Assembly: GCA_024682655.1 (NCBI GenBank)
Contig: JAIKYZ010000065.1
Span: 1-42,186 of the forward strand
Source: Treponema sp.
Lineage (GTDB): Bacteria > Spirochaetota > Spirochaetia > Treponematales > Treponemataceae
Direction of reading: 5' to 3'
DNA: 42,186 nucleotides
Below the pieces are notes generated by a model. The model saw only the letters and a list, made by a program, of their open reading frames with translations, was not told where the DNA came from and did not search any database. This document shows, one piece after another, positions 1-42,186 of this stretch (position 1 is the first letter of the stretch; each line of letters opens with the position of its first letter). The position numbers were made by a program, and so were the translations under genes.

Positions 1-2
1 TT

Positions 3-250
3 GAAGGTTTAAATTGAATGGCTAAAATATCGCCATTCAATTTAACTTAGAGTTTCTTGCGAAACTCTTGTATTGCGAATCAAATATCCTCGGTTGTTGA
101 AACAACCTGCGGTATTCGATTTTAAGGAAGGTTTAAGTTGAATGGCTGAAATATCGCCATTCAATTTAACTTAGAGTTTCTTGCGAAACTCTTATATTGC
201 GAATCAAATATCCTCGGTTGTTGAAACAACCTGCGGTATTTGATTTTAAG
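3..250. repeat. Two tandem 124-bp palindrome-rich repeat units
   Basis: Units at about 3-126 and 127-250 are nearly identical, with an offset of exactly 124 bp. Each holds three inverted repeats: a 12-14 bp stem around a 9-nt loop (11-22/32-43 in copy 1), an 8-bp stem with loop TTGC (49-56/61-68), and a 7-bp core GGTTGTT/AACAACC (92-107) extended by imperfectly paired flanks. The A-to-G change at 137 keeps pairing as G.U. Each unit ends in TTTTAAGGA, and in copy 2 this acts as the ribosome-binding site of the gene at 259. The array may continue upstream of the window. The architecture recalls integron attC/cassette junctions or REP-type elements, but no integrase is visible and the family is not established. 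Confidence 0.85.
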
Positions 251-258
251 GAGCATTT

Positions 259-513
259 ATGAAAGGTAAATATCAGTTTAGAAAAAAAGCTTTGGAATTT
301 GCCAGACGGGATAATTTTGATAGTGTTTCAGTTAATGGTTTTTATCAGGAGTATGAAGTTTATATTCCTTATTGTAAAGAGTGGAAGAATTCCCCACCTA
401 AAACTGGACTTCCACCAGTAATTCTTGTAAATGAAAATGAGGTGAAGTGGGGAAATCCTTATGATCCTTTTTCAATTTTGAATAATTGTAAGAAATTTAG
501 AACTGACTCTTGA
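259..513 (+). CDS. Hypothetical 84-residue protein downstream of tandem repeats
   Basis: I do not recognise this family. The start is an ATG preceded by AAGGAG at 8-nt spacing, supplied by the end of the second repeat unit, so translation is likely. The protein is small, soluble and rich in aromatic residues, Lys, Asn and Pro, with no signal peptide or membrane segment. The N-terminus is basic (KKALEFARR), and the C-terminal half has a Pro-rich stretch followed by KWGNPYDPF. It is the only gene between the repeat array and a GC-rich non-coding patch, which resembles a cassette-borne orphan. A toxin, an antitoxin or another cassette protein are all possible, and nothing in the sequence decides between them. 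Confidence 0.6.
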   Translation: MKGKYQFRKKALEFARRDNFDSVSVNGFYQEYEVYIPYCKEWKNSPPKTGLPPVILVNENEVKWGNPYDPFSILNNCKKFRTDS

Positions 514-555
514 AGTTCTTGAATCATTAAGTCTTGATTTGCCTCTACAATTGTA

Positions 556-690
556 AAATCCCCGCAGCCCCGAGAATGGAAGAGTAAAAGAAAGAGTCCA
601 GATGTTTTGCAACATCTGGACTCTTTCTTGCAAGTGCGAAGCACCGGCCGTAGGTAAGCTCTGACATGCGAGTCTTGAGGGCTTTGGGCC
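556..690. other. GC-rich non-coding patch
   Basis: The stretch 514-743 holds no credible gene on either strand. Within it, 556-690 is clearly richer in G+C than everything around it. It contains the perfect hairpin at 588-629 and a smaller GTGC-GAA-GCAC hairpin at about 634-644. The composition suggests a foreign remnant or a structured RNA, but it matches no RNA family I know. Confidence 0.5.
588..629 (+). terminator. Perfect 19-bp hairpin, terminator-like
   Basis: Arms 588-606 and 611-629 are perfectly complementary around a TTGC loop. The right arm ends in CTTTCTT, but a clean U-tract is missing, so termination is likely but not certain. It lies 75 nt past the stop of the small gene at 259. 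The symmetry could also mark a recombination site. Confidence 0.55.
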
Positions 691-764
691 ATAAAATAGA
701 TTTAAAAATTTGTTATTATTATTAATGACCTGTCTTAAAATATGTGTTAAAATATTATGTATTT

Positions 765-1496
765 ATGAAAAATTTGAATTTGTGTTTCCTTTTCCTTTTT
801 GCTTTTATTTTTATTGCTTGTAGTAATAATCAGGTGAGTCTTGATGAGGAAGTGGAAATTAATACTATAAAAATGAATATTCAAAATAAAGAATCTGATA
901 CTTTGTGGACTTCTGAACTGGAAGGTGAATTTTTAAATACTAAGTATGATTACAGTGATTCTAAAATTGGTAATGTTTTGCCTGTTACTTATGATTTATT
1001 TTATTTTGATTATGACTATAAAGAGCTTGTTTTTCCTGAATTAGATTCTTTTGGCAGTTTGGATACTTCGAAAATCCCCCAGGAACTTTTATTAAAAACC
1101 CAGGCTTTTATTAATGATGTCAGCAAGAATCCTTATGGGGATTTTTCTTTTTATTTTGATAAAGCTTTTTATTTTTCTTACATTTTTTTCTTAAATAAAT
1201 TGAAAAATAATTATCAAGAGATTTTTAATATTGAATTTCCCTACAAGGACCTTGATAAAAGCGATACTAAAGATTCGGAGGATGCTTCAAAAACGCTGGA
1301 AAATCAACAGGAAGAAGTTGCTCCTTTGTTTACTTCCAGCAGAATCGGGCAGGCTTTTATTTCCTCTGATTTAATTCAAATTCCCGTTAGACTTTATAAT
1401 AAAAAGAATTATCTTGATATTGATATTTTTGTTAAAGTAAAAGGTTATTTAATTTATAACATTGAAATAAAAAACTGGAGTAAAGCTGATGAATGA
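765..1496 (+). CDS. Predicted lipoprotein of unknown function
   Basis: The product is about 243 residues from the ATG at 765. I chose this over an upstream GTG at 744 because the ATG directly precedes a classical signal peptide. The signal is Lys-Asn, a long Leu/Phe/Ile core and a lipobox ending IFIAC, typical of spirochaetal lipoproteins. The mature protein is acidic and aromatic, with a low-complexity Asp/Ser/Glu stretch around residues 165-190 (LDKSDTKDSEDASKT). No strong ribosome-binding site is visible. The gene overlaps the next by 8 bp (ATGAATGA), so the two are translationally coupled and may work together. The family is unknown to me, and the product probably sits on the periplasmic face of a membrane. 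Confidence 0.7.
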   Translation: MKNLNLCFLFLFAFIFIACSNNQVSLDEEVEINTIKMNIQNKESDTLWTSELEGEFLNTKYDYSDSKIGNVLPVTYDLFYFDYDYKELVFPELDSFGSLDTSKIPQELLLKTQAFINDVSKNPYGDFSFYFDKAFYFSYIFFLNKLKNNYQEIFNIEFPYKDLDKSDTKDSEDASKTLENQQEEVAPLFTSSRIGQAFISSDLIQIPVRLYNKKNYLDIDIFVKVKGYLIYNIEIKNWSKADE

Positions 1497-2430
1497 TAAA
1501 AAACTGTCTGGTATTGAAAGAGAATTAGTTCTTCAATATTTGATCGATGGTAATGTTCCTGTAACTATTACCCCACTTGAAAATCAATATGAAGCTGAAA
1601 AAATTCATTCTTTAAACTCTCAGGTTATTCCAATTGCAATTCGACCTGAACATTTGACTGTAAAAGATAATGGAGAGATCTTTCTTGAAAATCCTAATCA
1701 AAATCTTCTTGAACTTGTAAATAAAAAAATCAAAGTTGAATTTTATTTTAATCGGGTAGGTTTGTTTTTTATTTCAACTCTAAAATCAACAAAAAAAGGT
1801 ATTTATCTTCAGTTGCCTAAGGTTATTGATCGTATTAGTGATGAAGAAGAAGAAAAAGAATATGATTTAACCGCCAACATTTATTATGAATTAAAGTCTA
1901 AAAAGAATTTAAATATCAACTCTTATCCCTGGGATAAAATTGAATTGTATAAAAGACCTGTATGGAAAATCATTCCACTTGAGAACCAAAAAAAGGCAAA
2001 AGAAATTCTTGAAAAATTTGTTCAATTAGCTAAGTCCGAAAAAAATACTGTTAAGAATATTGGTAATGGTATTCAATTAATTTCAGTTTGTCATTTTCTT
2101 ACTTTTAAGGATGATAAAATGGAAGCCTTGGAAAATCGTAAGAAACCTGTAAATATTTTGTATATTGATCATGAAAGAATAGTTTTAGGCCTGGAATTAA
2201 ATTCCTCTGAAGAGGAAAAACCTTTTGAGTTAGATTATGAATATGGTATGAAACTTTCTTTTTCGATTAAAAAAGGTCCAATTGATACCCGTGATATTTT
2301 TGTTACAATGTTTATAAATCAGATTTATCAGGAAGAAAATAAATATTGCTTTGACTGCAAATATAAAACTATGCAAGAAGAAGATTTACGTTTCCTCTAT
2401 GAAAAAACTACTTCTTCTTTGTTTATTTAA
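1489..2430 (+). CDS. Hypothetical protein, possibly PilZ/YcgR-like
   Basis: A 313-residue cytoplasmic protein translationally coupled to the upstream lipoprotein gene. Residues ~80-110 (KIKVEFYFNRVGLFFIS...GIYLQLPKVIDRI) resemble the beta-barrel N-domain of YcgR-type proteins. The C-terminus (MQEEDLRFLYE) resembles the end of PilZ domains. The c-di-GMP signature RxxxR plus (D/N)xSxxG is not evident, so if it is a PilZ relative it probably does not bind the nucleotide in the usual way. Its 3' end overlaps the convergent permease gene by 8 bp. The assignment is tentative. Confidence 0.5.
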   Translation: MNDKKLSGIERELVLQYLIDGNVPVTITPLENQYEAEKIHSLNSQVIPIAIRPEHLTVKDNGEIFLENPNQNLLELVNKKIKVEFYFNRVGLFFISTLKSTKKGIYLQLPKVIDRISDEEEEKEYDLTANIYYELKSKKNLNINSYPWDKIELYKRPVWKIIPLENQKKAKEILEKFVQLAKSEKNTVKNIGNGIQLISVCHFLTFKDDKMEALENRKKPVNILYIDHERIVLGLELNSSEEEKPFELDYEYGMKLSFSIKKGPIDTRDIFVTMFINQIYQEENKYCFDCKYKTMQEEDLRFLYEKTTSSLFI

Positions 2431-3493
2431 TTTTCTTTTCTTTTGAATTATTTGTATAGCCTAAAATTGTCGCAATCGGATTCAGGTATTCTATATTTTC
2501 GCAAATAATTTTAACGATTACTGTGATTGGTACAGCTAAAATCATTCCTACAAAGCCCCAAATATAACCCCAGAGACTTAAACTTACTAAGATTACAAAA
2601 GGAGATAAACCTAATTCTTTTCCTTCGATTCTTGGTTCAATGATATTTCCTAAGGTAAAGTTAATAAGAGTCATTCCAAAGAAAACAATTAATACTTTTC
2701 CAAATTGTGGATAATATTGTAAAAGTGTAAAAACAGTTGTTGCAATTACTGAAATTATTGAACCAAAAGTTGGAATAAAATTCATAAGGAATGAGAAAAA
2801 CGCCCATACAATTGGGAAATCAACACCAAGAATTTTTAATAAAATGAAAGCACATATACCTGTGGCGAGTGATATTAAAAATTTAATAAAAACATAACGG
2901 CTGGTTTCTTCTACGATTTTACCAGACAGTGTTGAAATATTATTTGTTTTATTATCAAAAGCCTTGTGAAATCTCTGAGAAAAACTTGTTAATTCGATTA
3001 ATAGAAAAGAAAAAAGTAATAAAACTAATACAAGATTCTTAGAAACTGTAACCAGCCCTGAGGATAAAAATACTGCCAATCTTTGAATCAGGCCTCTTAT
3101 TTGTAAATATTGCCAGATATTATCAAAGAAACTCTTTCCTTCATCAAATTTCAAATCTAATTTTTCTGCAAGCAATTTATAGATTGTGTTAAATTTGTTT
3201 TCGTATTTTGGATATTCTGCAATTATTGTTGATAGTGAAGTGAATAACAAAGATGAAAAAGAAAATATAATAATTACAAGTAATAGAATAATGAAGACAC
3301 AGGATAGCAGATAAGGAATCTTTAATTTATTGTAAAGAGTGGTTGGCAATCTTTTAAAGACAAAGGCCAATAAAATTGCAGTAACAACGGGAAGCATTAC
3401 AGAGCCTAAAACTTTACATAAGAAACCTAATAAAACTATTGCAAAGAAAAACAATAATAAAAAGATTTTTTGAGTGTATGAATTATTCTCCAT
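2423..3493 (-). CDS. AI-2E family transporter (PerM/YdiK-like permease)
   Basis: The product is 356 residues with an N-terminal pair of hydrophobic segments, a soluble stretch, and a C-terminal block of four to five membrane segments. The signature region (LGVDFPIVWAFFSFLMNFIPTFGSIIS) and the downstream NIIEPRIEGKELGLSPFVILVSL are hallmarks of the AI-2E transporter family (PF01594). Family members are inner-membrane permeases. Some export autoinducer-2 or exchange ions, and the substrate here cannot be told. It is last in the minus-strand run from smc and starts 21 nt after serS, so it is probably cotranscribed. Confidence 0.88.
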   Translation of the reverse strand: MENNSYTQKIFLLLFFFAIVLLGFLCKVLGSVMLPVVTAILLAFVFKRLPTTLYNKLKIPYLLSCVFIILLLVIIIFSFSSLLFTSLSTIIAEYPKYENKFNTIYKLLAEKLDLKFDEGKSFFDNIWQYLQIRGLIQRLAVFLSSGLVTVSKNLVLVLLLFSFLLIELTSFSQRFHKAFDNKTNNISTLSGKIVEETSRYVFIKFLISLATGICAFILLKILGVDFPIVWAFFSFLMNFIPTFGSIISVIATTVFTLLQYYPQFGKVLIVFFGMTLINFTLGNIIEPRIEGKELGLSPFVILVSLSLWGYIWGFVGMILAVPITVIVKIICENIEYLNPIATILGYTNNSKEKKIK

Positions 3494-3514
3494 AAACTTC
3501 CCCCCTGCTAAAAA

Positions 3515-4792
3515 TTATTTTTTAGGTAAAATCTTGTCGAATCCACAGTAAGGAACTAAAACTTCTGGAATTGTAACAGATCCATCGGCATTCTGATAAT
3601 TTTCAAGAATTGCAAGCATAGCACGGCCAACTGCAATTGCGGTACCGTTTAATGTATGCAAATACTTGTTTTTTCCGTCATCATCCTTGTATTTGATGTT
3701 AAGACGTCTTGCCTGATAATCTGTACAGTTTGAAGTTGAAGTTACTTCGCCATATTCACCGCCATTTCTTCCTGGCATCCAGGCTTCGAGGTCCCATTTA
3801 CGATAGGCTGGGGCACCCAAATCACCTGTACAAGTGTCAACAACATGGAATGGTAAGCCAAGACCTTCAAAAATTTCTTCTTCAATCAGACGAAGTTTTT
3901 CGTGAATTTCGTCAGACTGTTCTGGTGTAGAATAAGCAAACATTTCTACTTTGTCAAACTGATGTACACGGTAAAGTCCTTTAGAGAACTGTCCTGCTGC
4001 ACCTGCTTCGCGGCGGAAACAATGAGAAAGTCCACCATAAAGTAATGGTAACTGGTCTTTATTAATAATTTCATCCTGATGGTAACCACCTAAAGTAATT
4101 TCAGCTGTTGCTACCAGACAAGTTCCTTCTTCTTCAATAGAATAAACATTTGATTCATTTCCACGTGGATTAAAACCAATTCCTTTTAATACTTCTTCTT
4201 TTGCAACATCAGGTGTAATAAATAATTTGAAATTATGTTTACGAAGGGTATTTAAAGCGTACATAATCAAAGCCTGTTCAAGGAATACTGCTTCGTTTTT
4301 AAGATAGTAAAATTTTGGTCCTGATACTTTTGTTCCACGGTCAAAGTCGATAATATCAAGGGATTCGCCAAGTTCTACATGGTCTTTTGGCTGGAAATCG
4401 AATTTTCTTGGTGTTCCAACTTTTTTTACTTCAAGATTTTCTGTATCAAGTTTTCCAATTGGTGCTTTTGGATGTACCATATTTGGAATCTTTCTTGCAG
4501 CTTCTTCAAGTTCTTCTTCAACATTTTTGCTTTCACTTTCGATTTTAGAGATTTCTTCTTTTATTGCTTTTCCTGCAGCAATTAATTCCTGTCTTTTTTC
4601 AGGATCTAATTTTTGCTTCATTGCATTAGCATTTTCGTTTCTTTTCTGCTGAAGGCCCTGAAGTTTTGTAACAAGCTCTGTTCTCTTGTCATAAAGTTCA
4701 ACAACTTTATCTGCATCAGCAGTCATATTTCTGTTGATAATATTCTGTTTTACTGCAGCTAGATTGTCTTTAATAAATTTGTAGTCTAACAT
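3515..4792 (-). CDS. serS: Seryl-tRNA synthetase
   Basis: The product is 425 residues, normal for the family. Residues 1-~110 form the long antiparallel coiled-coil arm that contacts tRNA-Ser. The class II core follows: motif 2 lies in LSHCFRREAGAAGQ with HQFDKVE just after, and motif 3 in LNGTAIAVGRAMLAILENYQ. The tail VTIPEVLVPYCGF is typical. The enzyme charges tRNA-Ser, and tRNA-Sec where present, in the cytoplasm. An AAGGAG ribosome-binding site lies 7 nt before the ATG. The gene lies 23 nt after a SIMPL-domain gene and ahead of a permease, inside the smc-led run. Confidence 0.98.
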   Translation of the reverse strand: MLDYKFIKDNLAAVKQNIINRNMTADADKVVELYDKRTELVTKLQGLQQKRNENANAMKQKLDPEKRQELIAAGKAIKEEISKIESESKNVEEELEEAARKIPNMVHPKAPIGKLDTENLEVKKVGTPRKFDFQPKDHVELGESLDIIDFDRGTKVSGPKFYYLKNEAVFLEQALIMYALNTLRKHNFKLFITPDVAKEEVLKGIGFNPRGNESNVYSIEEEGTCLVATAEITLGGYHQDEIINKDQLPLLYGGLSHCFRREAGAAGQFSKGLYRVHQFDKVEMFAYSTPEQSDEIHEKLRLIEEEIFEGLGLPFHVVDTCTGDLGAPAYRKWDLEAWMPGRNGGEYGEVTSTSNCTDYQARRLNIKYKDDDGKNKYLHTLNGTAIAVGRAMLAILENYQNADGSVTIPEVLVPYCGFDKILPKK

Positions 4793-4815
4793 TAGTATGC
4801 TCCTTATATTTTATG

Positions 4816-5514
4816 CTACTCTAATGAGTAACGAACGATTACATTTGATTCTACTTCAACATATCCATCGAGTATTGGAGTTGAAGCAGCAGAGGCAAAG
4901 AGGGCCCCTTTTGAATTTTCCATAGATGAATCTCTTACATCTGAAGCCCAGGTTTCATTAATTTCCATTACAATACCAACTTTACTTCCGCTGGCACCTG
5001 CAAGAAGATTTGCTGCATCCTGTGCATTCTGAATTGCCTGACTTCTTGCCTGTCTGAGGGCTGAACTTTTATCTAATGATAAATATTTATAATTGCAAAG
5101 TCCATTAGAACCATTTCTGATTGCGGTATCGATTACATTTGATGCAATTTCAACATTTCTGATTAAAACTCTGATTGTGTTTACAACTGTGTACTGGCCA
5201 GGGTAAGAATAAGTTTTTAAGTCCTGACTTACATTGTAATCAACAGTGGTAATATCATTTTCATCAATACCTGCAGCTTTTAATGCTTCAATGACTTTAT
5301 TTGTTGTATCAGCATTTTTATTTGTTGCATTTACAATATTCCATTCAATATTTCTTACTAAAAAATCCAGAGAAATCATATCAGCTTTTACAGCTACCGA
5401 TGCTCTGCCCGTAACAGTTATGCTTCTTTCTGGTTCTGCTGCTTTTGCGATTGTACAAGATGAAAGTATTAATACAAGTAGGCTTGTAAGTAATACAGCG
5501 AATTTTTTAATCAT
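4816..5514 (-). CDS. SIMPL-domain (DUF541) exported protein
   Basis: The product is 232 residues. The N-terminus is a signal sequence with an LSSC lipobox near residue 20, or alternatively a signal peptidase I site at AKAA. The rest matches the SIMPL/DUF541 pattern: ITVTGRASVAVKADMISLDF, paired repeats of predicted beta-alpha-beta, and a central run on alanine-rich helices (ALRQARSQAIQNAQDAANLLA). Family members are periplasmic or outer-membrane-associated and of poorly defined function, and some relate to oxidative stress. It starts 5 nt after the acidic lipoprotein gene stops, so the two envelope proteins are probably made together. Confidence 0.9.
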   Translation of the reverse strand: MIKKFAVLLTSLLVLILSSCTIAKAAEPERSITVTGRASVAVKADMISLDFLVRNIEWNIVNATNKNADTTNKVIEALKAAGIDENDITTVDYNVSQDLKTYSYPGQYTVVNTIRVLIRNVEIASNVIDTAIRNGSNGLCNYKYLSLDKSSALRQARSQAIQNAQDAANLLAGASGSKVGIVMEINETWASDVRDSSMENSKGALFASAASTPILDGYVEVESNVIVRYSLE

Positions 5515-5519
5515 AATTT

Positions 5520-7103
5520 TTACCTTCCTTCAAGATAGAATCTTTTTAAATATATAATTTGTTTATTAGCCTTGTCCCAATAGGAACTTGCTGGAAAATT
5601 AGATGTAAGCATTGTATAAGCATCTATTGCTTTGTTAATGTTTTGAATATCAGAATCTGCTTCGTAAATCTGTCCCTGTAAATATAAAGCGGCATCTCTT
5701 TTATCTCTTGCATTGTGAAGATACAAAGTTATTGAATTTAATGCTTCTTGATATTTTTTTTCATTAAAATAATTTACAGCATCATCATACAATTTTGATA
5801 AATCTAATTCTTCAATAACTTCTACTTCCTGATCTGAAGTTTGAATTTCAAGTGGACTTTCTGTATTTTCTACAGTTTTTAGATTTGTAGTATTTTCATT
5901 TTGATTTTTAATTACAGTATTTTTACTTATACTATTAGTTGAATTTTCTTCCTTTACATTTACACTTGATGATTTTGAATCATTATCATTAGGAAGATTA
6001 TTTTTCTTGCTTTCCTGACTTGTGATTTCTTTTTCATTATTTGAGTCTTGATTTACAATTTCTTTTTTAATCTTTTTACTTTCTTTTTTTATCTGAGGAA
6101 TATATTTTGGAGCTTCAATATGAGTTTTGCTTGAACCTTTTTCCTTTTCAACAATAACTTCGATATAGTCGTCTATGTATTCTCCAGTTAAAGTATCTTC
6201 CTTGTAAAAATGTAAGATTTTCTTTCCTTCAATTTTTGCCTGAAGAGAGAATTTTGTATCGCCAGGAAGGATTTTTCGTCCAAAATAGGTAATATCTTTT
6301 GAATTATCTGTAAGACCCATATATATCCAGCCTTTTCCTGGATAAGTAACATCAAGATATTCCAGTCTCTTTAGAGTAATACTTCTTGAAGGTTTAATTT
6401 CTTTTTCTTCGGTTTCTTCCAGGTCAGCTTCTGGTTCATCTGAAACTTCAAGAACAATATTATTTGGATCTAAATCAAGGAATTCAACACCGTCATCATC
6501 TCCAGTGCCTGTTATATTTTCTATATCAATAACAGAATCTTCTGTAGAAGCCTGATTTTCTGTCTTTTCCTCATTTGTTTCTTCCAGACTGATTAAAGTG
6601 TCTTCCTCTGGATTTTTATTTTCTTCAAGATCTGCCTGGATTTCCTGTAAATCTTCTTTTGTTAATTCTTCAGCTTTTTCGTCTTCTTCAACAATTTCTT
6701 CTGGTGCCTCTAAATCAATTACAAGAGGTTCTTCAATTACTTCAAGAGGAGGGAAGTCTTCTTCTGAGCTTTCCTCAACTAATGATTCTTTTTCTGAGGA
6801 ATTTATTTCTTCTTCATTTTCTGTTGAAATTTGATTTTCAGGAGTCTGGTCTGAATTTTCATTTGAATTTTCTTCTGATTCCTGAGAAATTGTAACTTGA
6901 GAATTATCTTCTTTTTCGCTTTCAGTTAAATCTTGATTTTCAAGATTAATTGAATTTTCTTCTTGAGATTCTTCTTGGGCACTTAAATTTTCTTGATCTG
7001 ACGGAGCCTGAATATCAGTTAAATCTTCCGCAGAATCTTTTGATGCACAGGAGAATGTAAATGTAATAAGAATTGCAATTAATATTAAATAAAGTTTTTT
7101 CAT
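5520..7103 (-). CDS. Acidic low-complexity lipoprotein with C-terminal TPR-like domain
   Basis: The product is 527 residues. A signal peptide ends at FTFSC, so this is a predicted lipoprotein. Residues ~25-230 are overwhelmingly Glu/Ser/Asp/Asn, probably disordered and strongly negative. Residues ~240-345 form a compact domain (LEYLDVTYPGKGWIYMG...DYIEVIVEKEK). A Ser/Asn/Lys linker follows. The final ~95 residues are helical and TPR-like (LYDDAVNYFNEKKYQEALNSI..., KAIDAYTMLTSNFPASSYWDKA), as in YbgF/BamD-type periplasmic proteins. The start overlaps the upstream gene by 4 nt. Its likely role is an envelope scaffold that crosses or binds the peptidoglycan layer, which is inference. Confidence 0.8.
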   Translation of the reverse strand: MKKLYLILIAILITFTFSCASKDSAEDLTDIQAPSDQENLSAQEESQEENSINLENQDLTESEKEDNSQVTISQESEENSNENSDQTPENQISTENEEEINSSEKESLVEESSEEDFPPLEVIEEPLVIDLEAPEEIVEEDEKAEELTKEDLQEIQADLEENKNPEEDTLISLEETNEEKTENQASTEDSVIDIENITGTGDDDGVEFLDLDPNNIVLEVSDEPEADLEETEEKEIKPSRSITLKRLEYLDVTYPGKGWIYMGLTDNSKDITYFGRKILPGDTKFSLQAKIEGKKILHFYKEDTLTGEYIDDYIEVIVEKEKGSSKTHIEAPKYIPQIKKESKKIKKEIVNQDSNNEKEITSQESKKNNLPNDNDSKSSSVNVKEENSTNSISKNTVIKNQNENTTNLKTVENTESPLEIQTSDQEVEVIEELDLSKLYDDAVNYFNEKKYQEALNSITLYLHNARDKRDAALYLQGQIYEADSDIQNINKAIDAYTMLTSNFPASSYWDKANKQIIYLKRFYLEGR

Positions 7104-7498
7104 GGAGCTGCTCCCAGCAATTCATTTATCATATTTTCATTTGTTTGAGATAAAGCATTAATTTCTTTTTCACTTGGAACTGTAAACCACTCCTCAGCCT
7201 GTTCTTTTGTCCAGGATGATAAAGTTTCTCTGGAGATTGTGTAATTATCAGGCATTTCTGGCCCCTGAGGAATTTCCAGTTCGTGACTCAATTTTAGCGG
7301 TGGATTTACATAATTCGATTTTTTATTTTTTGTAGAAGGAATAAGACAAAGTAAAACTATTATTAAAACTAAAACAAAAATCGAAAGTCCAGCAACTAAA
7401 ATGGCTGTAATTTTATTTTCCTGATAAAAATCAAGTATCTTTTCTTTGAGTGAGATAAATTTTTCTTTTACATTTTCAAAAACTGATGATAATTCCAT
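7100..7498 (-). CDS. Small single-pass membrane protein, unknown function
   Basis: The product is 132 residues. An amphipathic, Lys/Glu-rich N-terminus (~1-30) precedes one strong membrane segment (~31-53, ITAILVAGLSIFVLVLIIVL). A Pro-rich linker and a short C-terminal domain follow (YTISRETLSSWTKEQAEEWFTVPSEKEI). No family is recognised. It begins 8 nt after smc stops and overlaps the lipoprotein gene by 4 nt. Topology is probably N-in, with the C-terminal domain in the periplasm beside the lipoprotein encoded next. Confidence 0.75.
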   Translation of the reverse strand: MELSSVFENVKEKFISLKEKILDFYQENKITAILVAGLSIFVLVLIIVLLCLIPSTKNKKSNYVNPPLKLSHELEIPQGPEMPDNYTISRETLSSWTKEQAEEWFTVPSEKEINALSQTNENMINELLGAAP

Positions 7499-7506
7499 AA
7501 GTTTTA

Positions 7507-10419
7507 TTAATTATCTCCCTCCTTTTTTTCAGTTTTAATTCTTTTTGCAGGTCTTGGAGGAATTACAACTCCTTCTTCTGGCGGAACGTCTTCTTCCTTA
7601 AAATCATCCTGATTGAATTCTTCAATTTTACCTTTTGGTATATCTTCATCAAGTTTAAGGGCAAGTATTTTACTTACACCAGATTCCTGCATTGTAATAC
7701 CAAGCATTGTACTGGCACCCATTACAGTTTTCTTATTATGAGTAATAACAATGTACTGGCTGACATTTGCAAAACTTTCCAAGGTTGTAACAAAACTAGA
7801 AACGTTTTTATCGTCTAGGGCGGCATCAATTTCGTCCAATAAACAGAATGGAGAAGGGCGTACCTGATATGTTGCAAATAATAAGGCAACGGCAGTCATT
7901 GTTTTTTCACCACCGGATAAAAGAGCAATGTTCTCAAGTTTTTTTCCAGGTGGCTGAGCATAAATATCAATTCCGGATGTCAAAATATTGGCTGGGTCTG
8001 CGAGTTTTAATTCTGCACGACCACCATTAAAGAGACGACGGAACATATTGTGGAAATTCTTTTTAATTTTATTATAGGTTTCAAGGAATAATTCAGCAGA
8101 TTTTGATTTAATTTCCTCTGCAACGATAGTAAGATTTTCCAAACTCTTTTTTGTATCTTCATAGTTTGAATTTTGTCTTTCGTAACGTTCTTTTACTTCG
8201 TTGAATTCTTCCGGAGCCATGAGGTTTACGCTGCCAAGAGCAGATAAATCGTGTTTAGCGTTAATTAATTTGTCTTTGATTTCAGCAGAAGAGGCTGTAA
8301 TTTTATACATTTTCTCTTCGAATTCCATTAAATCTCGTGAGAATTGATCCTGGAAATTCTGCTTAATATTTCTAATATCATTATCTGAAGAGTTAAGGCT
8401 AAGAGTAAGTCTTTCGTATTGTTCCTGATATTTATTTTGTTCTGCTCGTTTTTTATCAAGAGAATCATTTTTACCAGAAACTTTTTCGTTTGTCTTAGCA
8501 ATTTCTTCATCAAGTTTAGACATTTCTTTTGCAAGTTTTTGACCCCTTGCTTCGATTTCGTCCAATTCATCCTGTATAGAAGAGATTTTTTCACTAACTT
8601 CTTCTGCTCTCTTACTTTCAGTGTAGATTTCTTCTTCGCATTCCTGCATAGAATTTTTTTCTGAAGTTAATGATCTTTCCAGAGTTGAAATCTGCTGTTC
8701 TGCAGATTGAATCTGTCCCTGCATCTGGGCTTCATTTACATTTAATTTATTTAAGGTGTCTTTATATTCTGTAATTTTCTTTGAAAGTTCTGTATTTTCA
8801 AGATTTAAATCTGAAATATTTGTGTTTATGTCGTTTACTTTCTTTGAATTTGCTGCAATTTTTTCATCAATTTCTCTCTTCTTTGTCATAATTCCTTCTG
8901 GCGAAAGGAATTCTGTGATAAAGGCAGGAGAGGCCTGGATATATTTTGCAAAATTATTTTCAAGTTGGCCAAGTTGCTTTTCTGCTTCTTCAAAGGCTTC
9001 AACAGCTTCTTTTAATGATTTGTCGTTTTCTTCTGCACTGCGTTTTTTATTTAAAAGGTCAGAGAAAATATTTTTTCTACCGGTTATGTAGATTTTTATT
9101 TTACTAAGGCTTGTGTCCAGTTCTTCTTTTGCATTTTTCATAGCATTTTCAGAAAAACCAGCGTCCTTTAATTTTTCATCGAGTTTTTTTACGATATTTT
9201 CTGTAATTGTTGCAAGTTCTTTTTGTAAAAGTATTCTTTCTTCTTCCAGTTCTTCAATCTGTTTAGAAAGATTTTCTGCTTTTTCATCATTGTTTGTAAT
9301 TTGTGAACTTGAAATCTGAATATTTTTTTCAAAAGAAGAAATATTATTCTTGATGTCGTTTAACTGTTTTGTCTTTTGATGTAATTGAGCGTTCTGATCA
9401 TCAATTTCTTCCTGAAGATTATCAATTCTTTCCTGAATTGAATTTTTTCTAACTTCAAGAGTTTGAATCTTTTCGCGGATTTCTGAAGAACGGTCGTTGA
9501 ACTGTTTTATCAATTCAAGTTTACCATTTTTTTCCTGACCAATACCTAAAAGCTGAGCCTGCTTTGCATAAAGGTCTTCCTGCATTTCTTTTACTTTATC
9601 AACATTTTCTGAGATTGTATTGTTGATTTCTTCAATTTCAAGACGAACTTTATCACGTTTATTCTGAACAGTTTTAAGTTCTTCTTCGTGTCTGGCTTTT
9701 TCCTGAACCTGATTTTTAAGTTTTAAGAGTGCAAGATCAAGTTCATAATTAAAAATATCTTCCTTTAATTTTCGATATTTGATTGTTTTATCTGACTGAG
9801 TCTTTAAGGTTTCGTACTGTCTTTTAATTTCGTTCAGAGCAATTTCGATTTGAACTAAATTTTGTCTTGTTCTTTCCAGTTCTCTTTCCGCTTCAGCACA
9901 TTCTGCTTTACTTCTTGAAATACCGGCTGCTTCTTCAAATAAGTAACGTCTGTCTTCTGGTTTACTTGAAAGAATCTGATCAATTTTACCCTGTTCCATA
10001 ACAGAATAGGCTGCTTTACCAACACCGGTGTCTAAAAATAATCTACGGATTTCAGTTGGTCCTGCCTGACGACCGTTGATAAAAAATTCCTGATCTCCAG
10101 AACGATATAAACGCCTGGTAATTGCAATTTCTTCTTCGTTAAGAGGTAAAAGGCCTTTGTCATTAGAGAGTGTTAAAGTTACTTCTGCGGCATTCAAGGC
10201 TTGACGTTGTTCTGTACCATTAAAAATAACGTCTTCCATTTTTTCTGCACGGAGATTCTTTGAGCGGTTTTCGGCTAATACCCATTTTATGGCATCAACA
10301 ACATTACTTTTACCACAACCATTTGGTCCTACCAGGGCTGTAATTCCTTCAGCAAAAGCGATGTGAGTTTTGTCTGCGAATGATTTAAAACCGTGAATAT
10401 CTAAACTTTTTAAGAACAC
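7507..10419 (-). CDS. smc: Chromosome partition ATPase SMC, short form
   Basis: The product is 970 residues. The N-terminal head carries Walker A GPNGCGKS (31-38). The C-terminal head carries the ABC signature LSGGEK (834-839) and Walker B CLLDEIDAAL (~859-868), ending in the typical ITHNKKTV...LGITMQESGVSK block. Between them are two long coiled-coil runs (~170-440 and ~530-770). Bacterial SMC is normally near 1,150-1,200 residues with a ~150-residue hinge, and here the middle (~440-530) shows no canonical glycine-rich hinge. The C-terminal tail (~930-970) is charged and Pro-rich. SMC organises and segregates chromosomes together with ScpA/ScpB. The start is a GTG with AAGGGA upstream. It is first in the run to 2423. 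Confidence 0.95.
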   Translation of the reverse strand: MFLKSLDIHGFKSFADKTHIAFAEGITALVGPNGCGKSNVVDAIKWVLAENRSKNLRAEKMEDVIFNGTEQRQALNAAEVTLTLSNDKGLLPLNEEEIAITRRLYRSGDQEFFINGRQAGPTEIRRLFLDTGVGKAAYSVMEQGKIDQILSSKPEDRRYLFEEAAGISRSKAECAEAERELERTRQNLVQIEIALNEIKRQYETLKTQSDKTIKYRKLKEDIFNYELDLALLKLKNQVQEKARHEEELKTVQNKRDKVRLEIEEINNTISENVDKVKEMQEDLYAKQAQLLGIGQEKNGKLELIKQFNDRSSEIREKIQTLEVRKNSIQERIDNLQEEIDDQNAQLHQKTKQLNDIKNNISSFEKNIQISSSQITNNDEKAENLSKQIEELEEERILLQKELATITENIVKKLDEKLKDAGFSENAMKNAKEELDTSLSKIKIYITGRKNIFSDLLNKKRSAEENDKSLKEAVEAFEEAEKQLGQLENNFAKYIQASPAFITEFLSPEGIMTKKREIDEKIAANSKKVNDINTNISDLNLENTELSKKITEYKDTLNKLNVNEAQMQGQIQSAEQQISTLERSLTSEKNSMQECEEEIYTESKRAEEVSEKISSIQDELDEIEARGQKLAKEMSKLDEEIAKTNEKVSGKNDSLDKKRAEQNKYQEQYERLTLSLNSSDNDIRNIKQNFQDQFSRDLMEFEEKMYKITASSAEIKDKLINAKHDLSALGSVNLMAPEEFNEVKERYERQNSNYEDTKKSLENLTIVAEEIKSKSAELFLETYNKIKKNFHNMFRRLFNGGRAELKLADPANILTSGIDIYAQPPGKKLENIALLSGGEKTMTAVALLFATYQVRPSPFCLLDEIDAALDDKNVSSFVTTLESFANVSQYIVITHNKKTVMGASTMLGITMQESGVSKILALKLDEDIPKGKIEEFNQDDFKEEDVPPEEGVVIPPRPAKRIKTEKKEGDN

Positions 10420-10454
10420 CTAATTATCCCTTTTTAAATTGTAATATCTTTTCT

Positions 10455-10483
10455 ATTATAATGTTTTAAGAGGGAATAGGGAA
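10455..10483 (-). promoter_or_regulatory. Candidate sigma-70 promoter for smc
   Basis: On the minus strand TATAAT (10460-10455) lies 17 nt from TTCCCT (10483-10478), in the 77-nt gap between the helicase stop and the smc GTG. The -10 is perfect but the -35 is weak. Confidence 0.45.
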
Positions 10484-10496
10484 GATATTTAAAATG

Positions 10497-11621
10497 TTAT
10501 ATTAGAGGTTCTACAACTTTTCCTTCACGGATTTCTTTTGGGTAGACTGTGATTTTTAATTTCTTTTCCAGGGCTGCAAAATGTCTCATTTCGTATTCAT
10601 CACCAATCACAAGGTTAATTCCTTTTTTACCGGCTCTGGCTGTTCTACCGCTTCTGTGAATAAAAAAATCATCGTCATTTGGTAAATCCATCTGAATTAT
10701 ATGGCTGATATCTGGGATATCAAGGCCTCTGGCGGCTAAATCACTGGTAATCAAAAGTTTACACTTTCCTGACCTGAAAGAATCAAAGGTAGATTTTCTT
10801 TTTTGTTTATCTGTCTTTGCATGAAGGGCCTGACAGTCGATTTTTTTAAATTTTAATTTTTGGTAAATATTTTCAACCTGATCTGCCCTTGAAGTAAAAA
10901 TAAGTGCCTTTTCAGGTTTTTCTGCTAAAATAAATTTTCTTAAAGTATCAATTTTATCGCGGCTTTCTGCATAAATAGCCCAGTGAGTAATTCTTGTCTG
11001 TAAGATATTTTCAGGTGGTAATAGGACATTTTCTATTCCACCGTAAAATATTTTTGTCTGTTTGTTGATTGTTGCTGTACAGGCAATTAATTCTACATCC
11101 TTTCCAATTAAGGCTCTTAGATTTTCGGTATCTTCTCTGGCTTCTTTTTTTACAAGTCTGTCAGTTTCGTCAAAAACAATGGCAAATAAATTCTGAATCT
11201 TTAATTTTTTTAATCTGATTAATTCAACTAATCTTGCGGCAGTTCCAATTATAATCTGAGGTTTTTCTTTTAAGGTTTCGATTTGTCTTCTAATTGGAGC
11301 TCCGCCTATTAATAAGGCTGTTTTCCTGTCACTTACACTTTTTGCCGCCTGATTTATTTGACTTGCAAGTTCAAAAGTTGGGGCAACGACGATTATTTTT
11401 ACATCAGTGTGATTTTCATCTTTTTCCAGCTTATCAATTAAAGGTAAAAGATAGGCAAAGGTTTTTCCAGTTCCAGTTTCTGACTGAAAAATTATGTTTT
11501 CCCCTTTTAAAATTCTTGGAATAATTTCATTTTGAACTGGAGTTGGCTCTTTAATGTTGAGTTTGTTTAATCTTGTGTTAATTTCTTGAGATAATTGTAA
11601 AAAAGAGTTTTTATCAGACAT
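10497..11621 (-). CDS. DEAD-box-like RNA helicase with DETD motif II
   Basis: About 374 residues from the ATG at 11621. An in-frame TTG two codons upstream is possible, and neither has a clear ribosome-binding site. Motifs in order: motif I SETGTGKT (47-54), PTFELASQI (Ia), GTAAR (Ib), motif II DETD (151-154), motif III TAT (182-184), DLAARGLDIPD (V) and HRSGRTARAGKKG (VI). It is a short two-domain RNA helicase with no C-terminal accessory domain, likely acting in RNA remodelling, ribosome assembly or cold adaptation. The DETD and TAT changes are departures from DEAD and SAT, but the acidic and helicase-critical residues remain. Confidence 0.92.
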   Translation of the reverse strand: MSDKNSFLQLSQEINTRLNKLNIKEPTPVQNEIIPRILKGENIIFQSETGTGKTFAYLLPLIDKLEKDENHTDVKIIVVAPTFELASQINQAAKSVSDRKTALLIGGAPIRRQIETLKEKPQIIIGTAARLVELIRLKKLKIQNLFAIVFDETDRLVKKEAREDTENLRALIGKDVELIACTATINKQTKIFYGGIENVLLPPENILQTRITHWAIYAESRDKIDTLRKFILAEKPEKALIFTSRADQVENIYQKLKFKKIDCQALHAKTDKQKRKSTFDSFRSGKCKLLITSDLAARGLDIPDISHIIQMDLPNDDDFFIHRSGRTARAGKKGINLVIGDEYEMRHFAALEKKLKITVYPKEIREGKVVEPLI

Positions 11622-11651
11622 ATTCAAACAATAGCATATTGGTCAAAAAAG

Positions 11652-11660
11652 TGCTATAAT
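11652..11660 (+). promoter_or_regulatory. Extended -10 promoter of the glycosyltransferase gene
   Basis: TGcTATAAT (11652-11660) is a perfect extended -10 element with no good -35. Transcription would start near 11667, only about 5 nt before the ATG at 11672. No ribosome-binding site exists there, so the mRNA would be practically leaderless. Confidence 0.6.
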
Positions 11661-11671
11661 CCACTTAACTT

Positions 11672-12796
11672 ATGAAAATTGGAATTGACGTATTTGGATG
11701 TAACCATGCTCGTTCTGGAGTTGGTTCTTATCTTTTGAATATATTATCAAATCTTCCCCTGGAAAAAGATATTTCGATTGAATTATTTGGTCCGGAACTT
11801 GATAGATATACTTATAATTCTGAAAATGAATTACCTTTTATTTCTCTTCCAATTGCTGATAATTTAACTATTCAAAGAAACTGGCACAGAAGAAAAATTA
11901 GAAAATTTCTTAAAAAGAGAAAATATGATTTAGTTTTATTTCCTGCCCCTGATTATGTAATTCCTAAAAAATATAAACATAAAAATGTAATCGTTGTAAA
12001 TACAACTATTACACAGGTTTTAAAATCTGAAAAGAAAAGATATATTCGTCAGATGAAAAAGGGATTTCAGCACGCGACAAAAATTATTGCCGCTTCTGAA
12101 TATATAAAGCAGGATTTAATTAATCACGGAATTTCTTCAAAAAAAATTGTAATTATTCAAAATGGAATAGATCATAAATTATTTTTCCCAACTTTAAATT
12201 ATGCGGAAGATATTGTTCAGATAAATCCTTTTGCAATTAAAAGGCCTTATTTTATTTACGCAACAAGACTTTCGGAAGAAGGAAAAAATCATTTATCCTT
12301 GATAAAGGCTTTTGAAATCTTTAAGACTAATACAGGGTTTTCTCACCGTTTGGTAATTGCGGGAGATTTTGCAAATCCTGAATATGTAGAAAAAATTCAG
12401 AGAATGGTTGTAAACAGTAATTTTGCCTCTGACATTTTCCTCTTGGGATATTTCCCACACGAAAGTCTTCCAAAACTTTTTGCCGGTGCCGAAGCTTTTA
12501 TCTTTCCGTCAGATATTGAAGGGGTAGGGCTTCCAGTTCTTGAAGCAATGGCCTGTGGTATTCCTGTTTTGTGTTCTAATAAAGGAGCCTTAAAAGAAGT
12601 TGCAGGAGATGCACCAAAATATTTTAATTCTGCCGATGTTTTTGAAATTGCAGATTTAATGCAGGATGTTATAGAAAATCCTAAGATGAGGGAAAAAATG
12701 GTTGCAAAAGGCCAGAAATATGCAGCCGGATTTGACTGGCAGATAACAGCAAATAAAACCCTTGAACTTATCAAAAATCTTATTTCTTTTAAATAA
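11672..12796 (+). CDS. GT4-family glycosyltransferase
   Basis: The product is 374 residues with a GT-B fold of two Rossmann-like domains. The N-terminus begins IGIDVFGCNHARSGVGSYLLNIL, a glycine-rich acceptor-domain start. The donor domain has the group 1 pattern: FIYATRLSEEGKNHLSLIKAF, then LLGYFPHESLPKLFAGAEAFIFPSDIEGVGLPVLEAMACGIPVLCSNKGALKEVAGDAPKYF, including the E-x7-E nucleotide-sugar motif. It transfers a sugar from a nucleotide donor to a glycan, lipid or protein. The exact substrate cannot be read from sequence. It stands alone, divergent from the helicase, and ends at a strong terminator shared with clpX. Confidence 0.92.
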   Translation: MKIGIDVFGCNHARSGVGSYLLNILSNLPLEKDISIELFGPELDRYTYNSENELPFISLPIADNLTIQRNWHRRKIRKFLKKRKYDLVLFPAPDYVIPKKYKHKNVIVVNTTITQVLKSEKKRYIRQMKKGFQHATKIIAASEYIKQDLINHGISSKKIVIIQNGIDHKLFFPTLNYAEDIVQINPFAIKRPYFIYATRLSEEGKNHLSLIKAFEIFKTNTGFSHRLVIAGDFANPEYVEKIQRMVVNSNFASDIFLLGYFPHESLPKLFAGAEAFIFPSDIEGVGLPVLEAMACGIPVLCSNKGALKEVAGDAPKYFNSADVFEIADLMQDVIENPKMREKMVAKGQKYAAGFDWQITANKTLELIKNLISFK

Positions 12797-12798
12797 AA

Positions 12799-12839
12799 AA
12801 AAGAGCATTTTGAATAAAATAAATTCAAAGTGCTCTTTT
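12799..12839. terminator. Bidirectional Rho-independent terminator
   Basis: A 17-bp stem (12799-12815 with 12823-12839, one G.U pair) encloses a 7-nt loop and is flanked by A-rich and T-rich tracts on both sides. It sits between the converging glycosyltransferase and clpX genes and can serve both. Confidence 0.88.
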
Positions 12840-12861
12840 AATTTATCTCTTCTAAAGATAA

Positions 12862-14142
12862 CTAGGCTGTTACATCAGATTCAATTTGTGGATTTTCTTT
12901 TATAATAATCTTCATTGGATCTTTTATTTTCTGTAAAACAACGTCTTTGGAAATTACTACTTTCTTTTTACCAGGAATATCAGGAACTTCAAACATAATG
13001 TCCATAAGCATTTTTTCTACAATAGTTCTAAGTCCACGAGCTCCGGTTTTCTGTCTAATTGCTTCATCTGCTATTTCTGTGATTGCATCTTTTTCGAATT
13101 CAAGATTAACATCATCAATTTCAAAAGAAGTTTTGAACTGTTTTGTAATAGCATTCTTTGGTTCTGTTAGAATTGAAACTAAATCATCTCTTGTTAATTC
13201 TTTAAGGGCACAGCAAATTGGCATACGTCCGATAAGTTCTGGAATAAGTCCAAATTTTACCAAATCATCTGGGGTTGCGCTATTTAAGAGAGTCATTTTT
13301 TCTTCTTCATTCATTAAACCGATGTTTGAACCAAAGCCCATTGAATGAGCAGAAATTCTCTGTTCAATAATCTTATCCAAGCCAACGAAAGCACCACCTA
13401 ATACAAAAAGAATATTAGTTGTGTCAATTTGTAACATTTCCTGATTAGGATGTTTACGTCCACCCTGAGGAGGAACACTTGCAACTGTACCTTCGATTAT
13501 TTTCAAGAGAGCCTGCTGAACACCTTCACCACTTACATCTCTTGTGATTGAAGTGTTTTCTGACTTTCTGGCAATTTTATCAATTTCATCAATGAAGATA
13601 ATTCCTCTTTCTGCTGCTTCAATATTTCCATCAGCGGCATTGATAAGTTTTAATAAAACATTTTCAACATCTTCACCTACATAACCTGCTTCAGTTAAAG
13701 TTGTTGCATCTGCAATGGCAAAAGGAACTTTTAATTTTTGAGCGAGTGTTTTTGCAAGTAAAGTTTTACCACTACCAGTAGGTCCGATTAAAAGAATATT
13801 AGATTTTTCCAGTTTTACAGCAGAACTATCTGCCTGAGTTCTTGTAGGAATAGACATTCTTTTGTAGTGGTTATAAACCGCTACAGAAAGAACTTTTTTA
13901 GCTTCATCCTGACCAACAACATATTGATCAAGATATTCCTTAAATTGTTTAGGAGTTGGAACATCTTTCAATTCAATTGGTGTTACATCTGAGGCTTCCT
14001 GTTCAAGAATTTCCCTGCAGATTTCTACACATTTGTTACAAATAAAAGTATTTCCTGATGGTCCCTGAATTAATTTTCTATCTCTACCTGCTGGTGCACC
14101 ACAGAAAAAACAAAATTGGTCATTTGAATTGAAGCGTTTCAT
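12862..14142 (-). CDS. clpX: ClpX, ATP-binding unfoldase of ClpXP
   Basis: The product is 426 residues. The N-terminal zinc-binding domain has Cys11, Cys14, Cys35 and Cys38 (CFFC...CNKC). The AAA+ domain carries Walker A GPTGSGKT (120-127), [14 protein letters not shown], Walker [11 protein letters not shown] and the sensor regions [19 protein letters not shown] and [10 protein letters not shown]. ClpX recognises, unfolds and feeds tagged substrates to the ClpP chamber. It lies directly after clpP (27-nt gap), the usual tig-clpP-clpX order. Confidence 0.98.
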
Positions 14143-14169
14143 AATCTTATCCTAGTAATTTAAATTTAA

Positions 14170-14769
14170 TTATTTTCTTGAAGGCATTACATGGTCTATA
14201 ATTCCATAGTCCATAGCTTCTTTTGCAGACATAAAGAAATCTCTTTCAATATCTGTTGCAATTTCATCTATTTTTTTACCTGTATCATTTGCAAGGTATT
14301 CAATAGAAAGTTTCTTTAATCTTATAATTTCTTTTGCAAGAATGGAAATATCACTTTCCTGACCTTCTACACCACCTCTAGGCTGGTGAATCATAACTCT
14401 TGAAGAAGGAAGAGCGTAACGTTTGCCTTTTGTTCCACCTGCAAGGAGAATAGCTGCCATACTTGCGGCTTGTCCCATACAAATTGTCTGAATGTCGCAC
14501 TTTACATATTTCATTGTATCGTAAATTGCAAGACCTGCTGTTACAGAACCACCTGGAGAGTTGATATAAACACTGATATCTTTGTCTGGATTTTCTGATT
14601 CCAGGAACAAAATCTGAGCAACTGCCAAATCTGCTGTTACATCATTAATTTCACCGTCGATGAAAATAATTCTGTCTTTTAACAAACGTGAAAAAATATC
14701 ATAACTTCTTTCGCCGTTTCCAGTGCGTTCAATAACTGATGGTACTAATGTGTTCATTTGTTCATTCAT
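14170..14769 (-). CDS. clpP: ClpP, ATP-dependent Clp protease proteolytic subunit
   Basis: The product is 199 residues, the usual size. The catalytic triad is visible as Ser103 in GQAASMAA, His128 in MIHQP and Asp177 in [11 protein letters not shown]. The [16 protein letters not shown] block (71-86) forms the oxyanion-hole region. The N-terminal propeptide is short. It forms the barrel that degrades proteins delivered by ClpX or ClpA/C. A clear terminator separates it from tig upstream, so clpP-clpX probably has its own promoter or depends on read-through. Confidence 0.98.
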
Positions 14770-14817
14770 ATTTATATTTCCTTACTCATAAATATAGTGA
14801 TTTAATTAAAAAAAGGC

Positions 14818-14880
14818 AAAAAAAAGTCACTGTGTTTAAACGATTTAAATAAATTTTATTAAATCAAAAAACACAATGAC
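14818..14880 (-). terminator. Terminator between tig and clpP
   Basis: On the minus strand a 12-bp outer stem (14880-14869 with 14837-14826, one G.U pair) and an inner GATTTAA/TTAAATC stem are followed by eight Ts. It lies 20 nt after the tig stop codon. Confidence 0.85.
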
Positions 14881-14900
14881 TATTTATGAGTGGGTAGGGA

Positions 14901-16253
14901 TTATCTTGTTTCAAAGAGTTCTTTGAAAGAAACTTTATCTCCCTTTGTTACTTTAACTTCTTTGTAAAGCTGATCATATAATTTATTTTCTTTTGTATCG
15001 TCAATGAGATATTCTTTAGCTCTTGGATCTGAATAATGTTTCTTTACTTCTTCTACATCCATTCCGCCTTCATCAGCGATAACTTTATACTGAGCTTCGA
15101 TTTCTTCTGGAGTTACAGAAATATTTCTTGCTCTAAGTAATGAATCAACGATGATTCTAGATTTGAGCATTTTTTCACTGTCGCCAGTCCATTCTTTAAG
15201 CATAGCTTCTTTTGTCTGACCAGATGCTGTAATCATTTTGTCCAACTGTTCTGGAGTTGTCTGGAACTGCTGTGCCATCATATTCCAGCGGCCATCAAGT
15301 TCAGCCTGAAGCATTGAAGCAGGAATATCAAATGGGTTCTTTTCAACAAGCTGTTCAAGAAGTGAATTGTTTTTAAGTTCTTTAAGTTTTCTTGATTTAG
15401 CTGTTTCCATATTTCTAGTAATATCTTTTTTCAAATCATCAAGGGTCTTATATTTATCACTTACATCCTGAGCAAAATCATCATCAAGTGCTGGAATGTC
15501 TCTTACAGCAATTTTCTTGATTGTTACGCTGATTTTCTTAGTTTTACCAGCAAGTTCTTCATTTGAATCATCTTTCTTATATTTCTTTGTGATTTCTTTT
15601 GTTTCGTTAAGTTTCATACCAACTACATCATCATCAACTTTGTAGAGGTTTTCGCCTGAACCAACTGTGAATACAAAATCTTCACGCAGACTACCGTCGA
15701 TAACTTTTCCGTCATCTCCGATTTCGCTGTAATTCATAGTAACTACATTACCTTTTTCTACAGTTCCATCTTTTTTATCAGTAATCATTGCATTTCTTTC
15801 CTGCATAGTCTTCAATTCTTCATTGATTTCTGCATCACCGATTGTTACCTGTGGTTCTTTGATTGTAATTCCTGAGAAATCTTTAACTTCTACTTTAGGG
15901 AATACATCATAAGTTACTGAATAAGTAAAATCTTTTGTCATATCCAATTCTGGAGCCTGATCCATAACTGGCTGTGCATAAGGAAGTGGACGATTGTCAG
16001 TTTCTTTTTCAAAAATTTCATTCATTGAATCATTAATAAGGTTATTTAATGTATCAATCTTAAGGGAGTCTCCATATTTCTTTTCAAGAATATTAGCTGG
16101 AACATGACCTTTTCTAAAGCCAGGAATCTGAGCATTTTTAACATAATTTGAAAGTGTTGATTTGTATGCTTCTTCAACATCTTTTTTTGCAACAGTTACT
16201 GTAAGTTTTACTGCTGATTTTTCTAAGTTTGTGAATTCTTTTGTGATTTTCAC
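14901..16253 (-). CDS. tig: Trigger factor
   Basis: The product is 450 residues. The N-terminal ribosome-binding domain contains the signature PGFRKGHVPANIL (~43-55). The middle FKBP-type PPIase domain (~160-245) contains FVFTVGSGENLYKVDDDVVGM. The C-terminal helical chaperone arms run to the end. The start is GTG, with AAGGGG 7 nt upstream. It binds nascent chains at the ribosome exit and here sits upstream of the ClpXP genes, a common arrangement. A tRNA terminator directly precedes it, so its promoter must lie in or next to that terminator. Confidence 0.97.
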   Translation of the reverse strand: MKITKEFTNLEKSAVKLTVTVAKKDVEEAYKSTLSNYVKNAQIPGFRKGHVPANILEKKYGDSLKIDTLNNLINDSMNEIFEKETDNRPLPYAQPVMDQAPELDMTKDFTYSVTYDVFPKVEVKDFSGITIKEPQVTIGDAEINEELKTMQERNAMITDKKDGTVEKGNVVTMNYSEIGDDGKVIDGSLREDFVFTVGSGENLYKVDDDVVGMKLNETKEITKKYKKDDSNEELAGKTKKISVTIKKIAVRDIPALDDDFAQDVSDKYKTLDDLKKDITRNMETAKSRKLKELKNNSLLEQLVEKNPFDIPASMLQAELDGRWNMMAQQFQTTPEQLDKMITASGQTKEAMLKEWTGDSEKMLKSRIIVDSLLRARNISVTPEEIEAQYKVIADEGGMDVEEVKKHYSDPRAKEYLIDDTKENKLYDQLYKEVKVTKGDKVSFKELFETR

Positions 16254-16280
16254 AGTTTTTACCCCTTGAATTAATATATG

Positions 16281-16317
16281 AAAAAAAAAGCGATTCAGAT
16301 GAAATCCAAATCGCTTT
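16281..16317 (-). terminator. Terminator of the Gly-Gly-Leu tRNA transcript
   Basis: On the minus strand AAAGCGATT/AATCGCTTT pairs across a 12-13 nt loop and is followed by nine Ts, just after the second tRNA-Gly. Confidence 0.85.
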
Positions 16318-16326
16318 GCTTTTTAG

Positions 16327-16398
16327 AGCGGGAAATGGGGATCGAACCCACGACATCCACCTTGGCAAGGTGGCGCACTACCACTGTGCTATTCCCGC
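16327..16398 (-). tRNA. tRNA-Gly (GCC)
   Basis: A 72-nt cloverleaf on the minus strand: acceptor GCGGGAA with TTCCCGC, anticodon loop TTGCCAA giving GCC, T-arm GGGTTCGATCCCC. CCA is not encoded. It is identical to the copy at 16434. Confidence 0.96.
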
Positions 16399-16433
16399 AA
16401 AAATTTGCATCTGAATATTCAGATCTGCAGTAG

Positions 16434-16505
16434 AGCGGGAAATGGGGATCGAACCCACGACATCCACCTTGGCAAGGTGGCGCACTACCACTGTGCTATT
16501 CCCGC
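16434..16505 (-). tRNA. tRNA-Gly (GCC), second copy
   Basis: Sequence-identical to the copy at 16327 and displaced by 107 bp, so a recent tandem duplication or gene conversion. Anticodon GCC. CCA is not encoded. Confidence 0.96.
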
Positions 16506-16527
16506 ATAAAAATTATCGCAAGTAAAT

Positions 16528-16607
16528 TGCGAGAGGAGGGACTTGAACCCTCACGCCTAAGCACTAGATCCTAAGTCTAGCGTGTATGCCAATTTCACCA
16601 CTCTCGC
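16528..16607 (-). tRNA. tRNA-Leu (TAG)
   Basis: An 80-nt class II tRNA on the minus strand. Acceptor GCGAGAG pairs with CTCTCGC, anticodon loop CTTAGGA gives TAG, and a variable arm (TGCTTAGGCG) is present. It is first in the minus-strand tRNA transcript. Confidence 0.95.
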
Positions 16608-16635
16608 GTGATGGCTAAATCTAACCACATAAAAA

Positions 16636-16664
16636 AATATAAAGAAAACGCTTAAAACTGTCAA
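16636..16664 (-). promoter_or_regulatory. Strong sigma-70 promoter for the Leu-Gly-Gly tRNAs
   Basis: TTGACA (16664-16659), 17-nt spacer, TATATT (16641-16636) on the minus strand, about 29 nt before the tRNA-Leu 5' end. The -35 is perfect. Confidence 0.88.
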
Positions 16665-16706
16665 TACGTCAAGTGTAAAATATTTAATATTATGAGGATT
16701 TTGCTC

Positions 16707-16736
16707 TTGACCTTACAAGTTAATTTTTGATATATT
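16707..16736 (+). promoter_or_regulatory. Sigma-70 promoter for tRNA-His
   Basis: TTGACC (16707-16712), 18-nt spacer, TATATT (16731-16736). tRNA-His starts 25 nt downstream of the -10. It diverges from the tRNA-Leu promoter. Confidence 0.78.
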
Positions 16737-16760
16737 TCTATTACTACATTTTGTAGATAT

Positions 16761-16833
16761 GGTGCCTATAGTTCAGCGGTAGAGCGCCAGATTGTGGATC
16801 TGGTTGTCGTCGGTTCGATCCCGACTAGGCACC
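16761..16833 (+). tRNA. tRNA-His (GTG)
   Basis: Anticodon loop TTGTGGA gives GTG. The gene encodes the extra G at -1 opposite C73, the identity element of bacterial tRNA-His. T-arm GTCGG-TTCGATC-CCGAC. CCA is not encoded. Confidence 0.96.
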
Positions 16834-16849
16834 CGCTTGTAATTACTTG

Positions 16850-16884
16850 AAACCGATAGTTTTACGCTATCGGTTTTAGTTTTT
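16850..16884 (+). terminator. Terminator after tRNA-His
   Basis: A 10-bp stem AAACCGATAG/CTATCGGTTT (16850-16859 with 16867-16876) is followed by TTAGTTTTT. It lies immediately before tRNA-Arg, so the following tRNAs need another promoter or read-through. Confidence 0.85.
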
Positions 16885-16887
16885 AAT

Positions 16888-16961
16888 GCGCCTGTAGCTC
16901 ATCTGGATAGAGCATCGGTCTTCGAAACCGAGGGTAGCAGGTTCGAATCCTGTCAGACGCA
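16888..16961 (+). tRNA. tRNA-Arg (TCG)
   Basis: Anticodon loop CTTCGAA gives TCG, with standard D- and T-arms. The acceptor pair 4-69 is a C.A mismatch (GCGCCTG against CAGACGC). All other acceptor pairs are Watson-Crick. CCA is not encoded. Confidence 0.93.
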
Positions 16962-17036
16962 AAAAAAAATTATAAAAAATCAATTTTATCTACTTGATAT
17001 AAATAAATAAAATTGATAATATAGTTTTACTTTTAC

Positions 17037-17109
17037 GGGCCATTAGCTCAGCTGGTAGAGCAACAGACTCTTAATCTGTGGGTCGCAAGTTCGATCCTTG
17101 CATGGCTCA
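17037..17109 (+). tRNA. tRNA-Lys (CTT)
   Basis: Anticodon loop CTCTTAA gives CTT. Acceptor GGGCCAT pairs with ATGGCTC, including one G.U at position 2-71. CCA is not encoded. Confidence 0.95.
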
Positions 17110-17143
17110 AAAGGCATTCAGATTTTTCTGGATGCCTTTTTTA
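17109..17143 (+). terminator. Terminator after tRNA-Lys
   Basis: AAAAGGCATTCAG pairs with CTGGATGCCTTTT (one G.U) and runs into a TTTTTTATTTT tract. The following ~200 nt to the flgN start are A- and T-tract DNA with no gene. Confidence 0.85.
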
Positions 17144-17290
17144 TTTTAACCAGGCTTTCTCCACAATCGCCGCTTTCTTCTATATAAAAATTATTTTTTT
17201 GAAAAATCGAAAATTTATTTTACCAAAAATTTCCTCAAAATTGCCCCTTTTTTTTCCAAAAAAAATATCTTAAATGTAAAAAAAAATCCT

Positions 17291-17316
17291 TAAGTAAAAT
17301 TTTCATAACCCGATAA
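17291..17316 (+). promoter_or_regulatory. Candidate sigma-28 promoter for the flgN-flgK operon
   Basis: CCCGATAA (17309-17316) is one base off the sigma-28 -10 GCCGATAA. TAAG (17291-17294) lies 14 nt upstream as a near-match to the TAAA -35. The site is 45 nt before the flgN start and is weaker than the two sigma-28 sites at 24897 and 29974. Confidence 0.5.
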
Positions 17317-17360
17317 TCAACTGATAGACCATAAAAATAATTTAATTTGGAGTGCCGTTT

Positions 17361-17801
17361 ATGAAGAATGCTTTAAGTAAAGAGTTTAATGACTTATTAG
17401 ATAGTGAAGATACAATTCTTGATACTTTAATTCAGAAGCAAGTATGTCTTAGAGCTGCTGTTACAGAAAAAAAATGGAATGACCTTGTTCGCGTTACTCA
17501 GGAAATAAATGAAATCTCTGAAATTTTTCAGGAAAAAGACAAAAGAAGAGAAGAAATTCAGATGACTCTTTCCAAGGAAGAAATTAAAGATTTCTTTGAA
17601 AAATTAGGCAAGGTAAGATCTAAATTATTAAAATGTAAAATCGAAAATCGTGTGCTTGGTGATTATGTAAATATTGCCAGAAACTTCATTATGGAAGTTA
17701 TGGAAAATGGATTAACACAAAGTAGAAATAAAAATTATACACGCGAAGGTAAACTTGAATCGGTTCAGCCTCGCAGTGTAGTTCTTAATCAGTTGTACTA
17801 G
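17361..17801 (+). CDS. flgN: FlgN-like flagellar export chaperone
   Basis: The product is 146 residues from the ATG at 17361. An in-frame GTG at 17352 overlaps the GGAG ribosome-binding site (17349-17352) and is rejected. The protein is almost entirely helical and charged, with heptad-like Leu/Ile spacing from ~5 to 115 and a flexible Arg/Asn-rich tail, which fits the FlgN pattern. FlgN chaperones bind FlgK and FlgL and deliver them to the type III export gate. The position directly before flgK supports the call, since sequence similarity in this family is low. Confidence 0.72.
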   Translation: MKNALSKEFNDLLDSEDTILDTLIQKQVCLRAAVTEKKWNDLVRVTQEINEISEIFQEKDKRREEIQMTLSKEEIKDFFEKLGKVRSKLLKCKIENRVLGDYVNIARNFIMEVMENGLTQSRNKNYTREGKLESVQPRSVVLNQLY

Positions 17802-17828
17802 GATTAAAAAGTAATATAGGAGTTTCTT

Positions 17829-19703
17829 ATGGGATCAACATTTTCGGGAATTGAACTTGGTAAAAGAAGTATTATGGCAAATACAGATGCCATTACAACT
17901 GCAGGTCACAATATTTCCAATGCAAATACAGAAGGTTATTCTCGTCAGAGAGTGCAGATAAGAGAGTTTGATCCTCTTTATAAACCTGATTTAACAAGAG
18001 CAGAAAGACCTGGAATGATTGGTCAGGGCGTAGATGTTCAGAGTATAAATCGTATTAGAGATGAACTTCTTGATAAAAGAATTGTTGGTCAGCAGAATGT
18101 CGAAAGTTACTGGCAGACTCGCAGTGATTATTACACTATGTTAGAGCAGATTTATAATGAACCTTATGATGTTTCAATCCGCTCAAATATGGATAAATAT
18201 TGGGAAGCCTGGCAGGAATTGTCAATTAATCCCGAAAGTCAGGCAGCAAGACAGGCTGTTGTAACTCGTGCAGAAACTCTTACAGATTCAATTAATCAGC
18301 GTTGGGAAAGCCTTTCTGGGGTAGCTGATTTAATCAACGGAGATATTGAAGCTACCGTAAAGCAGGTTAATTCAATTACCCGTCAAATTGCCGATGTAAA
18401 TGCGGAAATTATAAAATCTAAAGCAATGGGTGATAATCCAAACGATTTATTAGACCGCCGTGATTTACTTGTTGATAAACTTTCAGAACTTATTAATGTT
18501 ACAACCGATACAAGAGATTCAGATGAATTTATGGTTCACGTAGATGGCCGTGTAATTGTACAGGGTAATATTTCAAGAGATATAGATTTACAGCCTCGTT
18601 TTGATGATACAGGTTACAGTAAATTAGTTTGGGCCGACACTGGAAATGATGCAAAATTTTCTGGCGGTAAACTGGGCGCCCTGGTTGAATTAAGAGATGT
18701 TGATGTTAGAAATGAAATTCAGTCTTTAAATACAATGACTATGAACTTTAGTGATTTAGTAAATGATGTTCATAGAAATGCCGCTGGCGCTAATAAAGTT
18801 ACAGGACTTGATTTCTTTGTTCAGCACCCATTTGTAGAAAATGCTAACGGTAATTTTGACCGAAATGGTGATGGTCAGCTTGATACTTCTTATGTTTTTA
18901 GATTTACAGGAAAAAATCAGCTTGATTTACAGCAGCAGGTTGGAATTGAAGGCGTAATGACTTTTAGTGGAACAAGTGGAAATGTAGAAGTTCCATATTT
19001 CCATACAGATACTGTTGAAACTGTTATTGCAAGAATTAATGATTCTACAAGTGAAGTAAAAGCTTATCTTGATAGAAATAATAATCTTGTGTTAAAAGCA
19101 ACAACTTCCCAGTCAATTGATAATCCAGATTTTGTAATTCGCCATGTAGAAGATTCTGGTTATTTCCTCGCAGGTTATTCGGGAATTTTAAATGGAAGTG
19201 GGGCAGAAAATGCTTATGATTTTGCCCAGGCAGATGCAGTTGAAAACCTTACCCAGGGAAGCCAGTTTGCTGTGGCCCCAGTTTATAATCCTTCTGCTTA
19301 TATTGAAGTAAATGCAGCTATTAAAAATGATGTTATGAATGTTGCGGCTGGATATCTTGATTCTAATGGAAATGCCTTTACAGGTGATGCCAGAGCTGCC
19401 GTAGAAATTGCTTCAATTCGTAACAGTAAGATTATGGTTGGTTCTGAAAAAACTTTTGATGATTATTTTGCAGATTCAGTTACTAATGTTGGTCTTAAAG
19501 GTGAACAGGCAGAAATGAATCTTTTGAGTCAGAATTCAATTATGGAAGATTTGCATAATTTACGTGATTCAATTTCAGGTGTAAATATTGATGAAGAATT
19601 GGCTGAAGTTATGAAATTTCAGCATGGATATAATGCAGCGGCTAAGTTTATTACAGTTTGGGATAGTTTAGTCGATACTATTATTAATAGACTTGGAGTT
19701 TAA
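17829..19703 (+). CDS. flgK: Flagellar hook-associated protein 1
   Basis: The product is 624 residues. The N-terminus has the axial-protein motif (FSGIELGKRSIMANTDAITTAGHNISNANTEGYSRQRV). The C-terminus has the paired helix LLSQNSIMEDLHNLRDSISGVNIDEELAEVMKFQHGYNAAAKFI. Both ends are needed for polymerisation. The central domain (~330-520) is variable, and includes an EF-like stretch NGNFDRNGDGQLDT that could bind Ca2+. FlgK forms the first hook-filament junction ring in the periplasmic flagellum. It has a ribosome-binding site AGGAG and lies 27 nt after flgN. Confidence 0.96.
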   Translation: MGSTFSGIELGKRSIMANTDAITTAGHNISNANTEGYSRQRVQIREFDPLYKPDLTRAERPGMIGQGVDVQSINRIRDELLDKRIVGQQNVESYWQTRSDYYTMLEQIYNEPYDVSIRSNMDKYWEAWQELSINPESQAARQAVVTRAETLTDSINQRWESLSGVADLINGDIEATVKQVNSITRQIADVNAEIIKSKAMGDNPNDLLDRRDLLVDKLSELINVTTDTRDSDEFMVHVDGRVIVQGNISRDIDLQPRFDDTGYSKLVWADTGNDAKFSGGKLGALVELRDVDVRNEIQSLNTMTMNFSDLVNDVHRNAAGANKVTGLDFFVQHPFVENANGNFDRNGDGQLDTSYVFRFTGKNQLDLQQQVGIEGVMTFSGTSGNVEVPYFHTDTVETVIARINDSTSEVKAYLDRNNNLVLKATTSQSIDNPDFVIRHVEDSGYFLAGYSGILNGSGAENAYDFAQADAVENLTQGSQFAVAPVYNPSAYIEVNAAIKNDVMNVAAGYLDSNGNAFTGDARAAVEIASIRNSKIMVGSEKTFDDYFADSVTNVGLKGEQAEMNLLSQNSIMEDLHNLRDSISGVNIDEELAEVMKFQHGYNAAAKFITVWDSLVDTIINRLGV

Positions 19704-19727
19704 TTTTCTTTAAGAGAGGAATAGAAA

Positions 19728-20972
19728 ATGCATAGAATTAGTAGCCAGATGAATAATTTTGATACTCAGAGTAATCTTAGATTACAGGAGAGTAGATTAA
19801 ATAAGGTTAATAATCAAATTGGAAGTCAAAATAGAATTCAATCTCTTAGAGATGATCCTATTGCGGCTGGTCATTTGGTTCGTTATCAGTCTTATTTGAC
19901 CAGAGTAAACAATTTTGAAAAAAATGCCCTTACTTTATCGGATGAATTTTCTCTTAGAGAAGGATATATGTCTGATTCTTTGGATATTATGCAGAGAGTC
20001 AGGGAATTAGCTGTAACAGGTGCCAACGGAGTCTATACAAAAGAAGATATGAAGAATATGGCTACCGAAGTTGATGAACTTTTAAAACAGCTTATTCAAA
20101 ATGCAAATGCTATTGATTCTGATGGAAATGCAATTTTTGCCGGTACAAATACAAAAGCAACAGCCTTTGAAGTTGAATTGGGAAATGTTCCTGGTTCAGG
20201 AAATCAATTAATTCAGAATGTAAAATACAATGGAAATATTGATGTAAATCAGGTTGAAATTGACGAAAATAAATATCTGGTTAATGATAATGCCGGAAAT
20301 AAAACTTTCTGGGCAGAAAATCAGGTACTTTTTGGCGCAAGAGATGCTTCTAGCTGGCAGGCAAGTTCTGATAATGTAATTTCTATTGATGGAGTTGAAA
20401 TCCAAATCAACCGTGGAGATAATATTTACTCTGTGGTTTCTAAAATCAACAACAGTCCAGCTGCAGTAAAAGCAAGTGTTGATCCAATTGGAAAGGGATT
20501 AAATCTTGAAACAGTAGATGCTCGTCAGCTCTGGTTAAATGATGTTGAAGGAAATACTCTTTATGAACTTGGAATTGTAAAAGATTCATCTCAGAAACCT
20601 CCTTACAATCTTGGTGATGGAGTTAGAATTAGCGGCGGTTCTATGTTTGATACTGTAATTGCCCTTAGAAACGCTTTAATTTCCGGAGATAACGAAGAAA
20701 TTGGTGGTCGTGTTTTAGGTGGACTTGATAGGGGAATTAACAGTCTTGTAACTAGACTTGCAAAATCTGGTGCTGAATATGAAAGAGCCCAGTTGAATGC
20801 TACAAGAAGTTCAAAACTTGCTTTAGATGTAACTCAGCAGGTTTCAAGAGAAGGTGATCTTGACTTTACAAAAGCAATTACTGAAATGAAATTATTAGAT
20901 TATACAAATCAGGCAACTTTAAGTCAGGCTGGAAAAATGTATAATTCAACTTTATTAAACTATATGAGATAA
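19728..20972 (+). CDS. flgL: Flagellar hook-associated protein 3
   Basis: The product is 414 residues with flagellin-like ends: an N-terminal heptad helix (MNNFDTQSNLRLQESRLNKVNNQI...DDPIAAGHLVRYQ) and a C-terminal one (ITEMKLLDYTNQATLSQAGKMYNSTLLNYM). The middle is variable. FlgL forms the second junction ring between FlgK and the filament. It starts 24 nt after flgK with AGAGAGGA upstream. Confidence 0.95.
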   Translation: MHRISSQMNNFDTQSNLRLQESRLNKVNNQIGSQNRIQSLRDDPIAAGHLVRYQSYLTRVNNFEKNALTLSDEFSLREGYMSDSLDIMQRVRELAVTGANGVYTKEDMKNMATEVDELLKQLIQNANAIDSDGNAIFAGTNTKATAFEVELGNVPGSGNQLIQNVKYNGNIDVNQVEIDENKYLVNDNAGNKTFWAENQVLFGARDASSWQASSDNVISIDGVEIQINRGDNIYSVVSKINNSPAAVKASVDPIGKGLNLETVDARQLWLNDVEGNTLYELGIVKDSSQKPPYNLGDGVRISGGSMFDTVIALRNALISGDNEEIGGRVLGGLDRGINSLVTRLAKSGAEYERAQLNATRSSKLALDVTQQVSREGDLDFTKAITEMKLLDYTNQATLSQAGKMYNSTLLNYMR

Positions 20973-20994
20973 GATTTTGGGCAGGTAGATATTT

Positions 20995-21438
20995 ATGGAA
21001 ATTATGACTAAAGCATATGGCAAAAAAGATGTTCCCCAAGCAAGTATTCTTGAAATTCCTGAAGGTCTTTTTGGCTTTGAAGATTACACAAAATACGCTC
21101 TTATAGAATCTGATTATGATCCTTTTTTGTGGTTACAGTCTGCAGAAGATCCAAATCTTGCTTTTTTAATTATTGATCCTTTTTTAATTTGTGATGATTA
21201 CGAAACTGACATTGATGATGAAGCTTTAGCCAGAATTGGAATTAGTAAACCAGAAGATATTATTATTATGACAATTGTTACAGTTCCTTCTGATGGTTCT
21301 CCAATTACTGCTAATTTTCAGGGACCTCTTGTTATAAACAAAGTAAATAAAAAATGTATGCAGGTGATTCTTAACGATAATCGCTGGTCAACTAAAGTAA
21401 ATATTGTAGAAAGTCTTGCAAAGAAGGGAGGTAAATAA
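20995..21438 (+). CDS. fliW: FliW, flagellar assembly factor and CsrA antagonist
   Basis: The product is 147 residues. Family features include the early [16 protein letters not shown], then [38 protein letters not shown] and [20 protein letters not shown]. In Bacillus FliW binds either flagellin or CsrA. When flagellin is exported, FliW is released to bind CsrA and relieve repression of flagellin translation. Its stop codon overlaps the csrA start by one base (TAATG), which gives stoichiometric coupling. The window also holds the flagellin genes it would sense. Confidence 0.96.
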
Positions 21439-21689
21439 TGTTAATCCTCTCTAGAAAACTTGATGAAAAAATAAAGATTGGAGATGATATTACAATTACT
21501 TTAATTGATATTCACGGAGATCAGGTAAAAATTGGAATTGAAGCCCCAAAAAGCGTAAAAGTATTCAGACAGGAAATTTTTGATGATATTCAGTCTGAAA
21601 ATAAAGCTGCAGCCCTTGCATCTTCTAAATCTGAATCAAAATCTGCAATTGATGCTGTTTCAGCCTTATCAAAATTGTTAAAAAGATAA
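21438..21689 (+). CDS. csrA: CsrA translational regulator with C-terminal extension
   Basis: The product is 83 residues against ~61 in enterobacteria. The core has [34 protein letters not shown], and the RNA-contacting Arg44 is present in VKVFRQEIF. Residues ~52-83 form an Ala/Ser/Lys-rich helical extension. In FliW-containing bacteria the CsrA C-terminus takes part in FliW binding, so the extension fits the context. CsrA binds ANGGA motifs in mRNA leaders. A GGGAGG ribosome-binding site lies inside the end of fliW. The stop is 17 nt from the converging tsaB, with no obvious terminator between them. Confidence 0.97.
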
Positions 21690-21706
21690 AAAAGTTATTA
21701 AAAAAT

Positions 21707-22399
21707 CTATTTATTATTTTCTGCTTCTTTTTGTTTTAATACAATTTCAGCTTCCGAAGCCCTTAAATACACTGGCCCCTGATAATCTTCAAGAGGGGCT
21801 TCTTTATTTTTAATTTTTTCTTCAGCTAAATAGGCTAAGGTTTCGCTTGTCAAAATGTTAAATTTTGGATATTTAATTTCTTTTCCCTTAAAATCATCTT
21901 TAAGTAAAGAATATAATTTTTCTCTGTCTGGTCCACAAATCAGTAATTTATCCAGATTTGAAACTTTTTCTTTTAATTCTTCAAGAGTATAATCTCCATC
22001 AGGAAGAATTTCTTTATCCTTTTTTAAGATATGAGCGTAAAATCTGTCCTTGTTTGCATCTATACAAGATAAAACAAAATAATCTGAATCTAAATAAGGA
22101 TAAGAATGAATTAAAAGTGAGGAAATTCCATAGATTGGAATATTAAAAGCACATTCAATTGCTTTAAGAGCCGAGTAGGCAAGTCTTAAACCTGTAAAAG
22201 AGCCTGGTCCCTGGGTAACAGCCATATAATCCAGCTGGTCTGAAGTCATTCCACATTTTGATAAAACATAATCAATTGCGGGAAGAAGAATTTCTGACTG
22301 TCTCATTCCAATATCAAAAATTGAACTTGTACTTTTATCATCATTTTTTGCTGAAATAGTTAATTTTGTTACTGCTGAATCAATAATTAGTGCTTTCAT
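21707..22399 (-). CDS. tsaB: TsaB, tRNA t6A37 biosynthesis scaffold
   Basis: The product is 230 residues with an ASKHA fold. The start ALIIDSAVTKLTISA is typical, as is the motif VTQGPGSFTGLRLAYSALKAIECAFNIPIYGISSLL (~60-95). TsaB lacks catalysis but joins TsaD and TsaE to make N6-threonylcarbamoyladenosine at position 37 of ANN-decoding tRNAs. It directly abuts tsaE (22400), and together they form a t6A gene pair at the end of a flagellar/c-di-GMP operon. Confidence 0.93.
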   Translation of the reverse strand: MKALIIDSAVTKLTISAKNDDKSTSSIFDIGMRQSEILLPAIDYVLSKCGMTSDQLDYMAVTQGPGSFTGLRLAYSALKAIECAFNIPIYGISSLLIHSYPYLDSDYFVLSCIDANKDRFYAHILKKDKEILPDGDYTLEELKEKVSNLDKLLICGPDREKLYSLLKDDFKGKEIKYPKFNILTSETLAYLAEEKIKNKEAPLEDYQGPVYLRASEAEIVLKQKEAENNK

Positions 22400-22843
22400 T
22401 TATTTATTCCATTCAATTGGACCATTATTCCAATTGTCAATTTCTATCTTTCTTGTGCCGTCATCATTTGGAGTGATTTTTAATATTATTGTTCTTTTAG
22501 GAAGTTGATTCATAATTTTTTCGCTCCATTCAATAATAGAAACTCCATCACCATAAATCATATCATCTGTGCCTAAATTAACAAAATCTTCATCACCATC
22601 TAATCTGTAGACGTCCATATGATAAAGAGGCATTTTTCCATAATATTCACTGATTAAACAAAAAGTAGGGCTTGTGATATTATCATTTATCCCCAGAGCC
22701 TGAGCAATTCCTTTTGTGATTGTTGTTTTTCCTGCCGCAAGAGTTCCCTGCATAGCAATAACATCACCTTTGACTAAAAGCTGACCGATGATTTTTCCTA
22801 ATTCAATAGTTTCTTCACTAGAATGTGTAATAAAAGTTAACAA
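22400..22843 (-). CDS. tsaE: TsaE, ATPase of tRNA t6A synthesis
   Basis: The product is 147 residues. Walker A GTLAAGKTT (33-41) replaces the more usual GxLGAGKT. SPTFCLISEY follows, then MYHMDVYRLD-like LYHMDVYRLDGDEDFVNLG and IIEWSEKI, the standard TsaE order. It drives the TsaB-TsaD-TsaE cycle. The start overlaps the preceding small gene by 7 nt, so the two are coupled. Confidence 0.95.
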   Translation of the reverse strand: MLTFITHSSEETIELGKIIGQLLVKGDVIAMQGTLAAGKTTITKGIAQALGINDNITSPTFCLISEYYGKMPLYHMDVYRLDGDEDFVNLGTDDMIYGDGVSIIEWSEKIMNQLPKRTIILKITPNDDGTRKIEIDNWNNGPIEWNK

Positions 22844-23100
22844 GGTAAACGACCTTCATTTTCTTCATTTAAAATAAACTGTAATAAAGCCTTTTTTACT
22901 GGTATAAGCGGATAATTTAATGCTTTATTAAAAGAGATCTCTATATTTTTTTGACCAAAAGGATTTGTTTCAATTGAAAATAAAACTGAAACTTCTTCCT
23001 TACTGGTTGGAAATTCTATAAGAGCATCGCAAATATATTTTCTTAAATAAAATATTTCGCCTTCTTCTCTTTGCAAATTCTTTAATTCAACTACTCTCAT
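22837..23100 (-). CDS. Small conserved-looking protein, unknown function
   Basis: The product is 87 residues. A predicted beta-strand-rich middle (EEVSVLFSIETNPFGQKNIEISFNKALNYPLIPVKKAL) is followed by a short helix. There is no signal peptide or membrane segment. It overlaps tsaE by 7 nt and follows the PilZ gene by 43 nt, so it lies inside the transcript that starts at the sigma-28 promoter near 24924. I do not recognise a family. The close coupling to tsaE suggests genuine translation. Confidence 0.7.
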   Translation of the reverse strand: MRVVELKNLQREEGEIFYLRKYICDALIEFPTSKEEVSVLFSIETNPFGQKNIEISFNKALNYPLIPVKKALLQFILNEENEGRLPC

Positions 23101-23143
23101 TCTCTTCTACATTACCTTAAAAATAAAGTGTACGCAAGTAAGA

Positions 23144-24244
23144 TTAAATTTCATACTTGTAAATACGTTTTAAAATTTCGTTTTTAGTTTTAATTGATAT
23201 TTTTACAAATTGTATGTGTAATGCAAATTCCCCGTTTGGAAGTCTACGAGTTCTCTTTACATTTCCAACAATTTTTTCTTCAATTCCCATATCATCAAGT
23301 ATAATGCCTATATTCTGCTTCTCTTTTAGAGGCATGTTTGATTGAATACAGCAACCACCTGCAGATATATTTGTTAATCTACTTTTATGCAGATTGTTTG
23401 TAAAGTTGTAAACGGCTTTTTTATTTTGCGGATTAATTGTAATTTTAACTGGCAAAATATGACATCCATAGTCACAGAAATCACGCTTAAAATTTCTTTG
23501 CGCGGTAGAAAATAATTTATCTGTGTGCGAAACAACCATAATAAAAATTTTTTCTTCCTCTTTTGTAACTTCTGTAAATCTGATTATTCTTGCTTCAAAA
23601 TTATAAGTTACACCTTCATTATTTTTATAAATAAACCTTTGTTTTACATAACTTTTAGGTTTATGTGGAGATTTATAAAAATGTTCAGGAACATCAAAAT
23701 ACATGGCATCCTGATTATTTTTTATCAACTTAAAGGGAAGTTGGTCTCCTGAGTCAGAAATATATAAAAGGGTAGTGTTAATTGGAATTCCTGTTGTAGA
23801 AAGTAAACCTTTCTTTTTTGAAAGAAGTAATTCTAATTTGTATTCAAGCTGGAATAATTGAAATAAATCTTCGTCATCAATTCCAATTGCAGAAAATTTT
23901 TCAATTGCAAGTCTGAATAATTCAATTACATCATTGTAAGAATTAAAGAAGTACATAATATTAGGAGATTTTGTAATTGAAAATACTTCCCACAAAAGTG
24001 AAATTTGTTCGTTGTTAAAATTATTTTCTTTACAGAATTTAACAACATCGGAATGTTTTGTTGGCTTGTTCTTTTCTTTATTGATGAATTTATCAGACTT
24101 TTTGTAGTCTAAAAGCATTTTAGAGATAAACCAGAGGGCAGTAAGAACTACAGCGATAATTATTACAATCAGAATAATTATTCCAACAGGGAGATTACTT
24201 CTAGCTTGTATTAAAGATCCGCCATTACCAGAATTGAAATTCAT
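23144..24244 (-). CDS. Membrane-anchored PilZ-domain c-di-GMP receptor
   Basis: The product is 366 residues. There is one membrane segment at ~20-39 (GIIILIVIIIAVVLTALWFI), then a helical cytoplasmic region (~60-150) and a YcgR-N-like barrel (~150-245). The C-terminal PilZ domain has RNFKR at 250-254 (RxxxR) and NISAGG at 292-297 ((D/N)xSxxG), the two c-di-GMP-binding signatures. It is therefore expected to bind c-di-GMP at the inner membrane. It lies in a sigma-28-driven operon directly after fliD and an unknown protein, which points to control of flagellar rotation or chemotactic behaviour. The motor target is inferred from context only. Confidence 0.9.
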   Translation of the reverse strand: MNFNSGNGGSLIQARSNLPVGIIILIVIIIAVVLTALWFISKMLLDYKKSDKFINKEKNKPTKHSDVVKFCKENNFNNEQISLLWEVFSITKSPNIMYFFNSYNDVIELFRLAIEKFSAIGIDDEDLFQLFQLEYKLELLLSKKKGLLSTTGIPINTTLLYISDSGDQLPFKLIKNNQDAMYFDVPEHFYKSPHKPKSYVKQRFIYKNNEGVTYNFEARIIRFTEVTKEEEKIFIMVVSHTDKLFSTAQRNFKRDFCDYGCHILPVKITINPQNKKAVYNFTNNLHKSRLTNISAGGCCIQSNMPLKEKQNIGIILDDMGIEEKIVGNVKRTRRLPNGEFALHIQFVKISIKTKNEILKRIYKYEI

Positions 24245-24266
24245 GTTGCCCTCCTAGTATTAAGAT

Positions 24267-24860
24267 TTAAAAAGTTTTAAGACTTTCTGAAATTGATTTT
24301 AATCTTGGACAAATTTCGTATTCTGCTAAATCACCGATTAAAACAGTATCATCATTTTTTAAGGCGTTTTCAAAATCTAAAAGAATTGAAGAAAAATCAC
24401 TGAAGAATTCTTTTAAATTTTTACCGTCAATATCTTTTTGTGAAAATGTTTCTGGGAACAAAGAGGCAAGGGCTGCAATGTGGGAAAACTGATCCACACT
24501 GTCTGCAAGTTTATTAATTGTTTCAGAAACTTCCTTTTTTTGATTATTTTGAAGTTTTCCTGGAATTTCTTCCATATTGCTGGAAAGCACTTCAAAAAGC
24601 TGGGCTAAATTCTTAAATGACTCTTTTATATTGTTTTCAGTAACAACAGTAAATTCAAACTTATCATTCTGACCAAGTTCTTTAGCTGATTCCTGATCGA
24701 ATGATTCTGAATCAATCTGTTTTCCGTTAATTTTAATTCCAATTACAGCGGCTTTATTTTCTTCGCAAGTCTGCTCAAAAGAAAGTAAAACATCACCTAC
24801 TGTCTTTTCATTTTCAAGTTCTGCGTTGATATTCTCACCGTTCATGTAAATTTCAATCAT
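24267..24860 (-). CDS. Unknown protein in the sigma-28 flagellar regulon
   Basis: The product is 197 residues. The first ~75 residues look like a beta-grasp/ubiquitin-like fold (MIEIYMNGENINAELENEKTVGDVLL...IGIKINGKQI...DKFEFTVV). The rest is helical and acidic (~78-197). There is no signal peptide. AAGGA lies 7 nt before the ATG. A TAAA-N16-GCCGATAA sigma-28 promoter sits just upstream, so it is expressed with late flagellar genes. It occupies the place after fliD where fliS/fliT chaperone genes often sit, and no fliS is seen in the window. A filament-cap or flagellin chaperone role is a hypothesis, not an assignment. Confidence 0.8.
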   Translation of the reverse strand: MIEIYMNGENINAELENEKTVGDVLLSFEQTCEENKAAVIGIKINGKQIDSESFDQESAKELGQNDKFEFTVVTENNIKESFKNLAQLFEVLSSNMEEIPGKLQNNQKKEVSETINKLADSVDQFSHIAALASLFPETFSQKDIDGKNLKEFFSDFSSILLDFENALKNDDTVLIGDLAEYEICPRLKSISESLKTF

Positions 24861-24896
24861 TCTAGTATCCTTGTAAGATTTTATTTTGATATTTAA

Positions 24897-24924
24897 TTAT
24901 CGGCATAAATCAACAACTAATTTA
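24897..24924 (-). promoter_or_regulatory. Sigma-28 promoter for the unknown/PilZ/tsaE/tsaB operon
   Basis: On the minus strand TAAA (24924-24921), a 16-nt spacer, and a perfect GCCGATAA (24904-24897) match the FliA/SigD consensus. Transcription would begin near 24890, about 30 nt before the gene start at 24860. Confidence 0.85.
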
Positions 24925-24971
24925 TTTTTAAATAAATTTAAAAAAATATCAAAAACTTATTGTTATAATGA

Positions 24972-27029
24972 TTAGTTTCCGCCACTGTTTTGTTTAGAGA
25001 AGTTTGAAATAGCGTCTTGTTGAGATTCCAGGCTGTTTAAAGAGCCTTCCATTGAACTGTACTTTTGTCTTAAAGAGGCTTCTTTATCATCCATTTGACT
25101 TTCAAGTTTAGAGATTTTTTGTTCTGAACTTTTAATTCTTGAGTCCAGATTTGAAGTTTTTAGGGCTAAGATTCCACCTGTCTGGGTGTAGGCGCCTATC
25201 TGTTTGTCCAAAGCATAAGCAATTCCCGAATCAACAATTAAATCTCCGTCTGAATCAAAACCAAACATTTGTTTAATATCATCCAGGTGATTTTCTAAGG
25301 CTGAATCCAGTTTTTTTTCGTCAATTTCAAGATAGCCTCTTAAGCGGCTCTGTGAATAAGAACCAGAAAATCCACTTGCGTTGGTTGAAATACCTATTTG
25401 TGACAACATAGTAATTGTAGCATCATCAGAAAAGGCATAACCTGTTGATACTATGTTCTGCATATTACTTTTTATACTTGTGAGCGAAAAATCAGTTGTA
25501 AAAAGACCTAGTTTTTCTCTTGCCTGATCTTTTTCTTCGTCACTTAAGTAAGTTAATTCTTCAATAATGTCATTTTTGTTTTGAGAAAGTATGTTGATTT
25601 TTGCAACTGCCTGATTATATTTACCAACAAAATCAATCAATGCATTTTTTGAAGCTTCTGTATCGGGTTTTATATCAATTGTTGCAGTTTTTTCTGTTTT
25701 GTCGTGAAGATTTAAGGTAACTTCTGGAATTACATCGTCGATTGTGTTTGTAGGCCTTGTAATAGTAATTCCTTCGTATTTGATAATTGCATCGTCAGCG
25801 GTTGAAACAGCATGATTTGGAGCAAATCCTAAATTTTGATTTTCGTTATAGGCTGAAATTGGAGTTATTTTATATTGTTTTCCTGTATTTTCATTTTTTA
25901 CAGAAATTCCTTTTATGCCTTTATATTCTTTTAAAGAAAGACTTATATTTTTTTCCTGACCGTCTTTTAAGTCTGAAATTGAGATTTCTTTTTCACTGCC
26001 GTCATCCATTATTGCATATAAGACTTTATTATTTTCTATTGGATCAACCGGGGCTGGGGGAGTCTTACTTTTTGGAAGAAGAGTATCTGAATCAAAATTG
26101 TCAATTGAAATGCCGTTAAATACTGCCTGTCCCGACTGAGGAATAATTGGTTCTTCTGGAGTTTGATTTAATTTGTAAGTAATATCTTCAACACTTTCCT
26201 GAGAAATTGTAAATGATAAAGTTAATCTGTCGTCATTTTTTATATTTGCAGGAAGGTTTATTTGAAAAGCCCCTCTTGGATCTACTGTAATTTTATTATC
26301 TGAATAATCAACATTTGACAGAGATAAAGAAGGCATTCTGCTGTTTGATTTTTCAAGATTTGGAATATTACTTAAATCACTTCTTTTTGCACCCAAAGTT
26401 TGACTTTCTGATTTTACAGGGGAAATCATTCCGCTTGATTGGGCAAATTCTTTTGCTTTTCCTTCAAAAATAAGTTTATTTTCTTTGCCAGGGGTTAAAG
26501 ATTCAATTAAAAGTGTTTTTTTACCTGCGCTGGAACCGATAATCATTGATTTTACGACCCCATTGCTTCGTCTGTTTATTGCTTCTGAAAAGTTCTTTAA
26601 ACTGCCGCCTTTCCAGTTGAGATTAATTTGTTTATCACTAACTTTAAAAGTGTACATTCCTTCTTCAACCTGATAATCTTCTGGAAGTTCATCGGTTAAA
26701 AAACGGTCTGTGGTGGCAGTTTGAACTACATCAATTTTAAATGATTGGAAATCAGCACTTCGATTTGCTTCTGCTGTAATAGCTTCTTCTTGTGTTGATG
26801 TTGTGAGTTTATTATTGAATGGATTATCGTATGAATATAAAGTTTTAGTGCTGTCACGCAAAGAGGAGAGTTGTACATTTATTTCTCTCCAGGCGTCTTT
26901 CTGAAGTTTATAATCCTCGAGTTGTTCCTGCTCCCTTGTAAGCGGAATTCTCTCGATTTTCATCAGTTTTTCGACAGTTTCTGATGTATTATATTGATCT
27001 GTAACGCCTGGTATACTTAATCCAGCCAT
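24972..27029 (-). CDS. fliD: Flagellar filament cap protein
   Basis: The product is 685 residues, longer than the ~450-550 of many species, with an expanded central domain. The N-terminus has the FliD pattern (SIPGVTDQYNTSETVEKLMKIERIPLTREQEQLEDYKLQKDAWREIN). The C-terminus has the paired coiled coil (NLDSRIKSSEQKISKLESQMDDKEASLRQKYSSMEGSLNSLESQQ). A Pro-rich linker (SKTPPAPVDPIE) lies near residue 325. FliD caps the growing filament and inserts flagellin. It lies 32 nt after flaG and probably shares its transcript. Confidence 0.95.
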   Translation of the reverse strand: MAGLSIPGVTDQYNTSETVEKLMKIERIPLTREQEQLEDYKLQKDAWREINVQLSSLRDSTKTLYSYDNPFNNKLTTSTQEEAITAEANRSADFQSFKIDVVQTATTDRFLTDELPEDYQVEEGMYTFKVSDKQINLNWKGGSLKNFSEAINRRSNGVVKSMIIGSSAGKKTLLIESLTPGKENKLIFEGKAKEFAQSSGMISPVKSESQTLGAKRSDLSNIPNLEKSNSRMPSLSLSNVDYSDNKITVDPRGAFQINLPANIKNDDRLTLSFTISQESVEDITYKLNQTPEEPIIPQSGQAVFNGISIDNFDSDTLLPKSKTPPAPVDPIENNKVLYAIMDDGSEKEISISDLKDGQEKNISLSLKEYKGIKGISVKNENTGKQYKITPISAYNENQNLGFAPNHAVSTADDAIIKYEGITITRPTNTIDDVIPEVTLNLHDKTEKTATIDIKPDTEASKNALIDFVGKYNQAVAKINILSQNKNDIIEELTYLSDEEKDQAREKLGLFTTDFSLTSIKSNMQNIVSTGYAFSDDATITMLSQIGISTNASGFSGSYSQSRLRGYLEIDEKKLDSALENHLDDIKQMFGFDSDGDLIVDSGIAYALDKQIGAYTQTGGILALKTSNLDSRIKSSEQKISKLESQMDDKEASLRQKYSSMEGSLNSLESQQDAISNFSKQNSGGN

Positions 27030-27061
27030 ATCAATTTATCTTTTAAATAGAAAGTCTTAAA

Positions 27062-27436
27062 TTATTTTAATTTCAGCTCACCAATGGCTCTGCGAATTCT
27101 TAATTTAAGTCTTTGCATATCTTCAGATGGAATCTCCTTTAATACCTGTTCAGTTTGAGGGTCAACAATTTTTACAATTACAGTACCTAATTCCTTGTTA
27201 ACATTAAATTGTAATTTGTGTCCTTCAACCATTTCAGACATTTTTTGAAGTTGTTGAGAATCGGCCTTTATATCAGCCATATTCTTTTCAATGCTCTGAG
27301 CAACCTGGGCCCCACTAGGAAGTTCGGTTGTTACAGTCTGCACTTTAGCAGTACTTTTTGTGTTATTTGTTGCAGACTTATACAAAGCTTGGCCATCCAT
27401 TGCCATGTGAACCATAGAAGTTGATATTGTGTTCAT
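27062..27436 (-). CDS. flaG: FlaG-family flagellar protein
   Basis: The product is 124 residues. The C-terminal half carries the FlaG pattern: KLQFNVNKELGTVIVKIVDPQTEQVLKEIPSEDMQRLKLRIRRAIG. The N-terminal half is polar and flexible. FlaG proteins influence filament length and are usually next to fliD, as here. AAGGAGG lies 8 nt before the ATG. A strong terminator sits between it and the flagellin gene upstream, so flaG-fliD depends on partial read-through or a promoter in the ~40-nt gap that I could not identify. Confidence 0.9.
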   Translation of the reverse strand: MNTISTSMVHMAMDGQALYKSATNNTKSTAKVQTVTTELPSGAQVAQSIEKNMADIKADSQQLQKMSEMVEGHKLQFNVNKELGTVIVKIVDPQTEQVLKEIPSEDMQRLKLRIRRAIGELKLK

Positions 27437-27472
27437 AGGTTCGCCTCCTTGTATATAGTTTGTGTTATTTAC

Positions 27473-27516
27473 AAAAAAAAAGGAAAACAGAAGGGTGGCG
27501 CAACCCTTCTATTTTC
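27473..27516 (-). terminator. Terminator between flagellin and flaG
   Basis: On the minus strand AGAAGGGT pairs with ACCCTTCT, extended by GAAAA/TTTTC across one mismatch, with a TGCGCC loop and a TTTTTTTT tail. It probably keeps flagellin mRNA separate from the less abundant flaG-fliD message. Confidence 0.88.
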
Positions 27517-27572
27517 TTTATTTCAAAAAGATGACATCCAGTGATCTCTTTGAAAAACGCCCTTTATTTATA

Positions 27573-28421
27573 CTACTGTAAAAGAGCAAGTACAGTTTGT
27601 GACTGTGAGTTAGCCTGTGCAAGCATTGCTGTACCAGCTTGTGTGAGAATCTGGTTCTTTGTGTACTCAACCATTTCAGAAGCCATATCTGTATCGCGGA
27701 TACGTGATTCTGCAGCCTGAGTATTTTCAGCAGCAATATTTACACCCTTTGCAGCCATTTCAAATCTGTTCTGGTAAGCACCAAGATCAGCACGCTGTTT
27801 GTTGATTGTTGTCAATGCAGCGTCAACAGTTGCAAGTGTTGTGTTAGCTTCGTCTGGTGAAGCGATAGTGATCTGTTCGTCACCACCCTGTGCACCTTTA
27901 AGACCGAGTGCTGTAGCTGTCATTGTACCAATGAAAATTCTAGCATTCTGATCTACGTTAGCACCAATCTGGAACTGCATTACCTGGTCTCCGTTTTCAC
28001 CGAATCTACCTGTAAGCATATTCATTCCGTTGAACTGAGCCTGGCTAGCAATTCTATCTACTTCAGCAACAAGCTGTGATACTTCTACCTGAATCTGCAT
28101 ACGATCTTCATCGCTGTAGATACCGTTAGCAGACTGTACAGCAAGTTCACGAACACGCTGAAGAATGTCTGTTGTTTCAGTCAAATAACCTTCAGTTGTC
28201 TGAATGAAAGAAACACCATTCATAATGTTCTTTGAAGCCTGGTTCAATCCGCGAATCTGACTGCGCATCTTTTCAGATACTGCAAGTCCTGAAGCATCAT
28301 CTCCGGCACGATTGATGCGTTCTCCAGAAGAAAGTTTTTCCATGTTTCTCATGATTGAATCATTAGAAATGTTCAATACACGATCAGCATAGAGCGAACT
28401 CATATTGTGATTAATAATCAT
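27573..28421 (-). CDS. flaB: FlaB-type flagellin (second in the locus)
   Basis: The product is 282 residues and consists of little more than the conserved D0/D1 domains, as in spirochaetal periplasmic core flagellins. The N-terminus is [59 protein letters not shown]. The C-terminus ends in [18 protein letters not shown]. There is no signal peptide, since export is via the flagellar type III apparatus. GGAGG lies 9 nt before the ATG. It is closely related to the flagellin at 28954. Its leader is long and structured, with two sigma-70-like promoters and no sigma-28 site, unlike its partner. Confidence 0.97.
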
Positions 28422-28629
28422 GTTTAATGCCCTCCATGTTTATATACTATAAAGCATCTTGCTTTAAGTCCTGCAGGTGAAGGCTAAACCGGTTTTTGCG
28501 CCCCCAGCTTAGTTTCAGACCTATTACAGCAGGAATAGTCAGACTAATCCTAATCCGACTGTCCTTGCTGTCACCCACATGCATGGAAAACATAATGTCA
28601 AAGAACTATATGCTTCTGAAAAAGCACAT
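28422..28629 (-). promoter_or_regulatory. Structured flagellin leader with GGA motifs
   Basis: The ~208-nt untranslated leader holds a hairpin at 28571-28526 (ACAGCAAGGA with TCCTGCTGT, one bulge) whose interior carries tandem GGATTA units (28556-28545). A second stem, TAAAGC/GCTTTA, lies near the ribosome-binding site, and CATGGAGG overlaps that site. Several GGA triplets, two in ANGGA context, make it a candidate CsrA target. Confidence 0.5.
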
Positions 28630-28635
28630 TTCTAT

Positions 28636-28663
28636 ATTATATTGTCTCTACTTTTAGTCACAA
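28636..28663 (-). promoter_or_regulatory. Sigma-70 promoter for the flagellin at 27573
   Basis: On the minus strand TTGTGA (28663-28658), 16-nt spacer, TATAAT (28641-28636). It gives a leader of about 208 nt. Confidence 0.6.
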
Positions 28664-28858
28664 TTACAAAGTAAAGGCAAAATAATGTTCTTAAATTTAT
28701 TTATAACGAATAATATAATGCAAAATTAAAAATCAAGCAAAAACAATTCGCATAAATTACAATTTTTTCTAGGTGTTTTTTGGGATTGTACATAAGGAAG
28801 TAGAAGTAAAACACCGTGCAATTAGTTGAGGTGAGGGGATGAACCGACACCTCAAATA

Positions 28859-28887
28859 ATTATAGTACACTATCCGAGTAAATACAA
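28859..28887 (-). promoter_or_regulatory. Second sigma-70 promoter in the flagellin intergenic region
   Basis: On the minus strand TTGTAT (28887-28882), 17-nt spacer, TATAAT (28864-28859). An 8-bp hairpin (TTGAGGTG/CACCTCAA, 28855-28826) begins right at the predicted start. A weaker hairpin (28935-28900) lies between the upstream flagellin stop and this promoter. It would make either a ~430-nt flagellin leader or a separate small RNA. Confidence 0.6.
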
Positions 28888-28953
28888 GGTATTATAAGTC
28901 CTGCTTTTAGTGGCATAAAACCAATCTAAAGCAGGTAGTATAAATCTTGTTAT

Positions 28954-29814
28954 TTATCTCAACAAACTAAGTACATTCTGTGACTGACTATTAGCCTGAG
29001 CCAACATTGCTGTACCTGCCTGCTGTAATACAGAGTTCTTAGTGAATTCAACCATCTGTGAAGCCATATCTGTATCACGGATACGTGATTCTGAAGCCTG
29101 TAAGTTTTCAGCTCCAATATCAAGTCCTTTTACAGTTAATTCAAGACGGTTCTGGTAAGCACCAAGGTCTGCACGCTGTTTGTTGATCTTCATTAAAGCT
29201 GCGTCAACAACTCCAATTGCACGGTTGGCATCTTCCGGTGTGGCAAGTGAAATCTTTTCTTCAGTACCCATTTCTCTTACACCAAGAGCTTCTGCAGTCA
29301 TTGTTCCGATAAATACCTGAACTCTCTGATCCATGTTAGCACCAATGTGGAACCACATAGAAGCAGTAACTGTGTTTTCTCCAGTTGCCTGAGCAAATCT
29401 TCCTGTAAGCATATTCATGCCATTGAACTGAGCAGCGCTTGCTACGCGATCAACTTCAGATACAAGAGCTGAAATTTCAACCTGAATCTGCATACGATCT
29501 TCAGATGAATAAATACCATTTGAAGACTGAATTGCTAATTCACGAATACGCTGTAAAACGTCAGTTGTTTCCTGAAGATAACCTTCAGTTGTCTGAATAA
29601 AACTGATACCGTTTGATGCGTTCTGTGAAGCCTGATTTAAACCTCTAATCTGTGATCTCATCTTTTCAGATACTGCAAGACCAGAAGCGTCATCGCCTGC
29701 ACGATTGATTCTTTCACCAGATGATAACTTTTCCATATCTTTGTTCAAAGATACTCCAGTTACTCCGAGTTGACGATTGGCAAACATTGCCGACATGTTG
29801 TGGTTGATAACCAT
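28954..29814 (-). CDS. flaB: FlaB-type flagellin (first in the locus)
   Basis: The product is 286 residues from the ATG at 29814. I chose this because MVINHNMS aligns with all FlaB starts and AAGGAGG lies 6 nt upstream; the 20-codon in-frame extension further upstream lies in the leader. Only the D0/D1 flagellin domains are present, with almost no variable middle. It ends [18 protein letters not shown]. It differs from the second flagellin mainly around residues 150-200. It forms the core of the periplasmic filament. It has a canonical sigma-28 promoter with an upstream A-tract and a leader with two CsrA-like sites. Confidence 0.97.
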
Positions 29815-29819
29815 AGTAT

Positions 29820-29859
29820 TCCTCCTTGGAATGTATGTAACAGAAGAATCCTTTCTTCT
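29820..29859 (-). promoter_or_regulatory. Predicted paired CsrA sites in the flagellin leader
   Basis: On the minus strand a perfect 7-bp hairpin (AGAAGAA/TTCTTCT, 29859-29842) displays AGGA in its loop, and the second site CAAGGAGGA (29828-29820) covers the ribosome-binding site about 20 nt downstream. A loop-exposed ANGGA plus an SD-overlapping ANGGA is the classic CsrA repression layout. Confidence 0.65.
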
Positions 29860-29973
29860 GATTAAAAATCGCAAAAATGCGTAAATGTTTTACAAGGCTA
29901 CATCTACACATTTTTGCTTGAATTGCCGGCCTGAAAAATTTCCATTTTTTCAAGTCATAACAACTCTTATATA

Positions 29974-30001
29974 TTCTCGGCGGGAGGATAGTAAAACTTT
30001 A
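29974..30001 (-). promoter_or_regulatory. Sigma-28 promoter of the first flagellin, with A-tract
   Basis: On the minus strand TAAAGTTT (30001-29994) and GCCGAGAA (29981-29974) match the sigma-28 consensus (TAAA, 16-nt spacer, GCCGATAA with one mismatch). Immediately upstream, 30002-30045 is A-rich on this strand, like an UP element. The predicted leader is about 153 nt. Confidence 0.88.
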
Positions 30002-30029
30002 ATAGTTTTTTAATTTTTTTTATTTTTTT

Positions 30030-30683
30030 TTAAAGATTTTTAATTAAGGTTTGTAAAGCCCTGACAGCCTTTCCTCTGTGTGAAATTGCATTTTTTTCAT
30101 CAGCGGAAATTTCGGCTACTGTCTTTTTATATTCAGGAAGATAAACAATAGGGTCGTAACCAAAGCCTCCATTCCCTCTTGATTCTTCAATATTTTCAAT
30201 CAAAGTTCCTTCAAAAGTTTCCTGGGCCACATATAATCTGTCTTCTCCAAGGTATAAAACCATGGCACAGGTATAATGACAGGATCTTGGACCGTGTAAA
30301 TATGCGCCTTTTACTTTGTTATCATTTTTTAGTGCATCATTTAATTGCTGAATCAAAAATTTGTTTTGATCTTCCTGAGGAATCTTACTTCCATCGGCTT
30401 TACCTTTCATAAAGTCTGGACCGGCATATCGTGAAGAATAAATCCCAGGAGCTCCTGAGAGAGCATCAACACAAATGCCGGAATCGTCTGCAATAACAGG
30501 ACAGTGGACAATATCAAATAGATATTTTGCCTTTATTAAACTGTTTTCATAAAAGGTTAATCCAGTTTCATCGGGGTTAAATTCAATTCCCTGGTCAGAA
30601 GGGATTAAAATTTCATGTTCAGGTAATAATTCCTGCATTTCTCTTTTTTTGTTTTTATTTCCAGTTGCTAAGTAAATTTTCAT
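30030..30683 (-). CDS. rdgB: XTP/dITP pyrophosphatase (RdgB/HAM1)
   Basis: The product is 217 residues from the ATG at 30683. A GTG two codons upstream is a less likely start. Signatures: IYLATGNKNKKREMQELL at the N-terminus, VIADDSGICVDALSGAPGIYSSRYAG (~65-90), GNGGFGYDPIVYLPE and the C-terminal SHRGKAVRAL. It hydrolyses non-canonical purine triphosphates (dITP, XTP) so that they do not enter DNA or RNA. It follows the sigma-like gene by 35 nt and may be read from the same sigma-54 promoter. Confidence 0.95.
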   Translation of the reverse strand: MKIYLATGNKNKKREMQELLPEHEILIPSDQGIEFNPDETGLTFYENSLIKAKYLFDIVHCPVIADDSGICVDALSGAPGIYSSRYAGPDFMKGKADGSKIPQEDQNKFLIQQLNDALKNDNKVKGAYLHGPRSCHYTCAMVLYLGEDRLYVAQETFEGTLIENIEESRGNGGFGYDPIVYLPEYKKTVAEISADEKNAISHRGKAVRALQTLIKNL

Positions 30684-30718
30684 AAGCACATATTAAAACA
30701 AAAAAAATAATGAAACAA

Positions 30719-31678
30719 TCAGACGTCCAAAATCTTTGATAAATTCTCTTCAATTTCTTTTAGTGAAGAATTTTTATTATAAAGGTCGTGTTTTAGACAA
30801 TATAAGTAATAGCAGACTTGTCTTTCGCTTATTCCAAGTATTTTTGCTACAGTCTTATTTGATGGTTTTAAACTTAAAAATCCTTTGTTAAATTTTTCGT
30901 TTAATTTTGTCCAGGATTCTTTATGTTTATTATTTTTTGCCTCTAATTCTTTTTTTAGACTTTCTGGTTCTTGAACATACTCCTTTTCTTTAAGAAAATT
31001 CAGCTCTTTTTCATATTTTTTATGATAGCAGTAGGCTTTATTTCTTCTTTGAATAAACATTTCCCTTCTTTTACTTTTTTCTGTAATGCTTGATTTGCAA
31101 TATTGAATCGAATTTAGAAAATCCTTAGGATCTAATTCATAAAATTTACATAAATTTTCAATTTGAAAATCAGTAATGTAGAAGGATGATTTAAGGGCAA
31201 GAACTAATAATCTTTTGTCCTTTTTGTTCGGTTCAAGTTTAAAGATTCTGTCAAAATCTTCCTTTTCGATTTTGTTGAAAGAATAGGGGGCCTTTGGTTT
31301 AAATTCTGGTGGAAGTTCTAATAATTCGTAGCGGGCACTTTTTTCCGGATAATTATTTATACTTTCCTCATCAAAGACTTTTGATTCAATTATTTTTTTT
31401 ACCATCGCTTTTTTATTTGTGTGAATCAAAGTTGAAAGATACGCATTAAAATAATTTTCAAAAGGTCCTATCTTTGAATCATAAGAGGCAAGAAATTTAC
31501 TTCCTGTTTCCAGTATTTTTAAAAGTAAATCTTGAATAAAATCTTCACCATATTTTTGAAGACCCAAAAGTTTTTTGTTGTGAAGGATGTAAAGTGTAAG
31601 TTTTTCCAGAAACTTTTCTTCACTCAATTTTCCATCACTCCAAGCTTGAGAATAAGTTAGCAAGTCATTTTCTTTCAT
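30719..31678 (-). CDS. Divergent sigma-70-family-like protein
   Basis: The product is 319 residues from the ATG at 31678, chosen because AAGGAGG lies 7 nt upstream; a longer in-frame reading to 31816 would run through the promoter. Residues ~44-96 (EDFIQDLLLKILETGSKFLASYDSKIGPFENYFNAYLSTLIHTN) follow the sigma region 2 pattern EDxxQExxLKxL...YDxxxGxFxxYL. Residues ~270-305 (SNKTVAKILGISERQVCYYLYCLKHDLY) follow region 4, a helix-turn-helix. Between them are ~170 residues, much longer than in ECF factors and rich in Lys/Glu helices. It could be an alternative sigma factor or a DNA-binding relative that has lost RNA polymerase contact. Its own promoter is sigma-54 type. Confidence 0.6.
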   Translation of the reverse strand: MKENDLLTYSQAWSDGKLSEEKFLEKLTLYILHNKKLLGLQKYGEDFIQDLLLKILETGSKFLASYDSKIGPFENYFNAYLSTLIHTNKKAMVKKIIESKVFDEESINNYPEKSARYELLELPPEFKPKAPYSFNKIEKEDFDRIFKLEPNKKDKRLLVLALKSSFYITDFQIENLCKFYELDPKDFLNSIQYCKSSITEKSKRREMFIQRRNKAYCYHKKYEKELNFLKEKEYVQEPESLKKELEAKNNKHKESWTKLNEKFNKGFLSLKPSNKTVAKILGISERQVCYYLYCLKHDLYNKNSSLKEIEENLSKILDV

Positions 31679-31739
31679 AAATGACCCTCCTTGTATTTTT
31701 GTAATATTTAAAAGATTTTTAAATATCCATAAAATATAT

Positions 31740-31756
31740 TGCAAGTTTCGTGCCAA
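31740..31756 (-). promoter_or_regulatory. Sigma-54 (RpoN) promoter
   Basis: On the minus strand TTGGCACG-AAAC-TTGCA (31756-31740) matches the RpoN consensus TGGCACG-N4-TTGC exactly, with correct GG/GC spacing. Transcription would begin near 31730, about 50 nt before the ATG at 31678. The remaining ~95 nt up to tRNA-Met are AT-rich and hold no gene. Confidence 0.88.
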
Positions 31757-31808
31757 GTGGCCATATTTTAATAAAAAGTAAAAAAAAATAATAATTTTTA
31801 TAAAGATA

Positions 31809-31837
31809 TTGACCAAAATGTATAAAATTGATATATT
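31809..31837 (+). promoter_or_regulatory. Sigma-70 promoter of tRNA-Met
   Basis: TTGACC (31809-31814), 17-nt spacer, TATATT (31832-31837), 16 nt before the tRNA 5' end. Confidence 0.8.
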
Positions 31838-31853
31838 TTGAACATAAATATTT

Positions 31854-31926
31854 GGCGACCTAGCTCAGTTGGTAGAGCACACGGCTCATATCCGTGATGT
31901 CAATGGTTCAATCCCATTGGTCGCTA
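31854..31926 (+). tRNA. Elongator tRNA-Met (CAT)
   Basis: Anticodon loop CTCATAT gives CAT. Acceptor GGCGACC pairs with GGTCGCT, with G1.U72 as in other elongator tRNA-Met genes. It lacks the three G-C pairs of initiator tRNA. CCA is not encoded. A tRNA-Ile2 (lysidine) identity cannot be fully excluded. Confidence 0.9.
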
Positions 31927-31942
31927 TCCAAGAAAAAAAATG

Positions 31943-31968
31943 AAGAGACCTTAAGGTCTCTTTTTTTT
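31943..31968 (+). terminator. Terminator after tRNA-Met
   Basis: AAGAGACC/GGTCTCTT around TTAA, followed by eight Ts. Confidence 0.92.
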
Positions 31969-32035
31969 ATTAACTGCGTTAATATAAGTGTTAAAAAGGT
32001 TAACAAAAATTAACAAAAATCCCCTAAAAAAAATC

Positions 32036-32074
32036 AAAAAAAAATCCTTCAAGTATTTAACCTTGAAGGATTTT
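32036..32074 (-). terminator. Terminator after the lipoprotein gene at 32102
   Basis: AAAATCCTTCAAG (32041-32053) pairs with CTTGAAGGATTTT (32062-32074) around an 8-nt loop. On the minus strand it runs into a T-tract. Confidence 0.85.
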
Positions 32075-32101
32075 AATTTTATTTAGAAATAATGTTAAAA
32101 A

Positions 32102-32848
32102 TTAGTAGGTATCTGATGCTTCCTGGTATTCAAAATCGTAACCTATGTCTTTTTTAAGATTGTCTTTCTGGCTGTTTTCAAGAATCAGCTTCATTTGTGA
32201 TTTTGTAAAATAATAATTTAAAAGCAAGGATTCTCTTGTGGCTGAATCTGTAATGTTTGAATATTCGTTAAACATTGGGAACATAGTTAAGGTAAAATAA
32301 GGTGAGCCCTTGTAGAAAGAATAACCTATATAACATTCACCTTTGGAATTGTTTGGTGTAGATTTTTTTAAGGAACCCCAGTTTAAAGAGGCTTCGATTT
32401 TTCCGTACTCTTTGTAAGTTTGTTTATCATCTCGTTTTAACATTTTTTTATCAAAATCAGAAAGATAATTATTGTAGGCCTTTTCTAATAACTGATGATT
32501 GTATTCATCAAGGAAAACCATATAGTAGGCAGCCATATAATTACTTGCAAAACCTGTATCTCCTGTTTTTACATTATAAACTGCAAAGGCATCCTGCTGT
32601 TTTAGAGGATTTGTAACTGCAAAGGTAAAGAGAGTAGACTGCTTTCCATATAAATATTTTTCTGAATTATCAAAAAGGGAAAATCCTTTCTTCTTTTTTG
32701 TTTGTTTTTGGTCTTTTTGAATTGATTGTTCAGAAGATTCATATTCCCCATCTTGATAAGAATCTTGTGTTTCCTGAACTTGATCTGTAGACTGACAAGA
32801 GGTAAAAAGAAGTGTAAGTGCTAATGTAAGATAAAGTATTTTTTTCAT
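32102..32848 (-). CDS. Predicted lipoprotein, unknown function
   Basis: The product is 248 residues. The signal peptide ends in a LLFTSC lipobox. A Gln/Ser/Asp/Lys-rich linker (~20-60) leads to a compact domain of ~190 residues with many aromatic residues (AVYNVKTGDTGFASNYMAAYYMVFLDEYNHQLLEKAYNNYL...GECYIGYSFYKGSPYFTLTMFPMFNEY). No family is recognised. AAGGAT precedes the ATG. It is transcribed alone, away from the secreted protein at 33004, and ends at its own terminator. Confidence 0.78.
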   Translation of the reverse strand: MKKILYLTLALTLLFTSCQSTDQVQETQDSYQDGEYESSEQSIQKDQKQTKKKKGFSLFDNSEKYLYGKQSTLFTFAVTNPLKQQDAFAVYNVKTGDTGFASNYMAAYYMVFLDEYNHQLLEKAYNNYLSDFDKKMLKRDDKQTYKEYGKIEASLNWGSLKKSTPNNSKGECYIGYSFYKGSPYFTLTMFPMFNEYSNITDSATRESLLLNYYFTKSQMKLILENSQKDNLKKDIGYDFEYQEASDTY

Positions 32849-32929
32849 ATTTTTTAATCCTTATTGAGTATTTATATATATAATAACTTAAAATAGCACT
32901 TTGTTACACACTTTTGAAAAAAATATGAG

Positions 32930-32958
32930 TTGTTAAAATTTTTTAATGAGATTATAAT
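32930..32958 (+). promoter_or_regulatory. Sigma-70 promoter of the secreted-protein gene
   Basis: TTGTTA (32930-32935), 17-nt spacer, TATAAT (32953-32958), 46 nt before the ATG at 33004. Confidence 0.75.
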
Positions 32959-33003
32959 CTTATAAGTATAAATGGATTTAATTGGAGAATTAAGGAGAAT
33001 AAT

Positions 33004-33441
33004 ATGAAAAAACTTTTAATGATATTTGCTATTCTTACAGCTTTTTCTACTGCTTGCCTTTTTGCTCAGGAAAATGAAGGCAATAAAAAGAATGAATCAA
33101 AATGGTCAACTTTGTCTTATGTAAATGTTCCTGTTTATAAGGTTCTTGAAGGTAAAGATGCTTATGTTGTAATTTATCAGAAAAATAAAACTGGAATTGG
33201 AAATGTGGTAATCCCAAAAAAATGGGCACATGGAAATCCTGAAGATCCTAGAAAATTAAAATTCAGAGCTGTAAATACTGCTAATTCTGCTTATCTTACA
33301 GTTGTAAAAAAAGAAGGGGAATTTAAGAGAGTAGTTCTTTCGGTTCCTATGTCAAAATCAAACGGTATCTGGGGACTTGCTGATTATCACAAAGATATTG
33401 AAGGTTCTGATAAAGATACTCTTGAAGAATTAGAGTTATAG
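33004..33441 (+). CDS. Small secreted protein, unknown function
   Basis: The product is 145 residues. A signal peptide (MKKLLMIFAILTAFSTACLFAQ) probably cleaves after LFA. Lipidation at the Cys is less likely because the usual -3 Leu is missing. The mature ~120 residues look beta-rich (VNVPVYKVLEGKDAYVVIYQKN, GNVVIPKKW, AYLTVVKK, RVVLSVPMS), as in a small periplasmic or outer-membrane barrel-like domain. AAGGAG lies before the ATG, a good promoter lies upstream, and a strong terminator follows, so it is a monocistronic, probably well-expressed gene. Confidence 0.78.
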   Translation: MKKLLMIFAILTAFSTACLFAQENEGNKKNESKWSTLSYVNVPVYKVLEGKDAYVVIYQKNKTGIGNVVIPKKWAHGNPEDPRKLKFRAVNTANSAYLTVVKKEGEFKRVVLSVPMSKSNGIWGLADYHKDIEGSDKDTLEELEL

Positions 33442-33460
33442 TTATATTATACAATAAATT

Positions 33461-33490
33461 AAGAGGGCAATTTAAAGCCCTCTTTTTTTT
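33461..33490 (+). terminator. Terminator after the secreted-protein gene
   Basis: AAGAGGGC/GCCCTCTT (33461-33468 with 33477-33484) followed by a run of Ts. nrnA starts 20 nt beyond and so needs read-through or a promoter here. Confidence 0.9.
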
Positions 33491-33509
33491 TGCATGGAGG
33501 AAGATTGAA

Positions 33510-34496
33510 ATGAAAGAAATTACTAAAGATGATTTGCAGAGCCTGAAAGATTTTATTGAGTCTCATGATTTTTTCTTCCTGGCAGGTCATAAAGAACCTG
33601 ATGGAGATTGTATAGCTTCCTGTTTTGGAGTTAAAGGAATCCTTGAACATTTTGGTAAAAAATATCAGATGTTAAATGCAGGACCTTTTAAGAGAAATGA
33701 AATTAAGGCCTTTGAAGATTTTTTCTCGCCAACAATGGAATTTTTGGATGATGAAGAAAGAAAAAAAACTGGTCTGATTATTGTTGACTGTTGTGAAGTT
33801 CCTCGTTTAGGTGATATTGACGGTGATTTTACAGGTCTTGATATTTTTGTAATTGATCATCATAAAACAGCAGGGTTTAGTGAAAATGCAAAAGGTTTTA
33901 TTGATGGAGAAGCTCCAGCCTGTGCTTTTTTAATTCAGCAGTTTTACGAAAATCTTGTTGGCCCTCTTGATAAAGAACTTGCGGATGTTTTATTTTTTGG
34001 ACTTTGTACCGATACCGGTTTCTTTAGATTCTTAAATGATTCTTCTCAGGCCGTATTTGAAGCAGCCGGAAGATTGGTTTCTTACGGAGTTGATCCTAGA
34101 AAAATCTATAATAAAATCAATTCAGGTAAACCTTATTCAACTAGAAAATTGCTTGGAGTTTTACTTGCAAAGGCAGAACGCTTTCTTGAAGGAAAACTTA
34201 TCATCACTTACGAAACCATGGAAGATACAAAACTTTACGGACAGGAGGGAAGAGATTCTGATGCCCTCTACCAGATGTTACTTTCTGTAAAAGATGTTGA
34301 GGCTGTTGTTTTCTTAAGACAGGAAACAGTTTCTTCTTGTACCGGAGGTTTTAGGTCTTTGGATAAGGTTGATGTTTCTGCTGTTGCTTCAAAATTTGGT
34401 GGTGGCGGTCATAAAAACGCTTCTGGAATGAGTTGTAATGGTAGGGTTGAAACTTTAATTCCTCAGATTGTAAAAGAATTTGCTAGAATAATGTAA
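33510..34496 (+). CDS. nrnA: DHH-family phosphoesterase, NrnA-like
   Basis: The product is 328 residues. Motifs: GHKEPDGDCIAS (His27, Asp31, Asp33), VDC (Asp93), IDHHKTAG (Asp116-His117-His118) and the DHHA1 substrate loop GGGGHKNASG (297-306). NrnA enzymes degrade short oligoribonucleotides and can dephosphorylate pAp, using Mn2+. Some relatives hydrolyse the c-di-GMP breakdown product pGpG or c-di-AMP linear forms, so it could finish c-di-GMP turnover here. GGAGG lies before the ATG. Confidence 0.92.
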   Translation: MKEITKDDLQSLKDFIESHDFFFLAGHKEPDGDCIASCFGVKGILEHFGKKYQMLNAGPFKRNEIKAFEDFFSPTMEFLDDEERKKTGLIIVDCCEVPRLGDIDGDFTGLDIFVIDHHKTAGFSENAKGFIDGEAPACAFLIQQFYENLVGPLDKELADVLFFGLCTDTGFFRFLNDSSQAVFEAAGRLVSYGVDPRKIYNKINSGKPYSTRKLLGVLLAKAERFLEGKLIITYETMEDTKLYGQEGRDSDALYQMLLSVKDVEAVVFLRQETVSSCTGGFRSLDKVDVSAVASKFGGGGHKNASGMSCNGRVETLIPQIVKEFARIM

Positions 34497-34519
34497 ATTT
34501 TTTCTAAGATTGAATATAG

Positions 34520-34560
34520 GCCGGGCTTTTAGCGTAATGCAGCTCCGGCAATTTTTTTTT
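34520..34560 (+). terminator. Terminator of nrnA lying inside the 3' end of nrdG
   Basis: GCCGG-GCT and AGCTCCGGC pair (one bulge) around a 13-nt loop and run into nine Ts. The loop and right arm belong to the last codons of the converging nrdG gene. Confidence 0.7.
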
Positions 34561-35278
34561 GCGCTAATTTTATAAGTTCCAGAGCTTCGCTTTCTGTGTA
34601 GGGAGATATTTTATCGTAATTTGGATCCAGGCAGTTTTTATTCATGAACTGGGCAAATTGCCAGCTGGCATCTTGGGGTAAAATTGAGGCAATGTATTCA
34701 ATATCTTCTTTTTCGACCAGGCCAGGAACTAAAACCGTTCTCCATTCCCGATTTTCTGGGGGATATTCTTTTATTAAATCAATAGATTCTTTAAGGACCT
34801 TTTCAAAAAACTCAACTTTCCCGTAAAGGGGAGATTTTTGCCCGCTGATAATACTTGCATATTTTTTTGGCTGGCATTTTATATCCATGGCAATAAAATC
34901 AGGTTTTAATTCCGGGTTTTCGATAAAAGTTTTTAATTTTCCGGGTAGAGTTCCGTTGGTGTCTATTTTTACTTTATAGCCTAATTCTTTGGCCTTTTTG
35001 ATAATTAGAGGAGTGTAGGGATTTAAGAGTGGTTCTCCGCCGCTGATAACAAAGCCCGAAAGTATTCCCTGCCTTTTTTCAAGATGATCAAAAACTTCCT
35101 GAATTGTGTTTAAATTATCCGGCCTTAGATTTTCTAAAACTAACTCTTTATTGTAACAATAGGGACAGCGGATATTACATCCTTTTAGAAAAAAAGAACC
35201 TGCAAGACGTCCGGGGTAATCAACGCAAGTGGTTTTTACCAGAACTCCTGCAGGTCTATTTAATGGTAATTCCTGCAT
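34529..35278 (-). CDS. nrdG: Radical SAM activase of the anaerobic ribonucleotide reductase
   Basis: The product is 249 residues. The radical SAM cluster CNIRCPYC (Cys34, Cys38, Cys41, CxxxCxxC) and SGGEP (79-83) are present. The N-terminus (VKTTCVDYPGRLAGSFFLKGC) is the standard NrdG-type start. It is longer than the ~155-residue E. coli protein and resembles the longer activases of other anaerobes. It would use S-adenosylmethionine and a [4Fe-4S] cluster to place the glycyl radical, here on the separate protein encoded at 35283. It starts 4 nt after that gene stops, so the two are tightly linked. Confidence 0.93.
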   Translation of the reverse strand: MQELPLNRPAGVLVKTTCVDYPGRLAGSFFLKGCNIRCPYCYNKELVLENLRPDNLNTIQEVFDHLEKRQGILSGFVISGGEPLLNPYTPLIIKKAKELGYKVKIDTNGTLPGKLKTFIENPELKPDFIAMDIKCQPKKYASIISGQKSPLYGKVEFFEKVLKESIDLIKEYPPENREWRTVLVPGLVEKEDIEYIASILPQDASWQFAQFMNKNCLDPNYDKISPYTESEALELIKLAQKKIAGAALR

Positions 35279-35282
35279 AAAA

Positions 35283-35846
35283 TTAAGCTTTTTCTGCTAC
35301 TAATTTAAATACACTTTCCAATTCTTCAACATTATGGCAGCGCTTTGTTTCCATTCCATCTGCATTATAAAAAATAACAGTTGGTGATGCACAAACTCCA
35401 TTTTTAGCAGCCTGAGCCAAACCTTCTTCTGTGTCTACATCAATAGACTTTCCTTCCATATCCAAATGAGACATAAAATCTTTTACTGGAGGACAATTTG
35501 GACAGGTTTTTCTTGTATAAAGTTCATAACTTACAGAAGAGTCCTGACAATTAATTTCAAGTGGGCTTTCTTGATTTTCCAGGTCTGTAATTTTTCTTTC
35601 TGCGATTTTTGAAGTCATTTCTGGTTTTTCAGAAAGTTCAAGATCTATACCGCTGTCTTCCAGAGTGAACATTTTTCTCTGATCATATTCATCTCTTTTT
35701 CCAGCGTTCCAGTGTTTTACTGCTCTGTAATATCCAACGATACGAGCGTAAACTTCGGTTTCTGTTCCATGTACATTTTCTAATTCGGCTTTAGTAGCTA
35801 AAATTTCTTTTTCTACCTCTGCCAGATTTCTTTTATTTGCCTGCAT
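35283..35846 (-). CDS. Stand-alone NrdD glycyl-radical domain fused to a glutaredoxin-like domain
   Basis: The product is 187 residues. Residues 1-27 are helical and charged. Residues 28-60 (TETEVYARIVGYYRAVKHWNAGKRDEYDQRKMF) match the extreme C-terminus of class III ribonucleotide reductases, with the predicted glycyl-radical residue Gly38 in RIVGYY. After a linker (61-103), residues ~105-187 form a glutaredoxin/thioredoxin-like domain with CPNC (115-118) and a cis-Pro motif ASPT (153-156). The large NrdD next door lacks this radical motif, so this protein is expected to complete it, and the redoxin half would reduce the active site. It has its own GGGAGGA ribosome-binding site, so it is a true split gene, not a frameshift. 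Confidence 0.85.
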   Translation of the reverse strand: MQANKRNLAEVEKEILATKAELENVHGTETEVYARIVGYYRAVKHWNAGKRDEYDQRKMFTLEDSGIDLELSEKPEMTSKIAERKITDLENQESPLEINCQDSSVSYELYTRKTCPNCPPVKDFMSHLDMEGKSIDVDTEEGLAQAAKNGVCASPTVIFYNADGMETKRCHNVEELESVFKLVAEKA

Positions 35847-35902
35847 CTTTATTAAATCCTCCCGAATTTATTAATTTCTTTTTATAATCTTAATTTAGCA
35901 AT

Positions 35903-38032
35903 TTATTTGTTAGAAGCAAGAATTTTTTCTTTTTCTTCTTCAAGTTTTTGTAATTTTTCTTTTAATGCCTTTTCTTTTTCGGCCTTACATTTTGGACATT
36001 CAAAGTGCTGGCCTGAAATATAGCCGTGAATCTTACAGATTGAATAAGTTGGTGAAATTGTAAAGAAAGGGATTCTGTACTTGTGGGAAATTGTTTTTAC
36101 AAGTTCTGCACAAGCCTTCCAGTCTTTAATTGCTTCTCCCATATAAACATGGAACATTGTTCCACCTGTATATTTTGTCTGCAAAGATTCCTGATGATCC
36201 AAAGCTTCAAAAACATCTGCAGTGTAATCAACTGGCAACTGAGATGAATTTGTATAGAATGGTTCTCTTGTTCCGCTTGTAATGATATCAGGGAACTGTT
36301 CTTTATCGTGTTTTGCAAGACGATAGGAAGTTGATTCTGCAGGTGTTGCTTCAAGATTGAATAAATCTCCGCTTTCTTCCTGATAATCCTGCATTCTTTC
36401 TCTCATATGCTGAAGAACATTTTCGGCAAAGGCTTTACCTTTTGGATCAGAAATATCTACCCCAAGGAAGTTTAGACAACATTCATTCATTCCGCAAAGA
36501 CCGATTGTATTAAAGTGATTTGTTAAAGTTTTAAGGTAACGGCGGGTGTATGGATAAAGTCCACCATCATAAAGTTTTTGAATTACCTTACGTTTAATAC
36601 AAAGACTTTCTTTAGCAAGATCCATTAAATAGTCCAGGCGTTTGTAGAATTGATTTTCGTCTTTTGCAAGGTATGCAATTTGTGGAAGATTGATTGTTAC
36701 AACCCCGATTGAACCTGTAAATTCATCGGCTCCAAAAAGTCCACCGCCACGTCTTCTAAGTTCACGTTTATCAAGCTGTAATCTACAGCACATAGATCTA
36801 ACATCACTTGGATTTAAATCTGAATTAACAAAGTTCTGGAAATTAGGTGTTCCGTATTGAGCTGTCATCTGGAAGAGAAGTTTTGCGTTATCACTGGTCC
36901 AGTCAAAATCTTTTGTGATGTTGTAAGTTGGAATTGGATAAGCAAATCCACGGCCTTCTGCATCACCTTCAATCATGATTTCAATAAAAACCTTGTTTAT
37001 TAAATTCATTTCTTCCTGGCAGTCACCGTAAGTAAAATCCTGTTCTTTTCCGCCAACAATTGCTTTTTTATTTTTTAAATCATCCGGGCAAACCCAGTCC
37101 AAGGTAATATTTGTAAAAGGAGCCTGAGAACCCCAGCGGCTAGGTGTATTAACTCCGTAAACATAACTTTGAATACACTGTCTTACCTGTTTTTCGTTGA
37201 GTTTATCGGTTCTTACAAAAGGGGCCAGATAAGTATCAAAAGAAGAAAAAGCCTGAGCCCCTGCCCATTCGTTTTGTAAAATGCCTAAAAAGTTTACAAT
37301 CTGATTTACAAGGGTAGAAAGGTGAGTTGCAGGTTTTGAGGTAATTTTATCTGGAACTCCGCCAAGTCCTTCTTTAATCAGCTGTCTTAAAGACCAGCCT
37401 GCACAATATCCGCTGAACATAGAAAGATCATGAATATGGAATGCACAAGTCTTGTGGGCTTCGGCAATTTCACTTGAATAAATATTGTCTAGCCAGTAGT
37501 TTGCTGTAATTGTTCCTGAATTGTGTAAAATCAATCCTCCAAGAGAAAAGTTTACATTAGCATTTTCGTGAACACGCCAGTCACTCTGGGCTAAATAACC
37601 GTCCATTGTTTTATTAATGTCCAGCATAAGTTTTTTAGTGTCACGGATTGCTTCATGTCGGGCTCTGTAAAGAATATAAGCCTTTGCAATTTCAACTTCT
37701 TTTTCTTCGATGAGAACACTTTCTACAATGTCTTGAATTTCTTCAATTGCTGGAATTGAATGTGCCCGGCTACCTGCAAGTCGCAATCTTAATTTTTCTT
37801 CAACTAAGTCAGTTAAATGAATTGCCTTATCAGGATCCTTTAATTTTGTTACTGCCTCTATGGCCTTGTTAATAGCTGTTTCGATTTTTGTTCTGTCGTA
37901 GTCAGCAATTACACCAGATCTTTTTACAACAGATTTAATAATTCCCTTTGTTTCTGAATCTGATTTGCTGCCTAAAAAACTTCTCCATTCTGGAAATACA
38001 GATTGTTCAGAAGCTTCTGACTGATTACTCAT
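35903..38032 (-). CDS. nrdD: Anaerobic ribonucleoside-triphosphate reductase, large part
   Basis: About 709 residues from the ATG at 38032. The GTG four codons upstream overlaps the ribosome-binding site GGTGGGGG. Residues ~35-125 are an ATP-cone (VVKRSGVIADYDRTKIETAINKAI...), which gives allosteric overall control. The barrel has HIHDLSMFSGYCAGWSL, GVNTPSRWGSQAPFTNITLDW and the finger-loop region RSMCCRLQLD. The C-terminus has a zinc site Cys666-x-x-His669 and Cys679-x-x-Cys682 (CKIHGY...CPKC). It then ends in a ~27-residue charged helix and stops, without the RVxGY glycyl-radical motif that normally follows. That motif is encoded next, at 35283. It makes dNTPs without oxygen. Confidence 0.93.
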   Translation of the reverse strand: MSNQSEASEQSVFPEWRSFLGSKSDSETKGIIKSVVKRSGVIADYDRTKIETAINKAIEAVTKLKDPDKAIHLTDLVEEKLRLRLAGSRAHSIPAIEEIQDIVESVLIEEKEVEIAKAYILYRARHEAIRDTKKLMLDINKTMDGYLAQSDWRVHENANVNFSLGGLILHNSGTITANYWLDNIYSSEIAEAHKTCAFHIHDLSMFSGYCAGWSLRQLIKEGLGGVPDKITSKPATHLSTLVNQIVNFLGILQNEWAGAQAFSSFDTYLAPFVRTDKLNEKQVRQCIQSYVYGVNTPSRWGSQAPFTNITLDWVCPDDLKNKKAIVGGKEQDFTYGDCQEEMNLINKVFIEIMIEGDAEGRGFAYPIPTYNITKDFDWTSDNAKLLFQMTAQYGTPNFQNFVNSDLNPSDVRSMCCRLQLDKRELRRRGGGLFGADEFTGSIGVVTINLPQIAYLAKDENQFYKRLDYLMDLAKESLCIKRKVIQKLYDGGLYPYTRRYLKTLTNHFNTIGLCGMNECCLNFLGVDISDPKGKAFAENVLQHMRERMQDYQEESGDLFNLEATPAESTSYRLAKHDKEQFPDIITSGTREPFYTNSSQLPVDYTADVFEALDHQESLQTKYTGGTMFHVYMGEAIKDWKACAELVKTISHKYRIPFFTISPTYSICKIHGYISGQHFECPKCKAEKEKALKEKLQKLEEEKEKILASNK

Positions 38033-38073
38033 TTTTTCCCCCACCTTTATGTTATTATATACTCAATTTTTAA

Positions 38074-38550
38074 TTAGTGCGATTCTTTTGAAGAAGTTCG
38101 CTTTAAATTCTTTACTTCTTTTATAAACTCATCAAGATTTTCAAAGTGCCTGTATACAGAAGCGAATCTGATATAAGCAACTTTATCTACCGAGTATAAT
38201 TTTTCCAGAACCAGTTCTCCCAATTCTGCAGTTGGAATCTCTCTTGATTCCTTGGCCTGTTTAATAGCCTCATCTTCAATATCAATACAAAGCTGTTCTA
38301 CCATACTTGTAGATATTGGTCTTTTTTCTAAAGCTCTCTCAATACCTTTTTCCAGTTTTGCTCTTTCAAAAGGTTGTCTTCTACCATCACTTTTTACAAC
38401 CATAAAAGGTTTTTCTTCAATTCTTTCATAGCTTGTGAATCTATAGCCACAGGCCATACATTCGCGTCGACGTCGTATACTTTCGCCATTTGCCATTGTT
38501 CTGGATTCAAGAACTTTGTCATCTAGATTACCACATGACGGACATCTCAT
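38074..38550 (-). CDS. nrdR: NrdR, transcriptional repressor of ribonucleotide reductase genes
   Basis: The product is 158 residues. The N-terminal zinc ribbon has MRCPSCGNLDDKVLESR...RRRRECMACGYRFTSYER (Cys3, Cys6, Cys31, Cys34). An ATP-cone follows (VVKSDGRRQPFERAKLEKGIERAL...). NrdR senses dATP/ATP and binds NrdR boxes upstream of nrd genes. It heads the nrdR-nrdD operon, with nrdD starting ~40 nt downstream, so it probably represses its own operon. A perfect 11-bp inverted repeat precedes it. Confidence 0.96.
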   Translation of the reverse strand: MRCPSCGNLDDKVLESRTMANGESIRRRRECMACGYRFTSYERIEEKPFMVVKSDGRRQPFERAKLEKGIERALEKRPISTSMVEQLCIDIEDEAIKQAKESREIPTAELGELVLEKLYSVDKVAYIRFASVYRHFENLDEFIKEVKNLKRTSSKESH

Positions 38551-38560
38551 AATTTTCCCT

Positions 38561-38591
38561 GAATAATAAAATTGTAGTGTTTTTATTATTC
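38561..38591. promoter_or_regulatory. Inverted repeat in the nrdR leader
   Basis: GAATAATAAAA (38561-38571) is repeated in inverse at 38581-38591 around TTGTAGTGT, between the predicted nrdR transcript start and its ATG. On the minus strand the centre reads ACACTACAA, which half-matches the NrdR box ACACWATATATWGTGT. It may be an operator or a 5' hairpin. Confidence 0.5.
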
Positions 38592-38599
38592 AAGTACCT

Positions 38600-38628
38600 A
38601 TATTAAACGCTAAATGTGGACCTTACAA
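38600..38628 (-). promoter_or_regulatory. Sigma-70 promoter of the nrdR-nrdD operon
   Basis: On the minus strand TTGTAA (38628-38623), 17-nt spacer, TAATAT (38605-38600). Start near 38593 places the inverted repeat directly at the 5' end of the message. Confidence 0.6.
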
Positions 38629-38665
38629 GTGAATTTTGAAAATAATCTTAAAAAAGTTGGAATTT

Positions 38666-40399
38666 TTAAAATTTGATAATTTTTTTGTCTTTAAATACTT
38701 TAAGAAAGTATAAAAGGAATAGAATAAATATTGTCCAAGGCAGCCAGTTTCCAAGTTTTGAGTAGATTGTTGGCATTCTTGAGTAAACTGGAACGTTGTA
38801 CCAGAAAGAATCGGCTGTAAAGAGAGGTAAATCTTTTAAAACCTTGGCTTTTGGATCTAAAACAACAGTATAACCGCCGTTGCAAACCCTAATCATAGGA
38901 GTTCTATATTCAATTGTTCTATAAGAAGAAACTACAAAATGCTGATATTCACTGGATTTTTTATTTGACCAGGAATCGTTTGTAAGATTTACAAAAAGTT
39001 CTGCGCCATTAAGGTAAAGTGGTCTCATAATATCCGGGAAGGCATCATCATAACAGATTGGAGTTGCAATTTTAACAGAGGCTCTTTGATTTTCAATTTT
39101 TTCTTCTTCATTTGCAGTCAGGTTAAGATTTATATTTTTTACAGCTGCTAAGCTTCTGTTTGGCTGATACATTGCAGGTATATCAAAAAGAACATACTGG
39201 TCACCTGGAGTCCATCCGTTTGAAATACCAATCACTTTGTTCATAAAGTTTTTGAGTTTTGGATACTCCATTCCTGGAATTGCTTCTGCAATAGGTACCA
39301 GATGGTTTTTACCGTAAACACCCCGGAAATTACCTTTCTGGTCAAAAACAATAGCAGAGTTGTAATAGATTTTATTTTTTTTGTCTTTTGTATAACTTCC
39401 ACCCGCAACAAGAGGAACTTTATTTTCTTTTATAAATTTAATTAAAGGCCTGTCTTTTGGATTTCTTGAGTAATGGCTATTTGCAGCAGGGAAAGAATAA
39501 CTTAAAGAACCTTCGCTCCATACAATTAAATGGGCCTCTTTTTGCAATTTATCCAGTTCTTTTAATTGATTTTCTGTAAGTTGCTGAGAAATTGTTATTG
39601 ACTGGGCATCGGTTGTAATATCCCAAGGGTCTATATTTTTTTGTACAGCAATAGTTGTAAGAAGTTTTTGTGGCTTTAATTTCTTTAATTCCCAGTATCC
39701 ACCGTGAATTAAAATTACTAAAAACAAAATTCCGGTAAGGCTGGCTGTAATTTTAAGGTCAAATAATTTATTTTTTTCAATTTTTTTCAGGTCTGGAAGA
39801 TTAGCAGCTTCTTCAAGTCCTTCTGCAAAAAGGGCATTTGTTAAGGCAAAAACAAAGGTAATTCCATAAGTGCCGGTGAAGGAAGCAATCTGCATTACGA
39901 TATTCCAGTTATAAATGGCAGTTGAAATTGTTCCCCAGGGATATCCAAGAAAACCACAGGATTTACACCATTCGTAGAGAGTATAAACACAAGCAAAATA
40001 TAAAATCTTAAAGGAAGTTGAATCAAAAAGCTTGTAGCGGTCTTTATTTTTTAATTCTTTGCTTGTGTCTGAATTAGCTGAATAAGGAAAATATAAAAAA
40101 AGTGCCAGACTTGCTCCGATGATTGCTGTTCCTAAAGCTGAGGCTCCCAGGGTTAATGCGGCAAAGTCCTTAAAGTTTGCAAGCCAGTAACTTGAATAAA
40201 GATGGGTACTGCCTGCCTGAAGGAATCCACAGAGATAAGCTTCTTTATAATTTCTACAGGATTTTATTGCAAAGTAATATGGAATAAGGCAAAAAAGTGC
40301 TAAAGCGGCACAACCAAATTTTAAATGTTCATTTGGAATTGCGTATCCAAGGAGTAGACCAGAAAAAACGGAATAAAAAACTTGTAAAATCAAAATCAT
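38666..40399 (-). CDS. lnt: Apolipoprotein N-acyltransferase
   Basis: The product is 577 residues. The N-terminal ~235 residues hold several membrane segments. The C-terminal periplasmic nitrilase-type domain has the catalytic triad Glu296 (VWSEGSLSY), Lys364 (YGKNHLVPIAE) and Cys449 (ICYDDAFPD). A final membrane helix is followed by a basic tail. Lnt N-acylates the terminal Cys of lipoproteins in the inner membrane, the last step of their maturation. At least three other lipoproteins are in this window. No clear ribosome-binding site precedes the ATG. Confidence 0.93.
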   Translation of the reverse strand: MILILQVFYSVFSGLLLGYAIPNEHLKFGCAALALFCLIPYYFAIKSCRNYKEAYLCGFLQAGSTHLYSSYWLANFKDFAALTLGASALGTAIIGASLALFLYFPYSANSDTSKELKNKDRYKLFDSTSFKILYFACVYTLYEWCKSCGFLGYPWGTISTAIYNWNIVMQIASFTGTYGITFVFALTNALFAEGLEEAANLPDLKKIEKNKLFDLKITASLTGILFLVILIHGGYWELKKLKPQKLLTTIAVQKNIDPWDITTDAQSITISQQLTENQLKELDKLQKEAHLIVWSEGSLSYSFPAANSHYSRNPKDRPLIKFIKENKVPLVAGGSYTKDKKNKIYYNSAIVFDQKGNFRGVYGKNHLVPIAEAIPGMEYPKLKNFMNKVIGISNGWTPGDQYVLFDIPAMYQPNRSLAAVKNINLNLTANEEEKIENQRASVKIATPICYDDAFPDIMRPLYLNGAELFVNLTNDSWSNKKSSEYQHFVVSSYRTIEYRTPMIRVCNGGYTVVLDPKAKVLKDLPLFTADSFWYNVPVYSRMPTIYSKLGNWLPWTIFILFLLYFLKVFKDKKIIKF

Positions 40400-40493
40400 T
40401 ATATTATTATTTAAAAAGCGTTATATTTTAAATATAGCGATGATATTTAATAATTTCAATAAATAAAAAAGGTTTTAAGGGGAAATCCAATTT

Positions 40494-41675
40494 ATGAAAG
40501 CGATAAATGATGCGCACGAGTTGGAATATGGAATAAAGCCTGAAGTTATAGCCAAAGCACCGGGGAGATTTCATCTTATAGGAGATCATTCATGGTTCTT
40601 TAAAGATAAAACTTTATCCATGGCTGTGAATTTGACTGTCTATATTGCAATTTCTAAAAGAAGTGACAACAACGTTAAGTTTTACTTCATCCAATTGAAC
40701 GAAAGAAAAAAAGCCAGTGTTTCATCCCTGAAATATAAAAAAGAAGACAGATGGGCTAATAGCCTTAAAGCGGTTTTTTATGGATTTTTATCCTGTGGTT
40801 ATGAGCTTTCTGGTTTAGATATTACAATCTTTAGTCCAATTCCTCCTGCTGCAGGTTTTGGTATAACAAGTGCCATGAAAGCGGCTCTGGTAATTGCAAT
40901 TAAGAAACTTTTTTCTTTTAAGTGTTCAGATGTTCAATTACTTCAAGTCCTGGAAAACGGAAATAGAAACTTCCTTCATGTTCAAAACTACCTTGCCAAT
41001 AACTATTCTGCTTTATTTTCTAAAAAATCTAATTTATTAATCAGTGACTATTCAAAGAGTACCTGGGATTATATTCCTTTTGATTTTGAAGATAAAAAGA
41101 TTCTTCTTGTGGATACAAAAGTACCAAGTCTTTCTGTATGGAACGAAGAATCTATCTGTGAGCCGGAATATGCACTTCTTTTGGGTGATTTAAGGGAAAG
41201 AAAGCCAAATGTATATGGTGGCTGGCAGTACATAAGCGACAAAACAGAAATAAATGAAGTTCTTTCGGTTGTTTCTGAAGAAGTACAGAGAAAGTTAAAA
41301 TCTGTAATGAGGGAACACGGGGATTTACTTGAAGCCAGAGAAGGAATTTTAAATAAAGATTTCTTTAAACTGGCAAGGGCCGTAAACAATAGTCATGAAA
41401 CTATGAGGGATATGTATAATATTTCCTGTCCAGAAATTGACTGGCTTTTAAAAAGAGTTGGAGAACTTGAACCAAATCTTGAAAACACAAGAAATCCTGT
41501 TACCTGTGGAAGAATTACAGGGCATGGTTTTGGTCGCTGTCTTTATGCGATTATCCGTAATTGTGATTATGACAATTTTCTTACAAAACTTACTGAGTTT
41601 GAAAAAATATTTGGTTTTAAACCTGAATGTTATGAAGTTCTTCCTGAAGATGGAGCAACTTTAGTAATAGATTAA
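40494..41675 (+). CDS. Galactokinase-like GHMP-family protein with lost catalytic Asp
   Basis: The product is 393 residues. GHMP motif 1 KAPGRFHLIGDH (21-32) corresponds to APGRVNLIGEH of galactokinase. Motif 2 is PPAAGFGITSA (117-127), with Gly-Ser-Ser replaced. Motif 3 is GRITGHGFGRC (339-349). In galactokinase the base is Asp in GIMDQ. Here the aligned stretch is NYLANNYSALF (165-175), with Ala168 and Asn169 in place of Asp and Gln. It therefore is probably not a normal sugar kinase, and may be a substrate-binding or regulatory relative. AAGGGGA precedes the ATG. surE follows by 36 nt. Confidence 0.8.
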   Translation: MKAINDAHELEYGIKPEVIAKAPGRFHLIGDHSWFFKDKTLSMAVNLTVYIAISKRSDNNVKFYFIQLNERKKASVSSLKYKKEDRWANSLKAVFYGFLSCGYELSGLDITIFSPIPPAAGFGITSAMKAALVIAIKKLFSFKCSDVQLLQVLENGNRNFLHVQNYLANNYSALFSKKSNLLISDYSKSTWDYIPFDFEDKKILLVDTKVPSLSVWNEESICEPEYALLLGDLRERKPNVYGGWQYISDKTEINEVLSVVSEEVQRKLKSVMREHGDLLEAREGILNKDFFKLARAVNNSHETMRDMYNISCPEIDWLLKRVGELEPNLENTRNPVTCGRITGHGFGRCLYAIIRNCDYDNFLTKLTEFEKIFGFKPECYEVLPEDGATLVID

Positions 41676-41711
41676 TTTTCGCATAATAATTTTACTTCAA
41701 AGGATTTATTA

Positions 41712-42186
41712 ATGAATATTTTAGTTACCAATGATGATGGATACGATTCTTCGGGATTACAAACTTTAGTTGATGTTTTATCTAAGGAGCATAAAGTTTA
41801 TGTTCTGGCTCCAGATAGAAATAGAAGTGCTGTATCTAATCATATTACAATGTTTAATGATACTGCCATAACAAAGATTAAGGATAAAGTTTATTCTTGT
41901 CAGGGCTATCCTGCTGATTGTGCCGCCATTGGTCTTACAAGTAATTTATTTGATATAAAATTTGATTTACTGATATCGGGAATTAATCTGGGGGGAAATC
42001 TTGGAACAGATATAGTTTATTCTGGAACCTGTGCAGCCGCAAGACAAGCCGTATTTGATAAGGTCCCGGCAATAGCTTTAAGTATTCAGCCTCTGTCTTA
42101 TAATCAGGGGGAAATTGATTATAAATTTAATACCCTTGCAGAATTTGTTCTAAAAAATCTTGAAGAATTAAAAAAACTTTCTTCAC
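41712..42186 (+). CDS. surE: SurE 5'-nucleotidase, 3' end outside the window
   Basis: The first ~158 codons of an open frame that runs off the window. MNILVTNDDGYDSSGL (metal ligands Asp8 and Asp9), VLAPDRNRSAVSNHIT and SGINLGGNLGTDIVYSGTCAARQA are characteristic of SurE, which removes the phosphate from nucleoside 5'- or 3'-monophosphates and short polyphosphate. AAAGGA lies before the ATG. It is 36 nt after the galactokinase-like gene and is probably cotranscribed. Confidence 0.95.
   Translation, partial: MNILVTNDDGYDSSGLQTLVDVLSKEHKVYVLAPDRNRSAVSNHITMFNDTAITKIKDKVYSCQGYPADCAAIGLTSNLFDIKFDLLISGINLGGNLGTDIVYSGTCAAARQAVFDKVPAIALSIQPLSYNQGEIDYKFNTLAEFVLKNLEELKKLSS

Follow-up and report, generated by a model that had tools for sequence, protein, structure and literature searches.

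Glycyl-radical enzymes are destroyed by oxygen at their glycyl loop. Among class III ribonucleotide reductases (RNRs), that of Methanosarcina barkeri reportedly has a dedicated redoxin beside nrdD, an operon-encoded NrdH that is a separate protein, unlike the loop-joined redoxin described below. Andorfer et al. count only two spare parts as validated, both for pyruvate formate-lyase, and leave other glycyl-radical enzymes open (PMC8683613). Within NrdD, the NrdDh subclass has been distinguished by an SCCR motif or, in NrdDh4, an MCCR motif (Aurelius et al. 2015, PMC4493059). According to that paper, one NrdDh member is reducible by thioredoxin and the T. maritima enzyme needs both CCR cysteines, and the section that names Proteobacteria, Firmicutes, Bacteroidetes and Thermotogae does not name Spirochaetes (PMC4493059).

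The locus described here lies in a window of 42,186 nucleotides from a Treponema sp. contig (JAIKYZ010000065.1), part of a 2.74 Mb draft genome in 151 contigs. Gene calls and profile matches place nrdR, an nrdD core, a GRD-redoxin gene (GRD, glycyl-radical domain) and nrdG2 in this order on the minus strand (Table 1). NrdR is also found upstream at loci L045, L067, L068, L105, L117, L135 and L139, and Rfam gave no match at the gathering threshold over positions 33000-42186. The core, of 709 aa from its ATG or 713 from an in-frame GTG, contains the ATP cone (PF03477, 67.5 bits) and the barrel (PF13597, 586.9 bits), and matches positions 1-531 of the 562 of PF13597; the missing positions 532-562 are on the next protein, at residues 29-60, followed by a match to PF00462 (Glutaredoxin) at residues 108-151. 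The glycyl-radical loop is absent from the polypeptide that holds the barrel and is encoded alongside it, as RIVGYY in the adjacent gene, beginning at residue 35 and giving Gly38. These residue positions and profile boundaries bear out a preliminary description of this DNA, in which a 709-residue NrdD stopped 27 residues past its CPKC with no radical motif, and RIVGYY stood near the start of a second protein that joined radical loop and CPNC redoxin domain in one chain. The CxxC, the proline at the cis-Pro position and, in the predicted model, the thioredoxin fold place the 187-aa protein in the thioredoxin/glutaredoxin superfamily, and it resembles GrcA/YfiD in holding a stand-alone glycyl-radical domain, here with a redoxin. 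The gap between the two genes contains GGGAGG 11 nt 5' of the ATG and measures 56 nt, not a multiple of three, so that they lie in different frames; together with the separate genes of relatives, this agrees with the earlier statement that the second gene has its own ribosome-binding site and is not a frameshift product. The NrdG that a class III RNR requires is present as a radical SAM activase scoring over the TIGR02495 cut-off.

Table 1. Features of the split class III RNR locus, in window coordinates.
Feature	Positions	Strand	Basis
nrdR regulator, upstream of nrdD	38074..38550	-	TIGR00244, 184.4 bits
nrdD core of 709 aa lacking the glycyl-radical loop, with ATP cone, barrel, zinc knuckle and C-terminal helix	35903..38032	-	PF03477; PF13597 1-531/562; PRK08270, 1083.6 bits
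MCCR motif, Cys415/Cys416; presumed to form, with Cys210, the catalytic cysteines typical of redoxin-dependent NrdDh	36782..36793	-	Alignment to T. maritima NrdD 4coi; motif as given in PMC4493059
Zinc knuckle, C666-x2-H669 ... C679-x2-C682	35987..36037	-	Putative zinc binding
27-aa C-terminal tail of core, predicted docking helix	35906..35986	-	Conserved hydrophobic positions; helix 679-705 in model of single-chain homologue
GGGAGG, ribosome-binding-site-like, of GRD-redoxin gene	35858..35863	-	Read from sequence
GRD-redoxin subunit, 187 aa	35283..35846	-	PF13597 532-562 and PF00462
N-terminal amphipathic helix, residues 8-23	35778..35825	-	AlphaFold model m3d8bd8e751bd; heptad pattern
Glycyl-radical loop, RIVGYY with Gly38 (codon 35733-35735)	35667..35762	-	PF13597 532-562
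Thioredoxin-fold domain, residues 105-187; CPNC at 115-118 (35493-35504), Pro155 at cis-Pro position	35286..35534	-	Model
nrdG2-type radical SAM activase, 249 aa	34529..35278	-	TIGR02495 NrdG2, 138.9 bits (cut-off 131.15)

In the alignment, Cys415 and Cys416 of the core correspond to the CCR motif of T. maritima NrdD, and Cys210 to its Cys125. NrdDh4 is marked by MCCR and by a Phe at the finger-loop position; the core reads MCCR from residue 414 and GGGLFG from residue 429, the homologous Phe being uncertain in PMC4493059 too. Since it carries MCCR, the core belongs by motif to the NrdDh subclass, and we infer that its reductant is a redoxin.

The split is widespread among relatives. A survey across genomes, as the preliminary description had proposed, found it in 33 of 60 related genomes (59 and the window's own), 36 of the 59 having matched when the 187-aa chain was the query. 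The genes for core, GRD-redoxin and NrdG2 are direct neighbours at 27 of 30 loci, the window's own included, and the exceptions are two loci at contig ends (L011, L024) and one without an NrdG2 match beside the pair (L033). All 29 aligned GRD-redoxin proteins (alignment A1, which excludes L034, L038 and the fragmentary L023 and L024, L023 having masked bases in its GRD gene) share RIVGYY, both CxxC cysteines and the proline at the cis-Pro position without variation, and the 63 hand-chosen rows of alignment A4 likewise show no change in glycyl loop, CxxC or cis-Pro position. Such conservation in relatives excludes chance. A database search yielded 1317 proteins, and the best 80 loci of a GTDB contig scan were all from Treponema or other spirochaetes by title, including T. 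bryantii, T. porcinum, T. socranskii, T. lecithinolyticum and T. vincentii. In the complete genome of T. vincentii OMZ 806, about 168 kb separate the GRD-redoxin-nrdG2 pair from a core that reads in two overlapping frames, and in the L118 genome core and GRD fall on separate contigs; both genomes hold a PF02867 RNR. Locus L164 consists of two genes, not one long frame.

The redoxin fusion, which the preliminary description had thought unusual, turned out otherwise, as single-chain NrdD-GRD-redoxin proteins are common: 572 database proteins match the GRD-redoxin C-terminus, and among the 120 single-chain matches listed of these, a CxxC lies behind the glycyl loop in all 120, and in 111 the glycyl motif begins 12 residues beyond the first residue of CPxC. 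The unusual feature is the cut. Plotting the split on an NrdD tree, also proposed earlier, revealed several changes between split and fused states, with the redoxin-type splits not in one clade: at least eight changes are needed on a careful core tree and six on a quick one (75 of 218 cores kept after removal of near-identical ones; labels misjudged by script were assigned by hand for L115 and L119, which are masked or cut, and for L138, L140, L142, L150 and L172). A single origin of the redoxin-type split was rejected on the core tree (p-AU 0.008). Splits with a stand-alone loop lie far off on the tree and adjoin single-chain cores without redoxin. Fusions with a helical insert make up one starred clade adjoining a split lineage, and could be either ancestors of the split or re-fusions.

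In these single-chain relatives the helical insert lies between zinc knuckle and glycyl loop, and the split proteins bear such helices on two chains, which puts the break at the tip of a hairpin. P0135, a single chain, contains both helices with a short turn between them; in its model they span 679-705 and 708-727 with block-mean pLDDT of 92-97, against 78-86 for the glycyl loop and about 60 for the MCCR loop (411-414). Superposed on T4 NrdD (1h7b) over residues 157-748 at 2.2 A, the model brings Gly741 into coincidence with T4 Gly580, provided no gap intervenes, and in fused L035 the same glycyl loop comes immediately after CPxC. In the split proteins, both sides of the cut carry extra residues with a helix-like pattern in their sequence. 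Core tail positions 8, 12 and 15 are hydrophobic in 87 of 87 distinct tails, these tails having been picked by pattern; the hydrophobic moment of the GRD N-terminal helix lies above shuffles (z 14.1), and that of the core tail does not (z -3.5). The two chains are predicted to dock, and the helices flanking the break plausibly pair between them, in keeping with the earlier suggestion that they could: both are joined in the P0135 model, and the helix-like segments are conserved.

Loops are detached from the core in other forms as well. PF13597 matched in 81 of 150 genomes of the phylum. Among the 29 best-scoring new loci (L120-L148), a choice that favours full-length chains, CCR-type cores are split in 16 of 22 cases and GCR-type NrdDs in 0 of 7, and at 8 of the 16 split CCR-type loci the loop is, by frame length, a small protein without redoxin. 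Stand-alone loops span 46-74 aa (16 aligned), their cores have neither the CPxC pair (mostly CPxxH) nor the helical tail, and three genomes (G113, G135, G138) each encode three such loops for a single core. The neighbours of the extra GRDs had no theme in common among 20 proteins, 10 of which gave no Pfam match at 1e-5. At least 7988 short database matches to the loop were obtained, gene fragments included. On viral contigs, 64 of the best 80 matches were in short frames, 63 of them with no core in flanking sequence of up to 3 kb. Of 38 viral records hand-picked from the 80 and searched whole, the 32 chosen for a solo loop had no core, whereas five others had a full NrdD and one a core with a separate loop; these records are often fragments and may include misassigned host DNA. 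In two of the 32 (G224, G241) the loop match continues through upstream stop codons as far as the knuckle region, so that a decayed NrdD is possible there. An integrase or helicase gene adjoins three of the viral records. With one stand-alone loop as query, two records were obtained from isolate phages and six from plasmids, several being annotated as NrdD genes, and phage nrdD genes interrupted by introns or inteins are known (PMC3653736; PMC12363816). No paper on a stand-alone NrdD glycyl domain was recognised in a search of largely open-access literature.

A second full-length nrdD had been named in advance as evidence against the split pair being the working enzyme. The window's genome does encode one (L001), a 720-aa NrdD that bears a GCR motif and has an nrdG-like frame, identified by eye, behind it, so the split enzyme need not be essential there. 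Its C-terminus differs from that of the split enzyme, and it belongs to another subgroup, GCR, which we take to be E. coli-like and formate-using. The objection therefore holds for the window's genome but not for eight related split genomes in which no other RNR was found: of 33 split-bearing genomes, 13 have another NrdD (the G009 copy with a TGA, the G032 copy in two pieces), 12 have a PF02867 (class I/II) RNR and 8 have neither. In those eight drafts, 76-99% complete (G007, G008, G011, G014, G018, G028, G033, G056), neither a further PF13597 enzyme nor a PF02867 match was detected. T. bryantii XBD1002 (G206), very probably the same genome as G014, has the split pair only and no PF02867 match. 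TIGR02505 (class II RTPR) matched in none of nine genomes, the eight and G206; as a control it matched in 8 of 14 genomes, above its cut-off in only one of the 14. A cell needs an RNR, and so the split enzyme is most likely a functional one.

We consider it likely, with good confidence, that this is a class III RNR encoded in two genes whose chains assemble through a helical hairpin into a working enzyme. The best reading of the sequences is a two-component enzyme with a dockable, perhaps replaceable, subunit that would supply both radical and reductant. NrdG2 would install the radical on Gly38, and the loop, by analogy with single-chain NrdD, would dock in the barrel at its usual position and there generate a thiyl radical on the MCCR loop, with reduction proceeding as in NrdDh, where it has been studied in relatives. 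The tethered CPNC domain could then re-reduce the active-site disulfide after each turnover, replacing formate. In the boldest step, a subunit cleaved by oxygen might be swapped for a fresh one: the loop is a separate small protein, so a damaged subunit could be replaced without rebuilding the core of about 80 kDa. In P. copri NrdD, a single chain, the loop domain became too dynamic to be seen with dATP, and the authors expect largely rigid-body behaviour (PMC11226230); a cut at the hinge of that mobile domain would make the domain a subunit.

A sequencing error, frameshift or pseudogene in the window's genome might be suspected from its draft state, and can hardly be entertained: 28 other genomes and the named strains of T. 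bryantii, T. porcinum, T. socranskii and T. lecithinolyticum likewise encode core and GRD separately, and the second gene has its own ribosome-binding-site-like sequence and conserved residues. A frameshift or assembly error was ruled out by the relatives with the same split. A stronger contender, to which we give somewhat short of an even chance, is plain gene fission, with a permanent complex acting like ordinary NrdD and a split that has no function of its own. The adjacency and constant order of the genes at 27 of 30 loci and the conserved, putatively chain-holding helix-like segments would suit it, as would the repeated changes between split and fused states (at least eight, or six on the quick tree), such as neutral fission and fusion would give. 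It sits less well with the two genomes in which core and GRD are unlinked, the three with three stand-alone GRDs for one core, the GRDs alone on viral contigs, and the restriction of splitting in the sampled loci to the CCR type (16 of 22, versus 0 of 7 for GCR).

That the GRD-redoxin protein is instead a spare part, one that repairs a different, full-length NrdD damaged by oxygen in the way YfiD/GrcA repairs pyruvate formate-lyase, seems very improbable. The window's genome does hold a full-length NrdD, and the YfiD precedent has led to speculation on a wider role (PMC8683613). However, the full-length protein belongs to the GCR subtype and ends in a different C-terminus, the adjoining core itself lacks a loop, and no full-length NrdD match was obtained in eight related genomes with the split pair, very probably including T. 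bryantii. The CPNC domain, for its part, might sense redox state or serve another client rather than the NrdD active site; the many stand-alone GRDs without redoxin imply that a loop can do without one. This we regard as unlikely, given the CxxC after the loop in 120 of 120 single-chain matches listed and the acceptance of thioredoxin by a characterised subclass member (PMC4493059). The MCCR subtype with its three aligned cysteines fits a redoxin reductant, and from fusion and subtype together, set beside the many loops without redoxin, we infer that the redoxin serves this enzyme.

Under the preferred reading, a dockable radical-plus-reductant subunit, an RNR, needed for DNA, would have its radical loop as a separate protein, with the presumed radical carrier and electron donor united on one polypeptide, and could offer a two-piece system for watching inter-chain radical transfer. 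Phage-borne loops, if functional, would give phages a novel means of sustaining dNTP synthesis. With the NrdDh enzymes of T. maritima and N. bacilliformis (MCCR denoting NrdDh4, PMC4493059) the window's enzyme shares the PF13597 barrel, CCR motif, sequence type of the glycyl loop and NrdG-type activase, but the members shown in that paper have the loop in-chain, whereas here it is on a second protein. Single-chain NrdD-GRD-redoxin fusions (P0122, P0145) have the same modules in the same order, but in one polypeptide. The split class II RNR NrdJab of Pseudomonas aeruginosa likewise has its catalytic chain apart from a C-terminal part; unlike the window's enzyme, it is of class II and B12-dependent, with no glycyl radical (PMC4520616; PMC9669993). 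YfiD/GrcA and phage T4 Y06I are, like the window's protein, stand-alone glycyl-radical domains on small proteins, one of them also on a phage, but YfiD repairs a full-length enzyme (PMC8683613), whereas the window's core is without a loop and its small protein has a redoxin attached. The neighbouring core is thus no full-length partner with its own loop, and the genomes with the split alone have no full-length NrdD match. The parallel with YfiD/GrcA drawn in the preliminary description thus stands as a loose fit and fails where repair is concerned, as the core contains no glycyl loop that could be repaired; since no other RNR was found in T. bryantii XBD1002, the spare-part question is directly testable there.

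Of the 80 best matches to the glycyl-radical loop domain among IMG/VR viral contigs (L175-L254), 64 were stand-alone NrdD glycyl-radical loops, encoded in frames of 42-185 aa, and a search of the whole records found no NrdD core in any of the 32 viral records chosen for a stand-alone loop. By eye, some of these viral loops carry a helix-like N-terminal stretch in the Treponema style (L182, L188, L224, L243), and others have cysteine pairs of their own (L206, L209, L225, L231).

In genomes G113, G135, and G138 (loci L152-L160), a lone NrdD core is accompanied by three glycyl loops encoded as separate proteins; two of these loops adjoin a gene for TrbI (conjugation) or ArdC (anti-restriction). 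At L153 and L163, in two genomes, a solo loop is flanked by the end of a class I tRNA synthetase gene and a phosphomethylpyrimidine kinase gene, with nrd genes absent from the examined stretch around either loop. Since the same flanking genes recur in both genomes, these loops have conserved neighbors that do not include nrd genes. In T. vincentii OMZ 806 (L116 and genome G204), ~168 kb separate the NrdD core, which spans two reading frames, from the GRD-redoxin and nrdG2; this genome also encodes a PF02867 RNR.

Features flanking the window's nrd cluster and additional NrdD genes or fragments in its genome and relatives
Feature	Position	Remark
Apolipoprotein N-acyltransferase-like	38666-40399	flanks nrd cluster; by eye
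DHH-phosphoesterase-like	33510-34496	flanks nrd cluster; by eye
Second NrdD of the window's genome	L001:1153-3315	full-length, GCR-type, 720 aa
Second NrdD of relative G009	G009:C43:50803-52633	
NrdD fragment of relative G016 (L039)	G016:C31:8921-9697	

An nrdG-like frame overlaps the second NrdD of the window's genome, as judged by eye. The second NrdD of G009 is broken by a TGA close to its end. In G016, a short frame holding only an NrdD fragment adjoins a redoxin-like fragment, and the two are perhaps the remains of a decayed split RNR.
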